This document shows positions 1-64,000 of a stretch of DNA of 64,000 bases, piece after piece. Positions within the stretch are counted from its first letter, which is position 1, and every line of letters starts with the position of its first letter. The position numbers and the translations under genes are program-made. Origin of the DNA: Bradyrhizobium zhanjiangense (lineage in GTDB: Bacteria; Pseudomonadota; Alphaproteobacteria; Rhizobiales; Xanthobacteraceae); NCBI RefSeq assembly GCF_004114935.1, contig NZ_CP022221.1, forward strand, positions 1,819,001 through 1,883,000, in the 5' to 3' direction. Under the pieces are notes generated by a model. That model was not told where the DNA came from, searched no databases, and saw only the letters and a list, made by a program, of their open reading frames with translations.

Positions 1-503
1 TGTACGGCCAACTTCAACGCGCTATCAGCGTTTGACGCGAGCCTGGACAGCAGCTGGGCCAGCATTTTGAACTCCTCGCTCGTCAGCATTCCAAACAACG
101 CGTCGTTGACCGGTCGCTGCAAGGCGGCAAGGCGGATCAACAGGCTCATTCCGCGCTGGGTGAGGGCAAGTTGCACCCGCCGTCCGTCTTCGGGATGGGG
201 GCTTTTCTCGAGCAGGCCGTCCGACACCAGTTTGTTGACCTCGTTGGTGACGAAGGCGCCGCTCAGGTACAGCCGTTCGGCGACCTGATTGACGCCCATC
301 GGTTCTTCCGCAGTCGAATTCTTGATGGCGATCAGGATCAGATATTGGGTCGCCGACAGGTCGACGAAGCCCGCGAATATTTCCCGGCAGGCTTCCAGGC
401 TGCGTCCAAACGCGAAATAGTCGTAGAGCAGGCCGCGAAGCGTGCGGTCTCCTTCCTTGTCGAGCAGCTCGGGTTTCGAGGCCGTCAAGAGCGCATCGGT
501 CAC
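1..503 (-). CDS. MarR-family transcriptional regulator (3' end cut by window)
   Basis: Reading the minus strand from a GTG at 503 gives about 167 residues running off the left edge, so the protein is nearly complete. A purine-rich GGAGAT ribosome binding site lies just upstream. The middle carries a winged helix-turn-helix (NQVAERLYLSGAFVTNEVNKL) followed by the wing segment EKSPHPEDGRRVQLALTQRG, the usual MarR layout. It is divergent from the monooxygenase-transporter operon starting at 658, the classic arrangement in which a MarR repressor is released by the pathway substrate. A palindrome at 594-612 is a candidate operator. The regulated pathway and the ligand are inference; the family assignment is firm. 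Confidence 0.88.
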   Translation of the reverse strand, partial: MTDALLTASKPELLDKEGDRTLRGLLYDYFAFGRSLEACREIFAGFVDLSATQYLILIAIKNSTAEEPMGVNQVAERLYLSGAFVTNEVNKLVSDGLLEKSPHPEDGRRVQLALTQRGMSLLIRLAALQRPVNDALFGMLTSEEFKMLAQLLSRLASNADSALKLAV

Positions 504-579
504 GCGGTCAATCTCCTCACCAAATCATAGCATTGCGGCTTGCCTAAGAAGCACGCATGCGCCCGCCCAGCAAGTGGGC

Positions 580-612
580 TTGACATTCCCAAATAGCTTT
601 GTAAGAAAGCTA
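580..612 (+). promoter_or_regulatory. Candidate -35 box and MarR operator palindrome
   Basis: Between the divergent MarR gene and the operon, TTGACA at 580-585 is a perfect -35 hexamer reading toward the operon; no good -10 box follows at 17 bp. Immediately downstream, 594-612 is the palindrome TAGCTTTGTAAGAAAGCTA, with perfect 7-bp arms around a 5-bp centre. Its size and position are typical of a MarR dimer site. Binding is inferred. Confidence 0.55.
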
Positions 613-657
613 GTTGAGAATTATAAATCAGGTGCCAGGCAACAAGGCGGGTGTTCC

Positions 658-1176
658 ATGGAGGACCGTGCATTCAGGCGTGCCCTCGGCGAATTCGCCA
701 CCGGCGTTGCGGTGGTGACCGCACGCGGGAGGGGGGAAGAGCTCATCGGCATGACCATGAGCTCGTTCAATTCGGTCTCGCTCGATCCGCCACTGGTTCT
801 GTTCAGCGTCGACCGCAAGGCTCGCAGCTTGCCCGCGATGCTCGAGGCCAAGGGATTTGCCGTGAACATTCTGGCGCGCGACCAGCAAGACATTTCCAAC
901 CAGTTCGCGCGCGCCCTCTCCAACAAATGGGACCAGGTGAGGACGTCGGTTGGTCATGCCGAGGCGCCGCTGATCTCGGGCGCGATGGCGCATTTCGAAT
1001 GCGCGCCTTACGCGGTCTACGAGGGCGGCGACCACGTGATCTTCGTCGTCCGTGTCATCAGGCACGCGAGCCGCTCCGAGGCGGCCGCTCCCCTGATCTT
1101 CTTTCGCGGTCAATACCGCGATCTGATCGATGAAACCCAGCGCGAGCCGACCTGGCCGCTTCCCATTCACTACTAG
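658..1176 (+). CDS. Flavin reductase (HpaC-type) component of a two-component monooxygenase
   Basis: This 172-residue protein matches the short-chain flavin reductase domain family (HpaC/DIM6/NTAB). It begins with a FRRALGEFATGVAVVTA-type segment, followed by the conserved MTMSSFNSVSLDPPLVLFS flavin-binding stretch and the AVNILARDQ segment. Such enzymes use NAD(P)H to supply reduced FAD or FMN to a separate oxygenase, here almost certainly the HpaB-type gene 20 bp downstream. The ATG at 658 was chosen because the family's conserved N-terminus starts there; a longer in-frame extension to 442 would run across the promoter and operator. It is the first gene of the operon and would be controlled by the MarR protein. 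Confidence 0.9.
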   Translation: MEDRAFRRALGEFATGVAVVTARGRGEELIGMTMSSFNSVSLDPPLVLFSVDRKARSLPAMLEAKGFAVNILARDQQDISNQFARALSNKWDQVRTSVGHAEAPLISGAMAHFECAPYAVYEGGDHVIFVVRVIRHASRSEAAAPLIFFRGQYRDLIDETQREPTWPLPIHY

Positions 1177-1196
1177 TTTCGAACCGGAGACCTGCG

Positions 1197-2666
1197 ATGC
1201 GTAGCGCAAAAGAATATCTGTCGGGCCTCAAGGATGGCCGGACCATCTACATCAACGGCGCCTCGGTTGGCGATGTCACGACGCACCATGCCTTCCGCAA
1301 TCTCGCCACCTCCATGGCCGGCTTGTTCGATTTCGCGAGCGCGCCCGCGAACGCGGAGCTGATGACATTCGACACGGGTGCAGGTCGCGCCAACCGCATC
1401 TGGCAGCTTCCGACCTCCTATGCCGAGCTCGTGACGCGGCGAAAGGCGCTGGAGGCGTGGACCTCGCTGCATGCCGGCTTCATGGGCCGGGCGCCGGACC
1501 ACGTGGCGTCCTGCATTTCCGGGCTCTACATGGGGCTCGACGTCTTCAAGTCGTATGATCCCGCCCGGGCCGGCGTGCTCGAGAGTTACTACCGCTACGC
1601 CCGCGATAAGGATCTTTATCTCACCTACGTCATCATCAATCCGCAGGCCGACCGCTCCAAGGGCGCTGCCGAACAGGCCGATCCGTTCCTCACCGCCGGC
1701 GTCGTCGACCGTGACGCGGAGGGGATCACGATCCGCGGCGCCAAGATGCTCGCCACCGGCGGCGTGGTGGCCGACGAGGTTTTCGTCACGACCATCCAGC
1801 CGATGCGTCCCGGCGAAGAGCGTTATGCGATGTCCTTCGCGATTCCGATGAACACGAAGGGCCTCAAGATGCTGTCGCGGAAGTCCTACGAGGATGCCGC
1901 CGGTGCAGTGTTCGACAATCCCTTGTCGAGCCGTTTCGACGAGAACGACTCGGTTCTCTATTTCGACGACGTGAAGGTGCCGTGGGACCGCGTCTTCATC
2001 GAAGGCAATGTCGAGATGTGCCAGAAGCAGTTTCACGCAACGCCCTGCCACGTCTACCAGAACTACCAGGCGATGGTCCGCCTGAGTGTGAAGCTCAAGT
2101 TTCTGACCGGCCTTGCGCATCGGACCGCCGACATGAACGGCGTTACCCAGTTCCCGCAGGTGCGCGAAATGCTTGGCCAGCTCGCGGCCGAGACCGGCAT
2201 GGTCGACGCGCTGGTGGCCGCGATGGAAGCCAAAGGCACGCAGGTCGGTCCCTATTTTATCCCGGACCGGCACACGCTCTATTCCGCGCAGGTGCTGACC
2301 CAGCAGCTCTATGGGCACGTCATCAACACGCTTCGCGAGCTCGCTGGCGGCGGCATGATCATGCTGCCTTCGTCGGTTGCGGACTTCGACAATCCGGAGA
2401 TCGCGGCCCTCATCGGCAAGACTCAGCAGTCGCCGAAAGCCAACTCGCATGATCGGGTGAAATTCTACAAGCTCGCCTGGGATGCTGTCGGCTCAGAGTT
2501 CGGCTCGCGCCACCAGCAATATGAGATGTTCTACGCCGGCGCGACCTTCGTTACCAAGGGTCACTCCTATCGCACCTACGATTGGGCCGGCGCCGACCGG
2601 CTGGTGCAGACCATGCTCGATTCCTACGACCTCAACGGCATCTCGACCGCCAGCAAAGCCGCCTGA
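1197..2666 (+). CDS. 4-hydroxyphenylacetate 3-hydroxylase family flavin-dependent monooxygenase
   Basis: The 489-residue protein has the length and layout of the HpaB family: an N-terminal SAKEYLSGLKDGRTIYINGASVGDV segment, a middle acyl-CoA-dehydrogenase-like fold with the KVPWDRVFIEGN motif, and the C-terminal RVKFYKLAWDAVGSEFGSRHQQYE signature. Family members use FADH2 from a partner reductase to hydroxylate phenols or related rings; the partner is encoded just upstream. The substrate cannot be read from the sequence. HpaB-like enzymes act on 4-hydroxyphenylacetate, chlorophenols, pyoverdine-type precursors and others. The neighbouring amidase and DUF2848 gene argue for a nitrogen-containing substrate rather than simple 4-hydroxyphenylacetate. 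That inference is moderate. Confidence 0.9.
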   Translation: MRSAKEYLSGLKDGRTIYINGASVGDVTTHHAFRNLATSMAGLFDFASAPANAELMTFDTGAGRANRIWQLPTSYAELVTRRKALEAWTSLHAGFMGRAPDHVASCISGLYMGLDVFKSYDPARAGVLESYYRYARDKDLYLTYVIINPQADRSKGAAEQADPFLTAGVVDRDAEGITIRGAKMLATGGVVADEVFVTTIQPMRPGEERYAMSFAIPMNTKGLKMLSRKSYEDAAGAVFDNPLSSRFDENDSVLYFDDVKVPWDRVFIEGNVEMCQKQFHATPCHVYQNYQAMVRLSVKLKFLTGLAHRTADMNGVTQFPQVREMLGQLAAETGMVDALVAAMEAKGTQVGPYFIPDRHTLYSAQVLTQQLYGHVINTLRELAGGGMIMLPSSVADFDNPEIAALIGKTQQSPKANSHDRVKFYKLAWDAVGSEFGSRHQQYEMFYAGATFVTKGHSYRTYDWAGADRLVQTMLDSYDLNGISTASKAA

Positions 2667-2683
2667 TCCGAAGGAGACAATCC

Positions 2684-3064
2684 ATGCCCGTCAACAAGAA
2701 GCACGACGAATTCTACACGCTCGACATGACCACCGGCTGGGAAGTGCCGGCGGGATATCCAGCCGGCATCCAGCAGAAGATCATCGCGGGTGGACTGGAC
2801 GAGGAGAACCGGCGCGGGACGCGGACGCGGCTGCTCCGCTTCGCGCCCGGCGTCTACACCACCGCGCCGTTCTCCCACGAATATTGGGAAGAGGTTTATC
2901 TGGTCTCGGGCGATTTGATCGTCGGCAACGATGCGAACGGCGAGGGCGGCAAGAGCTTCCCGCCGAACACGTACGCGTGCCGTCCCCCGCATGCGCCACA
3001 TGGGCCGTTCAAGTCGGTGAACGGCTGCCTCCTTCTGGAGATGCATTATTTCGATCCGGTGTGA
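2684..3064 (+). CDS. Cupin-domain protein
   Basis: A 126-residue single-domain protein with a cupin beta-barrel pattern: FAPGVYTTAPFSHEYWEEVYLVSGDLIVG resembles cupin motif 1, and PPHAPHGPFKS resembles motif 2. The start ATG at 2684 has AAGGAG eight bases upstream. It lies 17 bp after the monooxygenase and is clearly part of the same operon. Small cupins in catabolic operons can be ring-cleaving dioxygenases, isomerases or ligand sensors. The His/Glu residues that could bind metal (H-E-Y-W-E-E and H-A-P-H) are present, so a metal-dependent enzyme is plausible, but the reaction is unknown. Confidence 0.82.
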   Translation: MPVNKKHDEFYTLDMTTGWEVPAGYPAGIQQKIIAGGLDEENRRGTRTRLLRFAPGVYTTAPFSHEYWEEVYLVSGDLIVGNDANGEGGKSFPPNTYACRPPHAPHGPFKSVNGCLLLEMHYFDPV

Positions 3065-3117
3065 TCCGGATGGCTGCCGCACAACATCATTCGACCAGCC
3101 CAGGGGGAAGAGACATC

Positions 3118-4506
3118 ATGGCGTCCAGAGGTATTTCCATCGTAGTTGCGCGTTGCCTGTCGTCACTTGAATGGCTCTTCAGGCTGGACCGCGGCGTGCC
3201 GCAGGGCAAAGCCCGATGGATGGTGGATGGACTTGCCGGCGCGCTCGCGCTCGGTGTCGTAGCCGCGACGCCGGCCGCTGCGCAGGAGAAGCCAGCCGCG
3301 TTAGGGCTGGGCATCTTCACGTTCACATCCGGTCCTGCCGCAGCCTACGGCATGCCGGGCAAGAACGCAGCTGACCTCATGATCGACGAGATCAATGCAA
3401 AGGGCGGCATCGGAGGCGTGCCGCTCAGCGCGACCTATGTCGACGAGGCGCAGGGCGCACAAGGCGTGATCGCGGAATACCGCCGGCTCGCCGGGAACGC
3501 GAAGAACCAGGTGATGGTCGCCGCCTTGTCGAGCGCCAATTGTCTGGCGCTGGCGCCGCTCGCGGAGCAGCTTGAGGTCCCCACCGTGGGCTGGAACTGC
3601 GATACCCATCAGCTGCTGATCGACGGCAAGAGCAAATATGTGTTCCGGCCCAACGGAAACACCGTACCCGAATTCGTCGCTTACGCGATCTACCTGCTGG
3701 ACCGCAAACCCGATGTGAAGACGGTAGCGATCATCAACCCGGACTATGCGTTTGGTCATGACGCGGCGAAGATCTTCATCGCGGCGCTGAAAGTCCTGAA
3801 GCCTGATGTCGAGATCGTCGCTGAGCTCTATCCGAAGCTCGGCTCACCAAATTACCAGACCGAGATTTCTCGCCTCGCTACCGCCCGCCCGGACGTCGTC
3901 TTCTCAAATCTGTGGGGGGCCGATCTCGAGAACTTCGTTCGCCAGGCTGCGCCGCGTGGAATCTTCACGAGCAGCCAGGTGATCCTCGCGCTGGGCGAGA
4001 CAGTGCTGCAGCGCGTGCCTTTGCCCGACGGGGTGATCGTCGGAGTTCTCGGCGACGGCTGGTGGATGTCACCGGACGCCAAGGCCAAGCCGGAGACCGT
4101 GAAGTTTGCTGAGGCCTATAAGGCGCGCTTCGGCGAGTATCCGGTGTTCCCGTCGATCAAGATGGCCAACGCGCTCATCTATGTGAAAGCAGCCTACGAT
4201 GCCGCGATGCAGAAGAACGGCAGCAAATGGCCGACTCGTGCCGAGCTCGCCGACGCCATGAAGGGCAGCAAGGTCGAGACCCTGACCGGCACCGCGCAGA
4301 CGCGGGCCGACAATGACGGCCTAGTCGACCAGATCGTCGGTGTGACCGTAAAGACGTCGGCGCAGCAGTTTCCCGTCATTGGCGACATGGTCCGCTACAA
4401 GGGCGAGAGCCTGATGCCGCAGGCAGGTCAAGATCCGCTCGCGTGGATTGCGACGCTGAAGCCCGAGTTCGCCAAAGGCCTGCCGAAGCCTGGAAGCTAC
4501 AAATAG
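3118..4506 (+). CDS. ABC transporter substrate-binding protein, branched-chain amino acid type
   Basis: Periplasmic type-I binding protein of the LivJ/LivK family. Export is suggested by the hydrophobic stretch GLAGALALGVVAATPAAAQ with an A-x-A cleavage site. The start ATG at 3118 follows a GGGGGAAG site; it gives a long 33-residue lead before the hydrophobic core, so an internal start at 3217 is an alternative. Mature features include GPAAAYGMPGKNAADLMIDEIN, VDEAQGAQGVIAEYRRL and the AIINPDYAFGHDAAKIF segment, all typical of this family. It is followed by two permeases and two ATPases, so it most likely captures the aromatic or amide substrate metabolised by the rest of the operon. Confidence 0.9.
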   Translation: MASRGISIVVARCLSSLEWLFRLDRGVPQGKARWMVDGLAGALALGVVAATPAAAQEKPAALGLGIFTFTSGPAAAYGMPGKNAADLMIDEINAKGGIGGVPLSATYVDEAQGAQGVIAEYRRLAGNAKNQVMVAALSSANCLALAPLAEQLEVPTVGWNCDTHQLLIDGKSKYVFRPNGNTVPEFVAYAIYLLDRKPDVKTVAIINPDYAFGHDAAKIFIAALKVLKPDVEIVAELYPKLGSPNYQTEISRLATARPDVVFSNLWGADLENFVRQAAPRGIFTSSQVILALGETVLQRVPLPDGVIVGVLGDGWWMSPDAKAKPETVKFAEAYKARFGEYPVFPSIKMANALIYVKAAYDAAMQKNGSKWPTRAELADAMKGSKVETLTGTAQTRADNDGLVDQIVGVTVKTSAQQFPVIGDMVRYKGESLMPQAGQDPLAWIATLKPEFAKGLPKPGSYK

Positions 4507-4552
4507 GCCGGGATGAGGTTCACCTGATTTCAATGACGGAAGGTATAGGCCG

Positions 4553-5452
4553 ATGTTGAATGCAGTCATCCCCTTGCTGCTGGACAGTCTGGCGAGCGCC
4601 GCGTTGATCTTCTTCGCGGCGGTCGGCCTGACGCTCGTCTTCAGCGTGCTGCGAGTCCTCAATGTTGCCCATGGCAGCCTCTATTCGATCGGCGGCTATG
4701 TCGCGGCCTCGATCTGCCTGTTCATCGCGAGCCGGCAGCTCAACCCGTATTGGTCGTTCCTGGCGCTCCTGTTTAGTGCCGTGTGCGTCGCGGCGATATT
4801 CGGTCCGTTGATCGAACGGGGTCTCGTCCGCTGGACCTATGGCAAGTCGGAGGCCGTGCAGATCCTGATCACGTTCGGGCTGTTCCTCATTCTGGAGGAT
4901 CTCCAGCGCGTGATCTTTGGCGTGCAGTCCTTCTACGAAGACGCGCCGATGCGACTGCTCGGCACCACCGCGATCGGTGGCGTCGTCTATCTCAACTACC
5001 AGATCCTCCTGATCGGCATGGCGCTCCTCGTCGTCATTGGCCTGCGGCTCTTGATCAACCACACCCGGCTAGGGCGCCTGATCACGGCCGTCGTCACTGA
5101 CCGCGAGATGGCGCAGTCGATCGGCATCGACACCAACCGTATCTTCATTCTGGCGTTCTCGCTCGGCGTGTTCCTGGCAGCACTGGGCGGCGCGCTGGCG
5201 ACGCCGACGTCTGGCATCGCTCCGGGGCTCGGCGCCGACACCATGGTGCTCGCCTTTGCCGTTGCGGCGATCGGCGGTCTCGGACAGATCGAGGGAGCGG
5301 CCCTGGCCTCGCTGATCGTCGGCCTGGCGCGCGTGCTCGCGATATATCTGGCGCCGTCGCTGGATGCCGTCGCACCCTATGCAGCGATGCTTGTCGTTCT
5401 CCTGATCCGTCCCTACGGGCTGTTCGGGTCGGTGGCGGCGCGGAGGATATGA
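4553..5452 (+). CDS. ABC transporter permease, LivH family
   Basis: A 299-residue, very hydrophobic inner-membrane protein with about eight predicted membrane segments. The NVAHGSLYSIGGYVA segment near the N-terminus and the AIGGLGQIEGAALASLIVG segment near the C-terminus are characteristic of LivH permeases. It would form the transmembrane channel together with the LivM-type protein encoded next, whose start overlaps this stop codon in an ATGA arrangement. Substrate specificity follows the binding protein upstream. Confidence 0.92.
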   Translation: MLNAVIPLLLDSLASAALIFFAAVGLTLVFSVLRVLNVAHGSLYSIGGYVAASICLFIASRQLNPYWSFLALLFSAVCVAAIFGPLIERGLVRWTYGKSEAVQILITFGLFLILEDLQRVIFGVQSFYEDAPMRLLGTTAIGGVVYLNYQILLIGMALLVVIGLRLLINHTRLGRLITAVVTDREMAQSIGIDTNRIFILAFSLGVFLAALGGALATPTSGIAPGLGADTMVLAFAVAAIGGLGQIEGAALASLIVGLARVLAIYLAPSLDAVAPYAAMLVVLLIRPYGLFGSVAARRI

Positions 5453-6375
5453 TGCGAACGATCACTGCCGCCGCGGCGGTCCTCGTCCTCGCGCTGTTGC
5501 CTGTGGCCGCGCCCTGGCTTCAGTTCGTCCTGACTCTAGCGATCGCCAAGGGGTTTGCGGCCCTCGGCGTCGCCGTGCTGCTCCGCGCCGGGCTGATCTC
5601 GATCGGTCATGCGATGTTCTTTGCCGCGAGCGCCTATGCGGTGGCGTTCCTGGCGCGCGCCGGCGTGAACGATCTTGGGCTGCTGCTGATTCTGTCGGTG
5701 CTGGGCGGTGCGCTCGTGGGCGCCATCGCCGGATCGTTTCTCGTCCGCTATCGCGCGATCTTCTTCGCGATGTTGAATCTTGCGGTCTCCATGGTGTTTT
5801 ACGCGCTGTGCGCAAAACTGTATGGCGTCACCGGCGGGACCGACGGTATCCCTGTGCCGGTCCCGGCTGTGTTTGGCGTCGTGCTCGGCGAACCGGCCTT
5901 CAAGAGCGTGCTGTTCTATTTCAGCCTCGGGCTGATGATGCTCGTTGGCCTTGCCGTGGAGCGCTACCTGAACAGCCCGCTAGGTCATGCGCTCTCGGCG
6001 GTCCATACCAACGAGATCAGGCTCGAATATCTGGGCATTCCGGTCTGGGCGGTTCTGCTGATCGCCTATGTCGTCTCGGCGGCGCTCGCCGGACTTGGCG
6101 GCGCCATAGCCGGCCTTGCGATCGGTCGCGTGGTCCCGGATTTCGCGTTCTGGACTGCCTCCGGCCACCTCGTGCTGATCGCCGTGCTCGGCGGGATCGG
6201 CGGCGTTCTGGGCGCCTTCATAGGTGCCTTGTTTCTGGAATTGCTGCACAGCGCGGCGGTGACCGTCACCGATTCCTGGAATTTGATCGTGGGCACGACG
6301 CTGATCATCGTGATCATCTTCATGCCGCAGGGGATCTATGGATTGTTCGCGCGCAAGGAGGCGACGAGCCTATGA
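5449..6375 (+). CDS. ABC transporter permease, LivM family
   Basis: A 308-residue inner-membrane permease with about eight to nine hydrophobic segments. The AGLISIGHAMFFAASAYAVAFLA stretch and the GGTDGIPVPVP loop are LivM hallmarks, as is the NEIRLEYLGIPV cytoplasmic loop that contacts the ATPases. Two ATG codons in tandem (5449 and 5452) are possible starts; the first overlaps the livH stop, implying translational coupling. The 3' end likewise overlaps the following ATPase by ATGA. Confidence 0.92.
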   Translation: MMRTITAAAAVLVLALLPVAAPWLQFVLTLAIAKGFAALGVAVLLRAGLISIGHAMFFAASAYAVAFLARAGVNDLGLLLILSVLGGALVGAIAGSFLVRYRAIFFAMLNLAVSMVFYALCAKLYGVTGGTDGIPVPVPAVFGVVLGEPAFKSVLFYFSLGLMMLVGLAVERYLNSPLGHALSAVHTNEIRLEYLGIPVWAVLLIAYVVSAALAGLGGAIAGLAIGRVVPDFAFWTASGHLVLIAVLGGIGGVLGAFIGALFLELLHSAAVTVTDSWNLIVGTTLIIVIIFMPQGIYGLFARKEATSL

Positions 6376-7118
6376 CGCGTCCCATCCTGGAAGCAAAAGG
6401 CCTCCATGTCTCGTTCAACGGCGTCAAGGCCGCGGACGACGTCAGCATCGCGATTCACGACGGCGAGTTCCTCGCGATCATCGGTCCGAACGGATCTGGC
6501 AAGACGACGCTGCTGAATATCTGCACGGGCTATATCCGACCGAAATCGGGCAGCGTGCTGCTCGACGGCCACGACATCACCCGTCTGTCGCCGCGTGCCA
6601 TCGCGCGCCGTGGCGTCGCCCGCGCATTCCAGATTCCGCAGCTCTTCTCCGCACAGCGCGTCATCGAGAACATGATGTTGGCGCTCGCGGCAACGGATGG
6701 TCTCTGGAGCGCGGTCCGCCCGCTCGAAACGGTGAGACGGCGTGAAGAGGCATGCGAATTGCTCGACCTTGTCGGGCTCGCCGGGGATGCCGACCGGATC
6801 AGCAGCACGCTGCCCGAAGGGCATCGCAAGCTGCTGGACATTGCGGTTGCCCTGGCGCTGAAGCCGAGGCTGCTGCTGCTCGATGAGCCGACCAGTGGCG
6901 TGAGCGCCCTCGAACGCTTCCCGCTCATGGAGGCGCTCATGGGCGCGCTGCGCCAGCGCCGCATCACGGCGCTGTTCGTGGAGCACGACATGGACGTGGT
7001 CGCGCGTTATGCGAGCCGCGTCCTGGTGTGGAACGCCGGCAACATCATGGCCGAGGGGCGGCCCGACGAGGTGTTCAGCAACGCGCGAGTTCGCCAACGT
7101 GTCGTAGGGGTGGCCTAA
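6372..7118 (+). CDS. ABC transporter ATP-binding protein, LivG family
   Basis: A 248-residue nucleotide-binding subunit. Walker A is GPNGSGKTT near residue 36, Walker B is LLLLDEPTSGVS, and the H-loop is VEHDMD. The signature motif is LPEGHRK rather than LSGGQ, which is a common variant in LivG proteins. The start codon overlaps the permease stop by four bases. It would pair with the LivF-type ATPase that follows to power uptake. Confidence 0.92.
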   Translation: MTRPILEAKGLHVSFNGVKAADDVSIAIHDGEFLAIIGPNGSGKTTLLNICTGYIRPKSGSVLLDGHDITRLSPRAIARRGVARAFQIPQLFSAQRVIENMMLALAATDGLWSAVRPLETVRRREEACELLDLVGLAGDADRISSTLPEGHRKLLDIAVALALKPRLLLLDEPTSGVSALERFPLMEALMGALRQRRITALFVEHDMDVVARYASRVLVWNAGNIMAEGRPDEVFSNARVRQRVVGVA

Positions 7119-7810
7119 TGCTCAGCCTCGACAAGGTCAGCGTCTCGATCGAGGGCGTCCGCGTCCTGCGCGGCGTCAGTTGCGAGATCATCGCGCGCAA
7201 GACGACGGTGTTGATCGGGCGCAACGGCGCCGGCAAGACCACGACGTTACGCGCGATCATGGGTCTCATCGCGCTCGACGAGGGCTCCGTCCGCCTGGAC
7301 GCCGACGATCTCGGCAGCAGGCCTGCGCACACCCGCGCTCGCGCCGGGATCGGCTACGCGCCGGAGGACCGGCGTCTCATTCCGGAGTTGAGCGTGGAGG
7401 AGAACATCCGTCTTCCGGCGCTGGCGCTGAAGCTCGACCGTGCCGAGATCGCGCGCAGGCTGGACGAGATCTATCAGCTGTTGCCCGAATTGCACGTGAT
7501 GCGTTCCCGGCCCGCGGGCGGTGTCTCCGGAGGACAGGGGAAGATGGTCGCGCTCGGGCGCGCACTGACGGTGGCACGTAAGGTCCTGCTGCTCGACGAG
7601 CCCTTCCAAGGGCTGGCACCGGCCCTCGCGCTCGACTATGCGCGAACGCTCGGCGAACTACGCAAGCATCGGCCGGAGCTGGCCATGCTGATCACCGAAT
7701 CGTCGCCCGCGCTGCTCGACCGGATCGCCGACAGGACGCTGCAGATCGAGCGCGGCGAAGTCCTGACCACATCGAGCAAGGATAGGGAAATCCATGTTGC
7801 TGCAATTTGA
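7118..7810 (+). CDS. ABC transporter ATP-binding protein, LivF family
   Basis: A 230-residue ATPase with Walker A GRNGAGKTT, signature VSGGQGK and Walker B VLLLDEPFQGLAP. The ATG at 7118 shares its A with the upstream TAA stop; an earlier in-frame ATG at 7028 lies inside the upstream gene and adds non-family sequence. The end is unusual: the next gene starts inside this one, giving a 17-bp overlap, so its translation is probably coupled. The H-loop position reads TESSP, with a serine-rich stretch where many ATPases have a histidine (EHD/EQN type). LivF proteins vary here, so this alone does not indicate inactivity. Confidence 0.9.
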   Translation: MLSLDKVSVSIEGVRVLRGVSCEIIARKTTVLIGRNGAGKTTTLRAIMGLIALDEGSVRLDADDLGSRPAHTRARAGIGYAPEDRRLIPELSVEENIRLPALALKLDRAEIARRLDEIYQLLPELHVMRSRPAGGVSGGQGKMVALGRALTVARKVLLLDEPFQGLAPALALDYARTLGELRKHRPELAMLITESSPALLDRIADRTLQIERGEVLTTSSKDREIHVAAI

Positions 7811-8477
7811 ACGCCTCGCCAATGACAGGACCGACCGCATTGCCGTCGAGATTGGGTCCCTTGTCATCGCAGGCTGGGCGGGGAGGGATGCCGCGGCGAT
7901 CGAGCACCATATCGAGGAGCTCGCTGCGCTCGGCATTCCGCGTCCCTCGACGACGCCGCTCTATTACCGCGTCGCGGCCCAAACCTTGACCCAGGACAGC
8001 CGCCTCTTCGTGCTCGGGCCGGACAGTTCCGGCGAGATTGAACCGGTCATTGTCGCAATGGCTGACGGGCTGTGGGTCGGGATCGGATCCGACCATACTG
8101 ACCGCAAGGCGGAAGCCTCGGGCATCGCCCTTTCCAAGCAGCTCTGCGGCAAGCCGGTCGGCCCGCGGCTCTGGTCATACGCTGATGTCGAGGGACATTG
8201 GGATGAGCTGGTCCTTCGCTCGTGGGCGACGATCGACGGGAAACGGGTTCTCTACCAGGAGAGCCCGGTGTCCGCGCTCAGGACACCGCGCGACCTCATT
8301 CATCGCCACACCGGTACGGACATGCTGCGCGCCGGCACGCTGATGTTTTGCGGCACGCCAGGCGCGATCGGCGGCATTCGGCCGGGCACGCGTTTCGAGA
8401 TGGAGCTGAAGGATCCGGTCCTCAACCGGTCCCTGACCCATAGCTACGACATCGACGTTCTGCCAGTCGTCTCCTGA
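7794..8477 (+). CDS. DUF2848-family protein
   Basis: The 227-residue protein matches DUF2848, a family with a fold related to fumarylacetoacetate hydrolase. Seen in the sequence are the IAGWAGRDAAAIEHHIEEL start, the PLYYRVA segment, the GSDHTDRKAE segment and the C-terminal GGIRPGTRFEMELKDPVL stretch. The family has no firm biochemical role that I know of; it commonly sits beside amidases and ABC transporters. Its start lies inside the livF-type gene, tying its expression to the transporter. By analogy with the fumarylacetoacetase fold it could hydrolyse a C-C or C-N bond in a ring-opened intermediate, but this is inference. Confidence 0.85.
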   Translation: MLLQFERLANDRTDRIAVEIGSLVIAGWAGRDAAAIEHHIEELAALGIPRPSTTPLYYRVAAQTLTQDSRLFVLGPDSSGEIEPVIVAMADGLWVGIGSDHTDRKAEASGIALSKQLCGKPVGPRLWSYADVEGHWDELVLRSWATIDGKRVLYQESPVSALRTPRDLIHRHTGTDMLRAGTLMFCGTPGAIGGIRPGTRFEMELKDPVLNRSLTHSYDIDVLPVVS

Positions 8478-8500
8478 TCCTTCTCTCCCGGACGCGTGTC

Positions 8501-9817
8501 ATGACAGCGACAGAGGATCCATCGCCCCCTTCAGCCGTGGCACGGCTGGAGGCGGCCCTTGCGCGGATCCATTTGCCGGACGCAAGGAACGTCTTCACGG
8601 CGGTCTTTGGAGACAGCGCCCGGTGGGAGGCCGAGGCCGCGGATCGACGCGCCGCCGCCGGAGCGCCCCGCGGTCCGCTCGATGGCCGCATCGTTTCGGT
8701 GAAAGCGCTGTTCGACGTTGCCGGCACAGTCACGAGCTCGGGCTCGGCTGTCCTGCGCCGCCTGCCGCCGGCCGTCGAGGACGCCGAGGTCGTGAAGCGG
8801 TTGCGGGCCGCGGGTGCCATCGTCATCGGCAAGACGCAGATGACCGAGTTCGCCTTCTCCGCGCTGGGTACGAACCCACACGACGGGATGCCGGCCAATC
8901 CTCGAGACCGCGCCCGCGTTCCCGGTGGCTCTTCATCGGGCGCTGTGGTGTCCGTAATTGGCGGCATGGCCGACATCGCGATCGGCAGCGATACCGGCGG
9001 TTCTCTCAGAATCCCGGCTGCGTTGTCGGGCGCGGTCGGTTTCAAGCCGACCAGCGGCTTTGTGCCGACCGCCGGCGCGTTCTCGCTGTCATCGAGTCTC
9101 GACACGATCGGTCCGATCGCCGCGAACGTCGAGGATTGCTTCGTAGCCGATCAGGTGCTTTCCGGTGAAGTCGCGCCATCGCGGCTGCGGCCAGCATGTC
9201 CCGGCACGTTCCGCCTCGTCGTTGCCCGCGGGCGCTTGTTCGATCGTTGCGAACCCGCGGTGCTCGCTGCGTTTGAGAACGCCATGGAGCGGCTGCGATC
9301 ACGGGGCTTGCAGATCAAGGATGGATCCATCGAGGGTGCGCTCGATGATGTCGCACAGATCGACAAGATCGGCACTTTCCCATCGATCGAGGTCGGCGCA
9401 ACCTTGCGCAGTTTGGGAATCTCGGAGCTGGACGGGGTCGATCCCCGAACGCGCGCACGCATCGAGGCGGGGGCTGGCATCCTCGGCACGGATTATGTGC
9501 GCATGGTGCGGCTCCGGCAGGCGGCGATCCGGTCCTTCGAAAAGTCCTTCGGCAACAACGAGGTGTTCGCCCTGCCGACGACACCAATCCGTGCGCCCTT
9601 GACCTCTTCCGTTGCGGAGGATGCGGCATTCCATGAGCTCAATGGCCTCGTGCTGCGCAATCCGCGCGTTGCCAACGTGCTCGATTGTCCAGCCGTCTCC
9701 TTGCCGCAGCCCGTCGACGATCTTCCAGTAGGGCTGATGCTTATCGGTCGCAGGAATTCGGACAGGCGCTTGCTGGAGATCGCATCGTGCGTCGAAGCAA
9801 CACTGCGTCCGGCCTAA
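8501..9817 (+). CDS. Amidase-signature family hydrolase
   Basis: A 438-residue amidase-signature enzyme. The Ser-cisSer-Lys triad is visible: the lysine in VSVKALFDVAG (about residue 68), the glycine/serine-rich PGGSSSGAVVS loop and the nucleophile loop GSDTGGSLRIPAA. The family hydrolyses amides, often producing ammonia and a carboxylic acid. As the last gene of the operon, 23 bp after DUF2848, it suggests that the imported compound or a ring-opened intermediate carries an amide, imide or carbamoyl group. The exact substrate is unknown; related enzymes include the AtzF/allophanate hydrolase and GatA branches. Confidence 0.9.
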   Translation: MTATEDPSPPSAVARLEAALARIHLPDARNVFTAVFGDSARWEAEAADRRAAAGAPRGPLDGRIVSVKALFDVAGTVTSSGSAVLRRLPPAVEDAEVVKRLRAAGAIVIGKTQMTEFAFSALGTNPHDGMPANPRDRARVPGGSSSGAVVSVIGGMADIAIGSDTGGSLRIPAALSGAVGFKPTSGFVPTAGAFSLSSSLDTIGPIAANVEDCFVADQVLSGEVAPSRLRPACPGTFRLVVARGRLFDRCEPAVLAAFENAMERLRSRGLQIKDGSIEGALDDVAQIDKIGTFPSIEVGATLRSLGISELDGVDPRTRARIEAGAGILGTDYVRMVRLRQAAIRSFEKSFGNNEVFALPTTPIRAPLTSSVAEDAAFHELNGLVLRNPRVANVLDCPAVSLPQPVDDLPVGLMLIGRRNSDRRLLEIASCVEATLRPA

Positions 9818-9966
9818 TCGCTTCCACGCTTCTTAACATGACCGACGTTGACTAGCTGGCAGTCCGCGCCGGGGTACATTTTTCGTCTTGTGCTTACTCG
9901 CGCAAACGACGTTGACGCCATTGGCAAGCGTTGGAGCGCGTATGGCCCTTCAAAACCTAGAGAATC

Positions 9967-10016
9967 TGGCGCACCCGACACGATTCGAACGTGTGACCTT
10001 TGCCTTCGGAGGGCAA
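9967..10016 (-). other. 3' fragment of tRNA-Arg(CCG): attachment-site scar
   Basis: Read on the minus strand, this is the 3' half of a tRNA: an anticodon loop CTCCGAA (anticodon CCG), variable region, T-arm with GTTCGAATC and a 3' end in GCGCCA. The sequence upstream of the anticodon arm does not form a D-arm or matching acceptor strand, so it is not a functional tRNA. Such fragments are left where an integrase has recombined at a tRNA 3' end. The spurious peptide APDTIRTCDL encoded on the other strand is a well-known artefact of tRNA-Arg ends. It marks the left edge of the accessory region. Confidence 0.8.
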
Positions 10017-10302
10017 AAACTGAGGTTGCTGGAAAATAGCTAGCGCGCGCCGTCAAACAGCGGCGGCCAACGAATGTCGGTATCGGTGGTTGCGCCTCCC
10101 CGATTTGAACCTAATAGTCAGACTGAGTTGTTCAGTAAGAGCGCATGGGCGGCGTGGCACCAAGAAGCTTCCGACTGACGTCGGTTGGTACGACGTTCAC
10201 GGCAGAACCCCAGCTCAACACCCTGCCCGCGCCTTCGTTATTTCGAGCCCACAAGGCAATGTTTCTGTGCTACAATCTGGCTCGGGCACAGGGGATTGAG
10301 CG

Positions 10303-10531
10303 ATGCCGATCAGACGCTTGCTCCAAGACAGGAAGCTGCGGGCTGACGAAATAGATTTTGACCCTCGCGTTCCATGACGCGCTGCGATCGCTAAGCTTGA
10401 TTGATCGCCGGGATGATCCCCTTGCTGACTTGGTCGCAAGAAAGGTGATTGAAATCGGGGCCATTGGTGTCCGCGATCCGGCAGAGATATCCAAAATGGC
10501 CATCAAACAGCTTGGATTATTTCCAGAATAA
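10303..10531 (+). pseudogene. Broken copy of small conserved protein (paralogue of the gene at 22301)
   Basis: An ATG frame at 10303 reads MPIRRLLQDRKLRADEIDFDP and stops; a second frame entered near 10358 reads LTLAFHDALRSLSLIDRRDDPLADL and continues through VARKVIEIGAIGVRDPAEISK to a stop at 10529-10531. The second half aligns well with the intact 73-residue protein at 22301 (RALCVKDRDDPLTELVAKTIIKF and GIKDPALISAQAI). Family members as I recall them read FDP-x-AI-xx-L-x-AF across this junction, so a short out-of-frame deletion best explains the break. A rare internal TTG start at 10358 is an alternative. Confidence 0.6.
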
Positions 10532-10895
10532 GCTCCGCATTCCACACCGCGGATTTCGCTTTCGTCCAGCAGTCTTCGCCACCTTGACATCCCTTCAATG
10601 CGGCCGGTGACGTCGTCGAACTCGTAACCTTCGGCTTCGCAGGGCTGCGGAGCTGAGCCGCTAAGCGCTAAATGGGTTGCTCAACCAATGGCAAGAACTG
10701 GGCAATGCGAGCCGTCGCAGCCACTGATTCCTGCAATATTAATTACGAAAAAAGTCTGCATTGTCTTTCGTAGCCGAGTCTTTTCTGACACTTCCTGACG
10801 TTCGCTAAGGCCCTCCGTTCTGCTCCTTTGCTTCCGTTGACGTGGAATGCGGCGCGCCTCAGGTTAGCTCGTTCTATTATGGAGGAGACGCAATC
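10532..10895. other. Intergenic stretch without recognisable gene
   Basis: No reading frame here resembles a known protein and no RNA gene was recognised. The stretch lies between the broken small gene and the excisionase-like gene within the decayed integration region. Confidence 0.5.
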
Positions 10896-11198
10896 TTGAT
10901 ACACCGTGGTCAGGACCTCGAAAGCAGTGCCCAAGTTGAACGTAGTGCAGCCGCAGATATGCCGGTGCCCAGCAATCTGCGTCCCCTCCCGTTTGCGCAG
11001 CGGTTGACCTGCACCGTCGCGGAGGCCTGTGAAGCGACAGGTCTCGGGCGGACCAAGATCTATGAACTAATCGGGGATGGTCGAGTCACCACGACGACGA
11101 TCGGTCGCCGTCGTCTAGTCATTGTGCAATCCCTGTTGGCTCTGGTGGGTGTCAATGCGATACCAGCCGACCCTGGACAGGTTCGCGCCTCCTCATGA
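10896..11198 (+). CDS. Helix-turn-helix protein, excisionase-like
   Basis: A 100-residue protein whose middle reads LTCTVAEACEATGLGRTKIYEL followed by IGDGRVTTTTIGRRRLVIVQSLLAL, the compact HTH-plus-wing of the excisionase/MerR-like DNA-binding domain (HTH_17). A perfect GGAGGAG site at 10881-10887 points to the TTG at 10896, in frame with a longer GTG start at 10842 that lacks such a site. It lies beside the integrase remnant on the opposite strand, the normal place for a recombination directionality factor. It may be a surviving excisionase or a transcription regulator of the lost element. Confidence 0.72.
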   Translation: MIHRGQDLESSAQVERSAAADMPVPSNLRPLPFAQRLTCTVAEACEATGLGRTKIYELIGDGRVTTTTIGRRRLVIVQSLLALVGVNAIPADPGQVRASS

Positions 11199-11482
11199 CG
11201 GTCACGCGAGCAGGTGCGGATGCTGATCCTATGGCACGGCTACCGTATCGATCGCGAATAGGCTCCTACCTTGGTTATCGTCTCAGTCCGGAAAAGCCTC
11301 GAGTCTTGAAGCCTGATAATATCAGTCGCGTGGTGGAAGCGACTAAGGAGTGTGCATTCGCCTGGCGAGCGCGTCCCATTGATCATCCGCGGCCAACCCT
11401 ATTTTCGGCGTGCCGCGGGACCAGGGGGACAACGGCCGCCCGAGCGAGATCTTCCAATGCCGTTGAGATATATTTCGCGTAA
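11195..11482 (+). CDS. Hypothetical protein coupled to excisionase-like gene
   Basis: A 95-residue frame whose ATG overlaps the TGA of the excisionase-like gene (ATGA), which suggests coupling. The first 60 residues (including RSRIGSYLGYRLSPEKPRVLKPDNISR) could be a real small protein, but the last third overlaps the 3' end of the integrase remnant on the other strand and looks like antisense sequence. No family is recognised, so it may be a chance frame. Confidence 0.3.
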   Translation: MTVTRAGADADPMARLPYRSRIGSYLGYRLSPEKPRVLKPDNISRVVEATKECAFAWRARPIDHPRPTLFSACRGTRGTTAARARSSNAVEIYFA

Positions 11483-12757
11483 TGCCGCTCGATCATTTTC
11501 ACGGAAGTGTTGTGCAGCTTAGCAACGTGTTGAATAGGGAGTCGGTTTCGTAAGCCGCGAACGATGCTGGAATGTCGCAACGCATAAGGAATGGCTTCTG
11601 GTAGTGCTGCGCGATCGCGGATGGCGTGCCACGGACGAGTAAGTTCTGCCGTCTTCCAAGGACCGCGTTCTGACTTTCTCCAAACGATGCTGCCGGCCTC
11701 CTGCTCGTAGCTCCATCTCTCGAACAACGGCGCCTGGTTTAGGCGATCTAAAATGGCTGGCAAGAGGACTTCGATGACATCTTCGCCACCGGAACTGGAA
11801 CGGAGCCACCGTTGCCACACGTCCCTTGTAGGAACCTGGTACCATCAAGCGCTGCTCTTCCCGTTGTGCATCACTGACGCGCATCCGTCTTGCCTGCGCA
11901 AATCGGGCGCCCGTGGCTGCAAGGCACACGACAATGCGATGTAGGTCGCCTTCAAATCCCTGCTCATCGTCGATCTCGCGCGCGGCTTGAAGTAGGGTGC
12001 TTATTTGCGCATCCGAAAGGACTTGGTTGTCTCGGGCGACTGATGTCTCATCATCATCATCGATGCGCTCAGCATTAAACCCGTCTTTCACAATCGAAGG
12101 GAATGCTGGGTTCAGCTTCTTTTGCTCTGCCGACAGGCGAGGCCATGCTGCATTCAGCCCAGCCTTCAGGTCATTTATTAGCCGCTGTTTTGTCGTGGCC
12201 TTCAATTCTACAGGAAGGTCCTCGCGCCACGTCAAAAGATCATCTTCCCGTAGCGCGTGCAGATGCACTGCGGCGAGCGGGGCGGCCTCAATGGCTTCCT
12301 GGCTACCACGTTCCTCTTGACCAAGAACGTAACGCCGCAAGCGGTGACCAGCATCGGATCGAACCTCGCGACCGGCCCTTCGGCTGTCACGGGCATTACG
12401 TTCCCTGATATATGTCTCTACAGCCATCCGCACGGTGGGGGCCGGTCCGGCGGCTTGTGCCGCCGCTTCTATTCTGGACCGGGTGACGTGTTCCCGCGCT
12501 TGTGTCACCGCCTGCTCGAAAGTCAGCGTGCCTTCGGCAAGTTTGTCGTTAACGTCGTTGGCAATGCCGACCGGCGCCTGCTTGTAGTTGGCCCCATCAT
12601 GGTGATTGCGCCAGCGCACGAACCAAACGCCGCTCCGCTTGCCCTTGCGATAGCCAAGGTGCGCCTCGGCATCGAGGCGACGCCAATGTACGCCAAGCTC
12701 GAGTTTCGAGCGTGCCTTGGCAGTCGTGATCTGAGCCTCAGCGAGCGTCTTTGTCAT
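11383..12757 (-). pseudogene. Tyrosine recombinase/integrase, frameshifted
   Basis: The reading frame starting at 12757 encodes an N-terminal Arm-type region (LGYRKGKRSGVWFVRW), a core-binding domain and the first catalytic arginine box (CLAATGARFAQARRMRVSD). After LMVPGSYKGR the frame turns to nonsense, while a second frame (from about 11820) continues with GGEDVIEVLLPAIL, PYALRHSSIVRGL (the H-x-x-R box) and HNTSVKMIERHYAKY with the catalytic tyrosine, ending at 11383. Together they make one integrase of about 450 residues split by a frameshift near 11810-11845. The intact order of motifs shows the break is recent or a sequencing error. It sits directly beside a tRNA-Glu 3' fragment. Confidence 0.85.
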
Positions 12758-12905
12758 GGCATGCGAACCCGGAGTCGTCGAATATCCGTCGAATAAGCAT
12801 CGGCGTACAAAGCCGAACGACGAAGAACGACTTCTACCTAAGTTATTGACAAGGCTATATTATGAATTATGACGAACGACTGCGAACCATGGCGGAAAGT
12901 GTTTC

Positions 12906-12954
12906 CAGCCCTCTCAAGGCTGAAACAGGGGTTCGATTCCCCTAGGGAGCGCCA
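12906..12954 (+). other. 3' fragment of tRNA-Glu(CTC): attachment site
   Basis: An anticodon arm (CAGCC, loop CTCTCAA, GGCTG), a T-arm with GGTTCGATTCC and an acceptor 3' strand ending GAGCGCCA are present. The matching 5' acceptor strand (GCTCCCT) and D-arm are absent upstream, so this is only a 3' portion. It lies about 150 bp from the integrase start, as expected for an att site of an element inserted at the 3' end of tRNA-Glu. Confidence 0.8.
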
Positions 12955-13086
12955 AAGCCAACCGCAATCAGGTCCTGTCGCGCCGCAATTGGCTTGTGCT
13001 GAAGCGCGCCAGCGGCCCGGTCGTCCGCCGGACACTCAGCTCTCGGTCCGCAACTGCTACGCCCCCCACGCCTCGCAGGATCGGCG

Positions 13087-13356
13087 CTACTGCGGCTGAT
13101 ATCCCTCAATGCGCGTCAGCAGTTCTTCTTCCAGACCAGCCCGGCGCCTCTTGAGCCACTCAATTTCCGCCTCTTGATCAGCTTTCGCCTCGTAAGCTTT
13201 AAGGAGATCAATGACGCGGCGATATTGGTGGCAAAGCGCGTCGAAGGTTCCGTTCGTCGCCACCAGCCGACGCACGACCTTTTCATCCTCGGAGAACCTC
13301 GCCAGCAATGGCCGGATGCATTCCACTATTTCGTCCTCTACTTCGTTGGTTCCCAT
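13087..13356 (-). CDS. Small conserved hypothetical protein with coiled-coil character
   Basis: Eighty-nine residues from the ATG at 13356, which has a GGAGGAG site directly upstream; an upstream in-frame start at 13395 exists but lacks a site. The protein is helical and charged: IRPLLARFSEDEKVVRRLVATN, then HQYRRVIDLLKAYEAKADQEAEIEWLKRRRAGLEEELL, which looks like an amphipathic coiled coil. No membrane segment or catalytic motif is visible. It lies 57 bp downstream of acs on the same strand and may be cotranscribed. Function unknown. Confidence 0.65.
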   Translation of the reverse strand: MGTNEVEDEIVECIRPLLARFSEDEKVVRRLVATNGTFDALCHQYRRVIDLLKAYEAKADQEAEIEWLKRRRAGLEEELLTRIEGYQPQ

Positions 13357-13412
13357 GGCTCCTCCGTGTTTTGTAAGACGCGTTTCGCGGGACAAGCCGC
13401 GAAAACCGCGGA

Positions 13413-15440
13413 CTAGGATTCCATCTTTCGAATTTCATCGACGATCTCGGGATTAGCCAGCGTCGAGATGTCGCCGGCATCCTCGTTGTTCGAAATCGCC
13501 GCAAGCACACGGCGCATGATCTTTCCGGAACGGGTCTTTGGCATATCGGGCACCATCACGACGCGGCGCGGACGAGCGATTGCCCCTATCTCACGAACCA
13601 CGGAGTCTTCCACTCGCTTGCGGATGTCTTCGCTGGGGGCAAGCCCAGGCTTCAGTGACACGTAGAGATCAGGGACTTTGCCTTTGATTTCGTCCCTGGC
13701 AGGAACCACGGCCGCCTCGGCGATCTCGTCAACAAGCAGGCTGGCGGACTCGATCTCCTTGGTCCCAAGCCTATGCCCGGCTACGTTGATGACATCGTCG
13801 ATTCGACCCAGGATGCGATAGTAGCCATCGGCCGCCTGCAGAGCGCCATCGCCGGCCATGTACGGCCAATCGCGCCAGTCGCGGCTCGATCGGTCCTTGC
13901 AGTAGCGCGCGTAGTATTGTTGGACGAAGCGATCGGGGTCTTTCCAGATCGTCTGAAATGAGCCCGGCCAGGGGTTCTGGATGCAGATGTTTCCGGCACG
14001 GCCAGAGCGCGGTGGAATCTCGGCGCCTCCCTCGTCATAGATGATCGGGTGAATGCCGGGCACGCCCGGCCCCGCGCTTCCCGGCTTCATCGGGTAGAGA
14101 GCCGGTACCGTACTGCACAGGAAGCCGCCGTTCTCCGTTTGCCACCAGGTGTCAACAATAGCCGCCTCGCCCTTGCCGACCACCTCATAGTACCATTTCC
14201 ATACTGCAGGTTCGATGGGCTCGCCCACAGTGGTCATATGTTTGAAGTGGTGATTGTACTTCAGCGGCTCGTCTGGCCCGGCGCGCCGAAGCGCGCGTAT
14301 CGCTGTCGGCGAGGTGTGGAAGATATTGACGTCGAGCTCTTCGGCGATGCGCCACGGGCGCCCCGCGTCGGGATAGGTAGGAAGCCCCTCGTACACCACC
14401 GACGATGCGGCAAGCGCCAGCGGCCCATAGACGATGTAGGAATGACCCGTGATCCAGCCAATGTCGGCCATGCACCAATAGACATCCTCCGGATGAATGT
14501 CTTGAATGTATCTCGATGTTCCTGCGACGTAGGATAGGTATCCACCGGTGGAGTGCTGACATCCCTTCGGCCTCCCGGTGGTGCCGCTCGTGTACATCAG
14601 GAACAGAGGATCTTCCGCAGGTATTTCCACAGGGTCGACCCGACGCCGCCGATAGGCCGACAACATCTCGTTCATGACGAAATCGCGGCCCTTGACCAAT
14701 GGCGTCGCGCTTGAATATCGGCCCGGGTATCTCTGCCACACGAGCACCTTCTCGACCTTGACGCCTTCCTTTTCCGCCTCGCTGACAGCGACGTCGGCTT
14801 TCTCCTTGTGATCGAGGAGCTGGCCGCCACGGCAATAGGCGTCCATTGTGATCAGCACACGGCTTTCGGAATCGACGATGCGATCTGCCGTGGCTTTCCC
14901 GCTGAAGCCACTAAAGACCTGAGAGTGAATGACCCCGAGCCTCGCGCATGCGAGCATCGTAATCGGAAGCTCCGGCACCATGGGCATGTGCAGCGTGACT
15001 CGGTCACCCTTCTTGAGACCGCAGCCATCTCGCAACAATGCGGCGACCTCGTTCACGCGCACATAGAGCTCCTGATAGGTCACGTGCTGGATGGCTTCGT
15101 GCTCCGGCTCGGGAACGAAGTGGATCGCGGTCTTGTTCTTGTGTTTGGGGAGATGGCGATCGATGCAGTTGTAACTGGCGTTGATCGTGCCCCCGACGAA
15201 CCATCGCCAGAACGGCGGATTGCTCGTGTCAAGCGTGATGTCCCAGGGGCGGTACCAGTGAAGGAGATCGGCGTACTCCTTGAAGCAGTCCGGGACGTTG
15301 TCGAGACTGAACCGATCAAAGACCGTTTTGTCTGTCAGGTTGGCCTGCGCGACGAATCTCTCTGGCGGGTTGACATAGTTTTCTTCCTGCCAGTGGACCG
15401 CTATCTCGGCTTCCGACACTTCCGCTGTACTTTGTGACAT
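13413..15440 (-). CDS. acs: Acetyl-CoA synthetase-type acyl-CoA ligase
   Basis: The 675-residue ANL-superfamily enzyme activates acetate (or propionate) to its CoA ester with ATP. Motifs are complete: the P-loop YTSGTTGRPKG, the acetate-pocket segment DTWWQTENGG, the hinge GRIDDVINVAGHRLGT and the catalytic lysine at about residue 640 in TRSGKIMRR, the residue regulated by acetylation in Acs proteins. The tryptophan in WWQTE favours small acyl groups. Length fits the Acs family. A short unknown gene follows it. Apart from its location inside the decayed region it looks like a normal intact gene; a propionyl-CoA synthetase role cannot be excluded. Confidence 0.9.
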   Translation of the reverse strand: MSQSTAEVSEAEIAVHWQEENYVNPPERFVAQANLTDKTVFDRFSLDNVPDCFKEYADLLHWYRPWDITLDTSNPPFWRWFVGGTINASYNCIDRHLPKHKNKTAIHFVPEPEHEAIQHVTYQELYVRVNEVAALLRDGCGLKKGDRVTLHMPMVPELPITMLACARLGVIHSQVFSGFSGKATADRIVDSESRVLITMDAYCRGGQLLDHKEKADVAVSEAEKEGVKVEKVLVWQRYPGRYSSATPLVKGRDFVMNEMLSAYRRRRVDPVEIPAEDPLFLMYTSGTTGRPKGCQHSTGGYLSYVAGTSRYIQDIHPEDVYWCMADIGWITGHSYIVYGPLALAASSVVYEGLPTYPDAGRPWRIAEELDVNIFHTSPTAIRALRRAGPDEPLKYNHHFKHMTTVGEPIEPAVWKWYYEVVGKGEAAIVDTWWQTENGGFLCSTVPALYPMKPGSAGPGVPGIHPIIYDEGGAEIPPRSGRAGNICIQNPWPGSFQTIWKDPDRFVQQYYARYCKDRSSRDWRDWPYMAGDGALQAADGYYRILGRIDDVINVAGHRLGTKEIESASLLVDEIAEAAVVPARDEIKGKVPDLYVSLKPGLAPSEDIRKRVEDSVVREIGAIARPRRVVMVPDMPKTRSGKIMRRVLAAISNNEDAGDISTLANPEIVDEIRKMES

Positions 15441-16318
15441 ACGCTGCCTCCGAAGTTATCACGTAGCCTCCAAATTACAGGGGCGCGTGGTTCTCTCGCG
15501 CCGACGAGCGCTGGCGGCGCTCGTAGCGCGAGGCCGTCTCAACAATGCATGTTGAAGAAATTCAATCATCCCGCACTCCCCCATACCGTGGCGGAAGCGC
15601 AATTCAGGCTAAACGCCACGCCGGGGCGTTATGAACTGATTGCAAGTTTAAATCCTTTCAGTCGACTTGGCGAGGCTTGCTTCTTCTCTCCTCGCACAGT
15701 GAGGTGACGCTTATTGCAATGCAGCGGTCCTCAAAGCCGCAGTTGGCGCGGCGCAGAAGGCAGGAGTGAAACGTATTACCGCGCGGCAAATCCTGGCACG
15801 GATATTAACTGCGCCATCGACGGCCCTTCCCCGAGGAGAATTCGCGCGGCAGGATTACGTCGGTATTTCAATCACATAGGAGTTCGCAGTTTTATTCTGA
15901 GTGGCGCGCCATTGCCTTTGTTCTGCTGGCAAGACCAGGTTGCGGTACCGCAGCCAGCCTGATGCCCCCCGCAATAACTTCGACTGGCTGATAGCGCGAA
16001 AGGCCCGGTAAAGGCCTGGTGGTCATCGCCGACGTGCCTTCGAAAACAAGGCGCCCTCTTGGGATGAGGACACGCGGCGTACAGCTCTCGACGACACTGT
16101 CGATAGGCTGCTGCCGTCCGGTTCGCCGAAGCGCAGGTGCGGTCGGGTCGCAGATTGAGTGTGCCGAAGACGATGCCGCCCCCTTCTCTGAACAATCGCA
16201 ACCGTGCAGTCGAGCCAGCTCGCTCTTATGTATCCATCGATACGCACCAGCACGACGGTTGCCGCGGCCTTGTTCGCGGCATAGGTGCTGATGAAACCAA
16301 CGACCAAGGAGTTGATCG
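15441..16318. other. Long intergenic region with no convincing gene
   Basis: About 880 bases separate the divergent acs and the gene at 16319. Open frames on both strands lack recognisable domains and overlap each other. The only structure found is one copy of a ~49-bp direct repeat at 15865-15913. The region probably holds the acs promoter and decayed sequence. Confidence 0.5.
15865..15913 (+). repeat. Direct repeat, copy 1 (left of groEL module)
   Basis: Contains TAGGAGTTCGCAGTTTTATT followed by CTGAGTGGCGCGCCATT. A near-identical copy in the same orientation lies at 18396-18443. The two match over about 48 bp with a few substitutions and one single-base gap, and weaker similarity (TTACGTC) extends upstream of both. 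Confidence 0.75.
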
Positions 16319-16615
16319 ATGAGGTCCTTTCTGCTGCTGACGGCCAGTGGTCCGTTGCTGGTCCTCACGTCCCACGGAACGCTGCACGATCCGAAGTTCC
16401 TGGGCAGGCTCAAAGCCAAGGGAATCGGCAAGTTTGTCGCCTTCGATGTGCCGCTTGATCTCGCGAAGGAGCGCTATGGCGGACATTTCCACGCGGTCGA
16501 GAGCGATTTGCACGAAACAGACGACTTGAGGGTCCTCGATTTCAATGGCCAGCGGATCTTTCAGTTGTTTCGTTTCGACGAACTCGGTGCCGCAGTATTG
16601 CAAGAGCAAGCCTGA
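16319..16615 (+). CDS. Conserved hypothetical protein (about 98 aa)
   Basis: A 98-residue protein with an AAGGAG site 7 bases before the ATG. The sequence starts MRSFLLLTASGPLLVLTSHGTL, continues with KFLGRLKAKGIGKFVAFDVPLDLAKERYGGHF, then a conserved-looking DLHETDDLRVLDFNGQRIF core. It resembles small cytosolic proteins I recall from Bradyrhizobium genomes, without a known role. The N-terminal hydrophobic stretch is beta-like rather than a signal peptide. It is convergent with groEL. Confidence 0.7.
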   Translation: MRSFLLLTASGPLLVLTSHGTLHDPKFLGRLKAKGIGKFVAFDVPLDLAKERYGGHFHAVESDLHETDDLRVLDFNGQRIFQLFRFDELGAAVLQEQA

Positions 16616-16656
16616 TGCACGCTTGATCGCGCCCGGAAGGGAGCGGCTGGTTGCCG

Positions 16657-18282
16657 TCAGAAATCCATTGGCGGCATGCCCGGCGCATGCGTCTCGGCCT
16701 TCTTCGGCTTTTCGGCGACCAGCGCTTCCGTCGTGATCAGGAGCGCGGCGATGGAGGAGGCATCCTGCAACGCGGTACGCACGACCTTGGCGGGGTCGAT
16801 CACGCCGGCCTTCACCATGTCCTGATATTCGCCGGTCGCAGCATTGAACCCCCAATTGTAGTTGTCGTTCTCAAGCACCTTGTTGACGACCAGCGAGCCC
16901 TCTTCACCCGCGTTCTCCGCGATCTGGCATGCTGGCATCCGCAGCGCGCGACGCACGATCTCGACGCCTGCCTTCTGATCCGCATTGGCCGTCCTCATGC
17001 CCTTGAGCGCCTTCTGCGCTCGCAGCAGGGCGACGCCGCCGCCGGGAAGGATGCCTTCCTCGACCGCTGCGCGCGTTGCATGATGCGCGTCGTCGACGCG
17101 GTCCTTGCGCTCCTTGACCTCGACCTCAGTTGCGCCGCCGACGCGGATCACCGCGACCCCGCCGGCAAGCTTCGCCAAACGCTCCTGGAGTTTCTCGCGG
17201 TCGTAGTCAGAGGTGGTCTCCTCGATCTGCACCTTGATTTGCGTCGTGCGCGCTTCAATGTCCTTTTTCGCACCGGCGCCGTCGACGATGGTCGTGCTCT
17301 CCTTATCGACCACGACCTTCTTGGCGCGTCCGAGCATGTCGAGCGTGACATTCTCGAGCTTGATGCCGATATCTTCGGAGATCGCGGTGCCGCCGGTCAG
17401 GATCGCAATGTCTTCCAGCATCGCCTTGCGGCGATCGCCAAAACCCGGCGCCTTCACCGCGGCGACCTTCAAGCCGCCACGCAGCTTGTTGACCAGGAGC
17501 GTTGCGAGTGCTTCGCCTTCGACATCCTCCGCGACGATCAGAAGCGGCTTGCCCGATTGCGCCACCGCCTCCAGGAGCGGAAGCAGGGTCTGCAGTACAG
17601 ACAGCTTCTTCTCGTGGATCAGCAGATAGACGTCCTCAAGCTCGACGCGCATCTTTTCGGCATTGGTGGCGAAATAGGGCGAGATGTAGCCGCGGTCGAA
17701 CTGCATGCCTTCGACGATTTCGAGCTCGGTGCTGAGGCTCTTTGCCTCTTCCACCGTAATGACGCCCTCATTGCCGACCTTCTTCATGGCGTCGGCGAGG
17801 AACTTGCCTATCTCGGCGTCGCCATTCGCCGAGATGGTGGCGACCTGAGCGATCTCCTCGTTAGCCGTCACCTTCCTCGCATGAGACTTCAGGTCATGCA
17901 CGATCGCGTCCACCGCAAGATCGATGCCGCGCTTGAGGTCCATCGGATTCATGCCTGCGGCGACCGACTTGGCGCCTTCCTTGACAATGGCTTCTGCGAG
18001 CACGGTTGCGGTCGTGGTGCCGTCGCCCGCGACATCGCTGGTCCTGGACGCCACCTCGCGCACCATCTGGGCGCCCATGTTCTCGAACCTGTCCTCAAGC
18101 TCGATCTCCTTGGCGACGGTGATACCGTCCTTGGTGATACGCGGCGCGCCGAACGATCTTTCGATCACCACATTGCGCCCCTTGGGACCGAGCGTGACCT
18201 TGACGGCATTCGCCAGCGTATCAATGCCCCGCAGCATCCGTTCACGCGCTTCGGTCGCGAATTTCAAATCCTTGGCAACCAT
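16657..18282 (-). CDS. groEL: 60-kDa chaperonin GroEL, orphan paralogue
   Basis: A full-length 541-residue GroEL. Visible landmarks are [17 protein letters not shown], the ATP-binding [14 protein letters not shown], and the [14 protein letters not shown] segment. It folds client proteins in the cytoplasm in double-ring complexes capped by GroES. No groES lies upstream or anywhere in the window, so this is a stand-alone copy that would borrow GroES from another locus. The C-terminal tail is [11 protein letters not shown], lacking the GGM repeats typical of housekeeping GroEL. Bradyrhizobia are known to carry many groEL paralogues. Direct repeats flank the module. Confidence 0.95.
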
Positions 18283-18395
18283 GATGCGAACCTCCCTTCA
18301 CTCCTCCCCTTAAGCTGAGCAAGCGGTCTCAGGTCGTCTTCGATCAGGAGCCGGCGCCCTTGACCGTCCGTCGGTTACGTCTGGATTATACAGCA

Positions 18396-18443
18396 ATTTC
18401 AATTATGTAGGAGTTCGCATTTTGTTCTGAGTGGCGCGCCATT
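18396..18443 (+). repeat. Direct repeat, copy 2 (right of groEL module)
   Basis: Second copy of the repeat at 15865-15913, same orientation, containing TAGGAGTTCGCATTTTGTTC and GAGTGGCGCGCCATT. The two copies bracket a 2.5-kb block with the small gene at 16319 and groEL. Confidence 0.75.
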
Positions 18444-18549
18444 TCTCGAAGCCAACCTTCCGCTGATTCCCGATTGATTGTTCCGCCCGCCGAGCCGCAA
18501 CGGGCATGCGCAGGAGCAAGCTTTCGCTTCGCTCGGCGCAGGCGCTCTC

Positions 18550-19575
18550 TTACGCGGTCGTGCCGTCGATCGAGCGGCGGATCACCCGCTGCACTTCCGC
18601 ATTCGACAGAAACAGATCGTGATTGATGATGCCCCAGCCTTCCTGGGAAGCATCGACCACGCGCACGCCCAGTTGCGCGATGGCAGCCTTCTCGGCGGCG
18701 CCGACCCTGGTCATTCCGCCTGCGATCTGTCCCGACAGCGCCAGCGCGCGATCGTTGGTCGAGGCAATCACGGTGATCTTGCCGGTCAGCGGACCGATGC
18801 GCTGGATCGACGACGAGAACACGTCCATGTCGATATCAGGCGAGGCAAACACTACCGCGCCGATCTTGCTCGTGACGGTGTCGCCATAACGGGCATAGAG
18901 CTGACGCAGGCTTTCGAGCGTCAGCATGGTTCCCATGCTGTGCGCAACGATGTGCACGCGGCCGCCGGTTGGATTCGATACGAGCGCGGAAAGCACGCGT
19001 TCGAAAGCGTCGCGGGACCACATCGCGCTGTCGCGGTCATAGGCATAGTCGAACAGTCCGGCCTTGGAGGGCCAGGAGAACACCATGGTCCGGCCGCGGA
19101 ACTTGATCCCATCGGAGAGATGGGCGGCATCCAGCACCGCCGTCTCGAATGTCTGCTTGAAGCCGTGCACATAGATCAACACGTCCCCTGCGCCGGCCTG
19201 CGCAGCGAGATCGCCGGCGTCGGCCGACACCGGCTCGATCCGATCAAGACGCCAATCGTCAAGTCCAACCGAGGCGAGAGAAAGTCGGCTCTCGTCCGGG
19301 GCCACCAGCTTCGCCCGCGCGACCGTCATGCTCGTCGCACGCTCCGGCCCGAACCAAGGTTTCGCGCGACCGCCGTTCACGGGCTTGCGCGTGGTGGTGA
19401 CAAGCAATGTGGGGTCAACGGAAAGAGACGACGCGTCGAAGCGCGCGCCGGTCGCACCCAAGCCGGCGCATCCGCCGAGCGCGAGGGCACCCCCTGCCGA
19501 TACAAGTCCGCCGAGGAGAGCGCGGCGCGAAACAGAACGACCGGAGTCGCGTTGCAGAAGACGTCGGACGATCAC
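18550..19575 (-). CDS. Alpha/beta hydrolase (DUF900-type), predicted Tat-exported lipoprotein
   Basis: A 341-residue protein starting at a GTG. The N-terminus has a twin-arginine segment SRRALLGG (Arg17-Arg18), a hydrophobic run and a lipobox ending LALGGC with Cys36, suggesting Tat export and lipid anchoring. The hydrolase part contains VLIYVHGFKQTFETAV (oxyanion region) and the nucleophile elbow HIVAHSMGTM, with a late VVDASQEGWGIINHD segment supplying the probable histidine. DUF900 proteins are esterase-like with unknown substrates. It stands alone between groEL and the GNAT gene. Confidence 0.85.
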   Translation of the reverse strand: MIVRRLLQRDSGRSVSRRALLGGLVSAGGALALGGCAGLGATGARFDASSLSVDPTLLVTTTRKPVNGGRAKPWFGPERATSMTVARAKLVAPDESRLSLASVGLDDWRLDRIEPVSADAGDLAAQAGAGDVLIYVHGFKQTFETAVLDAAHLSDGIKFRGRTMVFSWPSKAGLFDYAYDRDSAMWSRDAFERVLSALVSNPTGGRVHIVAHSMGTMLTLESLRQLYARYGDTVTSKIGAVVFASPDIDMDVFSSSIQRIGPLTGKITVIASTNDRALALSGQIAGGMTRVGAAEKAAIAQLGVRVVDASQEGWGIINHDLFLSNAEVQRVIRRSIDGTTA

Positions 19576-19761
19576 ACGGAACCTTTGGGAACTTTGCCCA
19601 CCGTAACGCCGCCCCGCCTAGCTCCCTGAATGACAATGGGGGCAAGAAGACGGCGGAGTAGCGTCGCGGTTGCGTAGACATGGTGTCCGAACGAGTTCTG
19701 CCTCTGCGCTGCTGACTGACCCGCACTTCCCCGTTCTCGGCGCGATGGCCTCTTGGCTCTT

Positions 19762-20259
19762 CTAGCGAAGCGATGCCGCAATGTCGGCGATGGATCTGAA
19801 GAGAACGAGCGCATCGTCCTTTGAGGCAACGAATCCTCGCCGTGTCCAGAACGCGGCAGCGTCGGCATCGACCGCGTTGACGATCAGCGCGCGTCCTCCA
19901 ATCAGGCCTGCGGCCGTGATGCATCGCTGGAGCGCATGCTTGACCAGGCCGGTGCCAATTCCCTTGCCGATCCAATTCTCATCGGTCGCAAGCTGTCCCA
20001 GCAGCAGGCAGGGCACGGGGTCGGGCGGCTGCCCCGTCCGTATCGACCGCGGCAGAGACGAGGGGATGATTGCCGTCGGCGCTAGGCCGTAGTAGCCGAC
20101 CACCCGATTCATCTCGTGGACCACCATGACGGCGGTAAAGCCTTTCTCCTGGTTCGATAGCGCCCGCGTTTTGAGCCATCGGTCAAGGGACGGCTTGCCG
20201 CAGGAGAACTGGTCGAGATGATGAGCCGGCGTCAGCGGTTGGGGGGCGGAGATCGCCAA
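19762..20259 (-). CDS. GNAT-family acetyltransferase, TacT/AtaT toxin-like
   Basis: A 165-residue GNAT protein beginning at a TTG. The FSCGKPSLDRWLKTRALSNQ segment, VVGYYGLAPTAI and the acetyl-CoA loop NWIGKGIGTGLVKHAL are characteristic of type II toxins that acetylate aminoacyl-tRNA. Such toxins are normally preceded by a DUF1778 antitoxin gene that overlaps or abuts the start. Here an in-frame stop lies two codons upstream and none of the three upstream minus-strand frames resembles a ribbon-helix-helix antitoxin. It is therefore an apparent orphan, either a decayed toxin-antitoxin pair or a repurposed enzyme. Confidence 0.82.
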   Translation of the reverse strand: MAISAPQPLTPAHHLDQFSCGKPSLDRWLKTRALSNQEKGFTAVMVVHEMNRVVGYYGLAPTAIIPSSLPRSIRTGQPPDPVPCLLLGQLATDENWIGKGIGTGLVKHALQRCITAAGLIGGRALIVNAVDADAAAFWTRRGFVASKDDALVLFRSIADIAASLR

Positions 20260-20357
20260 GCCTCAGCGCCTCTTGCCCGAGTTTTTTTCATAGGCTGCGG
20301 CAAGAACAGGACGAGGCGGCTATCCTCGCGCGCACCGCTTTCGAGCGGTGGCAAGAA

Positions 20358-21203
20358 ATGCATACGGAGGTCCAGCACCGCCGCAATCGCATCTCCCAAC
20401 TGCGCGCGGCGCGCGGCGTGGGCAAGGGCCTCACCGAGCCCGGCCACAACTTGGGTGACGACGATCCGCTCGTCATCGTCGAACGGGCGGCGCTGACGAA
20501 GCAGGACGCCGAGCTTGCGCGGCTCAAGCGGTTGGAGGAGCAGCACGGCGCGCGGCCGCGTGTCCTCGCGGCTCTAGTCAACGCGGCGGAGACTTGGATC
20601 AAGACCGCGTCCGCCAGCATGAAGATCGCGATGTATCCGGTCGAGCCGTCGCAACTGAAAAAGGGCGAGAGCATCGCCGATGCCGTCGAGCGCCTTCGGC
20701 GTCGTGGGCGGGAACTGCAAGCCGATCTCGATCGGGTCCGTGCCGCGCCGTGGCCGAGCGCGCTCGCGCGAGAGCGCATGCGGGCACAGATTGCGTCGAT
20801 GGCGGAAGCCGGTCGGCCGCTCGCGCATCACCTTGTCGATCACGGCGAGCCGGTCGCGTTCGCGACGCGAAGCATCCCGGCTCGGGTTCTCAACGTTGCG
20901 CCTGAGGCGATCGCGTTTTCCGAAATTCCGGACACGCTCGCGTTGCTCGCGTGGCTGCATCAGGACGAGTTGATCCGCAGGCTGGACGCCGAGATCGACA
21001 CGACGGCCGACGACGCCAATGCCTTGGACGCCGATCAGCGCCGCCATGCGGAGGCGGAAATCCTCGCCGATCGTCTGAGCATCGAGCGCGAGGAAGCCGA
21101 GCTATGTTGGCAGCAAGCCACCGACGGCGGGCCGATCTCACTCCGCCTGGATCTCGCTCCCGAGGCGCTGCTCGGGGTGACACTGATCCCCGAGCAAGGA
21201 TGA
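20358..21203 (+). CDS. Hypothetical protein, possibly 5'-truncated
   Basis: A 281-residue hydrophilic protein with no recognised domain. Helical charged regions occur around residues 45-65 and 205-250 (DQRRHAEAEILADRLSIEREEAEL). The frame is open well upstream of the ATG with protein-like sequence (EAAILARTAFERWQE), yet no good start or ribosome site lies there, which hints that the original 5' end was lost next to the GNAT gene. It may belong to a phage or island family. No function can be offered. Confidence 0.5.
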   Translation: MHTEVQHRRNRISQLRAARGVGKGLTEPGHNLGDDDPLVIVERAALTKQDAELARLKRLEEQHGARPRVLAALVNAAETWIKTASASMKIAMYPVEPSQLKKGESIADAVERLRRRGRELQADLDRVRAAPWPSALARERMRAQIASMAEAGRPLAHHLVDHGEPVAFATRSIPARVLNVAPEAIAFSEIPDTLALLAWLHQDELIRRLDAEIDTTADDANALDADQRRHAEAEILADRLSIEREEAELCWQQATDGGPISLRLDLAPEALLGVTLIPEQG

Positions 21204-21584
21204 GGGCTAGGTTTCCGCGATGCGCCGCCGGTCGCGTCGAGCACGGCAGGCGGCGCGTTCGGCGCGGTGGATAGGCTCCTGTCCGCCGCGCATCTGTCGA
21301 GTGCAGCGCCTCGCAAGAGCGTGCTGTGTCCGCTTAAGGTCCAACAGCGGCGCAAGAGCAAACATTCCGCAACTTCCGCTTCGGGCAACAGGCGACATTC
21401 TGACGAGCGACGCCGCGAAGCGAGGCGGCTTACTCGTGTCGTCAAACCTTGAACTCGGCACGATGCCCAGAAGCAAGCCGCCGATGAACGTCGCGATCAT
21501 TGATCCCTAGTCCGGGACTTGGGGGCTGTAAACACGGGATCGCCAATGTGTTAGACTTTGTCCAGCCGATCAGGGAGAAAAGCC
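21204..21584. other. Intergenic stretch without recognisable gene
   Basis: Overlapping frames on both strands are arginine/serine-rich with no conserved motif. No RNA gene or repeat was recognised. Confidence 0.45.
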
Positions 21585-21785
21585 ATGACCGCCGAGTTAG
21601 ATGAAGACCGCTTCAATATGGCTATCCGTAAGTTTCTGAAGCATGTCGGAGTTACATCGCAGCGTGAAATCGAGAACCTAGTGCGTAGCGGGGCGGTGAA
21701 AGGTGGCGAGCTCAAACTTCGAATGACCCTGTCCGCTGAGGGGACGCCGCTGAAACATGTTGTCGAGGAAACAGTCGCACTCTGA
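21585..21785 (+). CDS. Small DUF6494-family protein
   Basis: Sixty-six residues from the ATG at 21585, preceded by AGGGAGA. The NMAIRKFLKHVGVTSQREIE core matches the short DUF6494 family found across proteobacteria, whose members keep the N-terminal MxIRKFLKxVGVTSQREIE block. An upstream in-frame start at 21558 adds a non-family extension. Function unknown; no export signal. Confidence 0.75.
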   Translation: MTAELDEDRFNMAIRKFLKHVGVTSQREIENLVRSGAVKGGELKLRMTLSAEGTPLKHVVEETVAL

Positions 21786-22300
21786 CGAGGGCACACGCTG
21801 CGACCCAACGTCCGTTCAGGGTCAAAATACGAAGAACTCAGGCTGAGCACATCAAGTCCGCTACGGTCCACTGACCCGACCTCATGAGTGTGCAGTCACC
21901 TCGCGAGCTGATCGGCGAGGTCGTCGAGATTTCTCGTACCGAAGCGACCGCCAATTGTTGTTTGCCCCGGTAAATGGAGGTAGGAGCCGTTTACCGGGCT
22001 TTACGCAAGCCTGCGCGTCCCTCGATAGGCCCCCGCCGACAGCGCACAGGCGGCGCTCCCACGTAATCAAACTGCAAAATCGCCCGGGCGAAATATCCGC
22101 GAGGGGGCGGTCGCGCGTCCCCGCGCCTCTTTTTTGACGCTCACAGGACCCGCGCAAGTAGGGTGCTGGATTTGTTCTATTATCAGTAGAATTACTGAGA
22201 ACGTGCTTTGATCGCGCCGCTCGGCTCGACGTCCGGCGGGCGTCGATAAGCTCCGGTTCCATGGTATTATGCGACGTCGGAGGCGTGCTGGAGGGCAGAC
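21786..22300. other. Intergenic region with one strong hairpin
   Basis: About 515 bases with no recognisable gene. At 21966-21998 a perfect 9-bp inverted repeat (CCCGGTAAA and TTTACCGGG) encloses a 15-nt purine-rich loop (TGGAGGTAGGAGCCG). It lacks a following U-run, so it is not a standard terminator; it could be part of a small RNA or an operator. Confidence 0.45.
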
Positions 22301-22522
22301 ATGGCTATCTACCTACATTTGCAAACCCACGGTATGGCACCGAAAGAGATTGCCTGTATTACAAAGGCTTACGAACAAACGTTACGTGCCCTCTGCGTTA
22401 AGGATCGCGACGATCCGCTCACGGAATTGGTGGCGAAGACAATCATCAAGTTCGCCCAAACCGGGATCAAAGATCCTGCACTGATTTCAGCGCAGGCGAT
22501 CAGCGAACTCGAAATGCGCTAG
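22301..22522 (+). CDS. Small conserved protein (intact paralogue of 10303-10531)
   Basis: Seventy-three residues with GGAGGG upstream of the ATG. The core RALCVKDRDDPLTELVAKTIIKF followed by GIKDPALISAQAI is a pattern I associate with a Rhizobiales family of unknown function. The same family appears as a broken copy 12 kb to the left, suggesting that the family travels with this accessory region or is multi-copy in the genome. No catalytic or membrane features. Confidence 0.7.
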   Translation: MAIYLHLQTHGMAPKEIACITKAYEQTLRALCVKDRDDPLTELVAKTIIKFAQTGIKDPALISAQAISELEMR

Positions 22523-22618
22523 GCGCATCTCGGCCTAAGACCGCTTGGAACCGAAACATTCCCGACATCGGGGGGTTGGCTATTGGGCTTCGGGGCTTCG
22601 CAACGTGCGAGGCGCGCC

Positions 22619-22720
22619 ATGACCCCTCTCCCGGTAGGTGATGTGTTTCTCACGGTCGCAATCATGGCCGTTACCTTCATGGTCGAGATCGGCCTTTTTA
22701 TTTTGATCGGGATGTTCTGA
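22619..22720 (+). CDS. Predicted 33-residue membrane peptide
   Basis: ATG at 22619 opens a 33-codon frame. Residues 9-33 form one continuous hydrophobic helix (FLTVAIMAVTFMVEI then GLFILIGMF), enough to span the membrane. A weak GAGG site lies 6 bases upstream. There is no overlapping better gene. Short single-helix peptides of this kind are often missed by annotation. Confidence 0.4.
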   Translation: MTPLPVGDVFLTVAIMAVTFMVEIGLFILIGMF

Positions 22721-22816
22721 ATGGTCCGCATCCGCCGGAGCTCGCGGCTCTCCACTTTGGGATAGAACCCCGATCCGTGATACGCTTCTGGCCGGAGACG
22801 ATGCCGGAGAGCGGCC

Positions 22817-23116
22817 ATGCCGAAGGCTTACGTGATCGCTGAGCACCTCATCACCGAGCCCGCCGTATTCGAGGAGTACCGGGTCAAGGTCGGGCCGATG
22901 ATCGAAAAATATGGCGGGCATTATCTGACCAAGGGCGGCGCGCATCAATTCCCCGAAGGCGGTCACTGGGAGCCAGACCGCGTGGTGATCATCGAGTTCC
23001 CCGACAAGCAATCGCTCGACGCGTGGTACAACTCGCCAGAGTATCAGCCACTCATAAAATTACGCAAAGAGAGCACGAGTGATCTCGATATGCTGATCAC
23101 GCTTGAGGGCGCGTAG
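22817..23116 (+). CDS. DUF1330-family protein
   Basis: A 99-residue ferredoxin-like (dimeric alpha-beta barrel) protein: AYVIAEHLITEPAVFEEYRVKV, GGHYLTKGG, and VVIIEFPDKQSLDAWYNSPEYQPLI are the defining DUF1330 blocks. These small cytoplasmic proteins resemble monooxygenase-type dimeric barrels but have no established reaction. The ATG at 22817 has GGAGA upstream. It is a single gene here. Confidence 0.88.
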   Translation: MPKAYVIAEHLITEPAVFEEYRVKVGPMIEKYGGHYLTKGGAHQFPEGGHWEPDRVVIIEFPDKQSLDAWYNSPEYQPLIKLRKESTSDLDMLITLEGA

Positions 23117-23166
23117 CCTACACATCCTTGAATTCTCCGATAAAGCCCGTTTGCGCGGCCTCACTG

Positions 23167-23412
23167 CTATAGCGGCTCGACCTCAAGGGTGAACTTCACC
23201 TGCAACACCGGACTGGAGCCATCCCGAACCTCGATCGCCATGTGGCGCTTGCCGGGGGCCGGAAGGCGGGAGGTGGGCACCGCATCTCTCGCCATATCGG
23301 CAAGTGACTTCGCCGCCTCCGCTTGTACGGCGGGGAAGCCAGAAAGTTCCAATCCCTCCTCATCGCGGATCAGTTCGTTTTCGTCGCGCAAATCGAAAAA
23401 GTAACGTGGCAT
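23167..23412 (-). CDS. DUF6894-family small protein
   Basis: Eighty-one residues from the ATG at 23412; the longer frame to 23454 adds sequence before the conserved start. MPRYFFDLRDENELIRDEEGLEL with FPAVQAEAAKSLADMARD is the signature of a family (DUF6894) very common in Bradyrhizobium, usually multi-copy. The C-terminal MAIEVRDGSSPVLQVKFTLEV completes the domain. Role unknown. Confidence 0.8.
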   Translation of the reverse strand: MPRYFFDLRDENELIRDEEGLELSGFPAVQAEAAKSLADMARDAVPTSRLPAPGKRHMAIEVRDGSSPVLQVKFTLEVEPL

Positions 23413-23497
23413 GGCTCGGCATTCCGTATTTCTTCCAAGCCCAAAGCAGTGCACCGGAGGTGTTCCTTATCGAATTGTTTGGAACCTCGCAGACGGT

Positions 23498-23698
23498 TCA
23501 ACGGCGAGATTTGTTCCCATGCTCGGTACCGGGGACGATCGACGGTGAGCGCTCCTCCAATTTCCGCAGCCGTTCGATCTGCGTTTTTAGGCTCTCCGGT
23601 TGGTCCGGCTCAGGCTTTAGCGTCGCGCGCAATTTCTCGCCGATTTCTTTAGCAATTGCTCGGCTGTGTTTATGGTCTATGTCGATGCGGCGGGGCAC
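23498..23698 (-). CDS. Small hypothetical protein
   Basis: Sixty-six residues starting at a GTG with GGAGG six bases upstream. The sequence begins PRRIDIDHKHSRAIAKEIGEKLR and is hydrophilic and helical; the C-terminus ends in a basic NKSRR. I recall similar short proteins in bradyrhizobia but no function. It lies 85 bp upstream of the DUF6894 gene on the same strand and may be cotranscribed. Confidence 0.6.
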   Translation of the reverse strand: MPRRIDIDHKHSRAIAKEIGEKLRATLKPEPDQPESLKTQIERLRKLEERSPSIVPGTEHGNKSRR

Positions 23699-24031
23699 AA
23701 CGGACCTCCGTGCCTACCCCTTTTTCGCAGCTTCTCCGCCTGCGAGCACGGCTGCCCTCTACTGGTGGAACCGGAGACCGCCGCTTTTGGCTATCTACGC
23801 GAGCGCCTGCATTGAGCATAGCGGGTCGGTGGCCGCGACCTTTGGCTATCCCGCGATCTGCGCCGTGTTAGGACCGGCGAGCGACGGCCTCGTGTTCTGC
23901 CAAAGCCTTGACAGGCGCTTTCGTTCCCTTGGGATCGCGGCGCAGGGTTCATCGAACCAGGAAACGAACAGCACCCGGAACCATTTCTAAGAGCGCCCGG
24001 TTAATTCCTGGCTATGAAGGGAGGGGACAAG
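23699..24031. other. Intergenic stretch without recognisable gene
   Basis: About 330 bases; frames on either strand lack conserved features and no RNA or repeat was recognised. It holds the promoter regions of the divergent small genes on each side. Confidence 0.45.
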
Positions 24032-24205
24032 ATGAGAACCGAATATCTCGCTGCGGTAGCAATAGCCGTTCTTGTCGCTTGTACCGGGCTGGCCGCCAGT
24101 TCTCTCCGCTCGCTGCCTACCGAAAAGCAGTCGACGCCGAACATGCAAGTGGCAGACCGACTAGCTGCGTCGGTCGATCCATTCTTGCTTCGGTCCGGTG
24201 GCTAA
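24032..24205 (+). CDS. Small exported or membrane-anchored hypothetical protein
   Basis: Fifty-seven residues from the ATG at 24032, preceded by GGGAGGGG. Residues 6-20 (LAAVAIAVLVACTGLA) form a hydrophobic helix that could be a signal peptide or anchor; the VACTGLA stretch has a lipobox-like Cys but the pattern is weak. The remainder is short and polar. Function unknown. Confidence 0.5.
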   Translation: MRTEYLAAVAIAVLVACTGLAASSLRSLPTEKQSTPNMQVADRLAASVDPFLLRSGG

Positions 24206-24515
24206 AGGGCGGCGTTGCAGCCAACGGTGCTTGCATCCAGTGGTAAATCATTTCGCGCTGTAGTTGGATTTTTATTCGCGCAGCAGCGATCTTGAGTTGT
24301 TTGACGAAGTTTTGCTGAAACAGAAGCCTGCTATACTCGATTTTAGGTAACTAGCCCTGTTCCGTTTTGCACCGACAAGCACGTCAGCCGATCATTTTCT
24401 TTGAGATTGGCGCAGCCTGTGGATGGGCTCACATCGGACAGCATCGCTGGGGCTTAGATTATCCGAAAATCCGTGTGGAATATCTCATAGCGATACTCAA
24501 ACGGTGGGGGCCTCC
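24206..24515. other. Intergenic stretch without recognisable gene
   Basis: About 310 bases, locally more AT-rich than surrounding genes (for example TTGGATTTTTATTCG). No coding or RNA feature was recognised. Confidence 0.45.
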
Positions 24516-24701
24516 ATGCCCGCCATATTCGACTTGCTCTACCGCGAATACTGCCGCGCCCGCCTCGCTGAAATGCGGAAACAGCTTCTGATTGCGGGAC
24601 AAAATCCTGAAAGCCTAGAAGCCGATTATGATCGTGCTGATCAGGGCAGTCTCGGCAGGACAGACACGCAGCACGAAATCAGTTTCTCGATGCCGCAATA
24701 A
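24516..24701 (+). CDS. Small hypothetical protein
   Basis: Sixty-one residues from the ATG at 24516 (GGGGG lies just upstream); the frame is open to 24423 but the protein-like part begins MPAIFDLLYREYCRARLAEM. It is helical with a basic N-terminal half and an acidic C-terminal half (ESLEADYDRADQ). No family is known to me. It resembles short Bradyrhizobium proteins with the same start. Confidence 0.5.
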   Translation: MPAIFDLLYREYCRARLAEMRKQLLIAGQNPESLEADYDRADQGSLGRTDTQHEISFSMPQ

Positions 24702-24732
24702 GTATCGAGCGGCGATGGCTCGGGAGGCAACA

Positions 24733-24819
24733 ATGAACACGCCCGAATGTTATACTGTCATAGTCGCTTGCGGCTCGTCCCTCACCATTATCTTTTTGAT
24801 GGCTCTCGGGGCTTGGTAG
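24733..24819 (+). CDS. Predicted 28-residue membrane peptide
   Basis: ATG at 24733 with a strong GGGAGG site six bases upstream encodes MNTPECYTVIVACGSSLTII followed by FLMALGAW. Residues 8-27 form a single membrane-spanning helix containing one Cys. Good ribosome site and hydrophobic composition support translation; function unknown. Confidence 0.45.
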   Translation: MNTPECYTVIVACGSSLTIIFLMALGAW

Positions 24820-24874
24820 GCGGCGCAAGGGCGCGGCGCTTGCGTGCGGCAATCATGACCCCCGGCTACGCTGG

Positions 24875-25037
24875 CTGCTCTCTAGCGCGTCGATGCCCCA
24901 AAGGCGGATGCGGGTGCCGTAGAGTTCTATCGCGTCGCCATCGATGATGCTGGCTTGGCCGATCAGGTCAGCAGAGGCGGCCACCTCGATCAGCCCGCAA
25001 GGAGCAGCGACACGATTTTGACCATTCGCCGTAACAT
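24875..25037 (-). pseudogene. Thermonuclease (SNase-like) remnant
   Basis: The minus strand encodes a signal-peptide start (MLRRMVKIVSLLLAG, ATG at 25037) that runs into a stop, while a neighbouring frame continues with ASADLIGQASIIDGDAIEL and YGTRIRLWGIDALESSQ. The latter is the N-terminal block of secreted staphylococcal-nuclease-like proteins (IDGD...RLWGIDAPES in functional ones). The catalytic C-terminal half is missing after about 24875. So the gene is both frameshifted after the signal peptide and truncated. Confidence 0.72.
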
Positions 25038-25226
25038 CGGGAGGCCAGTGCTCGGCTTCCTCCACTCCATGGCGGAGGAGTGAGTGGTATAGGTCCTCGA
25101 CGTAGCGGCGGGCCTCTATGCTGCCAACGCAGCGCAAGCTCGGGATTGGTCATCCATCGATAATGCAATCGGCGAAAGCTTCCGAGCTATCTTTGCCAGT
25201 TCTTCCAGTGTCAGGGCTAACCCATC

Positions 25227-25545
25227 TACGCCGTCGTGCGATCTTCCTTGTCCGGCCCCCGCAATACGATCCCGAGCGCATCGTCCGGCAATGGGCGCTG
25301 CAATGCCTTCGCCTCGTCCCATGGCGCGCGCATCCAAACATCGCGCTCCTCGTCGGTGGTCAGTATGACCGGCATGGCTTTGCGCGACCACGGCGTTGGC
25401 ATTTGTGGTCAAGAACCCGTAGACCAAGTGTGGTCCGGGGATTGGCTTGGACTTGGTACCCCGATCGCCCTTGAACTCGGTCCGCATGCCGGGCAACAGC
25501 GGCCGGTCATCGTTCTCAGCGAGAACCGGGCCGCATGTCTCCGGC
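25227..25545 (-). pseudogene. SRAP (SOS response-associated peptidase, YedK/HMCES family) remnant
   Basis: One frame encodes DRPLLPGMRTEFKGDRGTK followed by [22 protein letters not shown]; another frame resumes at [20 protein letters not shown] and runs through [16 protein letters not shown] to a TAG at 25227-25229. These are consecutive parts of the C-terminal half of an SRAP domain, which cross-links to abasic sites in DNA. The segment expected between NAVV and AMPV, including the conserved I-H-x-x-M/AMP histidine, is missing, consistent with a ~14-nt out-of-frame deletion. The N-terminal half with the catalytic Cys2 is also absent. Confidence 0.75.
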
Positions 25546-25589
25546 TAGCGTCGGCATGGGCGACCGATGGCTTGTGTTTGTAACGCAAG

Positions 25590-26210
25590 TCAGTATTTCG
25601 CGACGACCGGGCCGCCCCAGCGGTAGTTCACACGGACCAAACCGATGTCGACGTCCTGACCAATACGGGCGGTTGCAGCAACAGCGCCCGCAGCGTCCAC
25701 GAAGTTCACGTCTCTATCGCCCATAAACAGGTGGTCGTATTCAACGCCGACGGACCAGTTCGGGGCGAAGCTAAATTCGAGGCCGGCCCCCACCGCACCA
25801 CCCCAGCGGGTTTCGCTTCCGCTGACGATAGTCAGCCCGGTCGGAATATCGAAAGCTCTGTATTTGTCGCTGACGACCGCTGCACCGCCTTTCACATAGA
25901 GCAGCACGTTATTCCAGGCATAGCCAACTTGACCTGTGAACAGGCCGAACGCATCGATCTTGGTTTCACTCTGGATGTCCGGGGCGGCGAGGTTGGCGTT
26001 GGACCCCTTGAAATCAGCCCAGTTGCCCTGCGCCTCCACCCCGAACACCCAGCCCGCCGTCTGCCAGCGGTAGCCGATCTGACCGCCGACCGTGCCCCCG
26101 GTTGCATCGTGGCACCCCAAGGAAACGGGCGGAGCAATGGGCACGCCACCGACATTGATCAGATCCCAGCACTTATGGGCGGAGCCGCCACCACCATTGA
26201 TGCAGGTGAG
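25590..26210 (-). pseudogene. Outer-membrane beta-barrel porin (Omp25/31-like), 5'-truncated
   Basis: About 200 residues of the C-terminal part of a rhizobial outer-membrane barrel: TVGGQIGYRWQTAGWVFGVE, KIDAFGLFTGQVGYAWNNVL, WSVGVEYDHLFMGDRDVNF and the terminal VRVNYRWGGPVVAKY with alternating hydrophobic strands. Normal family members start with a signal peptide and a first WTGFY-type strand; here the frame upstream (to 26324) has unrelated sequence and no signal peptide. The protein could not be exported as it stands, so I call it a remnant, though the remaining frame is intact. Confidence 0.72.
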
Positions 26211-26562
26211 GGAGGCCAGAAGGAACTCGGCTCCCGGGAGAGCGCGGCATAGGCCGTCAAACCATCGCGCAGGGAAGGCCTGGTTTCGGCTGCCCTGTGT
26301 CTCCCCTGTGCATTGCGTGTGCATTCGTTCAGCGCAGGGGTCTTATGGGTGCCAGCCGGCGCCCGGCCTTCCCTGCGCCCTTTCTTAGGGTGCGAAGAGA
26401 AGAGCACAGCTCGGGCAAAACATGCCGCGAGGCTGCGAACGCGCGTCTGCGGTCTGCCTGCCAAATGATCTTCCGTGTGAGCATGATGCATCGGCCGCAG
26501 TGGAGGTGGTCGTTGCCCCCGGAATCTGCCTTGATGCGATATCAGCGCGGAGGAGTTTTGAT
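26211..26562. other. Intergenic/decayed stretch upstream of D-aminoacylase
   Basis: Contains the non-homologous extension of the porin frame and a long open lead in frame with the D-aminoacylase gene, but no recognisable protein. It probably marks the right boundary of the decayed region. Confidence 0.4.
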
Positions 26563-28053
26563 ATGAGCGGCTTGGTGATCTCTGGCGGCCGGGTGGTGGA
26601 TCCCGCCAGCGGAATGGACGCCATCGGCGATGTGGCGGTGGTGGACGGCAAGATCGCCGCAGTCGGCTCCTCGCTCGGCGGCGCCGAGCGGGCGATCGAC
26701 GCCACCGGCCTTGTGGTCGCGCCCGGCTTCATCGATCTGCACGCGCATGGCCAGTCGCTCCCGGCCGACCGCATGCAGGCGTTCGACGGCGTGACGACGA
26801 CGCTCGATCTCGAGGCCGGGGTGCTGCCGGTCGCATCCTGGTATGAGCGCCAGGCCAGGAAGGGACGCGTGCTGAACTATGGCGCCGCCGCCAACTGGGC
26901 GTTTGCGCGCATCGGCGCGATGACGGGCTCCAATGCGGAGAGTTCGCTGGAAGCGTTCGGCAATGCCATGCGCGACCGCCGCTGGATCGAGAACGTCGCG
27001 ACCGATGCGGAGGTCGCCGGCATCCTCGAGCGCCTTTCGCGTGGCCTCAACGAAGGCGGCATCGGCATCGGCATTTTGAACGCCTACGCTCCGGGCGCCG
27101 GCGTGCAGGAGCTGACCGCGGTCTGCCAGCTCGCCGCCGCAAAGGACGTGCCGACCTTCACCCACGTCGCCTTCATGTCGCGCATCGACCCTGAGAGCGC
27201 GGCGGAAGCCTATATCCGCCTGATCGGCTATGCCGGCGCCACCGGCGCGCATATGCACATCTGCCATTTCAATTCGTCGAGCAAGACCGACATCGAGCGC
27301 TGCCGCGTGCTGGTCGAGAAGGCGCAGGCGCAGGGCCTGCCGATCACGGTCGAGGCTTATCCTTACGGCACCGGCTCGACCGTGCTGGCCGCCGCCTTCT
27401 TCAGCGATCCCGAATTCATCGAGCGCAACGGCACCGGCTACGATTCGGTGCAGCGGGTGACCGACGGCCATCGCTTCCGCGACCGCGAGGAGCTGCTCAA
27501 GGCGCAGGCCGAAGAGCCGTCCTCGCTGGTGCTCTGGCACATCCTCGACACCGAGAACAATGCGCATCACCGCGACCTGCTCGACATGTCGGTGCTCTAT
27601 CCCGGCGGTGCGATCGCGTCCGACGCGATGCCGTGGACGCTGCCCGACGGCTCGACCTACACCGGCGATGCCTGGCCGTTGCCGAATGACGCCACCTCGC
27701 ACCCGCGCTCGGCGGGCTGCTTCACAAAGTTCATCCGCGAATGGGTGCGCGAGCGCAAGGCCGTGTCACTGCTCGAAGGCGTGCGCAAATGCGCGCTGAT
27801 TCCCGCGGAGATCTTGTCGCAGAGCACGCCCGCGATGCGCGCCAAAGGCAGGCTCGCGAAGGACGCGGACGCCGACATCGTCGTGTTCGACTACGAGAAG
27901 CTGTCGGATCGCGCGACCTTCACAGCGATGAACCGTCCCTCCGAGGGCGTGCGGCATCTAATCGTCAGCGGCCAGGTGCTGATCAGTGACGGCGTGCTTG
28001 ATGTGGCGGCGCGGCCGGGCCGCCCCGTGCGCCGGCCCGTCGTCGGGAGCTGA
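26563..28053 (+). CDS. N-acyl-D-amino-acid deacylase (amidohydrolase family)
   Basis: A 496-residue amidohydrolase. The ATG at 26563 has a perfect GGAGGAG site seven bases upstream, which rules out the longer frame to 26422. Metal-site motifs are visible: PGFIDLHAHG near residue 58, THVAFMSR, HMHICHFNSSSK, LWHILDTENN and the catalytic SDAMP. The family removes the acyl group from N-acyl-D-amino acids using zinc; dihydroorotase/hydantoinase-like relatives exist, so the exact substrate is uncertain. The next gene, a CobW-type GTPase, starts two bases after the stop codon and probably supplies zinc to this enzyme. Confidence 0.85.
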   Translation: MSGLVISGGRVVDPASGMDAIGDVAVVDGKIAAVGSSLGGAERAIDATGLVVAPGFIDLHAHGQSLPADRMQAFDGVTTTLDLEAGVLPVASWYERQARKGRVLNYGAAANWAFARIGAMTGSNAESSLEAFGNAMRDRRWIENVATDAEVAGILERLSRGLNEGGIGIGILNAYAPGAGVQELTAVCQLAAAKDVPTFTHVAFMSRIDPESAAEAYIRLIGYAGATGAHMHICHFNSSSKTDIERCRVLVEKAQAQGLPITVEAYPYGTGSTVLAAAFFSDPEFIERNGTGYDSVQRVTDGHRFRDREELLKAQAEEPSSLVLWHILDTENNAHHRDLLDMSVLYPGGAIASDAMPWTLPDGSTYTGDAWPLPNDATSHPRSAGCFTKFIREWVRERKAVSLLEGVRKCALIPAEILSQSTPAMRAKGRLAKDADADIVVFDYEKLSDRATFTAMNRPSEGVRHLIVSGQVLISDGVLDVAARPGRPVRRPVVGS

Positions 28054-28055
28054 TC

Positions 28056-28982
28056 ATGCCGGTCCCCATCCTCCTGGTGACGGGCTTTCTGGGGGCGGGC
28101 AAGACCACGGTCGTGAATCATCTGCTGGCGCACGCAGACGGGCGACGCATCGCCGCCGTGGTCAACGATTTCGGCGCGATCAATATCGATGCGGAGCTGA
28201 TCGCCGGTGCTAGCGACGGCGTGGTCAGCCTCGCCAATGGCTGCATCTGCTGCTCGCTCGAAGGCGATCTCTTGCGCACGCTCTCGACGCTGCTGCGGCG
28301 TGATCCGAAGCCGGACTACATCGTCATCGAAACCAGCGGCGTCGCCGATCCCGCCGACATCGTGCGCAATCTCATGGACCCGGTGATCCTGCGCGAAGCG
28401 CCGCTCGAAACCGTGCTCTGCGTGCTGGATGCGACGGCGCCGCCGGCGGCCCTGGAGGATGCGCTCCAGCGGTCGCAGCTGCGGGTCGCCGATATCGTGG
28501 CGCTGAGCAAGCTGGATCTGGCGAATGAGGGCGCGGGGCTACGGATGCGCGAGGCGATCCGCGCCCAGCGCGTCCCTGCCGTGGTGGTCGATGCATACCA
28601 CGGCGAGATTCCTGCCGCGTTGCTGTTTCCCGCGAATGTCGACCGCGCGCCCGCCCCGCGCGAGGTGGCGCCGCGACGGCCGGCGGAAGAGCGCTTCGAG
28701 ACGCTGAGCTGGACATCGGACCAGCCCATCTCGTTGCCGCGTTTGCAGCAGGCCATCGGCCAGCTCGCACCAAAACTGGCGCGCGCCAAAGGCCTGTTCG
28801 AGAGCGTCGAGCAGCCCGGCCGCCAGGTGGTGTTTCAGTTTGCCGCCGGCCGCGCCACTCTGGCGCCGGCCGATGCGCCGGCGCCGGGCTCGGCGCGGAC
28901 GCGGATCGTCTTCATCGCCGAGCTCGGCGTGCTCTCCAAGGCGGAGCTCGATGAAATCATGGAGGCGTGCGTTGGGAGCTGA
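28056..28982 (+). CDS. CobW/COG0523-family GTPase, putative zinc metallochaperone
   Basis: A 308-residue G3E GTPase. The P-loop GFLGAGKTT is at residues 10-18, the metal-binding motif GCICC (Cys63, Cys65, Cys66) lies before switch II, the ETSGVADP Walker B region follows, and the guanine-recognition motif is SKLD. The C-terminal CobW domain is shorter than in CobW itself. It follows the amidohydrolase by 2 bp, so the two are cotranscribed; known COG0523 proteins deliver metals to neighbouring enzymes, making a dedicated zinc chaperone the best inference. Confidence 0.88.
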   Translation: MPVPILLVTGFLGAGKTTVVNHLLAHADGRRIAAVVNDFGAINIDAELIAGASDGVVSLANGCICCSLEGDLLRTLSTLLRRDPKPDYIVIETSGVADPADIVRNLMDPVILREAPLETVLCVLDATAPPAALEDALQRSQLRVADIVALSKLDLANEGAGLRMREAIRAQRVPAVVVDAYHGEIPAALLFPANVDRAPAPREVAPRRPAEERFETLSWTSDQPISLPRLQQAIGQLAPKLARAKGLFESVEQPGRQVVFQFAAGRATLAPADAPAPGSARTRIVFIAELGVLSKAELDEIMEACVGS

Positions 28983-28995
28983 AGCTGTAGCCGCC

Positions 28996-29373
28996 TCACG
29001 CAAACTGCGCGATTCCGTTTCCGACGGACCAGTTCTCCTTGGGCGCATCGAGCACGTTCACGAAGACGTCCTCGGGGCGGATGCCGGGATTTTCGCCGAG
29101 CACGTCCGCGATCCGGCGATACAGTGCCGCCTTCTGCTCGGCGGTGCGCGAGGCGAACACCGTGATCTGGATCAGCACGGCATCGTCGCTGCGCTCGACG
29201 CCGTAGGCGTTGCCGCAGCGGAAGTTCGCGGGCTCGAGCTCACTGATGGTCATGAATTGGTCGCCCTCGGGCACGTTCAGCGCCTCGCGCATGGCGCGGT
29301 AGAGGCCGTCGAGGATCGCCTGCCGGTAGGCTTCCGGCTTGCCGGCGCGCATCGAGATGTGGAGCAGAGGCAT
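28996..29373 (-). CDS. Tautomerase-family protein
   Basis: A 125-residue protein of the tautomerase/MIF superfamily. The ATG at 29373 was chosen because it places proline directly after the initiator (MPLLHISMRAGKPEAYRQAI), the residue that acts as the catalytic base in this superfamily; the longer frame to 29406 would bury it. The C-terminal ITVFASRTAEQKAALYRRIA and NPGIRPEDVFVNV segments match the Tautomerase_2 type. It is divergent from a TetR regulator with paired palindromes between them, so it is probably induced by a reactive carbonyl or aromatic ligand. Confidence 0.86.
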   Translation of the reverse strand: MPLLHISMRAGKPEAYRQAILDGLYRAMREALNVPEGDQFMTISELEPANFRCGNAYGVERSDDAVLIQITVFASRTAEQKAALYRRIADVLGENPGIRPEDVFVNVLDAPKENWSVGNGIAQFA

Positions 29374-29458
29374 CGGGATTCCCTTTTTGCTTTCCGGCGC
29401 GACCACCTGCTTGCGGGCCGGTCCAGGGACGAAGCTGGCAATCGACCTCGATCTGTTT

Positions 29459-29499
29459 TTGACGTAGTGTCAAAAAACACATTGTTGACGACGTGTCAA
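29459..29499. promoter_or_regulatory. Two near-identical TetR operators
   Basis: TTGACGTAGTGTCAA at 29459-29473 and TTGACGACGTGTCAA at 29485-29499 share the form TTGAC-N5-GTCAA, with starts 26 bp apart. They lie between the divergent tautomerase and TetR genes and so probably bind the TetR protein, controlling both promoters. Confidence 0.75.
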
Positions 29500-29545
29500 A
29501 TATTGCCGGTTCATTCAGGACCGGGCAGTCCAGGAGGATCGCCAT

Positions 29546-30145
29546 TTGAGACCGCGCGAGTTCAACCACGACGATGTCCTGCGCATCGCGTTCGACCAGT
29601 TCTGGCGCAAGGGTGTGCGCGGCACGTCGCTGTCGGACATCGCGCGTGACGCCGGCGTCCAGCGCGGCAGCCTCTACAATGCGTTCGGCAGCAAGGAGGC
29701 GCTGTTCCTCCAGGCCTATGAGCACTATTCGGGCGATTATCTCGTCGCCCTGCAAAAGGCGCTCGGCGCGGGCTCATTGCGCAAAAGCCTCACCGCGTTC
29801 TTCGACCTGACCATCAGCAATTTCCGCTCGGGCTCTCCGCCGCGGGGATGTCCGACCACGCGTGGCTTGATGGAGCTCGGCGCGGCCGAAGGCGAAGGGC
29901 TGGATGAAGAGGCGCGTCAGGCTTTTGCAAGCCTTGTCTCGCGCATCACTGCTCTGGTCCAGGACACGTTGTTGGCCGGCGCCGAACGTGGCGAGTTCAG
30001 TGGCAACCCCGCCGCCGCAGCCCTACACATCGTCACGATGACGCGTGGACTCGCCGTGCTCGAACGCGCGTTCGGCGACGAGCCGCAATTGCGCAAGATC
30101 GCCGCCCACACGATCGACCTCGTGCTGGGCAAGAAGGGCGGCTAA
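29546..30145 (+). CDS. TetR-family transcriptional regulator
   Basis: A 199-residue repressor starting at TTG (AGGAGG lies nine bases upstream). The DNA-binding helix-turn-helix is GTSLSDIARDAGVQRGSLYNAFGSKEALF (residues about 26-54 in two overlapping blocks); the rest is an alpha-helical ligand domain with a PPRGCPTTRGLMELGAAEG segment typical of the AcrR/NemR-like branch. Its Cys in GCPTT resembles redox-sensing NemR proteins that detect reactive electrophiles. It probably represses itself and the tautomerase through the paired palindromes upstream. Confidence 0.88.
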   Translation: MRPREFNHDDVLRIAFDQFWRKGVRGTSLSDIARDAGVQRGSLYNAFGSKEALFLQAYEHYSGDYLVALQKALGAGSLRKSLTAFFDLTISNFRSGSPPRGCPTTRGLMELGAAEGEGLDEEARQAFASLVSRITALVQDTLLAGAERGEFSGNPAAAALHIVTMTRGLAVLERAFGDEPQLRKIAAHTIDLVLGKKGG

Positions 30146-30245
30146 AGCATGATCCGGAAAAGTGCGCAGCGGTTTTCCGAAAAGATCATGCTCAAACAAC
30201 AACCTAAAGCGCGATGACGATTCATCCTAATCTCATCGCGCTTTG
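30146..30245. repeat. Two adjacent palindromic intergenic repeats
   Basis: 30146-30193 is an imperfect palindrome with arms AGCATGATC and GATCATGCT and inner GGAAAA/TTTTCC. 30207-30245 is a second hairpin with perfect 12-bp arms AAAGCGCGATGA and TCATCGCGCTTT. Both are recognisable as dispersed intergenic repeats of Bradyrhizobium-type genomes, and they lie just after the tetR stop, where they could also stabilise or terminate the transcript. Confidence 0.75.
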
Positions 30246-30389
30246 GGTGGACATGCGAGAAACGACGATCCCAGCGGTGATGGTGCTGGGATCGTCTGGA
30301 GGTTTCATGGAAGGCGTCGAGCTTCGCCCCTCCACGGCGATGTTGATACCGCAAGGCTACTGCGGATGCGACTAGAACCCGTCAAAGTG

Positions 30390-30875
30390 TCAGCACAGCG
30401 CAAGCGCGTTGACCGCGCGTGTTGCGGCATCCTCCTTGCCGGAGCCGACGAACTGGCAAACGATGGACTCGAGCTCGCCCGGCTGCTTGCGGCGGGCGAC
30501 GGCGAGCAACCGCATCAGCTCCGTCTCGTCCTTCGACAGCCGCCGGCAGGACGGCGGCATGAAGCACAGCTCGCATGGCCGGCCGCTGCGCAGGATCCTG
30601 ACCAGCGCGGCGGCCCGCGCCACCAGCAACGCGCTGTCGGCAATATCAGGAGTCTCGTCGGCGAAGCGGTAGGCCGCTTCCCAGCAATCGGATGCGCCGG
30701 TCGCATACGCCGCCCCGATGAAGCGGAACAACGACAGCGTGACGCGGGAAAACTGATCGTAGCTCTCGACGCTTGGTGGCGTCGAAAGTACGGCCTGGAG
30801 CGGACAGAGCCGCGATTGGCCCGCCTCCGGGACTGGCACGGAACCGCTCGCGTCCTGCATCATCGACGATCCCAT
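30390..30875 (-). CDS. Cysteine-containing hypothetical protein, second gene of a coupled pair
   Basis: A 161-residue soluble protein with no recognised domain. A compact cysteine cluster, GRPCELCFMPPSCRRL, follows the helical stretch DSALLVARAAALVRILRS; the three cysteines could bind a metal. The start ATG overlaps the stop of the upstream gene (TGATG), so the two are translated together. Conserved tryptophan and helices suggest an all-alpha fold. Function unknown. Confidence 0.65.
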   Translation of the reverse strand: MGSSMMQDASGSVPVPEAGQSRLCPLQAVLSTPPSVESYDQFSRVTLSLFRFIGAAYATGASDCWEAAYRFADETPDIADSALLVARAAALVRILRSGRPCELCFMPPSCRRLSKDETELMRLLAVARRKQPGELESIVCQFVGSGKEDAATRAVNALALC

Positions 30876-31375
30876 CAGTGCAGCGTGGGACTGCCCACAA
30901 ACCAGCTTTTCATGGCCATCGTCCGATCACGCTCGAATGAGCGGACGTGCCGGTCGGGCAGAATGAGACCCGCCATGCGGAAGATCGTTGCAAGCCCGCA
31001 CACCGGCGCCAGCGCCCAATCGGCCCCGACCGGCGGCAGCCAGCACTCGAACTGTTCGCGTGCGACGTCGATGCGTTCCTGCTGGGCCGCGGCAATCGCC
31101 CGCAGGATTCCGTGCTCGCTGTCGGACATGCGCGGACAGGTGGGGCAGTGCACTTCGATCGCCGTATGTGCCGTGCACGCGAAGATCTCGATGATGGATT
31201 CCAGCGAGGGTACGGCATCGCCCACGCGAAAATGGTCGTACACCTGCTTGATATCGGTCGCGGTCGGGACGGCGCCTCCGCTACGTGCCTTGGCCCGAAA
31301 TCCCCAGATGAAGAGCCGCTCCGCCGCGCTCAGCGCGGGAAGGTCGAGGGACCCGGTGTATGTCGATTGATGCAT
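30875..31375 (-). CDS. Cysteine-containing hypothetical protein, first gene of a coupled pair
   Basis: A 166-residue soluble protein. It begins with a helical LPALSAAERLFIWGFRAKARSG block, then a central FACTAHTAIEVHCPTCPRMSDSEHGILRAI segment with a C-P-T-C pair plus nearby Cys and His residues that look suited to bind zinc or iron. The C-terminal part has GADWALAPVCGLATIFRMAGL. It precedes and is coupled to another cysteine-bearing protein. The pair may act as a complex; no pathway can be assigned. Confidence 0.65.
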   Translation of the reverse strand: MHQSTYTGSLDLPALSAAERLFIWGFRAKARSGGAVPTATDIKQVYDHFRVGDAVPSLESIIEIFACTAHTAIEVHCPTCPRMSDSEHGILRAIAAAQQERIDVAREQFECWLPPVGADWALAPVCGLATIFRMAGLILPDRHVRSFERDRTMAMKSWFVGSPTLH

Positions 31376-31736
31376 TGAGGCTCCGGCTTTCGGCTGCGCT
31401 CACGCCACGGTTGGCGTTGATGATCTGCGCCGATCGTTCTGCCAGAGCCCTCTGCAAGTCAACGCTCGGAGGGGCGATATCGAGGTCTTCTAGATCTAAA
31501 GAGCCTGTCTCCGGCCTTGTCTCGAACTATTCCAATGCAGGGAAGCGTCGACGAATTCCAACCCTCTCCAGCGACGTCCACGACGGCGGGGGATCGATGC
31601 CGCAGGTGGCCGCCGGATGAATGGCGCCCCATCCTCACGCAGTTCTAGGGGGCTCTGGGGAATCCAATGCTTAAAGCTTTGCTAAGGGGAACGGGATAAA
31701 CAGACATATCAGCCCTTCCAATTCTTGCGAGCACCG
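31376..31736. other. Intergenic region between divergent genes
   Basis: About 360 bases between the divergent unknown pair and the chemoreceptor. No gene recognised; it must hold both promoters. Confidence 0.5.
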
Positions 31737-33419
31737 ATGATTTTCTCCCGCATCAGTTTCAAGCTGGTCCTGATTGTCGGCATCAGCCTCCTCGGCATGG
31801 TCGTGCTGGCGCCGATCGCGCTGTCGACCCTGCGCGCGCAGATGATCGCCGACCGCCAGGCCAAGACGCAGCACATGGTCGACGTCGGCTACGGCATCCT
31901 GGCGCACTACCAGAAGCTCGAGAGCGAAGGAAAACTCTCGCGCGCGCAGGCTCAGGCCGGTGCAATGGCTGAAATCAAGAGCCTGCGCTACGACAAGGTC
32001 GAGTATTTCTGGATCAACGACATGGCCCCCAAAATGGTCATGCACCCGATCAAGCCCGAACTCGACGGCAAGGACCTCTCCGGGATGAAGGACCCCGCCG
32101 GCAATGCGCTGTTCATGGGCTTCGTTGACGTCGTCAACAAGCAGGGCGCGGGCTTCTACGGCTACCTCTGGCCGAAGCCCGGTTTCGATCAGCCGGTCGG
32201 GAAAATCTCGTATGTGAAGGGCTTTGCGCCCTGGGGCTGGATCATCGGCACCGGCATCTATCTCGACGACGTCGACGCTGCCTTCCGCCAGAATGCGATG
32301 ACGTTCGGCTATATAAGCCTTGCTGTGCTGATCCTGGTTCTCGGCGCCTCCTTCCTGATCGGGCGAAGCGTCACCCGGCCGCTGGCCAGGATCACCGCGC
32401 TGACCGAGCGCCTCGCCGCCGGCGATAGCGCGTTCGACGTGCCCCACACCGATCGCCGCGACGAGGTTGGCGGGCTCGCCAAGGCGCTCGCGGTGTTCAA
32501 GGACAATGCGTCGGCGGTCAGCCGGATGCATGCCGAGCAGCAGGAGCTGAAGCAGAAGGCCGACGACGAGAAGCGCAGGGCGATGGCCGATCTCGCCGGC
32601 AAGTTCGAGGCAAGCGTTCAGGCCGTCGTCCGCGACGTCTTCAACGAGGCGCGCGCGATGCAGCAGGCCGCGCAGGGCATGTCGGAGACCGCGAACAAGG
32701 CGACCAACCGCGCGAGCTTCGTCGCCACCGCCTGCCAGCAGGCATCGAGCAACGTGCAGACGGTCGCCTCAGCCGCCGGCGAGCTGTCGTCCTCGATCAC
32801 CGAAATCAGCCAGCGCGTGGCGCAGGCGGCCAGCGTGGCGGACAAGGCCGCCGCCGACGGTCAGCGCACCAACGACACCGTGCAGGGGCTGGCCGCGGCC
32901 GCGCACAAGATCGGCGAGGTCATCGATCTCATCAACCAGATCGCCTCGCAGACCAATTTGCTCGCGCTCAACGCCACCATCGAGGCGGCGCGGGCCGGCG
33001 AAGCCGGCAAGGGCTTTGCGGTGGTCGCGAGCGAAGTGAAATCGCTGGCGAGCCAGACCGCGAAGGCGACCGACGAGATCGGTGCGCAGATCACCGCGAT
33101 CCAGGCCGAGACCAACGAGGTCGTCGGCAACATCGAGAGCATCCGTGCCACCATCATGGAGGTCAACGAGATCTCCTCGTCGATCGCCGCCGCGGTCGAG
33201 GAGCAGGGCGCCGCGACCCAGGCGATCGCGCGCAACGTGCAGGAGGCGGCCTCCGGCACGGATCAGGTCTCGCAGAACATCTCCGGCGTCACCGATGCCA
33301 CGGCCGAAACCGGCCAGGCCGCCGGCCTCGTGCTGCAATCGAGCGGCCGGCTGACGCAGAAGCTGCAATCGCTCGAATACGAGGTCGGCGCCTTCGTTGC
33401 GGGCGTGCGGGCGGCCTGA
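31737..33419 (+). CDS. Methyl-accepting chemotaxis protein with Cache sensor
   Basis: A 560-residue inner-membrane chemoreceptor. One membrane helix at about residues 9-31 and a second near 188-210 flank a periplasmic single-Cache (sCache_2) domain, recognised by [18 protein letters not shown] and [23 protein letters not shown] linker ([17 protein letters not shown]) leads to the signalling hairpin whose tip reads [20 protein letters not shown]. sCache_2 receptors often sense small organic acids. No CheB/CheR tail pentapeptide is seen at the C-terminus. An upstream TTG at 31725 is an alternative start. Confidence 0.93.
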
Positions 33420-33612
33420 TCGTCGCCGATCTGTCTGCCGTGATGTGGATTATTCGCCTCGTCACGGCGCGCGTTGCGGATCGAAATTCCGGCCTGCGGG
33501 AGCGGTCATCGCGACCGGTCTTCTCGCTCTTGACGGCTGCGGTTAAAGTGAAGAAGCAGGATCATCGAACCTGCCGACCCGCGCCTGGCCTCGCGGGCAT
33601 GGAGACCGTTGC

Positions 33613-36600
33613 ATGTCGTTCAAGAAGCTCCTGATCGCCAATCGCGGCGAGATCGCCATCCGCATCGCGCGCGCGGCGGCCGACGCCGGCATCGCGACGG
33701 TTGCGATCCATCCCGCCGACGATGCGCTGGCGCTGCATGTGCGTGTTGCCGACGAGGCGGTCGAAATTCCCGGCCGCGGTGCGCGGGCCTATCTCGACAT
33801 CGACGCGGTGGTGAAGGCGGCGGAATCCGCCGGTTGCGATGCCGTGCATCCCGGCTACGGCTTCCTCAGCGAGAACGCCGCGTTCGCCAAGGCTTGCAGT
33901 GATGCCGGTATCGTTTTCGTCGGGCCGAAACCTGCGGCGCTGGAATTGTTCGGCGACAAGGTCGCTGCGCGGCAACTGGCAAAGCGCTGCGGCGTCCCCA
34001 TCATCGCCGGCACCAGCGGGCCGTCCTCGCTGGAGGAGATCGCCGCGTTCTTCACCTCGCTCGGCGGCAAGGCGGCGATCGTGATCAAGGCGATGGCTGG
34101 CGGTGGCGGCCGCGGCATGCGCGTGGTGGAGAACGCGTCCGATCTTGCGGAAGCCTATGCGCGCTGCCAGTCCGAGGCCAAGGCGGCGTTCGGCTTCGAC
34201 GGCGTCTATGCCGAGCGGCTGATCCGGCAGGCGCGCCATATCGAGGTGCAGATCATCGGCGACCGCCACGGCGCGATCTCCCATCTCTGGGAACGCGAAT
34301 GTACCATCCAGCGTCGGCACCAGAAGCTGGTCGAGGTGGCGCCGAGCCCGTCGCTGAGCGATGGCTTGCGCGGCCGCATCATCGAGGCGGCGAAGCAGCT
34401 CGCCGCGGCCGCCTCTTACGACAATCTCGGCACGTTCGAGTTCCTGGTCGATGGCAGCGCCGACGACAGTTTTGCCTTCATCGAGGCCAATCCGCGGCTT
34501 CAGGTCGAGCACACCGTCACCGAAGCGGTGCTCGGCCTCGACCTTGTTCGCGCCCAGCTCGCGGTCGCCGCAGGTGCGACACTCGCCTCGATCGGCTTTG
34601 CGCAGGGCGATATTCCGAAGCCGCGCGGCCATGCTATGCAGCTTCGTGTCAACATGGAGACGCTGGACGAAACGGGGGCGACGCATCCGACCGGTGGTGT
34701 GCTCGCCGTGTTCGAGCCGCCGTCAGGACCCGGCGTTCGCGTCGATAGCTTTGGCTATGCCGGCTATAAGACCAGCGCGGCGTTCGACTCGCTGCTGGCC
34801 AAGGTCATTGTGCACACGCCGAGCGCGGCCTGGCACGACGTGGTCGCAAAAGCTTCGCGCGTCCTGCGCGAGTTCCGGATCGACGGAGTCGTCACCAACA
34901 TCGCCTTCCTCCAGGCCGTGCTGGCGCATCCCGATTTCAGGACCAACCACATCGCGACCGATTTCATCGATCGCAACATCGAAAAGCTCGTCGAAGCCGC
35001 CGATGGCGCCGCCAAGCCGCTCTATTTTGCTGCAACCGAGCGAAGCAGTGCTCACGGCAGCGAGGCGCATGTCGCGCAAGTCGTGCCTGAAGGTGCGGTG
35101 ATGATCGCGGCGCCCTTGCAGGGAACCATCGTCACCATCCAGGTGAAGGAGGGCGAGATCGTCCGCCCCGGCCAGCAGCTTGCCGTGATCGAGTCCATGA
35201 AGATGGAGCATCTGGTCATGGCCGAACAGGGCGGCCGCGTCATGAAGCTCGTTGCCGGCGACGGCGTCACGCTGCTGCATGGCGAGCCGATCCTGTACCT
35301 GGAGCCGCTCGACGTCGCAGCTGACAGCGCGGCGGCGGAAGCCGATATCGATCTCGATCACATTCGCCCCGATCTCGCCGAGCTGATCGCGCGCCAGGCC
35401 AATACGCTCGACGAGAACCGCCCGGCCTCGGTCGAGCGCCGCCGCAACACCAACCAGCGCACCGCGCGAGAGAACGTCGCGCAGCTCGTCGACGAAGGCT
35501 CGTTCATGGAGTACGGCAGCCTTGCGATCGCGGCGCAGCGCCGCCGGCGCAAGCTGGACGACCTCATCAAGAACACGCCGGCCGACGGCCTCGTCATGGG
35601 CGTTGCGACCGTCAACGCCGAAAAGTTCGGCGCCGAAGGCGGGCGCTGCATCGTCGTGGCCTACGACTACACCGTGCTCGCGGGCACGCAAGGCCACATG
35701 AACCACAAGAAGATCGACCGCATGCTGACGCTGGCGGAAGACTGGCGTGTGCCCTTGGTGTTTTACGCCGAGGGCGGCGGGGGCCGGCCCGGCGATACGG
35801 ACCGGCTCGGCATGACCGGCCTCGACGGCCCGTCCTTCGTGCAGTTCGCAAGGCTGTCCGGCCTCGTGCCTGTCGTCGGCGTCGTTTCCGGCTATTGCTT
35901 CGCCGGCAATGCCGCGATGCTCGGCTGCTGCGACGTCATCATCGCCACCAAGAACGCCTCGATCGGCATGGGCGGCCCCGCCATGATCGAGGGCGGCGGG
36001 CTCGGCGTCTATCATCCGGCCGAGGTCGGTCCGGTCTCGTTCCAGTCGCCGAACGGCGTCATCGACATCCTGGTCGAGGACGAGGAAGAGGCGACGCGCG
36101 TCGCGCAAAAATATCTGTCTTATTTCCAGGGCGCGGTGTCGGAGTGGAAGGCTGCCGACCAGCGCCTGCTCCGCCGCGCGATCCCTGAGAACCGTCTTCG
36201 CGTCTACGACATCCGCAGCGTGATCGATCTCGTCGCCGACAAGGACTCCGTGCTGGAGCTGCGCCGCGACTACGGCGTCGGCATGATCACCGCGCTGATC
36301 CGCATCGAGGGCAAGCCGTTCGGCCTGATCGCCAACAATCCGCGCCATCTCGGTGGCGCGATCGATGCCGACGCCGGCGACAAGGCCGCGCGCTTTCTCC
36401 AGCTCTGCGACGCCTTCGACTTACCCGTCGTCTCGCTCTGCGACACGCCTGGCTTCATGGTCGGGCCGGAAGCGGAGAAGACCGCGATCGTGCGTCACAT
36501 CTCACGCATGTTCGTGACGGGCGCGAGCCTCACCGTGCCGCTGTTCGGCATCGTGCTGCGCAAAGGCTACGGGCTCGGGGCGCAGTCGATGATCGGCGGC

Positions 36601-36918
36601 GGCTTCCACGCCTCGTTCTTCACCGCGGCCTGGCCGACCGGCGAGTTCGGTGGCATGGGGCTGGAGGGCTATGTCCGCCTCGGCTTCCGCAAGGAGATGG
36701 AGGCGATCGCCGATCCGGAGGAGCGTGAGACCTACTACCGCAACAAGGTCGCCGAGCTCTATGCCAACGGCAAGGCGGTCTCGATCGCCTCGGTGTTCGA
36801 GATCGACAACGTCATCGACCCCGCCGAGACGCGGCGCTGGATCATGGCGGGCCTGCGCTCGGTGCCGCAGCCGCCGGCGCGAACGGGCAAGAAGCGGCCG
36901 TGCATCGATACGTGGTGA
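33613..36918 (+). CDS. Single-chain, multidomain acyl-CoA carboxylase (LCC-type)
   Basis: An unusually long 1101-residue protein that carries a whole biotin-dependent carboxylase in one chain. Residues 1-445 are biotin carboxylase (KKLLIANRGEIAIRIARAA, KAMAGGGGRGMR, FIEANPRLQVEHTVTE). A BCCP domain follows with the biotinyl lysine at residue 530 in ESMKMEH, and the C-terminal half (about 590-1090) is a carboxyltransferase with both alpha and beta parts (VVSGYCFAGNAAMLGCCD, KGYGLGAQSMIGGG). This order matches the long-chain acyl-CoA carboxylases structurally described from Rhodopseudomonas and mycobacteria, which accept short- to long-chain acyl-CoA. It would make malonyl-CoA-type products in the cytoplasm. 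It stands alone, with a sigma-54 regulator downstream. Confidence 0.92.
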   Translation: MSFKKLLIANRGEIAIRIARAAADAGIATVAIHPADDALALHVRVADEAVEIPGRGARAYLDIDAVVKAAESAGCDAVHPGYGFLSENAAFAKACSDAGIVFVGPKPAALELFGDKVAARQLAKRCGVPIIAGTSGPSSLEEIAAFFTSLGGKAAIVIKAMAGGGGRGMRVVENASDLAEAYARCQSEAKAAFGFDGVYAERLIRQARHIEVQIIGDRHGAISHLWERECTIQRRHQKLVEVAPSPSLSDGLRGRIIEAAKQLAAAASYDNLGTFEFLVDGSADDSFAFIEANPRLQVEHTVTEAVLGLDLVRAQLAVAAGATLASIGFAQGDIPKPRGHAMQLRVNMETLDETGATHPTGGVLAVFEPPSGPGVRVDSFGYAGYKTSAAFDSLLAKVIVHTPSAAWHDVVAKASRVLREFRIDGVVTNIAFLQAVLAHPDFRTNHIATDFIDRNIEKLVEAADGAAKPLYFAATERSSAHGSEAHVAQVVPEGAVMIAAPLQGTIVTIQVKEGEIVRPGQQLAVIESMKMEHLVMAEQGGRVMKLVAGDGVTLLHGEPILYLEPLDVAADSAAAEADIDLDHIRPDLAELIARQANTLDENRPASVERRRNTNQRTARENVAQLVDEGSFMEYGSLAIAAQRRRRKLDDLIKNTPADGLVMGVATVNAEKFGAEGGRCIVVAYDYTVLAGTQGHMNHKKIDRMLTLAEDWRVPLVFYAEGGGGRPGDTDRLGMTGLDGPSFVQFARLSGLVPVVGVVSGYCFAGNAAMLGCCDVIIATKNASIGMGGPAMIEGGGLGVYHPAEVGPVSFQSPNGVIDILVEDEEEATRVAQKYLSYFQGAVSEWKAADQRLLRRAIPENRLRVYDIRSVIDLVADKDSVLELRRDYGVGMITALIRIEGKPFGLIANNPRHLGGAIDADAGDKAARFLQLCDAFDLPVVSLCDTPGFMVGPEAEKTAIVRHISRMFVTGASLTVPLFGIVLRKGYGLGAQSMIGGGFHASFFTAAWPTGEFGGMGLEGYVRLGFRKEMEAIADPEERETYYRNKVAELYANGKAVSIASVFEIDNVIDPAETRRWIMAGLRSVPQPPARTGKKRPCIDTW

Positions 36919-37026
36919 GGGCGGTGCAGCAATTTTGACTGCGCTGCGTGCGTTCCCGGTTCCCGATTGACTTCCCCGCCTGCGGTGCCAGACTTTGCAC
37001 AATAATACAGGGTGGAGACGTCCGCG

Positions 37027-38889
37027 ATGGCCAGCCTTTCGGCCTCGAACCATGTCGCCCGTGTCTTGTCCGTCGCCAATCACGTGGCCGACGTCGATGC
37101 CTCTTCGCGGATTGCCAATTCCTGGCGGCGCTGCCTGGTCAATCACAAGCTCGATCCCGCCCGCCGCGGACCGCCCCAGACGCTGACCGAAGCCGAAATC
37201 CGGCATGCCGCCGAACCGATGGAGCAGCTGATCCGGCTCGCGACGCCGGAGCTCGAAGACCTCGCGCGGGTCCTGCGCGAGGCCGGCTATTGCGTCAATC
37301 TGGCGGACCCCAGCGCAACAGCCCTGCTCAGCTGGCTGCCCGGCGCCGCCGATGCCGACATCTTCCTGCACTGGGGGGTCTATACCGGCTCGAATTTCTC
37401 GGAAAGCTTCGAGGGGACCAATGGGCTCGGCACCGCGCTCGCGGAAGAGAAACCGATCCTGGTGCATCGCGACGAACATTTTCGCGAGCAATAGGGCATC
37501 TTCTCCTGTGCGGTGGCGCCGCTGTTCGATTCCACCGGCCGCATCGCGGGTGCAGTGAACATCACCTCGTGCCGCAGCGATCTCAGCCGCACCGCGCATC
37601 AGCTTGCACTCGCCGTCACGATGGAGGCGACGCGCCGCATCGAGGATGCGATCTTCCGCGATCATTTCCGCCAGGCCTGGGTCGCGCGCGTGCCGGGCGA
37701 TGGCGGTCGCGGGCTGATCGCCTATGACGACGATCGGCGCATCGTCGGCGCCTGCCGTACGGCGCGCGCACTGCTCGGTCTGACCGACGGTCTGATCGCA
37801 TCCGGCATCGATCTGTCGCGCTACATCGAGGTCGACCGTCAGGGCGCGCGTGGCGCGGATGATGTAGTCGAGCTGCGCCGTGCCGACGGCCGTGCCTTGG
37901 GTCGGGCCCGTGTCGCGCCGCCGCTGCGCGCAAGGTCTTCCACGCGCCCGCTTGCGCCGCCCCGCGATGGGCCCGTCGATCGCTTCGACGCGTTGCATCG
38001 GCTCGCCGGCCGCGATCCCGGCCTGATCAGAAGCGTGAAACGGCTGAGGCGCATCGGCGACCACAATCTGCCGGTGCTGCTGCATGGCGAGACCGGCGTC
38101 GGCAAGGACGTGTTCGCGCGCGCCATTCACGCCGCGAGCAACCGCGCGCGCAACAACTATGTCGCGCTGAACTGCGCGGCGATGCCGGAGAGCCTGATCG
38201 ACGCCGAGCTGTTCGGTTACGAGGCCGGCGCCTTCACCGGCGCGCGACGCGAGGGCTCGAAGGGCCTGATCGTGCAGGCCGATGGCGGCACGCTGTTCCT
38301 GGACGAGATCGGCGACATGCCGGTCGCGCTCCAGACCCGCCTGCTGCGCGTGCTGGAAAACCGCGAGGTCTGGCCGCTCGGCGCGCTCAAGCCTGTCGCC
38401 GTCGACATCCGCCTGATCAGCGCCACGCATCGCGATCTCGCTCGCATGGCCGAGGAGGGAGGCTTCCGTGCCGATCTCTATTTCCGCTTGCGCGGCATGG
38501 AGGTGCGATTGCCCGCCTTGCGCGAGCGCGCCGACCGCGACGACGTCATCCGCCAGATCGCGCGCGAGGAGGCGCCGAACTGCCGCCTCGCGGAGGAAGC
38601 CTGGTCACATCTCGTGGCCTATCCGTTCCCCGGCAACATGCGCCAGCTCCGCCACGTGCTGCGGCTCGCCGGCTGCACGGCGGAAGACGGTGTCATCACC
38701 GATGCCGATCTCGATTTGCCGCCGTTCGGAAGGACGGAGCCGAATCTCGAAGCTGCCGAGCGCGCCACGATCGTCGAGGCGTTACGCAAGCACGGCGGCC
38801 GCGTGACCGAGACAGCACGCGCGCTGAAGCTCAGCCGCGCCACGCTGTATCGCAAGATCAAGCAGCTGAAGATCGAGACTGCGCAGTAG
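37027..38889 (+). pseudogene. Sigma-54-dependent AcoR-like regulator interrupted by an amber codon
   Basis: Read through one TAG at 37492-37494 (codon 156) this is a 620-residue enhancer-binding protein in a single frame. The N-terminal GAF-type sensor (SRIANSWRRCLVNHKLDP, EGTNGLGTALAEEKPILVHRDEHF) is cut by the stop; the part after it carries the AAA+ domain with Walker A LLHGETGVGKD, the sigma-54 contact loop GAFTGA at residues 401-406, Walker B GGTLFLDEIGD and a Fis-type HTH (GGRVTETARALKLSRATLYRKI). All motifs after the stop are intact, so the break looks young, or is a sequencing error, or is read through. The target may be the carboxylase upstream, but this is unproven. Confidence 0.82.
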
Positions 38890-38923
38890 GCAGCTAACAG
38901 TTTGCGAAGCGGCGCTCTTTCTT

Positions 38924-39076
38924 CCCCTCTCCCCTTGTGGGAGAGGGTGGCTCGCCGCGCCAGCGGCGAGACGTGTGAGGGGTCTCTCGCCGCGAGTCCA
39001 ATTCTCGTTTCAATACGCGGATAGATACCCCTCATCCGGCGCTTCGCGCCACCTTCTCCCACAAGGGGAAAAGGGA
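38924..39076. repeat. Long inverted repeat / bidirectional terminator between convergent genes
   Basis: 38925-38947 is a 9-bp stem CCCTCTCCC/GGGAGAGGG with a 5-nt loop. The whole arm at 38924-38951 is repeated in inverted form at about 39048-39076 (CCACCTTCTCCCACAAGGGG). This is a common repeat family of rhizobial intergenic DNA and probably ends transcription from both sides. Confidence 0.7.
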
Positions 39077-39089
39077 AGAGGGCAGCGCC

Positions 39090-39644
39090 TTACGAAAAAT
39101 CCGTCCAGCTCAGATGCCGCGAATCGAGGTCGCCGACTGTAACTGTCTCGCGGATTTCGTGGAGTGTATGAAAGCTGCTTCGCAAATAGACCAGCGGCGT
39201 AGCCGTCGCTGCGTGCGACACGCCGCGCACCTCGCCGACGAAGATCGAATGCGTCTTGGTTTCGAACTCGTGGGCCAGCACGCAATCGAATGCCGCGACC
39301 GCGTCTGTCAGCACCGGCGCGCCGGTCTCGCCGCGCGTCCATTGTCCGAAAGCGAAGCGGTCGTCGCCGTTGACGCCTTTCTGGCCGCTGAAGATCAGCG
39401 CCAGCAGGGAGTGATCCTCGTGCAGGAAGTTGATCGCAAAAGCGCCTTCCTCGCGGATGCGCCCATGCGCGCTGGCGTTGTGGTTGACGCAGACAATCAG
39501 CGAGGGCGGATTGTCGGAGAGCGAGCAGGCCGAGGTCACGGTCAGTCCGGTGCGCTTGCCGTGCTCGGCGCCGACAGTCACCAGCGCGACCGCGCCGGCG
39601 CATTGGCGCATCGCCTGCTTGAAATCCTTGGCGTCGACCGTCAC
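39090..39644 (-). CDS. Flavin reductase, partner of the LLM monooxygenase
   Basis: A 184-residue HpaC/DIM6-type flavin reductase. The GTG at 39644 is the chosen start: GGAG lies just upstream and the conserved DFKQAMRQCAGAVALVTVG begins there, whereas the longer frame to 39914 overlaps the neighbouring gene. The flavin-binding stretch is GLTVTSACSLSDNPPSLIVCVN and the C-terminal DDRFAFGQWTRGETGAPVL fits the family. It lies 56 bp downstream of an LLM-class oxygenase and would supply it with reduced FMN. Confidence 0.88.
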   Translation of the reverse strand: MTVDAKDFKQAMRQCAGAVALVTVGAEHGKRTGLTVTSACSLSDNPPSLIVCVNHNASAHGRIREEGAFAINFLHEDHSLLALIFSGQKGVNGDDRFAFGQWTRGETGAPVLTDAVAAFDCVLAHEFETKTHSIFVGEVRGVSHAATATPLVYLRSSFHTLHEIRETVTVGDLDSRHLSWTDFS

Positions 39645-39664
39645 GCGGAAATCTCCGAAATGAT

Positions 39665-39694
39665 GCGGGTGCGGCACGATCGCGCCGCACCCGC
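39665..39694. promoter_or_regulatory. Intercistronic hairpin between LLM oxygenase and flavin reductase
   Basis: A perfect 11-bp inverted repeat (GCGGGTGCGGC and GCCGCACCCGC, 8-nt loop) fills most of the 56-bp gap between the two genes. It ends 20 bases before the reductase GTG on the mRNA. It could set the ratio of the two proteins by RNA processing or partial termination; there is no U-run. Confidence 0.55.
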
Positions 39695-39700
39695 TGCAGG

Positions 39701-40798
39701 TCAAGCTGCCTTCTTCGCGGAGCCGAGATGCGCCAGGCGCGGCATCACCTCGTTCTTCAGCAGTGACAGCGAGTGGTGCCAGGCTTCCGCCTTGTGCTTG
39801 TAGTCGAAGCCGAACACCAGCAGCACGCCGAAGCCGCCGACCTCGTCGTAGATCTTCTCGATTTTTTCGGCGACAGTCGCGGGCGAGCCGACGATCCAGT
39901 TCCGCTTGGCGCAATATTCGACCGTGACGTCGCTATCGGGCACGTCGGGCGCGTGCTTGAGATAGTCCTTGAAGCCGAAATGGCCGAGCAGCGGCAGGAA
40001 GTACTCGTGCATCATCCGGCCCATCATGTCGCCGGTCGAGAGCTTCCAGGCCTCCTCATCGGTGTCGGCGACGAACACCTCGCGCACCAGCCGCCAGTCC
40101 TGCCGGTTCGGTTTGCGTCCGGTCTTGGCGGCGCCGATCTCGACCGAATCCCAATGGCTCGAGACATAGGCCGGGTTGAGGTTGAGGCTCATCGGGATGA
40201 AGCCGCGCTCGCCGGCGAGCTTCAAGGTGTCCGAATTCTTGGAGAGCCCGGCGACGCCGATCGGCGGATGCGGCGCCTGCAGCGGCTTGATGTGGGGCTT
40301 GAGGAAGTCGAACATCGTGTCCGGCTTGGTCACCGTCCAGAACTTGCCCTTATGGGTGAAGGGCGCAGGTTCAGTCCACAGCTTCAGGATGATCTCCAGC
40401 GCTTCGCGAGTCATGTCGCGGTTCTGCCCGCTCATGCCGTCGACGTTGAACATCGCCCAGTCGCTCGGCAGGCCGCTCGCCGCGACGCCGAAATTGAGCC
40501 GGCCCTCGGAGAGATGGTCCAGCATCGCCACGCGGTTGGCGAGCTCGGCCGGGTGGTGATAGGGCAAGAGGAAACCGCCGGGTCCAATGCGAAGCTTCTT
40601 GGTCTGCATCAGCGCCTGCGCGATCAGGAGGTCCGGCGTGGGGTTGGGTTCCCAGGGCGCGGTGTGGTGCTCGCCGACCCAGGCTTCCTGATAGCCGAGC
40701 TCGTCGAGCCAGCGCACGACCTGCAAGTCCCAGTCGTTCCCTTCCTTCAGGCCGCACTCCGGCGGATGCGAAGGCATCGTGAAATAACCGATCTCCAT
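39701..40798 (-). CDS. LLM-class flavin-dependent oxidoreductase
   Basis: A 365-residue luciferase-like monooxygenase (TIM barrel) that uses reduced FMN and oxygen. Landmarks are MEIGYFTMPSHPPE, YQEAWVGEHHTAPWEPNPTP, GPGGFLLPYHHPAELANRVAMLDHLSEGR and the C-terminal WIVGSPATVAEKIEKIYDEVGGFG. The reductase just downstream supplies reduced flavin. Relatives hydroxylate limonene, sulfonates, pyrimidines and other compounds; the substrate here is not readable. The pair faces away from dgoK. Confidence 0.9.
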   Translation of the reverse strand: MEIGYFTMPSHPPECGLKEGNDWDLQVVRWLDELGYQEAWVGEHHTAPWEPNPTPDLLIAQALMQTKKLRIGPGGFLLPYHHPAELANRVAMLDHLSEGRLNFGVAASGLPSDWAMFNVDGMSGQNRDMTREALEIILKLWTEPAPFTHKGKFWTVTKPDTMFDFLKPHIKPLQAPHPPIGVAGLSKNSDTLKLAGERGFIPMSLNLNPAYVSSHWDSVEIGAAKTGRKPNRQDWRLVREVFVADTDEEAWKLSTGDMMGRMMHEYFLPLLGHFGFKDYLKHAPDVPDSDVTVEYCAKRNWIVGSPATVAEKIEKIYDEVGGFGVLLVFGFDYKHKAEAWHHSLSLLKNEVMPRLAHLGSAKKAA

Positions 40799-41015
40799 GG
40801 TTTCCTCATCTGATGTTGACGCGTCTTGTCGCGCGGTTCACGGACGTGAGTGGGGACGCTTCAGCAAGCGGTGTGCCAGCGCGGGCGGCGCCGCAGACCT
40901 GCGAGAAAAGGCTGGTTTACGGCGGCAATAGCCGATATCCCGGGACGAATTTACAAGGCGCTGTCTCATTGTCGCAAGACGGCGTCTTGGCCGTGAGACG
41001 AGGATACGCGTTGAG

Positions 41016-41930
41016 ATGACCGAACCCGCCTATGTCGCAGTGGACTGGGGCACCAGCAGCTTCCGGCTCTGGCTGATCGACCGTGCCGGCCAGGTGCTGG
41101 CGGAGCGCCGCAGCGGCGAGGGCATGCTGGCTGCGGCCAAGACCGGTTTTCCCGCCGTGCTGCATTCGCATCTTGCGGCGGTCGAAGCTCCGGATCATCT
41201 GCCGGTTCTCGTCTGCGGCATGGCCGGCGCCAAAACGGGTTGGGTCGAGGCCGGCTATGTCGACACGCCGGCGCCACTTGCTGCCATCCTGAAACAAGCC
41301 GCGCTTGTGCCGGGCGAGGCGCGCGATATCCGCATCCTGCCGGGCATCGCGCAGCGCGATGCAAACGCGCCGGACGTCATGCGCGGCGAGGAGACGCAAT
41401 TGCTCGGTGCGCTCGGCCTCGATGCCGCCGGCGAGGCCCTGGTCTGCATGCCCGGCACGCATTCGAAATGGGTCCGCGTGAAGGATGGCATTGTCGAGCA
41501 CTTTTCGACGTTCATGACCGGCGAGCTCTTCAGCGCGGTGTCGCGCGAGACCATCCTGTCGCTCGCGGTCGCCGGCGCCGATGACGCCGAGGATGTCGCA
41601 AGCTTCAGGGCGGCAGTAATTGCAGCGTTCAAGACGCCGGCCTTCGCCGCCAATCTTCTGTTCACCGCGCGGTCGCGGCAGCTCTTGTTCGGCGGCACGC
41701 CGGCCGCAGCGCGCGAAGCGCTGTCGGGCACGTTGATTGGCGTCGAGCTGGCGGCAGGGCTCTCCGGTACCGTGCCGAAAGCAGGCGTCATGTTGCTCGC
41801 ATCGGGTCGCCTTGCAACGCTATACCGGCTGGCTTTCGACGCACTGTCGGTCACCGTGCAGCCGATCGATGCCGATGAAGCCGTCCGCAGCGGCCTGTCG
41901 ATGGCGGCTGCGGCGATCTGGACGAAATAG
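41016..41930 (+). CDS. dgoK: 2-dehydro-3-deoxygalactonokinase
   Basis: A 304-residue ASKHA-fold sugar kinase. VAVDWGTSSFRLWLID is the phosphate-1 loop, GEETQLLGAL and MPGTHSKWVRVKDG are characteristic of DgoK, and FSTFMTGELF follows. It phosphorylates 2-dehydro-3-deoxy-D-galactonate in the De Ley-Doudoroff pathway. The next gene, 16 bp on, encodes the aldolase for its product. Galactonate dehydratase and a transporter are not in the window. Confidence 0.92.
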   Translation: MTEPAYVAVDWGTSSFRLWLIDRAGQVLAERRSGEGMLAAAKTGFPAVLHSHLAAVEAPDHLPVLVCGMAGAKTGWVEAGYVDTPAPLAAILKQAALVPGEARDIRILPGIAQRDANAPDVMRGEETQLLGALGLDAAGEALVCMPGTHSKWVRVKDGIVEHFSTFMTGELFSAVSRETILSLAVAGADDAEDVASFRAAVIAAFKTPAFAANLLFTARSRQLLFGGTPAAAREALSGTLIGVELAAGLSGTVPKAGVMLLASGRLATLYRLAFDALSVTVQPIDADEAVRSGLSMAAAAIWTK

Positions 41931-41946
41931 AAGAAGGACTCTTGAG

Positions 41947-42579
41947 ATGAGCGTTCCCTTTCCGCCGATGAAGCGTCCGCTGGTCGCGATCCTGCGCGGC
42001 GTCAAGCCTGAGGAAGCCGAGGCGATCGTCGGCGTGCTGATCGAGGCCGGCATGACCGCGATCGAGATCCCGCTGAACTCGCCCGATCCGTTCCGCTCGA
42101 TCGGCACCGCCGTGAAGCTCGCGCCGGCCGGCGTGCTGATCGGCGCCGGCACGGTGCTGACGGCTCAGGATGTCGATCGTCTCAACGACGTTGGCGGCAA
42201 GCTCATGGTTTCGCCGAATGTCGACACCGAGGTGCTGGCGCGCGCGCACCAGCACGGCATGGTGACGATGCCGGGCGTGTTCTCGCCGACCGAGGCACTG
42301 CTGGCGGCGCGCTCCGGCGCCTCGAGCCTGAAGTTCTTTCCGGCGAGCGTGCTCGGCGCGTCCGGCATTGCGGCGATCCGCGCCGTGCTGCCGGCCGGCG
42401 TGATGATCGCCGCCGTCGGCGGTGTCTCCGATCAGAATTTTGCCGAGTATATCAAGGGCGGCGTGACGGCGTTCGGGCTCGGCTCCAGCCTGTACAAGCC
42501 CGGCATGTCAGCCGCCGATGTCGCCGCGCGCGCGAACGCGACGATCACAGCCTACGATCGGGCGATTGTGAAAGATTGA
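41947..42579 (+). CDS. dgoA: 2-dehydro-3-deoxy-6-phosphogalactonate aldolase
   Basis: A 210-residue KDPG/KDPGal-type class I aldolase. Seen are PLVAILRGVKPEEAEAIVGVL, the EIPLNSPDPFRSI segment, GAGTVLTAQDV and the Schiff-base lysine in SLKFFPAS. It cleaves KDPGal to pyruvate and glyceraldehyde-3-phosphate. The asparagine in EIPLNSP favours DgoA over Eda. It is cotranscribed with dgoK. The ATG at 41947 lies 16 bp after the dgoK stop. Confidence 0.92.
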   Translation: MSVPFPPMKRPLVAILRGVKPEEAEAIVGVLIEAGMTAIEIPLNSPDPFRSIGTAVKLAPAGVLIGAGTVLTAQDVDRLNDVGGKLMVSPNVDTEVLARAHQHGMVTMPGVFSPTEALLAARSGASSLKFFPASVLGASGIAAIRAVLPAGVMIAAVGGVSDQNFAEYIKGGVTAFGLGSSLYKPGMSAADVAARANATITAYDRAIVKD

Positions 42580-42686
42580 GCCGGAACAGATACGCCGCAA
42601 TCGTGTCATAGCTTATTGTGCCTCACGGCATCGCAATCGATGCCTGCACATCGTGTGCATGTGATTGGCTGAAGCAGGAGACCGAC

Positions 42687-44423
42687 ATGGCGATCAACAA
42701 TGTGGCCGATCTGTTCGTGGCAACGCTCGAACAGGCCGGCGTCAAGCGCATCTACGGCATCGTCGGCGACAGCCTGAACGCATTTACCGAGGCGCTGCGC
42801 CGTCGCGGCACGATCGAATGGATCCATGTCCGGCACGAAGAGGTTGCGGCTTTCGCCGCCGCCGGCGAAGCCGAGATGACGGGCAGCCTTGCGGTGTGTG
42901 CCGGCTCCTGCGGCCCCGGCAATCTGCATCTGATCAACGGCCTGTTTGACGCGCATCGCAGCCGCGTTCCTGTGCTGGCAATCGCGGCGCAGATCCCCTC
43001 AGCCGAGATCGGCGGCGGCTATTTCCAGGAAACGCATCCGCAAAACCTGTTCCGCGAGTGCAGCCATTATTGCGAGTTGGTCTCCGACCCGAGCCAGCTT
43101 CCTTACGTGCTGGAGAATGCGATCCGTGCGGCGGTAGGCCTTCGCGGTGTCGCCGTCGTCGCCATGCCCGGCGATGTCGCTTTCCGCAGCCCGCCGAAGC
43201 GCGCGCTGTCGACGACGCGCGGGCTTGCGCTGGCAGCGCCGAAGGTCGTGCCGCAGGCCGATGAGCTGAAGGCGCTTGCGGATCGCCTGAATGGCGCCGA
43301 ACGCATCACGCTGTTCTGCGGCCGTGGCTGCGCCGGCGCGCATGCGCCGCTGATGCAGCTTGCGGAGACCCTGAAGAGCCCAATCGTGCATGCCCTCGGC
43401 GGCAAGGAGCATGTCGAACACGACAACCCCTACGACGTCGGCATGACCGGCTTCATCGGCTTCTCCTCTGGTTACGCGGCCATGCACGCCTGCGACGCGT
43501 TGGTGATGCTCGGCACAGATTTCCCATACAAGCAGTTCTTCCCGACCGACTGCCAGATCGTACAGATCGACATCAGGCCGGAAAATCTGGGACGGCGCTG
43601 CAAGATCGATCTCGGGCTCGTCGGCGACGTCAAGCTCACCATCGAGGAGCTGCTGCCGCTGCTCAAGACAAAGACGCAGCGCAAGCATCTCGACGATGCC
43701 ATCGCGCACTATAAGAAGGCGCGCGAGGGGCTCGACCAGCTCGCCAGGGGCACGCCGGGAGCCAAGCCGATCCATCCGCAATATCTGGCAAAAGTCATCA
43801 GCGACCATGCGACCGACGATGCCGTGTTCACCGCCGACGTCGGCACGCCTACGGTGTGGGCCGCGCGCTATCTCGACATGAACGGCCGCCGCCGTCTGAT
43901 CGGCTCCTTCGTGCACGGCTCGATGGCCAACGCCATGCCGCAGGCGATCGGCGCGCAGGCTGCACAGCCCGGCCGCCAGGTGATCTCGCTGTCGGGCGAC
44001 GGCGGCTTCACCATGCTGATGGGCGACCTGATCACGCTGACGCAGATGAAGCTGCCGGTGAAGGTGATCGTGTTCAACAACGGCGTGCTCGGCTTCGTCG
44101 CGCTGGAGATGAAGGCCGCGGGCTTCGTCGACACCAATGTCGATCTGGAGAACCCTGATTTCGCCGCGATGGCGCGCGCGATGGGCGTCTTTGCGAAGCG
44201 CGTCGAGGACCCCGGCGAACTCTCGGGCGCGATGAAGGAGGTGCTGGCCCATAACGGGCCGGCGCTGCTCGACGTCGTCACCGCCAAGCAGGAGCTGTCG
44301 ATGCCGCCGACCATCACGCCCGAGCAGATCAAGGGCTTTAGTCTGTGGGTGCTGCGCGCCGTGATGAACGGCCGCGGCGACGAGGTGCTCGACCTCGCGA
44401 AGACGAATCTGTTGCCGCGCTGA
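42687..44423 (+). CDS. poxB: Pyruvate dehydrogenase (quinone)/PoxB-like thiamine-diphosphate enzyme
   Basis: A 578-residue ThDP enzyme. The catalytic glutamate lies in [20 protein letters not shown], and the C-terminal ThDP motif is [21 protein letters not shown]...NN. The FAD/central domain and C-terminal tail match pyruvate:ubiquinone oxidoreductases, which convert pyruvate to acetate at the membrane. The ATG at 42687 has AGGAG seven bases upstream; a longer frame from 42618 is not supported. Acetolactate-synthase-like activity is the main alternative. It follows dgoKA, whose aldolase makes pyruvate. Confidence 0.85.
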
Positions 44424-44473
44424 ATATGCCTGAGATGGCTCTTCACCTCTCCCGAAGGGAGAGTGGAATCGCG

Positions 44474-44839
44474 CTAGCCCCGCTTCATCGAGGGCGCGGG
44501 CATCCGCTCGTGGCGGCGCTGGAAGCGCTGCCAGTGCAGCACGATGCCGATCAGCAGCGCCGGCACGAAGCCGAGCATGATCAGGAAATGCGGCAACTCC
44601 TTCGGCGAGATGAAGGCGATCGCGATGTCCGAGATCAGCCAGAGCGCCGCGAACATCACCGCAAAATCCGTGCGCGGGCAGCGCAGGTAGTAGAACACAG
44701 CGGTGACGACGATGGCGGGCCCGATCGCAATGGCGATCATCACCGCCGTCAGTTCCTTCGGCGTCAACGCGTCGAGCACCATCGATGCCAGCAGCCAGAG
44801 TGCGGCGAACATGGCGATGATGTCGAGCGGGTGCCGCAA
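44474..44839 (-). CDS. Four-helix membrane protein built from a duplicated two-helix unit
   Basis: About 121 residues with four membrane helices. The TTG at 44839 has GAGAGG upstream; internal ATG starts exist. The two halves repeat: MFAALWLLASMVLDALTPKEL and MFAALWLISDIAIAFISPKEL both begin a helix pair that ends in a cytoplasmic basic stretch (YYLR and HWQR). The C-terminus is positively charged (RRHERMPAPSMKRG). No family is known to me; a small channel or assembly factor is possible. Confidence 0.65.
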   Translation of the reverse strand: MRHPLDIIAMFAALWLLASMVLDALTPKELTAVMIAIAIGPAIVVTAVFYYLRCPRTDFAVMFAALWLISDIAIAFISPKELPHFLIMLGFVPALLIGIVLHWQRFQRRHERMPAPSMKRG

Positions 44840-44906
44840 ATCAATACCTCTCGCCGGGAACGCGCTATCGTTGTGTCCTGCGCCCCGCCCGTCAAGTAAA
44901 ATACGC

Positions 44907-45815
44907 CTATTCCTCGTCACTTCCAGGCGTCGGCCGCAACATGAAATGACCGAAGGCCGTGGCGATCGGCTTGTTCGCATCGTCCTGCCACGCCCGCGCC
45001 TCAAAGGCCACGATGCGGCGGCCCTGCTTCACGATCGAGACGTTGGCAAAGGTGTCGAGCGCACGGCCGGAGCGCAGATAGTTGACGGTGAGGCCGATCG
45101 GTTTGGGCGGCGCGGCGGTGCCGAGCTCGCGCGCCACCCCGATGATCGCGGTGGTCTCCAGGAAGGCGCCGGTCATGCCGCCATGGATCGCGGGCAGGAT
45201 CGGATTGCCGATGATCTTCGGCGAGAACGGCATCGTCAGCGTGCCGTCGTCGTTGACGCGAATGCCGAGGCAGCGCGCGAACGGGCTATTTGCAAACGGG
45301 CCGTCTGGATCCTCCGGCGCCTCCAGCGTTGGTATGCTGCGCGCATCCATCCTGCGGTCGGCGAGCATGTTGGTGCGGTTGGCGCCGATCATGAAGCAGG
45401 CCGTCGCGGTCGCGACCGGATCGTCCTCGGACTCCTGATAGGCGGTAGAGCGAACGAAGGCGATCGAGCGCGTGGTGCGATAGCAGACCGAATGCGCCTT
45501 GATGTCGAGGCCCGGCGTCGCCGGCTTCTGATAGTCGATGCGCAGGTCCAGGGTCGCGATCGCGCGGGTGCCGTCGAGCGCGAGCTGCACCGCCATGCCG
45601 CAGCTCTCGTCCAGCATCGCGGTGACGACACCGCCATGCAGAACGCCGGTCTCGGTGTCGCCGACGAAGACGGGACGGTAGGGCAGGCTGGACCAGGCCT
45701 CGCCGGGTGCGAAGCGGTCAAGCTGGAGCCCGCTGATATGGCCGTAGTCGGAGCGGCGGCCCTTGATGGCCTCGGCGAGTTCCTCGAAGGGGAGCGTGGT
45801 AGGTATAGCGGACAT
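44907..45815 (-). CDS. Double-hotdog acyl-CoA thioesterase (PaaI/4HBT type)
   Basis: A 302-residue protein with two tandem hotdog domains. The first has the VLHGGVVTAMLDESCGMAVQL helix with ATLDLRIDYQKPA; the second has the equivalent AIHGGMTGAFLETTAIIGVA and IGLTVNYLRSGR. HGG/HGGM plus an acidic residue in the helix is the PaaI-type active site, and both halves keep it. It probably hydrolyses aromatic or fatty acyl-CoA thioesters. Single gene, divergent from the short gene at 45961. Confidence 0.85.
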   Translation of the reverse strand: MSAIPTTLPFEELAEAIKGRRSDYGHISGLQLDRFAPGEAWSSLPYRPVFVGDTETGVLHGGVVTAMLDESCGMAVQLALDGTRAIATLDLRIDYQKPATPGLDIKAHSVCYRTTRSIAFVRSTAYQESEDDPVATATACFMIGANRTNMLADRRMDARSIPTLEAPEDPDGPFANSPFARCLGIRVNDDGTLTMPFSPKIIGNPILPAIHGGMTGAFLETTAIIGVARELGTAAPPKPIGLTVNYLRSGRALDTFANVSIVKQGRRIVAFEARAWQDDANKPIATAFGHFMLRPTPGSDEE

Positions 45816-45960
45816 GACGACGTTCTAGACCAGTGCCGGGCGCCGCGCAAAACCCCGAATAGGCGCCGCCGGTCTGCCTCGGGCGGTTTGGCCTCGACAG
45901 GGCGGGCCGAAGCGACGATGGTGGGTGCTTCGTTCGTTCGACTAGCCGCAAGGAGCGCCC

Positions 45961-46278
45961 ATGACCGACCCCGAAACACCCTCGACCGCCCAGGGGCCCG
46001 TCACCATTTCGACCTCCAGCTCGGAACGGGCGCCGATCATCTATTTCGACGGTGCCTCCTGCTTCGGCCACCACAACGGCGCGATCCAGATCGAGCTCGC
46101 CGCAAACCTGCTGATGCCGGTCGGTGCCGCCGTCAGGGTCGACGTGGTCCAGACCGCGCACTTACGTTGCAGCGTCGCGGCCGCGCTGGCGCTGCGCGAA
46201 GCACTCGACAAGGCGCTGGCGATGTACAAGCAGGGCCAGCAGCAGCCGGCGGAGGACATCCCGGCGGTGAAGAATTGA
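45961..46278 (+). CDS. Small hypothetical protein (DUF3467-like pattern)
   Basis: A 105-residue soluble protein. After a polar, disordered N-terminus it reads PIIYFDGASCFGHHNGAIQI and ELAANLLMPVGAAVRVDVVQ, ending in a helix SVAAALALREALDKALAMYK. The beta-sheet plus terminal helix resembles the small DUF3467 family, but the match is by eye only. A role is unknown. It is a monocistronic gene. Confidence 0.6.
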   Translation: MTDPETPSTAQGPVTISTSSSERAPIIYFDGASCFGHHNGAIQIELAANLLMPVGAAVRVDVVQTAHLRCSVAAALALREALDKALAMYKQGQQQPAEDIPAVKN

Positions 46279-46461
46279 GATCGCAATTGACAGCGATTTA
46301 TCTTTGCGCCACCTTCAGCGTAGGTTGATACGACCTGCCGGTTGCACCCTCCGTGGAATGGTGAACGTATCGAGCCTTCTCGGCCTCCCCTTTGCCCGAG
46401 CGTCCGGGTCAGCAACGCAACCGCCTGATATATCTGGATCGCTCATGCAGAGGACGAACCG

Positions 46462-47688
46462 ATGCGCGATTTTCGCGATGCCAAGGCTATGGCGCAGACC
46501 CTGCGCGAAACCCTGACTACCAAGGCCGTCACCATCAGTCACAGCGAAAGCCTCGAACTGGTATCGAGGATGCTGGGCGTTGCAGACTGGAATACGTTGT
46601 CGGCAATGCTCCAGACCGGGCGTCGCGACACGCTCGTGCCGATCGCAAGGCCCATCAGCTCGACTGCGGTCTATCCGGCGGTCCCGTTGCGCGATTTCGT
46701 GCCGTTTCCGGGCGCAACCTTTCCGTTGTTCGTCGGCCGCGAGAACACCGTGCTCGCGCTCAACCATGCGTTCGAGGGCGAGCGCGAGATGGTCTGCGCG
46801 ATCCAGCGCGATGCGACCGTCGATGAGCCGCAATTTGCCGACCTCTGTGAGATCGGCGTGCTGGTTCAATTGGTCGAACTCGAACGGCTCCAGGACGGAT
46901 CGATCAGGGTCCTGACGCGTGTCCTCCGCCGCGTCGCGCTGCGCAGCTTCGCTGCGCAATCGAGCGGTTATCGGTCCGAGGCATCCGAATTGCCCGAAGG
47001 GGCGCCCGTCGATTCGCCCGAACTGATCCGCCGGGCCATCCAGCGTTTCGAGGATTACGCAGCCACCCACGGCTTGCTGGTGCCTGATATCTGGTTGTTC
47101 TTCGATCAGACGCACGACGTCGGCCGCATAGCGGACACGATGGCGATGCGCATGAAGCTGCCGATCAAGGACAAGTACGAGCTGCTGGCCCTGCTCGATC
47201 CCGTGAAGCGCCTGGAGAAGATCGACGGGTTGCTGGACGTGTCGTCTCGCCCATTTGGCGCGGCCTATGCTGCGACGCGACGCCGAGCGCTGGCCCTCGC
47301 CGATCAGCGCCGCCATCAGTTCGCAACGCTGGAGCACCTGTTGCTGGCGTTGACCGAAGACGGTGATGCCGCACCTATCTTGCAGGCCTGCAACGCCGAT
47401 CTCGGCGTGCTCAGGCAAAACCTCACAGACTATCTCGACAAGGAGCTCGCACACACTGTGATCGAGACGGGAACAGCGGCGCCAACCGTTGCGTTCCGGC
47501 GCGTCGACCGCCGCGCCGCACTGCATGCGCAGGAGGTCGGCAATCCTGCCGTGACGGGCACCAATGCGCTCGTCGCCCTCTTTCCGGAGACACGAAGCCC
47601 AGCGGCGCGCTTGCTCGCCGAGCAGGGCGTATCGCGTTGGCGCGTGGACAAGGCCATTGTGCGAAACGCTGGCGAGGACAAGCGCTAG
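46462..47688 (+). CDS. ATPase-free protein joining Lon N-domain and ClpA-type N-domain
   Basis: A 408-residue protein with three recognisable parts. Residues 1-53 (MRDFRDAKAMAQTLRETL, LELVSRMLGVADWNTLSAML) match a small N-terminal domain that I recall from alphaproteobacterial proteins annotated as glyoxalase-related. Residues 72-265 are a LON substrate-binding domain (VPLRDFVPFPGATFPLFVGR, MKLPIKDKYELLALLDPVKR). Residues 270-405 are two Clp repeats (QFATLEHLLLALTEDGDAAP and FRRVDRRAALHAQEVGNPAV) as in the ClpA N-domain. No AAA+ module, Walker motif or protease site is present. It could be a substrate adaptor or decoy linking Lon/ClpS/ClpAP-type pathways. Confidence 0.8.
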   Translation: MRDFRDAKAMAQTLRETLTTKAVTISHSESLELVSRMLGVADWNTLSAMLQTGRRDTLVPIARPISSTAVYPAVPLRDFVPFPGATFPLFVGRENTVLALNHAFEGEREMVCAIQRDATVDEPQFADLCEIGVLVQLVELERLQDGSIRVLTRVLRRVALRSFAAQSSGYRSEASELPEGAPVDSPELIRRAIQRFEDYAATHGLLVPDIWLFFDQTHDVGRIADTMAMRMKLPIKDKYELLALLDPVKRLEKIDGLLDVSSRPFGAAYAATRRRALALADQRRHQFATLEHLLLALTEDGDAAPILQACNADLGVLRQNLTDYLDKELAHTVIETGTAAPTVAFRRVDRRAALHAQEVGNPAVTGTNALVALFPETRSPAARLLAEQGVSRWRVDKAIVRNAGEDKR

Positions 47689-47707
47689 AGCAACGTGCGG
47701 CGGCAGC

Positions 47708-49183
47708 TCACGCCTTGGTCACATGCACCTTCGCGGTCTTGCCGCCGTTCCACTTGCCGTCGAGCGCGCGCTCGATCTGGGCGGCGAGTTGCAGCAAGAG
47801 GCCGTCATTGGCCTGCTTCGCGATCGCCTGGATGCCGAGCGGCAGGCCGTGCTCGTGGGTCGCCATCGGCAGCGAGATCGCCGGCATGCCGCAGAGATTG
47901 GCGAGCGGCGTGAAGGCGAAATTGCGCCAGAGATTGCCGAACCAGTCGAGCACATCGGGATTATCGGAGATCGTGAGATATTCCTTGGTGCCGACCTTCG
48001 GCGTCGGCAGCGCGGTGACCGGCGTCAGGATCACGTCCCACTGCTCGAAGAAGGCGCCGAAGCCGCGGGAGGTCGTGTTGAACACGCCTTGCATCTTCGC
48101 GCGCTCGGCGAAGCTCGTGTGCCGCCCGGCTTCCCAGATGCGGATGTTCATGGGCTCGATCAGATCTTCCGGCGGCGTCGTTAGCCCGCGCGCGGCCAGC
48201 ATGTTGGAGATCACTACCGCAAAGTTGGAGATGTAGCAGGTGGTCTGCGCCGCGAACGCGGCGCGGAAGTCGAGTTCGGGCAGGGCGTAGTCGACGTGAT
48301 GGCCGAGGCCTTCGAGGAAGCGGCCCGCCTTCTCCAGTTCAGCTGCGATGTGCGGCGTCGCGGTGTAGTCGCCCCAGGTGTGCGACAGCGCGATCCGGAG
48401 CTTGGTCGGATCGCGCTTGATCATCTCGCAATAGGGCTGCGCCGTGGTCCAGAACGGCATAAACTCGCCGGGCGCAGGCCCCCTTGCGTGATCGACGAAG
48501 GCCGCGGTGTCGCGCACGCTGCGCGACTGGCAGCCCTGGATCGAGACGAGGCCAGTGAGATCGGACATGTGCGGGGCGAGCGAGAACACCCCGCGCGATA
48601 CTTTCAATCCGATATTGCCGTTGACGCCGGCGGGAATGCGGATCGAACCGCCGCCGTCGGTCGCATGCGCGATCGGCACCACGCCGGCCGCGACCATCGC
48701 GGCGCTCCCGGCCGACGAGCCGCAGGTGGTGTAGTCGGTATTCCAGGGATTGCGCGTGACATAGACGGCGGGATTATCGGCCGAGCTGCACACGCCGAAT
48801 TCCGGCGTCGTGGTGCGTCCGATCAGGTTGAGGCCAGCCTGGCGGAATTTGCCGGTCAGGAAGGTGTCGGCGGCCGCGCGATTGCCGCGCATCAGGAGCG
48901 AGCCCATCTCCTGGAGCCGGCCCTTCATGGTCGGTCCCAGATCCTTCATCAGGAAGGGCAGGCCGGCGAACGGGCCGGAGAGGTTGGCGCCGTCCTTGGC
49001 GGGATCGGCGATCACGTCATCGAACAGCTCGACCACGCCCGACAGCGCCGGATTGACCTTGGCGACGCCCGCCGCGGTCTGCCGCGCCAGTTCCTTCGCC
49101 GTCAGCTCGCCATTGCGGACGCGGGCGGCCAGCGCCACGCCGTCGTGCTGCGCCCATTCACTCCAGCTCATCGGCAAAGTCAT
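47708..49183 (-). CDS. Amidase-signature family hydrolase
   Basis: A 491-residue amidase. The Lys is in LPFLMKDLGPTMKG, the serine loop is CGSSAGSAAMVAAG and the nucleophile loop is ATDGGGSIRIPAG, so the Ser-cisSer-Lys triad is complete. Start chosen at the ATG at 49183; a TTG at 49225 would add 14 residues. Related enzymes include aryl and aliphatic amidases and 6-aminohexanoate-cyclic-dimer hydrolase, to which the TTPEFGVCSSADNPAVYVTRN segment is reminiscent. Substrate unknown. It is convergent with the Lon/Clp-type protein gene. Confidence 0.88.
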   Translation of the reverse strand: MTLPMSWSEWAQHDGVALAARVRNGELTAKELARQTAAGVAKVNPALSGVVELFDDVIADPAKDGANLSGPFAGLPFLMKDLGPTMKGRLQEMGSLLMRGNRAAADTFLTGKFRQAGLNLIGRTTTPEFGVCSSADNPAVYVTRNPWNTDYTTCGSSAGSAAMVAAGVVPIAHATDGGGSIRIPAGVNGNIGLKVSRGVFSLAPHMSDLTGLVSIQGCQSRSVRDTAAFVDHARGPAPGEFMPFWTTAQPYCEMIKRDPTKLRIALSHTWGDYTATPHIAAELEKAGRFLEGLGHHVDYALPELDFRAAFAAQTTCYISNFAVVISNMLAARGLTTPPEDLIEPMNIRIWEAGRHTSFAERAKMQGVFNTTSRGFGAFFEQWDVILTPVTALPTPKVGTKEYLTISDNPDVLDWFGNLWRNFAFTPLANLCGMPAISLPMATHEHGLPLGIQAIAKQANDGLLLQLAAQIERALDGKWNGGKTAKVHVTKA

Positions 49184-49818
49184 GTAGTCAAATCCCCTTG
49201 ATGCGGCGTCACCTTCCTTTCGCAAGGAACCGCGTGAATCAACCGAGCTGGCGCGAGGGGCAGGGTTGCGTGGGGCGGAGAGGTCGGGGACGCAGAGCTG
49301 CCGGCTGTATCAATCCGACAGTCGCGCGATCGCTGCAACCGGCCCGCCGCCGGACACCGTAGCCCGCGGGCTCAACGGAGCATGTCCCTCGCTCCGTCAT
49401 TGCGAGCCACTGGGTCCGCGCGAAGCGCGGCGCGATGACAGGCTCCGCGAAGCAATCCAGAGTCTCCCCGCGGTGGGATTCTGGATTGCTTCGTCGCATC
49501 AGCGCAAAATTGCTCTGCAATTTTGTCGCGAGCACCTCGCAATGACGGCGTGGAGAGAGCGGGCGCCGCACTCCGCTCTCGTGCCCCGGACGCAGCGCCG
49601 CATCGCTTGCGCGCTGCAGCGCGTCCGGGACACGAGAGCACAGCACGAACACGTCGTCCTCCCAACGATTGTGGCGAGATCGCATCGGTTCAACAAAAAA
49701 TCCTCTGTCGACGGCCATCCGCCACACCTTGATGAATCAACCCCGGTTGGTTCATAAGCGGCGTCCCGTGGCCGGTGGTTCGCCCCTGCGTCGCGTGCTT
49801 GGATAGAGGGATTCTCGC
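49184..49818. repeat. Intergenic region with two dispersed repeat families
   Basis: 49392-49550 is a REP-like element whose ends, CGTCATTGCGAGC and TCGCAATGACGG, are inverted, and whose middle has GAAGCAATCCAGAGT opposite CTGGATTGCTTCGTC. 49576-49638 is a second hairpin with arms CTCTCGTGCCCCGGACGC and GCGTCCGGGACACGAGAG. Both are common in bradyrhizobial intergenic DNA. No gene is recognised in the remaining bases. Confidence 0.75.
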
Positions 49819-52155
49819 GTGGCAAATATCAACCAGAAAATTGCGCAGGAGCTTGGGGTTCGCGCCGAGCAGGTCGAGGCGGCGGTGACGCTGCTCGACG
49901 GCGGCGCCACGGTTCCCTTCATCGCCCGCTACCGCAAGGAAGCGACCGGTGCGCTCGACGACGCGCAATTGCGCACCCTGGAGGAGCGCCTGGTTTACCT
50001 GCGTGAGCTCGAAGACCGCCGCAAGGCCATCCTCGAATCGGTCCGCGAACAGGGCAAGCTCGACGCGGCTCTCGAAGCCAGCATTCTCGCCGCCGACAGC
50101 AAGGCACGCCTCGAAGACATCTATCTGCCGTTCAAGCCGAAGCGCCGCACCAAGGCCGAGATCGCCAAGGAAGCCGGCCTCGAGCCGCTCGCCAATCAGC
50201 TGATGGCGGAGCCTGGCAATGATCCCAAGGTCGTAGCCGAAGCCTTCATCAACGCCGAGAAGGGCGTTGCCGATGCCGCTGCCGCTCTCGACGGCGCCCG
50301 CGCCATCCTGGTCGAGCGCTTCGACGAGGACGCCGACCTGATCGGCGCGCTGCGCGAGGAGATGTGGACCAATGCGCGCATGGCCTCCAAGGTGCGCGAC
50401 GGCAAGAAGACCGAGGGCGAGAAGTTCGCCGACTATTTCGATTTCTCCGAGCCGCTGACGAAGCTGCCCTCGCACCGCATCCTCGCGATGTTCCGCGGCG
50501 AGAAGGAAGAGATCCTCGACCTGCAAATTCAGGCCGAGGCCGAGGCGCCGCCGCCCGGTGTGCCCAGTGCCTACGAACTGAAGATCATGAAGCGGTTCGG
50601 CATTGCCGATCTCAAGCGCCCCGGCGACCGCTGGCTGATCGACACCGTGCGCTGGGCCTGGCGCACAAAAATCCAGGTCCATCTCAACATCGACCTGCGC
50701 ATGCGGCTGTGGAACTCGGCCGAGACCGAGGCCGTGCGCGTGTTCGCCTCCAATCTGCGCGATCTCTTGCTGGCGGCGCCCGCCGGCACCCGCGTCACCA
50801 TGGGGCTCGATCCCGGCTACCGCACCGGCGTTAAGGTCGCTGTCGTCGATGCCACCGGCAAGGTGGTCGACACCACCGCGATCTACCCGCACGAGCCGCA
50901 GCGGCAGTGGAACGAGTCGCTGGCGACCCTCGGCAGGCTTGCGCTGAAGCATCGCGTCGAGCTGATCGCGATCGGCAACGGCACCGCCTCGCGCGAGACC
51001 GACAAGCTCGCGGCCGATCTCGTCAAGGGCCTTCCCGAACTGAAGATGACCAAGATCGTGGTGTCGGAAGCCGGCGCCTCGGTCTATTCGGCCTCGGCTT
51101 TCGCCTCGGAGGAATTGCCGGGCCTCGACGTCACCCTGCGCGGCGCGGTCTCGATCGCGCGGCGGCTCCAGGATCCGCTCGCCGAGCTGGTCAAGATCGA
51201 GCCCAAGGCGATCGGCGTCGGCCAGTATCAGCACGACCTCGGCCAGGCCAAGCTCGCCAAATCGCTCGATGCCGTGGTTGAAGACTGCGTGAACGCGGTC
51301 GGGGTCGACGTCAACACCGCCTCCGCGCCGCTGCTGGCGCGCGTGTCGGGCGTCGGCGCAGGCCTTGCGCAGAGCATCGTGGCGCACCGCGACGCCAACG
51401 GCCCGTTCAAATCGCGCAAGGCGCTCAAGGACGTGCCGCGGCTCGGGCCGAAGGCATTCGAGCAGTGCGCGGGCTTCCTGCGCATCCTCGGCGGCGAGGA
51501 TCCGCTCGACGCCTCCGGCGTGCATCCGGAAGCCTATCCGGTGGTGCGCCGGATTCTCGCGGCAACCAAGAGCGACATCAAGGCGCTGATCGGCAGCAGC
51601 GAGATCGTGCGCACGCTCAAGCCGAAGGATTTCGTCGACGAGACCTTCGGCCTGCCGACCGTCACCGACATCCTGCGCGAGCTCGAAAAGCCCGGCCGCG
51701 ACCCGCGCCCGGCGTTCAAGGCCGCGGTGTTCAAGGAAGGCGTCGAGGAGATCAAGGATCTCAAGAAGGGCATGATCCTCGAGGGCACCGTGACCAACGT
51801 CGCCGCCTTCGGCGCCTTCGTCGACATCGGCGTGCACCAGGACGGCCTCGTGCACATCTCGGCGATGTCGAAGAATTACATCAAGGATCCGCGCGAGGTG
51901 GTGAAGCCCGGCGACATCGTCAAGGTGAAGGTGCTGGACTTCGAGGTCGCCCGCAAGCGCATCTCGCTGACGCTGCGGCTGGATGACGAGGTCGGCGCCA
52001 AGAAGGACGCGCCCGGCATGCAGCGCGACAACAATTCGCGCAACAGCGCACGCATGACCTCGTCGGCGCCGCGCAAGCAGGAATCCTCCGGCGGGGGCGC
52101 GCTTGCGGAGGCGTTGCGGCGTGCAGCCGAGAAGAGCGGCGGCAAGCGGGTGTGA
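49819..52155 (+). CDS. tex: Tex, S1-domain RNA-binding transcription accessory protein
   Basis: A 778-residue Tex protein starting at GTG. It contains the N-terminal Tex segment ([20 protein letters not shown]), a YqgF-like nuclease-fold domain ([21 protein letters not shown]), the helix-hairpin-helix repeats (SVGAG-type [16 protein letters not shown]) and a C-terminal S1 domain ([21 protein letters not shown]). Tex binds RNA and the transcription machinery and is conserved in most bacteria. A low-complexity tail follows S1. Downstream is a hairpin at 52164-52190. Confidence 0.96.
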
Positions 52156-52163
52156 CCCCTTAA

Positions 52164-52340
52164 CCTCTCCCCGCCCTTTGCGGGGAGGGGTCGGATCGCG
52201 TCAGCGATCCGGGTGAGGGGCAGGGCACTATGGTGCCGAGACGGGAATCCATCCGACTCGTCGGATATCCGGCTCATAACTCAAATCGAATTTGCCGAAG
52301 CACCCCTCACCCCTCCCTCTCCCCGTAAGAACGGGGAGAG
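52164..52340. repeat. Terminator-like hairpins after tex
   Basis: 52164-52190 pairs CCTCTCCCCG with CGGGGAGGGG (one mismatch). 52317-52340 is a perfect 10-bp stem CTCTCCCCGT/ACGGGGAGAG with a 4-nt loop. Both belong to the same repeat family as the hairpins at 38924-39076. They probably terminate tex transcription. Confidence 0.7.
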
Positions 52341-52477
52341 GGAGTGACAGAGCGCCGCCTCCCTGACACCCGCGTCAGAATCTGGCGCATTTGTAAGTTG
52401 ATGGGGACAGCGCATTCGCTTCTCCTGATCCTCCTCATGCAGCGGGACTAGCGCTGCACTGCAAGGAGGATCTTCCG

Positions 52478-53005
52478 ATGAAGAACAGGCTTCTCACAGG
52501 GCTCGTCGCAGCGGCAGTGGCTGCGACGCTGGCGGCCGCGGCGCCCGCGCTCGCGCGCGGCGGTTTTGGCGGTGGCGGCCATGGCGGCTTTGGCGGCGGG
52601 CATTTCGGTGGTGGCGGCATGCACGCCGGCGGCATGGGCGGTGGCATGCATGTCGGCGGTATGGGCGGGGGCATGCGAGTGGGCGGCATGGGCGGAGCTC
52701 ATTTCGGTGGCGCCCGCTTCGCCGGTTCCCCGATGGCCGCTCACGCGGCGATCGGGCCGCGCTTTGCCGGTGCGCCGCTCGCGACCCGCGCCGCCTTCGG
52801 CCCGCGGTTTGCCGGCACGGCATTCCACGGCAGGCCCTTCATTGGCCGGCATGCCTTCTTCTTCCGGCATCATCGCTTCCACCGCTTCGCCTTCATCGGC
52901 GCGCCGTTCGTCTATGCCAACTATTACGACGACGGCTGCTGGCGCAGGAGATGGACGCCCTATGGCTGGCACTGGGTCAATGTGTGCGGGTACGATTGGT
53001 ACTAG
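52478..53005 (+). CDS. Exported Gly/His/Met-rich protein
   Basis: A 175-residue secreted protein. A clear signal peptide (MKNRLLTGLVAAAVAATLAA ending APALA-RG) is followed by a low-complexity region with GGGGHGGFGGGHFGGGGMHA, further GGM/GGH repeats and a histidine-rich stretch FFFRHHRFHRFAF. The C-terminus ends in an aromatic block WTPYGWHWVNVCGYDWY with a cysteine. The composition suggests metal binding or a cell-surface role; similar proteins are common in alphaproteobacteria without known function. It precedes the two-component pair by about 100 bp. Confidence 0.8.
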   Translation: MKNRLLTGLVAAAVAATLAAAAPALARGGFGGGGHGGFGGGHFGGGGMHAGGMGGGMHVGGMGGGMRVGGMGGAHFGGARFAGSPMAAHAAIGPRFAGAPLATRAAFGPRFAGTAFHGRPFIGRHAFFFRHHRFHRFAFIGAPFVYANYYDDGCWRRRWTPYGWHWVNVCGYDWY

Positions 53006-53102
53006 CATCGCCGTACCGCACCATTGTCGCGGTCGCCACCGGGCGGTTCCGCTCAGCCCCGGGACGGGATAGTCTGGTGGCGATCGTCGCGCGGAGTTTT
53101 GC

Positions 53103-53795
53103 ATGACCGGAGGTCACCGCCGCATCCTGGTCGTCGAGGACGATCCGGAAACCGCAGGCCAACTCCTCGAGGAACTGACGACCTCCGGTTACGAGGTCGA
53201 TCTCGCAGCTAACGGGCGCGAGGCCCTGAGCCATGGCGCCGCGCGCGATTATGCCGTGATCACGATCGACCGCATGCTGCCCGACATCGACGGCATCACC
53301 GTGATGCGGCAGCTGCGCGACGACGGCATTGCCGCGCCGTTCCTGATCATCTCAGCGCTCGGCGAGGTGGATGATCGCGTGCGTGGCCTGCGCGCCGGCG
53401 GCGACGATTATCTCGTCAAGCCGTTCTCGTTCGTCGAGCTGCTCGCACGGCTGGAGGCGCTCGGCCGCCGCAGCGAGACCATTGCCAAGGAAACGCTGAT
53501 TCGGGTCGGCGATCTCGCCATCGATCTGATCGCGCGCAGTGCCAGCCGCCGCGGCCGCAAGATCCCGCTGCTGCCGCGCGAGTTTCAACTGCTCGAATAT
53601 CTCGTCCGTAACGAAGGCCGCGTCGTCTCCCGCGCAATGCTGCTTCAGCACGTCTGGGACCTGCATTTCGATCCCTCCACCAACATCATCGACGTCTATG
53701 TCGGACGGGTCCGCCGCAAGGTCGACGATGCCCAGGACTATCCGCTTATCCACACCATCCGCGGCATCGGATATTGCCTCCGTGCTCCTGGCTAA
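53103..53795 (+). CDS. OmpR-family response regulator
   Basis: A 230-residue regulator. Receiver domain: ILVVEDDPETAGQLL with the phosphoacceptor aspartate in VITIDRMLPDIDG and the lysine in YLVKPFSF. DNA-binding winged helix: LPREFQLLEYLVRNEGRVVS, DPSTNIIDVYVGRVRRKVDD, HTIRGIGYCLR. It overlaps the histidine kinase start by 14 bp, so they form a cotranscribed pair. The target genes are unknown; the Gly/His-rich exported protein upstream is a candidate. Confidence 0.94.
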   Translation: MTGGHRRILVVEDDPETAGQLLEELTTSGYEVDLAANGREALSHGAARDYAVITIDRMLPDIDGITVMRQLRDDGIAAPFLIISALGEVDDRVRGLRAGGDDYLVKPFSFVELLARLEALGRRSETIAKETLIRVGDLAIDLIARSASRRGRKIPLLPREFQLLEYLVRNEGRVVSRAMLLQHVWDLHFDPSTNIIDVYVGRVRRKVDDAQDYPLIHTIRGIGYCLRAPG

Positions 53796-54858
53796 GACGC
53801 TCCGCTCCTCGACCTTCCGTCTGGCGCTGATCGCGATCGCGGCGTTCGGGCTGATCGTCGCGGCCATCATGGCGTATGTCTATTTCGGCACGCTCGCCTA
53901 TGTGCAGAGCCGGCTCGGCACCGTCGGCGATCATGACGGCTTCACCGCCATGATCGAGCTCGCGATGGCCGCGGTCGCCGTGCTGCTTCTGGTGCTCGCC
54001 GGGCTCGCGGCGGTGCTGGTGACACGGCGCACGGTCGGGCGGATCGAGCAGATCAACGCCACCAGCCGCGCCATCATGCTCGCCGGCCTCGACCAGCGCA
54101 TTCCCTTGCGTGGCAGCAACGACGAATGGGACCGCGTCGCCGAAAACCTCAACCAGATGCTCGACCGCATCGAGACGCTGATGGGCGAGGTCAAGCAGGT
54201 CAGCGACAACGTCGCCCACGATCTGCGCACGCCGCTGACGCGCATGCGCGGCCGGCTGGAGAAGGCCTATCACACTCCGCGCAACAGCGAGGCCGACGCG
54301 GCGCTGATCGGCGACACCATCGCCGATCTCGACGCCGTGCTCGGCATGTTCGCCTCCATTACGCGGATCTCGGAGATCGAGACCCGCGCCCGCACCGGCG
54401 CTTTCCGCGCGCTCGACCTCGCCGAGATCGCTGGTGAGGTCGTCGAGCTCTACGATGCCGCGGCGGAGCAGGTTGCTACAAAGCTAAGCCTCGCCAGCGA
54501 CCGCGAGGTGCCGGTGACCGGCGACCGCGACCTCTTGTTCGATGCCATCGCCAATCTCGTCGACAACGCGATCAAGCACGGCCGCAAGGGCGGGCAGGTG
54601 ACCGTCACCTGCCGCAGCGCCGATGGCTGCGCGGTAATCGCGGTTGCGGACGACGGTCCGGGCATTCCCACCGAGGAGCGCGATCACGTGTTCAAGCGCT
54701 TTTATCGGCTCGAACAGAGCCGCTATACGCCGGGCAATGGCCTCGGCCTCAGTCTCGTCGCTGCGGTCGCGCGCCTCCATGGCGCCGAGATCGCGCTGCA
54801 CGACAATGTGCCGGGCCTCACCGTCCGGCTCAGCTTCAAGGCGGCATCAGCGACGTGA
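53782..54858 (+). CDS. Sensor histidine kinase with a very short periplasmic sensor
   Basis: A 358-residue kinase starting at GTG within the response regulator. Two membrane helices (TFRLALIAIAAFGLIVAAIMA and MAAVAVLLLVLAGLAAVLV) are separated by only about 30 residues, much less than the ~100-residue sensor in related kinases. HAMP (RRTVGRIEQINATSRAIML) leads to the phospho-His box VSDNVAHDLRTPLTRMRGRL and the ATPase boxes NLVDNAIKHG, VADDGPGIP and GNGLGLSLVAAV. All catalytic boxes are intact; the signal may be sensed in the membrane. Confidence 0.92.
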   Translation: MLLAKTLRSSTFRLALIAIAAFGLIVAAIMAYVYFGTLAYVQSRLGTVGDHDGFTAMIELAMAAVAVLLLVLAGLAAVLVTRRTVGRIEQINATSRAIMLAGLDQRIPLRGSNDEWDRVAENLNQMLDRIETLMGEVKQVSDNVAHDLRTPLTRMRGRLEKAYHTPRNSEADAALIGDTIADLDAVLGMFASITRISEIETRARTGAFRALDLAEIAGEVVELYDAAAEQVATKLSLASDREVPVTGDRDLLFDAIANLVDNAIKHGRKGGQVTVTCRSADGCAVIAVADDGPGIPTEERDHVFKRFYRLEQSRYTPGNGLGLSLVAAVARLHGAEIALHDNVPGLTVRLSFKAASAT

Positions 54859-54869
54859 ATCGGACGGCA

Positions 54870-55241
54870 TCAGAGCTCGATCACGCCGCGGCGAGCCGCA
54901 TGCGCGACCGCGTCGGTGCGGCCGGTGGCATCCAGCTTGTCGAGCAGCGAGCCGACATGAAATTTCACGGTATGCACGGAAATACCGAGCTGGCGCGCGA
55001 TCATCTTGTTGGAGGATCCCTCAGCCATCAGCGCCAGCACGTCGAGCTCGCGCTGAGTCAGCGCGATGTCGCCGGGCATGATGCGCGGATCGCGGGCGAC
55101 AACCGTTGCCGCGGCGGCTTCGCCAGGCGCGGCGAGGCGAAGTCCGGCGACGTTGCCGAGCAGCTTGGCGAGGCGATCGGCGAGGGCGGGGTCGTCGATC
55201 TCCAGGGCGAGCACGATCTCCGGCGCGTTGTCCTCGCTCAC
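54870..55241 (-). CDS. Short LuxR-type DNA-binding regulator
   Basis: A 123-residue protein with a short N-terminal region (VLALEIDDPALADRLAKLLG) that recalls a receiver but lacks a phosphoacceptor, followed by a complete LuxR HTH: LTQRELDVLALMAEGSSNKMIARQLGISVHTVKFHVGSLLDKL (in consecutive blocks). Its GTG start overlaps the stop of the HtrA-like gene by four bases. It is convergent with the histidine kinase. It may act as a response to the pseudoprotease; the signal is unknown. Confidence 0.85.
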   Translation of the reverse strand: MSEDNAPEIVLALEIDDPALADRLAKLLGNVAGLRLAAPGEAAAATVVARDPRIMPGDIALTQRELDVLALMAEGSSNKMIARQLGISVHTVKFHVGSLLDKLDATGRTDAVAHAARRGVIEL

Positions 55242-56104
55242 GCCTCCGCCCTCTCGCCGATTGTGACCTTGAAGCTGACCGGTTCGCCACCGCGGCGCGC
55301 CGCGATATCGACCACCGTGCCGACGCTCGAAGGTCCCAGCGTCCGCGACAGCGCGCGCACGCCGGACAGTTTCTGGTCGTTGACCGCCACGATCACGTCG
55401 CCCTGGCGGATGCCGGCCGCGGCCGAAGGCCCGGCTTTGTCGACATTCATCACCATCGCGCCGATCCCGTCGTCGAGCCGCACCGGCTGGAGCCCGAGAC
55501 CGAGATAGCCGCGCGCGATGCGGCCGCGCGCCTCGAGCTGGGGCGCGACGCGCTCGATCGTCGCACTCGGGATCACCAGCACCCGCCGCGGTCCGAGCAC
55601 GGCCATGCCGAAGGCTTCACCCGATGCATCGAGGGCAAGGCCACCCTGCTGGCTACCGCGCAGGCGGACGTCGAGCTCGATCCGCGCATCGATGTCGCCG
55701 CCGCGCAGGCTGCGCCAACTCTTGCCCGACGCCGATACCATCCCGAGCGCCGCACTCGGCGTATCGCGGTTGGTTGCGACGACGATCGACAGCGTTCCTA
55801 GCGCAGGGACCGCTGTGGTCAGCTTGACCGGGGCAATGGCGGCATCGATGCGCAGCAGCGCTATATCGGTCGTATGGTCGCGGCCGGCGACCGTGGCGGC
55901 CACTCGGCTGCCGTCGGGAAGGCTGATCTCGACCGAGCCCTCGTCGGCCAGGGCCTCGTCGGCGGTGACGATCAGACCAGGCTTCCAGACGAAGCCGGTC
56001 GCGCGGGAGCGATGCGAATGCACGGAGAGGACGGACGGCGCAGTGCGCGCCACCACGTCCGCGAGCGCGGACGACAGGGAAGACAGAGGAGTGGGGTCGG
56101 TCAT
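55238..56104 (-). CDS. Catalytically dead HtrA/S1C-like protein with PDZ domain
   Basis: A 288-residue trypsin-fold protein plus C-terminal PDZ domain (RGYLGLGLQPVRLDDGIGAM, AAGIRQGDVIVAVNDQKLSG). Aligning with active S1C proteases, the histidine of TNNHVV is replaced by glutamate (VTADEAL, Glu50), the aspartate is kept (Asp80 in TTDIALLR) and the serine of GNSGG becomes Gln153 (GSQQGGLAL). No signal peptide is visible. It therefore cannot cleave by the usual mechanism and may bind peptides. It is translationally coupled to the LuxR-type gene. Confidence 0.82.
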   Translation of the reverse strand: MTDPTPLSSLSSALADVVARTAPSVLSVHSHRSRATGFVWKPGLIVTADEALADEGSVEISLPDGSRVAATVAGRDHTTDIALLRIDAAIAPVKLTTAVPALGTLSIVVATNRDTPSAALGMVSASGKSWRSLRGGDIDARIELDVRLRGSQQGGLALDASGEAFGMAVLGPRRVLVIPSATIERVAPQLEARGRIARGYLGLGLQPVRLDDGIGAMVMNVDKAGPSAAAGIRQGDVIVAVNDQKLSGVRALSRTLGPSSVGTVVDIAARRGGEPVSFKVTIGERAEA

Positions 56105-56302
56105 GGCAGGCTCCTATAGCTGTCCTCAATCTGGGACGTCACAGGCATTTGCGAAACTGGCCGGGTGGCCAGGACATATGGGAGGCCGGGCCTCCGCAGC
56201 GCCGGCCGACGAACATGTGATTGGGAGCCGCTCACGGGAACGTGTAGCAATCGGCCTGACATTGCGCCGTACGGCCTCAACCATTTCCGCGAGCCCTGAC
56301 TG

Positions 56303-57268
56303 ATGACCCTCGATCTCACCCGCCGCACCCTGCTTCAACTTGCCGGCGCGACCTCGCTCGCAATGGCGGCTGCAGCCGCGGCGCGCGCCGAGGGGAATGC
56401 ACAGGGCGGCGGGCCGACCTATGCCAGCCGCACGCCGATGCGGGTCGGCATGATGACGCTCCGAGTCAAGGACCTCGACAAGGTCGCTGACTATTACCGC
56501 GATGTGATCGGGCTCACCGTGATGGAGCGCTCGGCGGCTGGCGCGAAGCTCGGCACGGCCGGCATCACACTGCTGGTCCTGGAAGCCCGTCCCGAAGCAG
56601 CCATCGAGCCGCGCAACGCCGCCGGCCTCTACCACACCGCCTTCCTGATGCCGACGCGGAAGGATCTGGCGCGCTGGCTGGTGCATGCGGCCGCGCATCG
56701 CGTGCCGCTGACGGGCTTTGCCGATCACCTCGTCAGCGAATCCGTCTATCTCGACGACCCCGAAGGCAACGGCATCGAGGTCTATGCCGACCGCGATCCC
56801 TCGCAATGGCAATGGAGCGAGGGCAGCGTGAAGATGGCGACCGACGAGCTCAACATCCCCGATCTCTTGTCGCTGACCAACACGCGCGTGGCCGATTATG
56901 CCAGAGCGCCGGACGGAATGCGTATCGGTCACATGCATCTGCGCGTCGGCGATCTCGCGCGGGCCGAGAGCTTCTATCACGGCACCGTCGGCCTCGACCC
57001 GACCCGCCGCCGCAATGGCGCTGCGTTCCTGTCGTCGGGCCGCTACCACCACCACCTCGGGATGAACGTCTGGCAGAGCCAGGGCGCCGGCCAACGCGAC
57101 GATCAGGCCACGGGGCTCGCCTGGTTTTCGCTGGTCATGGAAAAGCAGGAGCTGCTTGCCGCGCAGGAAGAGCGCCTGCGCAAGGGCGGCGTGAAGGTCA
57201 CCACGCTCGCCGACGGCCTGGAGGCGATCGATCCCTGGGGCACGCGCGTGCGCTTGCTCAAGGTTTGA
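56303..57268 (+). CDS. Tat-exported VOC-superfamily protein (CatE/glyoxalase-like)
   Basis: A 321-residue protein with a twin-arginine signal (LTRRTLLQLAGA, then a hydrophobic run to AARAEG). Two vicinal-oxygen-chelate domains follow: the first with VGMMTLRVKDLDKVADYYRDV and GLYHTAFLMP, the second with IGHMHLRVGDLARAESFYHG and YHHHLGMNVWQSQG. The metal ligands His (GLYH, GHMH) and Glu (NGIEVYAD) are present, as in catechol-2,3-dioxygenase-like CatE. Export of an extradiol dioxygenase-like protein by Tat is unusual; the substrate is unknown. Confidence 0.86.
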   Translation: MTLDLTRRTLLQLAGATSLAMAAAAAARAEGNAQGGGPTYASRTPMRVGMMTLRVKDLDKVADYYRDVIGLTVMERSAAGAKLGTAGITLLVLEARPEAAIEPRNAAGLYHTAFLMPTRKDLARWLVHAAAHRVPLTGFADHLVSESVYLDDPEGNGIEVYADRDPSQWQWSEGSVKMATDELNIPDLLSLTNTRVADYARAPDGMRIGHMHLRVGDLARAESFYHGTVGLDPTRRRNGAAFLSSGRYHHHLGMNVWQSQGAGQRDDQATGLAWFSLVMEKQELLAAQEERLRKGGVKVTTLADGLEAIDPWGTRVRLLKV

Positions 57269-57331
57269 TCGCCGGGGCGGGCATTGGTAATACCCGTCGG
57301 GTGCCAGCCAGCCTTCCGGAGCTTCCCCGAC

Positions 57332-58207
57332 ATGTCCGAATTCCACGGCGTCTTCCCTTATCTGGTCTCACCCGTTGATGTCGACGGCGCGGTGCGGACG
57401 AACGTGCTCGCAAAGCTCTGCGACGATCTGATCGGCGCCGGCGTGCACGGGTTGACGCCGCTCGGTTCGACCGGCGAGTTCGCCTATCTCAACGCCGCTC
57501 AGCGCATGGCGATCGTGCAGACCACGATCGAGGCGGCCAACGGCCGCGTGCCTGTTGTCGCGGGTGTCGCCTCCACCTCGACGGCGGATGCGGTGGCGCA
57601 GGCGAAAGCGTACCAGAAGCTCGGTGCAGACGGCATCCTGGCAATTTTGGAGGCCTACTTCCCGCTCGCCGATGCGCAGGTCGAATCCTATTTCCGCGCC
57701 ATCGCCGATGCCGTGGACATCCCCGTCGTCATCTACACCAATCCGCAATTTCAGCGCTCCGATCTCACCCTCGATGTTATCGCGCGTCTCGCGGCGCATC
57801 CGCGCATCGGCTACATCAAGGACGCCTCGACCAACACCGGGCGGCTGCTCTCGATCATGAACCGCTGCGGCGATGGCTTGCGCGTGTTCTCGGCCTCCGC
57901 CCACATTCCGGCCGCGGTGATGCTGATCGGCGGGCTCGGCTGGATGGCGGGACCTGCCTGCATCATCCCGCGCCAGAGCGTCGCGCTTTACGACCTCTGC
58001 AAGGCTGACCGCTGGGACGAGGCGATGGTGCTGCAGCGCCGGCTGTGGCGGATCAACGAGGCCTTCGCCCGCTTCAACCTCGCCGCCTGCATCAAGGCCG
58101 GTCTTTCGATCCAGGGCTACGAGGTCGGCGATCCCATCCCGCCGCAGGCCGCGCTGACGGCCGAGCAGCGCAGGATCGTGGAAGCGGCGTTGCGGGAGTT
58201 GGCATAG
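57332..58207 (+). CDS. Dihydrodipicolinate synthase-family lyase/aldolase
   Basis: A 291-residue TIM-barrel class I aldolase. Motifs: [14 protein letters not shown], the catalytic tyrosine in VIYTNPQF, and the Schiff-base lysine in GYIKDAST. The ATG at 57332 was chosen over a longer frame from 57284. Family members condense or cleave pyruvate-containing sugar acids; DapA itself normally has the GTTGE motif, here GSTGE, so a sugar-acid lyase is more likely. It is likely cotranscribed with the VOC gene upstream. Confidence 0.86.
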
Positions 58208-58381
58208 CCGATTGTCACGCGGCAATATGTCCTCGGACGCCCTGCCGAAAGCAAAGCCGTTCCCTATCTGCCTTGATCAGGAAACTTCCAGCCGCTTGCG
58301 ACGTTGCTGCGTGAGCGAGGTCCGCCATCTCATGCATGTGCATTCCGAACACTGCTTTCAGCACACACCGCGGTGATCGCC

Positions 58382-59467
58382 ATGAATCGTCGATACGGAA
58401 TTGCCGCGGCAGCTCTTGCCGCTCTGCTGCTCGTAATTACTGCTGCGAAAATCCAGCATGCGCCATGGACCACTCCCACTGCGCGAGCCGTCGAGCAGCG
58501 CGGGCCGCTGTCCGATGCCGAAACGGCCACGATCGACATCTTCGAGCGCGTGTCTCCTTCGGTTGTCCAGGTGGCGGCGAGATCGGCGGCCAATCCTCTC
58601 ATGGGTGAGGAAGGCCAGGGCGGCGCTTCCGGCACGGGATTCGTCTGGGACCGCGAGGGTCACCTCGTGACGAACAATCATGTCGTGGCCAATGGCGGCG
58701 AGATCGCCGTGCGCTTTGCGTCGGGAGAGGTGGCCCAGGTGGACCTTATCGGCACGGCCCCCAATTACGATCTTGCGGTCCTGCGAATCCGAAGCGTGCG
58801 CGAACTCCCTCCGCCGGTGGCGCTCGGCAGTTCGAGCGACCTGAAGGTCGGGCAATCCGCCTTCGCGATCGGCAATCCCTTCGGGCTCGATCAATCGATG
58901 ACCAGCGGCATCATCAGTGCCCTCAAGCGCAGGCTTCCGACCCATGGCGGCCGGGAGATTGCCAATGTGATCCAGACTGATGCCGCGATCAATCCAGGCA
59001 ATTCAGGCGGGCCGCTGCTGGATTCCGCAGGCCGCCTGATTGGTGTCACGACGGCGATCATCTCACCGTCGGGCTCGAACGCCGGCATCGGGTTCGCGGT
59101 GCCGGTCGATGTCGTGAACCGGATTGTCCCTGAGCTCATTCGCAACGGCCGGGTGCCAACGCCCGGCATCGGCATCGTCGCCGCCAGCGAGGATGTTTCG
59201 ACGCGGCTTGGCATCGAAGGGGTGATCGTGGTGCGAACGGCCCCCGGCAGCCCTGCCGAACGGGCAGGGATTCGCGGTGTCAACTTATCGACTGGAGCGG
59301 TCGGAGACATCATCACCGCGGTCGAAGGCAAGCCAGTGCGGCGCCTCGCCGACTTGTCGGATGCGCTGGAGCAGGCCGGGGCCGGGAAGACCGTCCGCCT
59401 CACTGTCAAGCGCGGCTCGGACACCCGCGACGTGAATGTGGGCATCATCGACATCGAGCGTTCCTGA
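58382..59467 (+). CDS. HtrA/Deg-type S1C serine protease with PDZ domain
   Basis: A 361-residue protease. An N-terminal hydrophobic segment (YGIAAAALAALLLVITAA) anchors or exports it. The catalytic triad is complete: His in VTNNHVVANG, Asp in NYDLAVLRI and Ser in NPGNSGGPLLD. A single PDZ domain follows (GIEGVIVVRTAPGSPAERAG, ITAVEGKPVRRLADLSDALE). It would degrade or refold damaged proteins in the periplasm, in contrast to the inactive relative at 55238. No operon partner is apparent. Confidence 0.92.
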   Translation: MNRRYGIAAAALAALLLVITAAKIQHAPWTTPTARAVEQRGPLSDAETATIDIFERVSPSVVQVAARSAANPLMGEEGQGGASGTGFVWDREGHLVTNNHVVANGGEIAVRFASGEVAQVDLIGTAPNYDLAVLRIRSVRELPPPVALGSSSDLKVGQSAFAIGNPFGLDQSMTSGIISALKRRLPTHGGREIANVIQTDAAINPGNSGGPLLDSAGRLIGVTTAIISPSGSNAGIGFAVPVDVVNRIVPELIRNGRVPTPGIGIVAASEDVSTRLGIEGVIVVRTAPGSPAERAGIRGVNLSTGAVGDIITAVEGKPVRRLADLSDALEQAGAGKTVRLTVKRGSDTRDVNVGIIDIERS

Positions 59468-59594
59468 CCTCGCAATCTGCGCGGCCAAAAGGGGGCGTGC
59501 CACGCAATGCTGATGTGCTGCGGCTCGGTTGTATCGACTGCAAAATCGGCTAAAACCGCCGCGGTCGTTTTCCGGATTTCAAGGACATAACGGA

Positions 59595-61916
59595 ATGAAC
59601 ATTCTTCCCGGCAATTTGCGTTTCGGAGCGGGCCAGCCCGTCAAGCGTTTGGAAGACCAGCGGCTGCTCACCGGGAAGGGGCAATTCATCGACGACAAGC
59701 CGGAGGACGGCGCGCTGTGGTTGCATGTGTTGCGCTCGCCGCATGCGCACGCGAAGATCGTCTCGATCGACACCAGCGCCGCGGCTGAGATGCCGGGCGT
59801 CACTGCGGTCTATACCGGCGCGGACCTCGTCAAGGACGACATCGGGGGCATTCCGACGCTCAACATCTTCAAGCGTCCCGACGGCAAGCCGATGACGGTG
59901 CCGCCGCGCCGGCTGCTCGCCTATGAAGTCGTGCGCTATGCCGGCGAAGCGGTCGCTGCAGTGGTGGCCGCCTCGCGCACTGAGGCGCAGAGCGCGGCCG
60001 AAGCGATCGTGGTCGAATATGACGTGCAGCCGGCGGTGGTCGATCCGGTCGAGGCGGTAAAGCCCGGCGCGCCCGTGGTGTGGCCGGAGGCGCCCGACAA
60101 CATCGTCGGCGCGATGGCTTACGGCGATCCGGCCAAGGTGGACGAGGCGTTTGCCAAGGCCGCGCATACCGTCGAGCTCGATCTCGTCAGCCAGCGCCTC
60201 GTTCCTTCCGCGATGGAGCCGCGCTCGACCATTGCCGAGATCGACAAGAAGACCGGCCGCCTGCTGCTGCATGTGCAGTCGCAAACGCCGGCCTCGACCC
60301 GCGACGTGCTGGCGGAAGCCGTGCTGAAGCGTCCCAAGGACAGCGTGCGCGTGCTGGTCGGCGACATCGGTGGCGGCTTTGGCCAGAAGACCAACCTCTA
60401 TCCCGAAGATGGCCTCGTCGCCTATGCCGCGACTAAGCTGAACCGGAAGATCCGCTGGCGCGGCGATCGCACCGACGAGTTCGTCGGCGGCACCCACGGC
60501 CGCGACCTCACCTCCACCGCCTCCTTCGCGCTGGACGAGAAGGGCAAGGTGCTGGCCTATCGCGTCAAGTCGATCGGCTGCACCGGCGCCTATTCCTCGG
60601 GTGCGGCCAACATCATCCCGCTGGTGCTCGGGCCGTTCGTGCAGACCGGCGTCTACGATCTACCGTTGGTGCATTTCGAGGTGCAGTCGGTGATGACCCA
60701 CACCGCGCCGGTCGGAGCCTATCGCGGCGCGGGCCGACCCGAAGCCGTTTTCATCGTCGAGCGCCTGTTCGACGCGGCTGCGCGCAAGATCGGCATGGAT
60801 CCGCGCGCGATCCGCAAAGCCAACTACATCAAGCCGGCGCAGCTGCCCTACACGAACGCGGCAGGGCAGGTTTATGATTCCGGCGCTTTCGCGCATATGC
60901 TCGATCGCGCCGTGAAGCTGGCCGACTGGGATGGCTTTGCCGCGCGCAAGAAGGCGGCGAAGAAGAAGGGCCTGCTCTACGGCCGCGGTCTGACCTCCTA
61001 TATCGAATGGACGGGCGGGCGTGCGCACACCGAGAAGGTCAGCCTGCACGCGACCTCGCAGGGCCGCGTCGTCCTGCATTCCGGCACCATGGCGATGGGG
61101 CAGGGATTGCAGACCACCTACACCCAGATGATCTCCGACACGCTCGGTGTCTCCATGGACAAGATCGACGTGGTTCAGGGCGACACTGATCTGGCGATGG
61201 GCTTTGGCAGCGTCGGCTCGCGCTCGCTGTTCGTCGGCGGCACGGCCGTTGCGGTCTCCTCCAACGATCTGATCCAGAAGGCGCGCGAGAAGGCGGCGAA
61301 CGTGCTGGAGACCTCGGTCGAGGACATCGAGTATCAGGGCGGCATGCTCACCGTGGTCGGTACCGACCGCCGCATCAGCCTGTTCGATCTCGCCGAGAAG
61401 GAGAGCGGCGCCAAGCTCAGCGTCGATTCCGAGGGTGAGGTGGATGGTCCGAGCTGGCCGAACGGCACGCATATCTGCGAGGTCGAGATCGATCCCGAGA
61501 CCGGCGTCTCCCGCGTCGTGCGCTACACCACCGTCGACGACGTCGGCATCGCCGTCAACCCGATGCTGGTGACGGGCCAGATCCACGGCGGCGTTGCGCA
61601 AGGTATCGGTCAGGCGCTGTATGAGGGCGTGTCCTATGACGCCGACGGCCAGCTCCTCACCGCGAGCTACCAGGACTACTGCATTCCGCGCGCCGACGAT
61701 GTGCCGCCGATCGTGGTGACGCTGGATGATTCCGCGCCCTGCCGCACCAATCCGCTCGGCGCCAAGGGCTGCGGCGAATCCGGCGCCATCGGCGGCCCGC
61801 CCTGCGTCACCAATGGCGTGATGGACGCGCTGGCCGAGCTCGGCATCACCCAGCTGAACACGCCGTTGACGCCGCAGAAGATCTGGCAGGCGATCCGCGA
61901 TGCAAGGGCGGGGTAG
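59595..61916 (+). CDS. Molybdenum hydroxylase large subunit (xanthine dehydrogenase/CoxL family, form II type)
   Basis: A 773-residue aerobic CO dehydrogenase/xanthine dehydrogenase-family large subunit. The active-site loop [14 protein letters not shown] (form II type, rather than the AYRCSFR of true CO dehydrogenase), [23 protein letters not shown], and the catalytic glutamate in [13 protein letters not shown] are present. Such subunits bind the molybdopterin-cytosine cofactor and need an FAD subunit and a 2Fe-2S subunit; neither is encoded nearby. The ATG at 59595 has AAGGA upstream. Substrate is probably an aldehyde or heterocycle rather than CO. Confidence 0.9.
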
Positions 61917-61947
61917 GAGTTCTCCGTCGCTGCCCCAAACTCAGCTC

Positions 61948-62070
61948 GTCGTCCCGGCGAAGGCCGGGACCCATAACCACCGAGTCAAATTTGGCGAATG
62001 CTGGTGGTCATCAGCTTCGCACCACAGCTTCTCCCCGGAGTATGGGTCCCGGCCTGCGCCGGGACGACAG
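61948..62070. repeat. Dispersed palindromic intergenic repeat
   Basis: The two ends are inverted: CGTCCCGGCGAAGGCCGGGA with CCCATA on the left and TATGGGTCCCGGCCTGCGCC with GGGACGACA on the right, enclosing about 70 bp. This is a frequent repeat in Bradyrhizobium genomes and lies between convergent genes. Confidence 0.75.
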
Positions 62071-62096
62071 CGGAGAATGCAGCGCCAGCTCGAGCC

Positions 62097-63293
62097 TCAA
62101 ATCCCCAGCATCATCTTCGCGATGATGTCGCGCTGGATCTCGGAGGTGCCGCCGAAGATCGTATAGGCGCGGCCGTTGAGATATTCCGGCATCACCGTCA
62201 GCATCTCCTCCGGGATCGCCGGCTCGTGGTTGAGCTTATAGAGCGGGCGCATCGGCTCGACGGCGAGCGCGTCGTGGCCGATCACGTCGGCCCCGAGCCG
62301 CGTCACGGCTTGCCGGATTTCGCTGTTGCGCAGCTTCAGGATCGACGACACCGCGCCGGGATTTTGCCCGGTCTGCAGCGCCGAGAGCACGCGCAGCTCG
62401 GTCATCTCCAGCGCATCGATGTCGATCTCGACCTCCGAGATGCGCGCTGCGATATCGGGGCTGTCGATCGCGCGGCCCGTCAGGTCGGACTCGGCAAGAT
62501 CCGCGATCGCCTTCAGGCCCTCGCGCAGCTTTGCCGAGGCGATCCCCGAGCCGCGCTCGAACTCGAGCAGATATTTGCCATAGGTCCAGCCCTTGCCTTC
62601 CCCGCCGACGCGGTTGGCGACAGGCACGCGCACGTCATCGAAGAACACCTGGTTGACCTCGTGGTCGCCGCCGATGGTGAGGATCGGGCGCGTGGTGATG
62701 CCCGGCGTCTTCATGTCGATCAGGATGAAGCTGATACCGTCCTGCTGCCGCGGCCCGTCGCTGGTGCGCACCAGCGCGAACATGCGGTTGGCGTGGTGAG
62801 CATGTGTGGTCCAGATCTTGGTGCCGTTGATGACGTAGTCGTCGCCGTCGCGCACCGCGCGCGTCTTCAACGACGATAGATCGGAGCCGGAGCCCGGCTC
62901 GGAATAGCCCTGACACCAATAGTCCTCGCCGGAGAGAATCCGCGGCAGATAAAAATTCTTCTGCTCGGTGCTGCCGAAACCGATGATGACGGGCCCGACC
63001 ATCTTCACGCCCATCACGTTGACGTTGGGCACGCCGGCGCGCGCGCATTCGGTCTCGAAAATCCAGCGCTGCGCCGGCGTCCAGTCCGGTCCGCCATATT
63101 CGACTGGCCAGCCCGGCGCGCCCCAACCCTGCTTGTGCAGCGCACGCTGCCAGGCCATGCCGATGTCGGGATCGGAGAACACCGACGGTGTCAGCGCCGT
63201 TGCGCGCTTCATCTCCTCGGTGAGGTTTTTCGCAATGAAGCCGCGCACCTCGTCCTGGAAGGCGCGCTCCTCGGCATTGAACGACAGGTCCAT
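62097..63293 (-). CDS. Acyl-CoA dehydrogenase
   Basis: A 398-residue FAD enzyme of beta-oxidation-like pathways. Seen are the N-terminal helical domain MDLSFNAEERAFQDEVRGFI, the FAD-binding GYSEPGSGSDLSSLKTRAVR, the NGTKIWTTHAHHANRMFALV stretch and the C-terminal GGTSEIQRDIIAKMMLG. The catalytic base is normally a Glu/Asp near the C-terminal helix and is not clear by eye. It lies 15 bp downstream of another acyl-CoA dehydrogenase, so the two probably form a heteromeric pair. Confidence 0.9.
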   Translation of the reverse strand: MDLSFNAEERAFQDEVRGFIAKNLTEEMKRATALTPSVFSDPDIGMAWQRALHKQGWGAPGWPVEYGGPDWTPAQRWIFETECARAGVPNVNVMGVKMVGPVIIGFGSTEQKNFYLPRILSGEDYWCQGYSEPGSGSDLSSLKTRAVRDGDDYVINGTKIWTTHAHHANRMFALVRTSDGPRQQDGISFILIDMKTPGITTRPILTIGGDHEVNQVFFDDVRVPVANRVGGEGKGWTYGKYLLEFERGSGIASAKLREGLKAIADLAESDLTGRAIDSPDIAARISEVEIDIDALEMTELRVLSALQTGQNPGAVSSILKLRNSEIRQAVTRLGADVIGHDALAVEPMRPLYKLNHEPAIPEEMLTVMPEYLNGRAYTIFGGTSEIQRDIIAKMMLGI

Positions 63294-63308
63294 GAGGCTC
63301 TCCCAGTG

Positions 63309-64000
63309 TCAGGCCGGCGCTTTGGTGCGGCCCAGCTCGGCGTGGCGGGCATAGTGGTGCGCGCTGCCGCCGAACAGCGTGTCGAAGGCGACGAGCCGCT
63401 TGAAGTAGGCGCCGACCTCGAGCTCCTCGGTGACGCCCATGCCGCCGTGGAGCTGGATCGACTGCTCGCCGACGAAGCGCGCACACCTCCCGATCTTCGC
63501 CTTCGCACCCGAGGCGGCCCGCGCGCGTTCAACGGGATCGGCGTCGGCTTTCAGCGCAGCGCGCAGCGCCATCGAGCGGGATTCGTTGACCTGCATCGCC
63601 ATGTCGGCGAGGCGGTGGCGGATCACCTGGTTGGCCGAGAGCGGACGGCCGAACTGTTTTCGGATCTTCGTGTATTCCAGCGTGGTGTCGAGCAGCGTCT
63701 GCATGATGCCGACGGCTTCCGCACCGAGCGCGGCCATGGCGCGATCGACGGCCCATTCGATGGCGGGCAGAGCATCGCTGCCGTCGCCGAGCAGAGCGTC
63801 TTCGGGTAGATGCACGTCGCACAGCTCGATGTTGCAGGCGCGTCCGCCGCCAAGGCGCTGATAGTCGCTGATCGCAATGCTCGGCGTCGTCGCCGGCACC
63901 AGGAACAGGCCGATCCGTCCCGAAGGTCCCCGATGATCGTGAACATGCGCGGAGACGATGATCTCGTCCGCAGCATGGCCGTCGAGGACGGCGATCTTGC
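63309..64000 (-). CDS. Acyl-CoA dehydrogenase, partial (5' end beyond window)
   Basis: About 230 C-terminal residues of a second acyl-CoA dehydrogenase whose 5' end lies past 64000. Frame continuity holds through KIAVLDGHAADEIIVSAH and RIGLFLVPATTPSIAISDYQ at the window end, so the GTG at 63899 is not a real start. Conserved segments are LEYTKIRKQFGRPLSANQVI and ARFVGEQSIQLHGGMGVTEE. It is the upstream partner of the gene at 62097. Substrate unknown. Confidence 0.88.
   Translation of the reverse strand, partial: KIAVLDGHAADEIIVSAHVHDHRGPSGRIGLFLVPATTPSIAISDYQRLGGGRACNIELCDVHLPEDALLGDGSDALPAIEWAVDRAMAALGAEAVGIMQTLLDTTLEYTKIRKQFGRPLSANQVIRHRLADMAMQVNESRSMALRAALKADADPVERARAASGAKAKIGRCARFVGEQSIQLHGGMGVTEELEVGAYFKRLVAFDTLFGGSAHHYARHAELGRTKAPA

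Follow-up and report, generated by a model that had tools for sequence, protein, structure and literature searches.

The 408-aa ORF analysed here carries the N-terminal docking domains of two different proteases, Lon and ClpA, behind a small N-terminal module and is preceded by a predicted cis-regulatory RNA. It lies in a 64,000-nucleotide stretch of Bradyrhizobium zhanjiangense DNA, referred to as the window. The three-domain protein is a conserved family and not a fragment. The features that define the wider family are the N-terminal module (N-module) and the leader RNA, not the pairing of Lon and ClpA domains. According to the covariation in aligned leaders, the RNA is a structured, putatively cis-regulatory element that stands 5′ of genes of this family. 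The features are collected in Table 1.

Table 1. Features of the leader RNA and of the three-domain gene (positions in the window)
Feature	Position	Strand	Details
Likely sigma70-type promoter	46287..46315	+	TTGACA 46287-46292, 17 nt, CACCTT 46310-46315
Structured leader RNA (predicted)	46321..46461	+	R1 covariance-model match 46321-46479, 18 nt into gene
Leader domain 1	46327..46371	+	helices P1, P2
P1 helix	46327-46332 / 46366-46371	+	GATACG / CGTATC
P2 helix	46333-46335 / 46360-46362	+	ACC / GGT
Pseudoknot strand 1	46340..46345	+	GGTTGC, complementarity to strand 2
Pseudoknot strand 2	46417..46422	+	GCAACC, complementarity to strand 1
Shine-Dalgarno-covering hairpin	46389..46453	+	CCTTTGC 46389-46395 / GCAGAGG 46447-46453; inner GAGCG/CGCTC, TCAG/CTGA
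Whole gene	46462..47688	+	408 aa, ATG start; no AAA+/protease module (Pfam)
N-module (N-part of PF20066)	46462..46632	+	Pfam E 4e-12; leader-linked cassette
Lon N-domain, residues 71-258	46672..47235	+	Pfam E 1.9e-36; Foldseek TMt 0.90 to 9jwa
ClpA N-domain, residues about 273-403	47278..47670	+	Pfam, NCBIfam ClpA, TMt 0.89 to 1r6o_B

A preliminary description of this DNA had proposed that a Lon N-domain and a ClpA-type N-domain share one ORF and had named a domain search as the check. This search found both, LON_substr_bdg (E 1.9e-36) and Clp_N, the latter in two stretches as in a ClpA-type N-domain, with the best one at residues 276-325 (E 1.6e-15). NCBIfam aligns residues 275-401 to ClpA 12-140 and residues 71-256 to Lon 11-198, with scores far under the full-length cut-offs, and sequence matches in the PDB lead to E. 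coli Lon (residues 70-259) and E. coli ClpA (residues 275-399). An AlphaFold2 model of the protein (mean pLDDT 86, weak linker at residues 54-66) was compared with known structures by Foldseek, and both domains were recognised by fold as well as by profile: Lon N-domains match with a TMt of up to 0.92, and the ClpA N-domain is matched by 1r6o_B.

The absence of an AAA+ or protease module was likewise borne out. No AAA+ or peptidase family was found in the ORF by Pfam, and the ORF stops at residue 408, right past Clp_N. The two AAA+ modules that follow the N-domain in ClpA were found neither in the ORF nor in the tested neighbours, and the AAA+ and Ser-Lys protease modules of Lon were not found in the ORF by Pfam or NCBIfam. 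A missing ATPase segment encoded nearby would have spoken against the proposal; the gene is followed by a convergent amidase gene and then by Tex, and none of the seven neighbouring reading frames tested contains an AAA+ family. The other neighbours are genes for a TPP enzyme, a thioesterase and, directly upstream, a 105-aa protein without Pfam match (45961-46278, + strand); the last of these stays in synteny with the three-domain gene throughout the clade of the window. The third small domain mentioned in the preliminary description is present and can now be identified: residues 4-54 match the N-part of Glyoxalase_8 (PF20066). Only positions 8-58 of this 143-position profile are matched, without its C-terminal beta domain. 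Three helices are predicted (residues 4-20, 27-37 and 43-57; model pLDDT 77), and K8, M10, A11, L14, R15, E32, G39, W43, N44, L46 and A48 are invariant in 16 fusions.

A protein search with the ORF gave 1461 matches at E ≤ 0.001. The best 120 of these include the query itself; every one of the remaining 119 contains both LON and Clp_N, and 117 of the 119 contain the N-part as well. The species, where given, is Bradyrhizobium. The three-domain length is kept in 24 aligned homologues with a mean column identity of 81%. Relatives are encoded in 296 genome-contig stretches, 80 of which were kept for reading. By length, 36 of these loci are of the three-domain type, except for two truncated copies (L028 and L043), and the other 44 have the length of N-module plus Lon N-domain (about 259-282 aa); the latter come from Bradyrhizobium, Mesorhizobium, Rhizobium, Agrobacterium, Phyllobacterium and other Hyphomicrobiales. 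Seventeen plasmid records (Agrobacterium, Rhizobium, Phyllobacterium; 14 predicted conjugative) also match in part, and the 12 listed of these 17 cover the N-module and Lon N-domain stretch. For the wider distribution, samples of genus, order and phylum were drawn evenly from GTDB species; weak matches are lost when more than 40 genomes are scanned. The three-domain profile A1 matches 32 of the 195 genus genomes (E ≤ 1e-60), a patchy distribution, and the gene occupies a single site in the window's clade and different sites in other clades. A chance fusion or a decaying gene without function might be expected to look patchy, to show truncated copies and to leave gene-less leaders, of which three were matched. 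However, length and invariant residues are conserved in many species and at several genomic sites, and the leader covaries. This conservation largely refutes such an origin, barring relaxed selection on one domain, and we regard it as very improbable.

The N-module, of about 55 aa, turned out to be a promiscuous cassette. Its profile A2, made from the first 60 residues, matches 142 of 397 order genomes (E ≤ 1e-4) and 90 of 195 genus genomes (E ≤ 1e-12). Its partners, as read from the fused proteins, ten of which were run against Pfam, include protease docking domains, namely Lon-N, ClpA-N and the zinc finger of ClpX (zf-C4_ClpX, E 2.6e-19). The others are VOC/Glyoxalase_7, DUF3471-like and PF20066 beta domains, pentapeptide repeats and an unnamed domain of about 180 aa. 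The 105 N-module genes of the 90 genus genomes comprise 28 with the DUF3471-like domain, 27 with Lon-N plus ClpA-N (11 of them counted directly from A1 genome-scan rows), 24 with Lon-N (at least one, G467, a truncated copy), 14 with the ClpX zinc-binding domain (ZBD), 11 with ClpA-N and one with no recognised partner. These architectures were assigned with small local HMMs, the pentapeptide HMM being made from one sequence and the DUF3471-like HMM from two, one above and one below the Pfam cut-off. Docking domains of Lon, ClpA or ClpX are thus carried by 76 of the 105 genes, and in one genome (G464) Lon-N, ZBD and ClpA-N versions lie side by side. In protein searches at E ≤ 0.001, the ZBD type has 3462 matches and the ClpA-N type 3397, including proteins that share one part only; in each search, both domains are present in 119 of the best 120 listed.

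Several of these relatives were recorded individually. N-module, ClpX C4 zinc-binding domain and a conserved C-terminal tail are joined without an ATPase at L155:1501-2175, in L167 and L168 and in proteins P0121-P0240. An N-module plus ClpA-N protein without Lon-N is encoded at L130:1730-2383 (− strand) and found in P0241-P0360, with PF08364 added in 4 of the 120 listed. L165, L170, L180 and others combine the N-module with the domain of about 180 aa (motif FDN..., GFFLxGxG), for which Pfam gave no significant match in two such proteins. A weak match resembling the N-module, 44% identical over 41 residues, occurs on three viral contigs (L395-L397).

These architectures bear on the idea, put forward in the preliminary description, that the protein shares substrates between Lon and ClpAP. 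As an explanation of the family it fails, because the N-module also occurs on Lon-N, ClpA-N or ClpX-ZBD alone and on non-protease domains. The common theme of the family may even be something other than proteases, given the DUF3471-like, VOC and other unrelated domains.

Upstream alignments contain about 140 nt of non-coding DNA whose conservation is close to that of the N-module. In distant relatives it exceeds that of the rest of the gene, even across different sites. The covariance model R1 matches the window leader with 146.2 bits, this leader being one of the model's 40 rows. Its minimum free energy (MFE) is -60.1 kcal/mol (z -2.92), and none of 200 shuffled sequences is as low. In the RNAalifold consensus, CCTTTGC forms a helix with GCARAGG, the Shine-Dalgarno strand, and the MFE fold has the same 7-bp outer helix. 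A 38-pair structure was evaluated on 40 leaders from eight architectures (A7), taken upstream of N-module genes with low mutual likeness and mostly with a GATAC-like word; in the VOC group the word GTATC was also used for picking, and such picks favour helix P1. In this set 85.8% of cells are paired (81.5% when shuffled, 32-45% when slid) and two-sided changes occur at 23 pairs versus 15.9 in shuffles. A larger set (A9) holds 94 R1 matches (E ≤ 5e-5) from 96 chosen sources, fitted to the nested pairs of R1. Here 86.0% of cells are paired versus 69.4% in shuffles, and the covariation of 0.478 compares with 0.192 in shuffles, none of 500 being as high, and with 0.07-0.13 in slid versions. Two-sided changes are seen at 31 pairs versus 28.4, a number that 28 of the 500 shuffles reach. 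Both sets favour the nested pairs, A9 through its fit to the model and A7 through a choice that depended in part on P1 letters.

The pseudoknot is absent from the covariance models. Its two strands are fully complementary in 93 of the 94 leaders, and all cells (100%) are paired in the 40 A7 rows. The commonest versions are GCTCGC/GCGAGC (36), GCTTGC/GCAAGC (23) and GCCTGC/GCAGGC (11), followed by the GGTTGC/GCAACC version of the window (7), GCCCGC/GCGGGC (5) and GTCCGC/GCGGAC (3). In the same 94 leaders, P1 is paired in 96.8% of cells with two-sided changes at all six pairs, and P2 in 97.2% with no two-sided change. Within the family, the Shine-Dalgarno helix varies more than P1 and the pseudoknot do (outer helix 79.7% of cells, inner helices 83.3% and 52.8%). 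Of the 94 leaders, 66 have a TTGAC box at most 60 nt upstream of them, compared with 4.5% of letter shuffles, so transcription probably starts near the 5′ end of the RNA. The sigma70-type assignment in the window leans on these relatives, as the automated best promoter pick there is TTGAGA/TATCTT.

Searching the window leader against Rfam 15 gave nothing but one chance match (E 4.5), and ten other loci gave two Brucella sRNA matches, both at L286 and 5′ of the leader, and none on the leaders themselves. A known Rfam riboswitch or ROSE family was therefore rejected for the window leader and these ten loci. At L286, positions 39-205 give a sub-threshold match to Brucella sRNA CI27 (RF02600; E 1.3e-5, 39.8 bits) and adjoin the 5′ side of the leader that precedes an N-module ClpA-N gene. 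Rhizobia use ROSE thermometers, and the paired Shine-Dalgarno strand would suit heat-shock control, with the leader as RNA thermometer and the protein as a holdase-like stress adaptor. This reading is nevertheless improbable in our view, considering that the leader matches neither ROSE nor another Rfam family and that the same RNA precedes MATE efflux pumps (see below). It also has to accommodate a long-range pseudoknot kept by covariation, and such pseudoknots are more typical of ligand- or protein-binding RNAs.

To describe the linkage of RNA and gene, genomes were scanned with R1 and a second model, R2, both of which give rough E-values. R1 (E ≤ 1e-3) matches 78 of 92 loci examined, some of which were used to build it, and 17 of 27 PF20066-type loci of the class. 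In the window genome, the RNA models match once, at the three-domain gene. Across 117 genus genomes, R1 has 70 matches in 59 genomes (E ≤ 0.001), and in 67 of the 70 an N-module gene starts at the end of the match; the remaining three have no gene and resemble leader remnants in alignments. No RNA-less N-module match was found in these 59 genomes, the 117-genome sample being taken as nested in the 195. Across 199 order genomes, R2 has 68 matches in 54 genomes, of which 52 adjoin an N-module gene, or 55 with three more loci (L390, L391, L393) recognised on reading. A MATE transporter gene follows 11 of the 68. Nine of these follow the RNA directly (PF01554, E 1.7e-27 or better each); at L392 and L388 the MATE gene, a single long ORF, begins after about 140-240 nt, and both proteins are 47% identical to the protein of L380, one of the nine (tblastn). 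Two MATE proteins cut at 420 aa score 143.3 and 125.5 bits with TIGR00797 (NCBIfam), under the cut-off of 147.4. In 5 of the 11 loci, an N-module gene lies about 1.4 kb farther downstream; for the other six, no N-module gene was found among the matches listed. The last two order matches are unassigned: L384, with neither an N-module nor a MATE match, and G582. The RNA was found in 8 of 100 phylum genomes, all within the class, and in none of 74 genomes outside it. One class match (G183) also stands 5′ of a MATE gene. MATE-linked RNAs were seen in the order and the class, not in the genus.

RNA and N-module go together almost one to one, with many different C-terminal domains (67/70 in the genus, 55/68 in the order), and this suits autogenous regulation. 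In that case the N-module would bind its own leader RNA and repress translation, and the C-terminal mimic would act as a sensor whose occupancy by a degron, ClpS or a toxin releases the RNA. It would be the RNA-level counterpart of mycobacterial ClpC2, which represses its own promoter until cyclomarin binds (PMC10030653). Two further points fit: the leader roughly equals the N-module in conservation and surpasses the rest of the gene, and the module is small and helical with invariant K8 and R15. We consider autogenous regulation unlikely, though deserving of serious attention.

To examine whether the docking surfaces are kept, residues known from E. coli were compared in the aligned family, where distinct proteins make up 148 of 177 three-domain rows, 132 of 133 ClpA-N-only rows and 54 of 85 two-domain rows. 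The ClpA residues that contact ClpS are given as E23, E28, T81 and R86 in PMC12493166. In the three-domain rows, E28 is E in 176 of 176, R86 is kept in 174 (2 gaps) and T81 in 168 (6 S, 2 gaps), and position 23 is Q in 165, R in 10 and K in 1. In nine ClpA rows of the order, position 23 is E in eight and Q in this genome's own ClpA. Three of the four receptor positions thus agree with E. coli, and the fourth agrees with this genome's own ClpA. ClpA-N-only rows keep E23 in 107, E28 in 133, T81 in 131 and R86 in 133 of 133. Of the Lon patches that bind degrons, hpI comprises L16, V20, V21, P28, L29 and L91 in E. coli, according to PMC8087443. Among the 177 three-domain rows, L16 is hydrophobic in 177, V20 is V in 176, P28 is P in 177, L29 is L or M in 177 and L91 is L in 171; V21 is replaced by P in all 177. 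In hpII, L81 is replaced by E in 150 of 177 rows and P84 is mostly replaced. By alignment, hpI therefore seems kept except for one V to P change, and hpII partly lost. The largely conserved docking residues are compatible with ligand binding and do not prove it; the ClpS contacts, compared at four positions, may be kept for reasons of fold.

The reading that we favour, tentatively and at a little under an even chance, is that the protein acts as an RNA-controlled, motor-less decoy or sponge for ligands of Lon and ClpA, resembling ClpC2 in action without belonging to its family. At rest, CCTTTGC in the leader would pair with the Shine-Dalgarno strand and keep translation low. A signal, perhaps a ligand or some stress, perhaps the N-module itself, would free the Shine-Dalgarno sequence, and the protein would accumulate. 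Lon-N and ClpA-N could then bind whatever usually docks on Lon and ClpA, for example ClpS, an exposed hydrophobic degron or a toxin with affinity for ClpA-N. The bound ligand would be held and not unfolded, so that the real proteases might be spared or rebalanced. Competition is the simplest action, because motor-less receiver domains bind and hold and cannot unfold. In favour of this reading, the genome has frames of the right length for ClpA, two ClpS and two Lon. It also has them for ClpB and one short Lon-N protein. As the same RNA precedes MATE efflux pumps, the signal is suggested to be a xenobiotic or antibiotic-like stress; a tie to proteotoxic stress would also be conceivable. Against the decoy stand the accessory nature of the gene (Lon-N plus ClpA-N makes up 27 of the 105 N-module genes, found in 90 of 195 genus genomes), the partial loss of hpII, the replacement of L91 in two-domain relatives and the lack of a MATE link in the genus.

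The preliminary description had offered an adaptor, a ClpS competitor or a scaffold. The kept ClpS contacts and the hydrophobic hpI go with these roles; the pairing on which the proposal was built is not the defining feature of the family, and the leader RNA had no part in that proposal. In an adaptor or scaffold, the N-module would bind a client or partner, and Lon-N and ClpA-N would bring it to the proteases and promote its degradation, by association with the Lon-N lobes or through ClpS, somewhat as the LON-fold domain of cereblon serves in a ubiquitin ligase. The constant layout of N-module plus protease docking domain across Lon, ClpA and ClpX, and cereblon among the Foldseek LON-fold matches, point in this direction. 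But Lon-N and ClpA-N are receivers of adaptors and degrons, which fits competition better than delivery, and we know of no case in which isolated Lon-N or ClpA-N binds its own ring. ClpX-ZBD dimerises and could be an exception. The N-module on VOC, DUF3471-like and pentapeptide domains also sits badly with a recruiter of protease clients, and delivery appears rather doubtful to us.

Extending the decoy reading, one may imagine that a so far undescribed, pseudoknotted leader-RNA class of Alphaproteobacteria commands a defence set, consisting of MATE pumps and of interchangeable ligand traps borne by the N-module, among them motor-less Lon, ClpA and ClpX decoys. The traps would sequester toxins or phage factors that target the cell's AAA+ proteases, and the N-module or a drug-like ligand would switch the RNA. 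This wider picture is speculative and, we think, unlikely to hold in full. If true, bacteria would maintain false docking sites for three of their main AAA+ proteases and could switch the supply on and off. To our knowledge and within the open-licence PMC literature searched, this way of controlling proteases or resisting toxins is known only from ClpC2. The signal of the leader RNA would also show what many proteins are for whose present annotation reads 'LON peptidase substrate-binding domain-containing', 'ClpX C4-type zinc finger' or 'glyoxalase superfamily' protein.

Among known systems, PF20066 (Glyoxalase_8) and PF19581 (Glyoxalase_7) proteins share the N-module (about the first 58 of 143 PF20066 positions) and often the leader RNA, but end in a beta or VOC domain instead of a protease docking domain. 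Known riboswitches, ROSE elements and other Rfam families resemble the leader in pairing the Shine-Dalgarno sequence and differ in that none is matched by it in Rfam 15. Cereblon also has a LON-fold domain outside a protease; it is eukaryotic, serves a ubiquitin ligase through DDB1 and is not the same system. Plant ClpT proteins carry a Clp_N-like domain without a motor, but attach to the ClpP core of plastids. Stand-alone Lon N-domain proteins (BPP1347, PDB 1zbo, and a 252-aa protein of this genome) likewise lack AAA+ and protease modules, but are without N-module and ClpA-N, and the RNA models have no match at the locus in this genome. A working precedent is ClpC2 (PDB 8ADA, 8AD9), which makes the earlier statement that no protein with this role has been described nearly, but not entirely, right. 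As described in PMC10030653, ClpC2 is a small, motor-less protein in which an extra N-terminal helical dimer domain precedes a mimic of the ClpC N-domain. It binds cyclomarin in competition with the real Clp N-domain and protects ClpC1, and it controls its own synthesis, the self-repression being relieved by cyclomarin. An identity with ClpC2 was rejected, as the Clp N-domain of the window protein matches ClpA chains with E 1e-21 and ClpC-type chains with E about 0.007 and weaker. Profile and fold searches with the N-module, which could have revealed a relative of the four-helix dimerisation domain of ClpC2 (residues 4-72), did not have 8ADA among the matches listed. ClpC2 is of the ClpC type with one docking domain and control at a DNA operator, whereas the window protein combines a ClpA-type domain with Lon-N, stands behind a leader RNA and has siblings that carry the ClpX zinc-binding domain.
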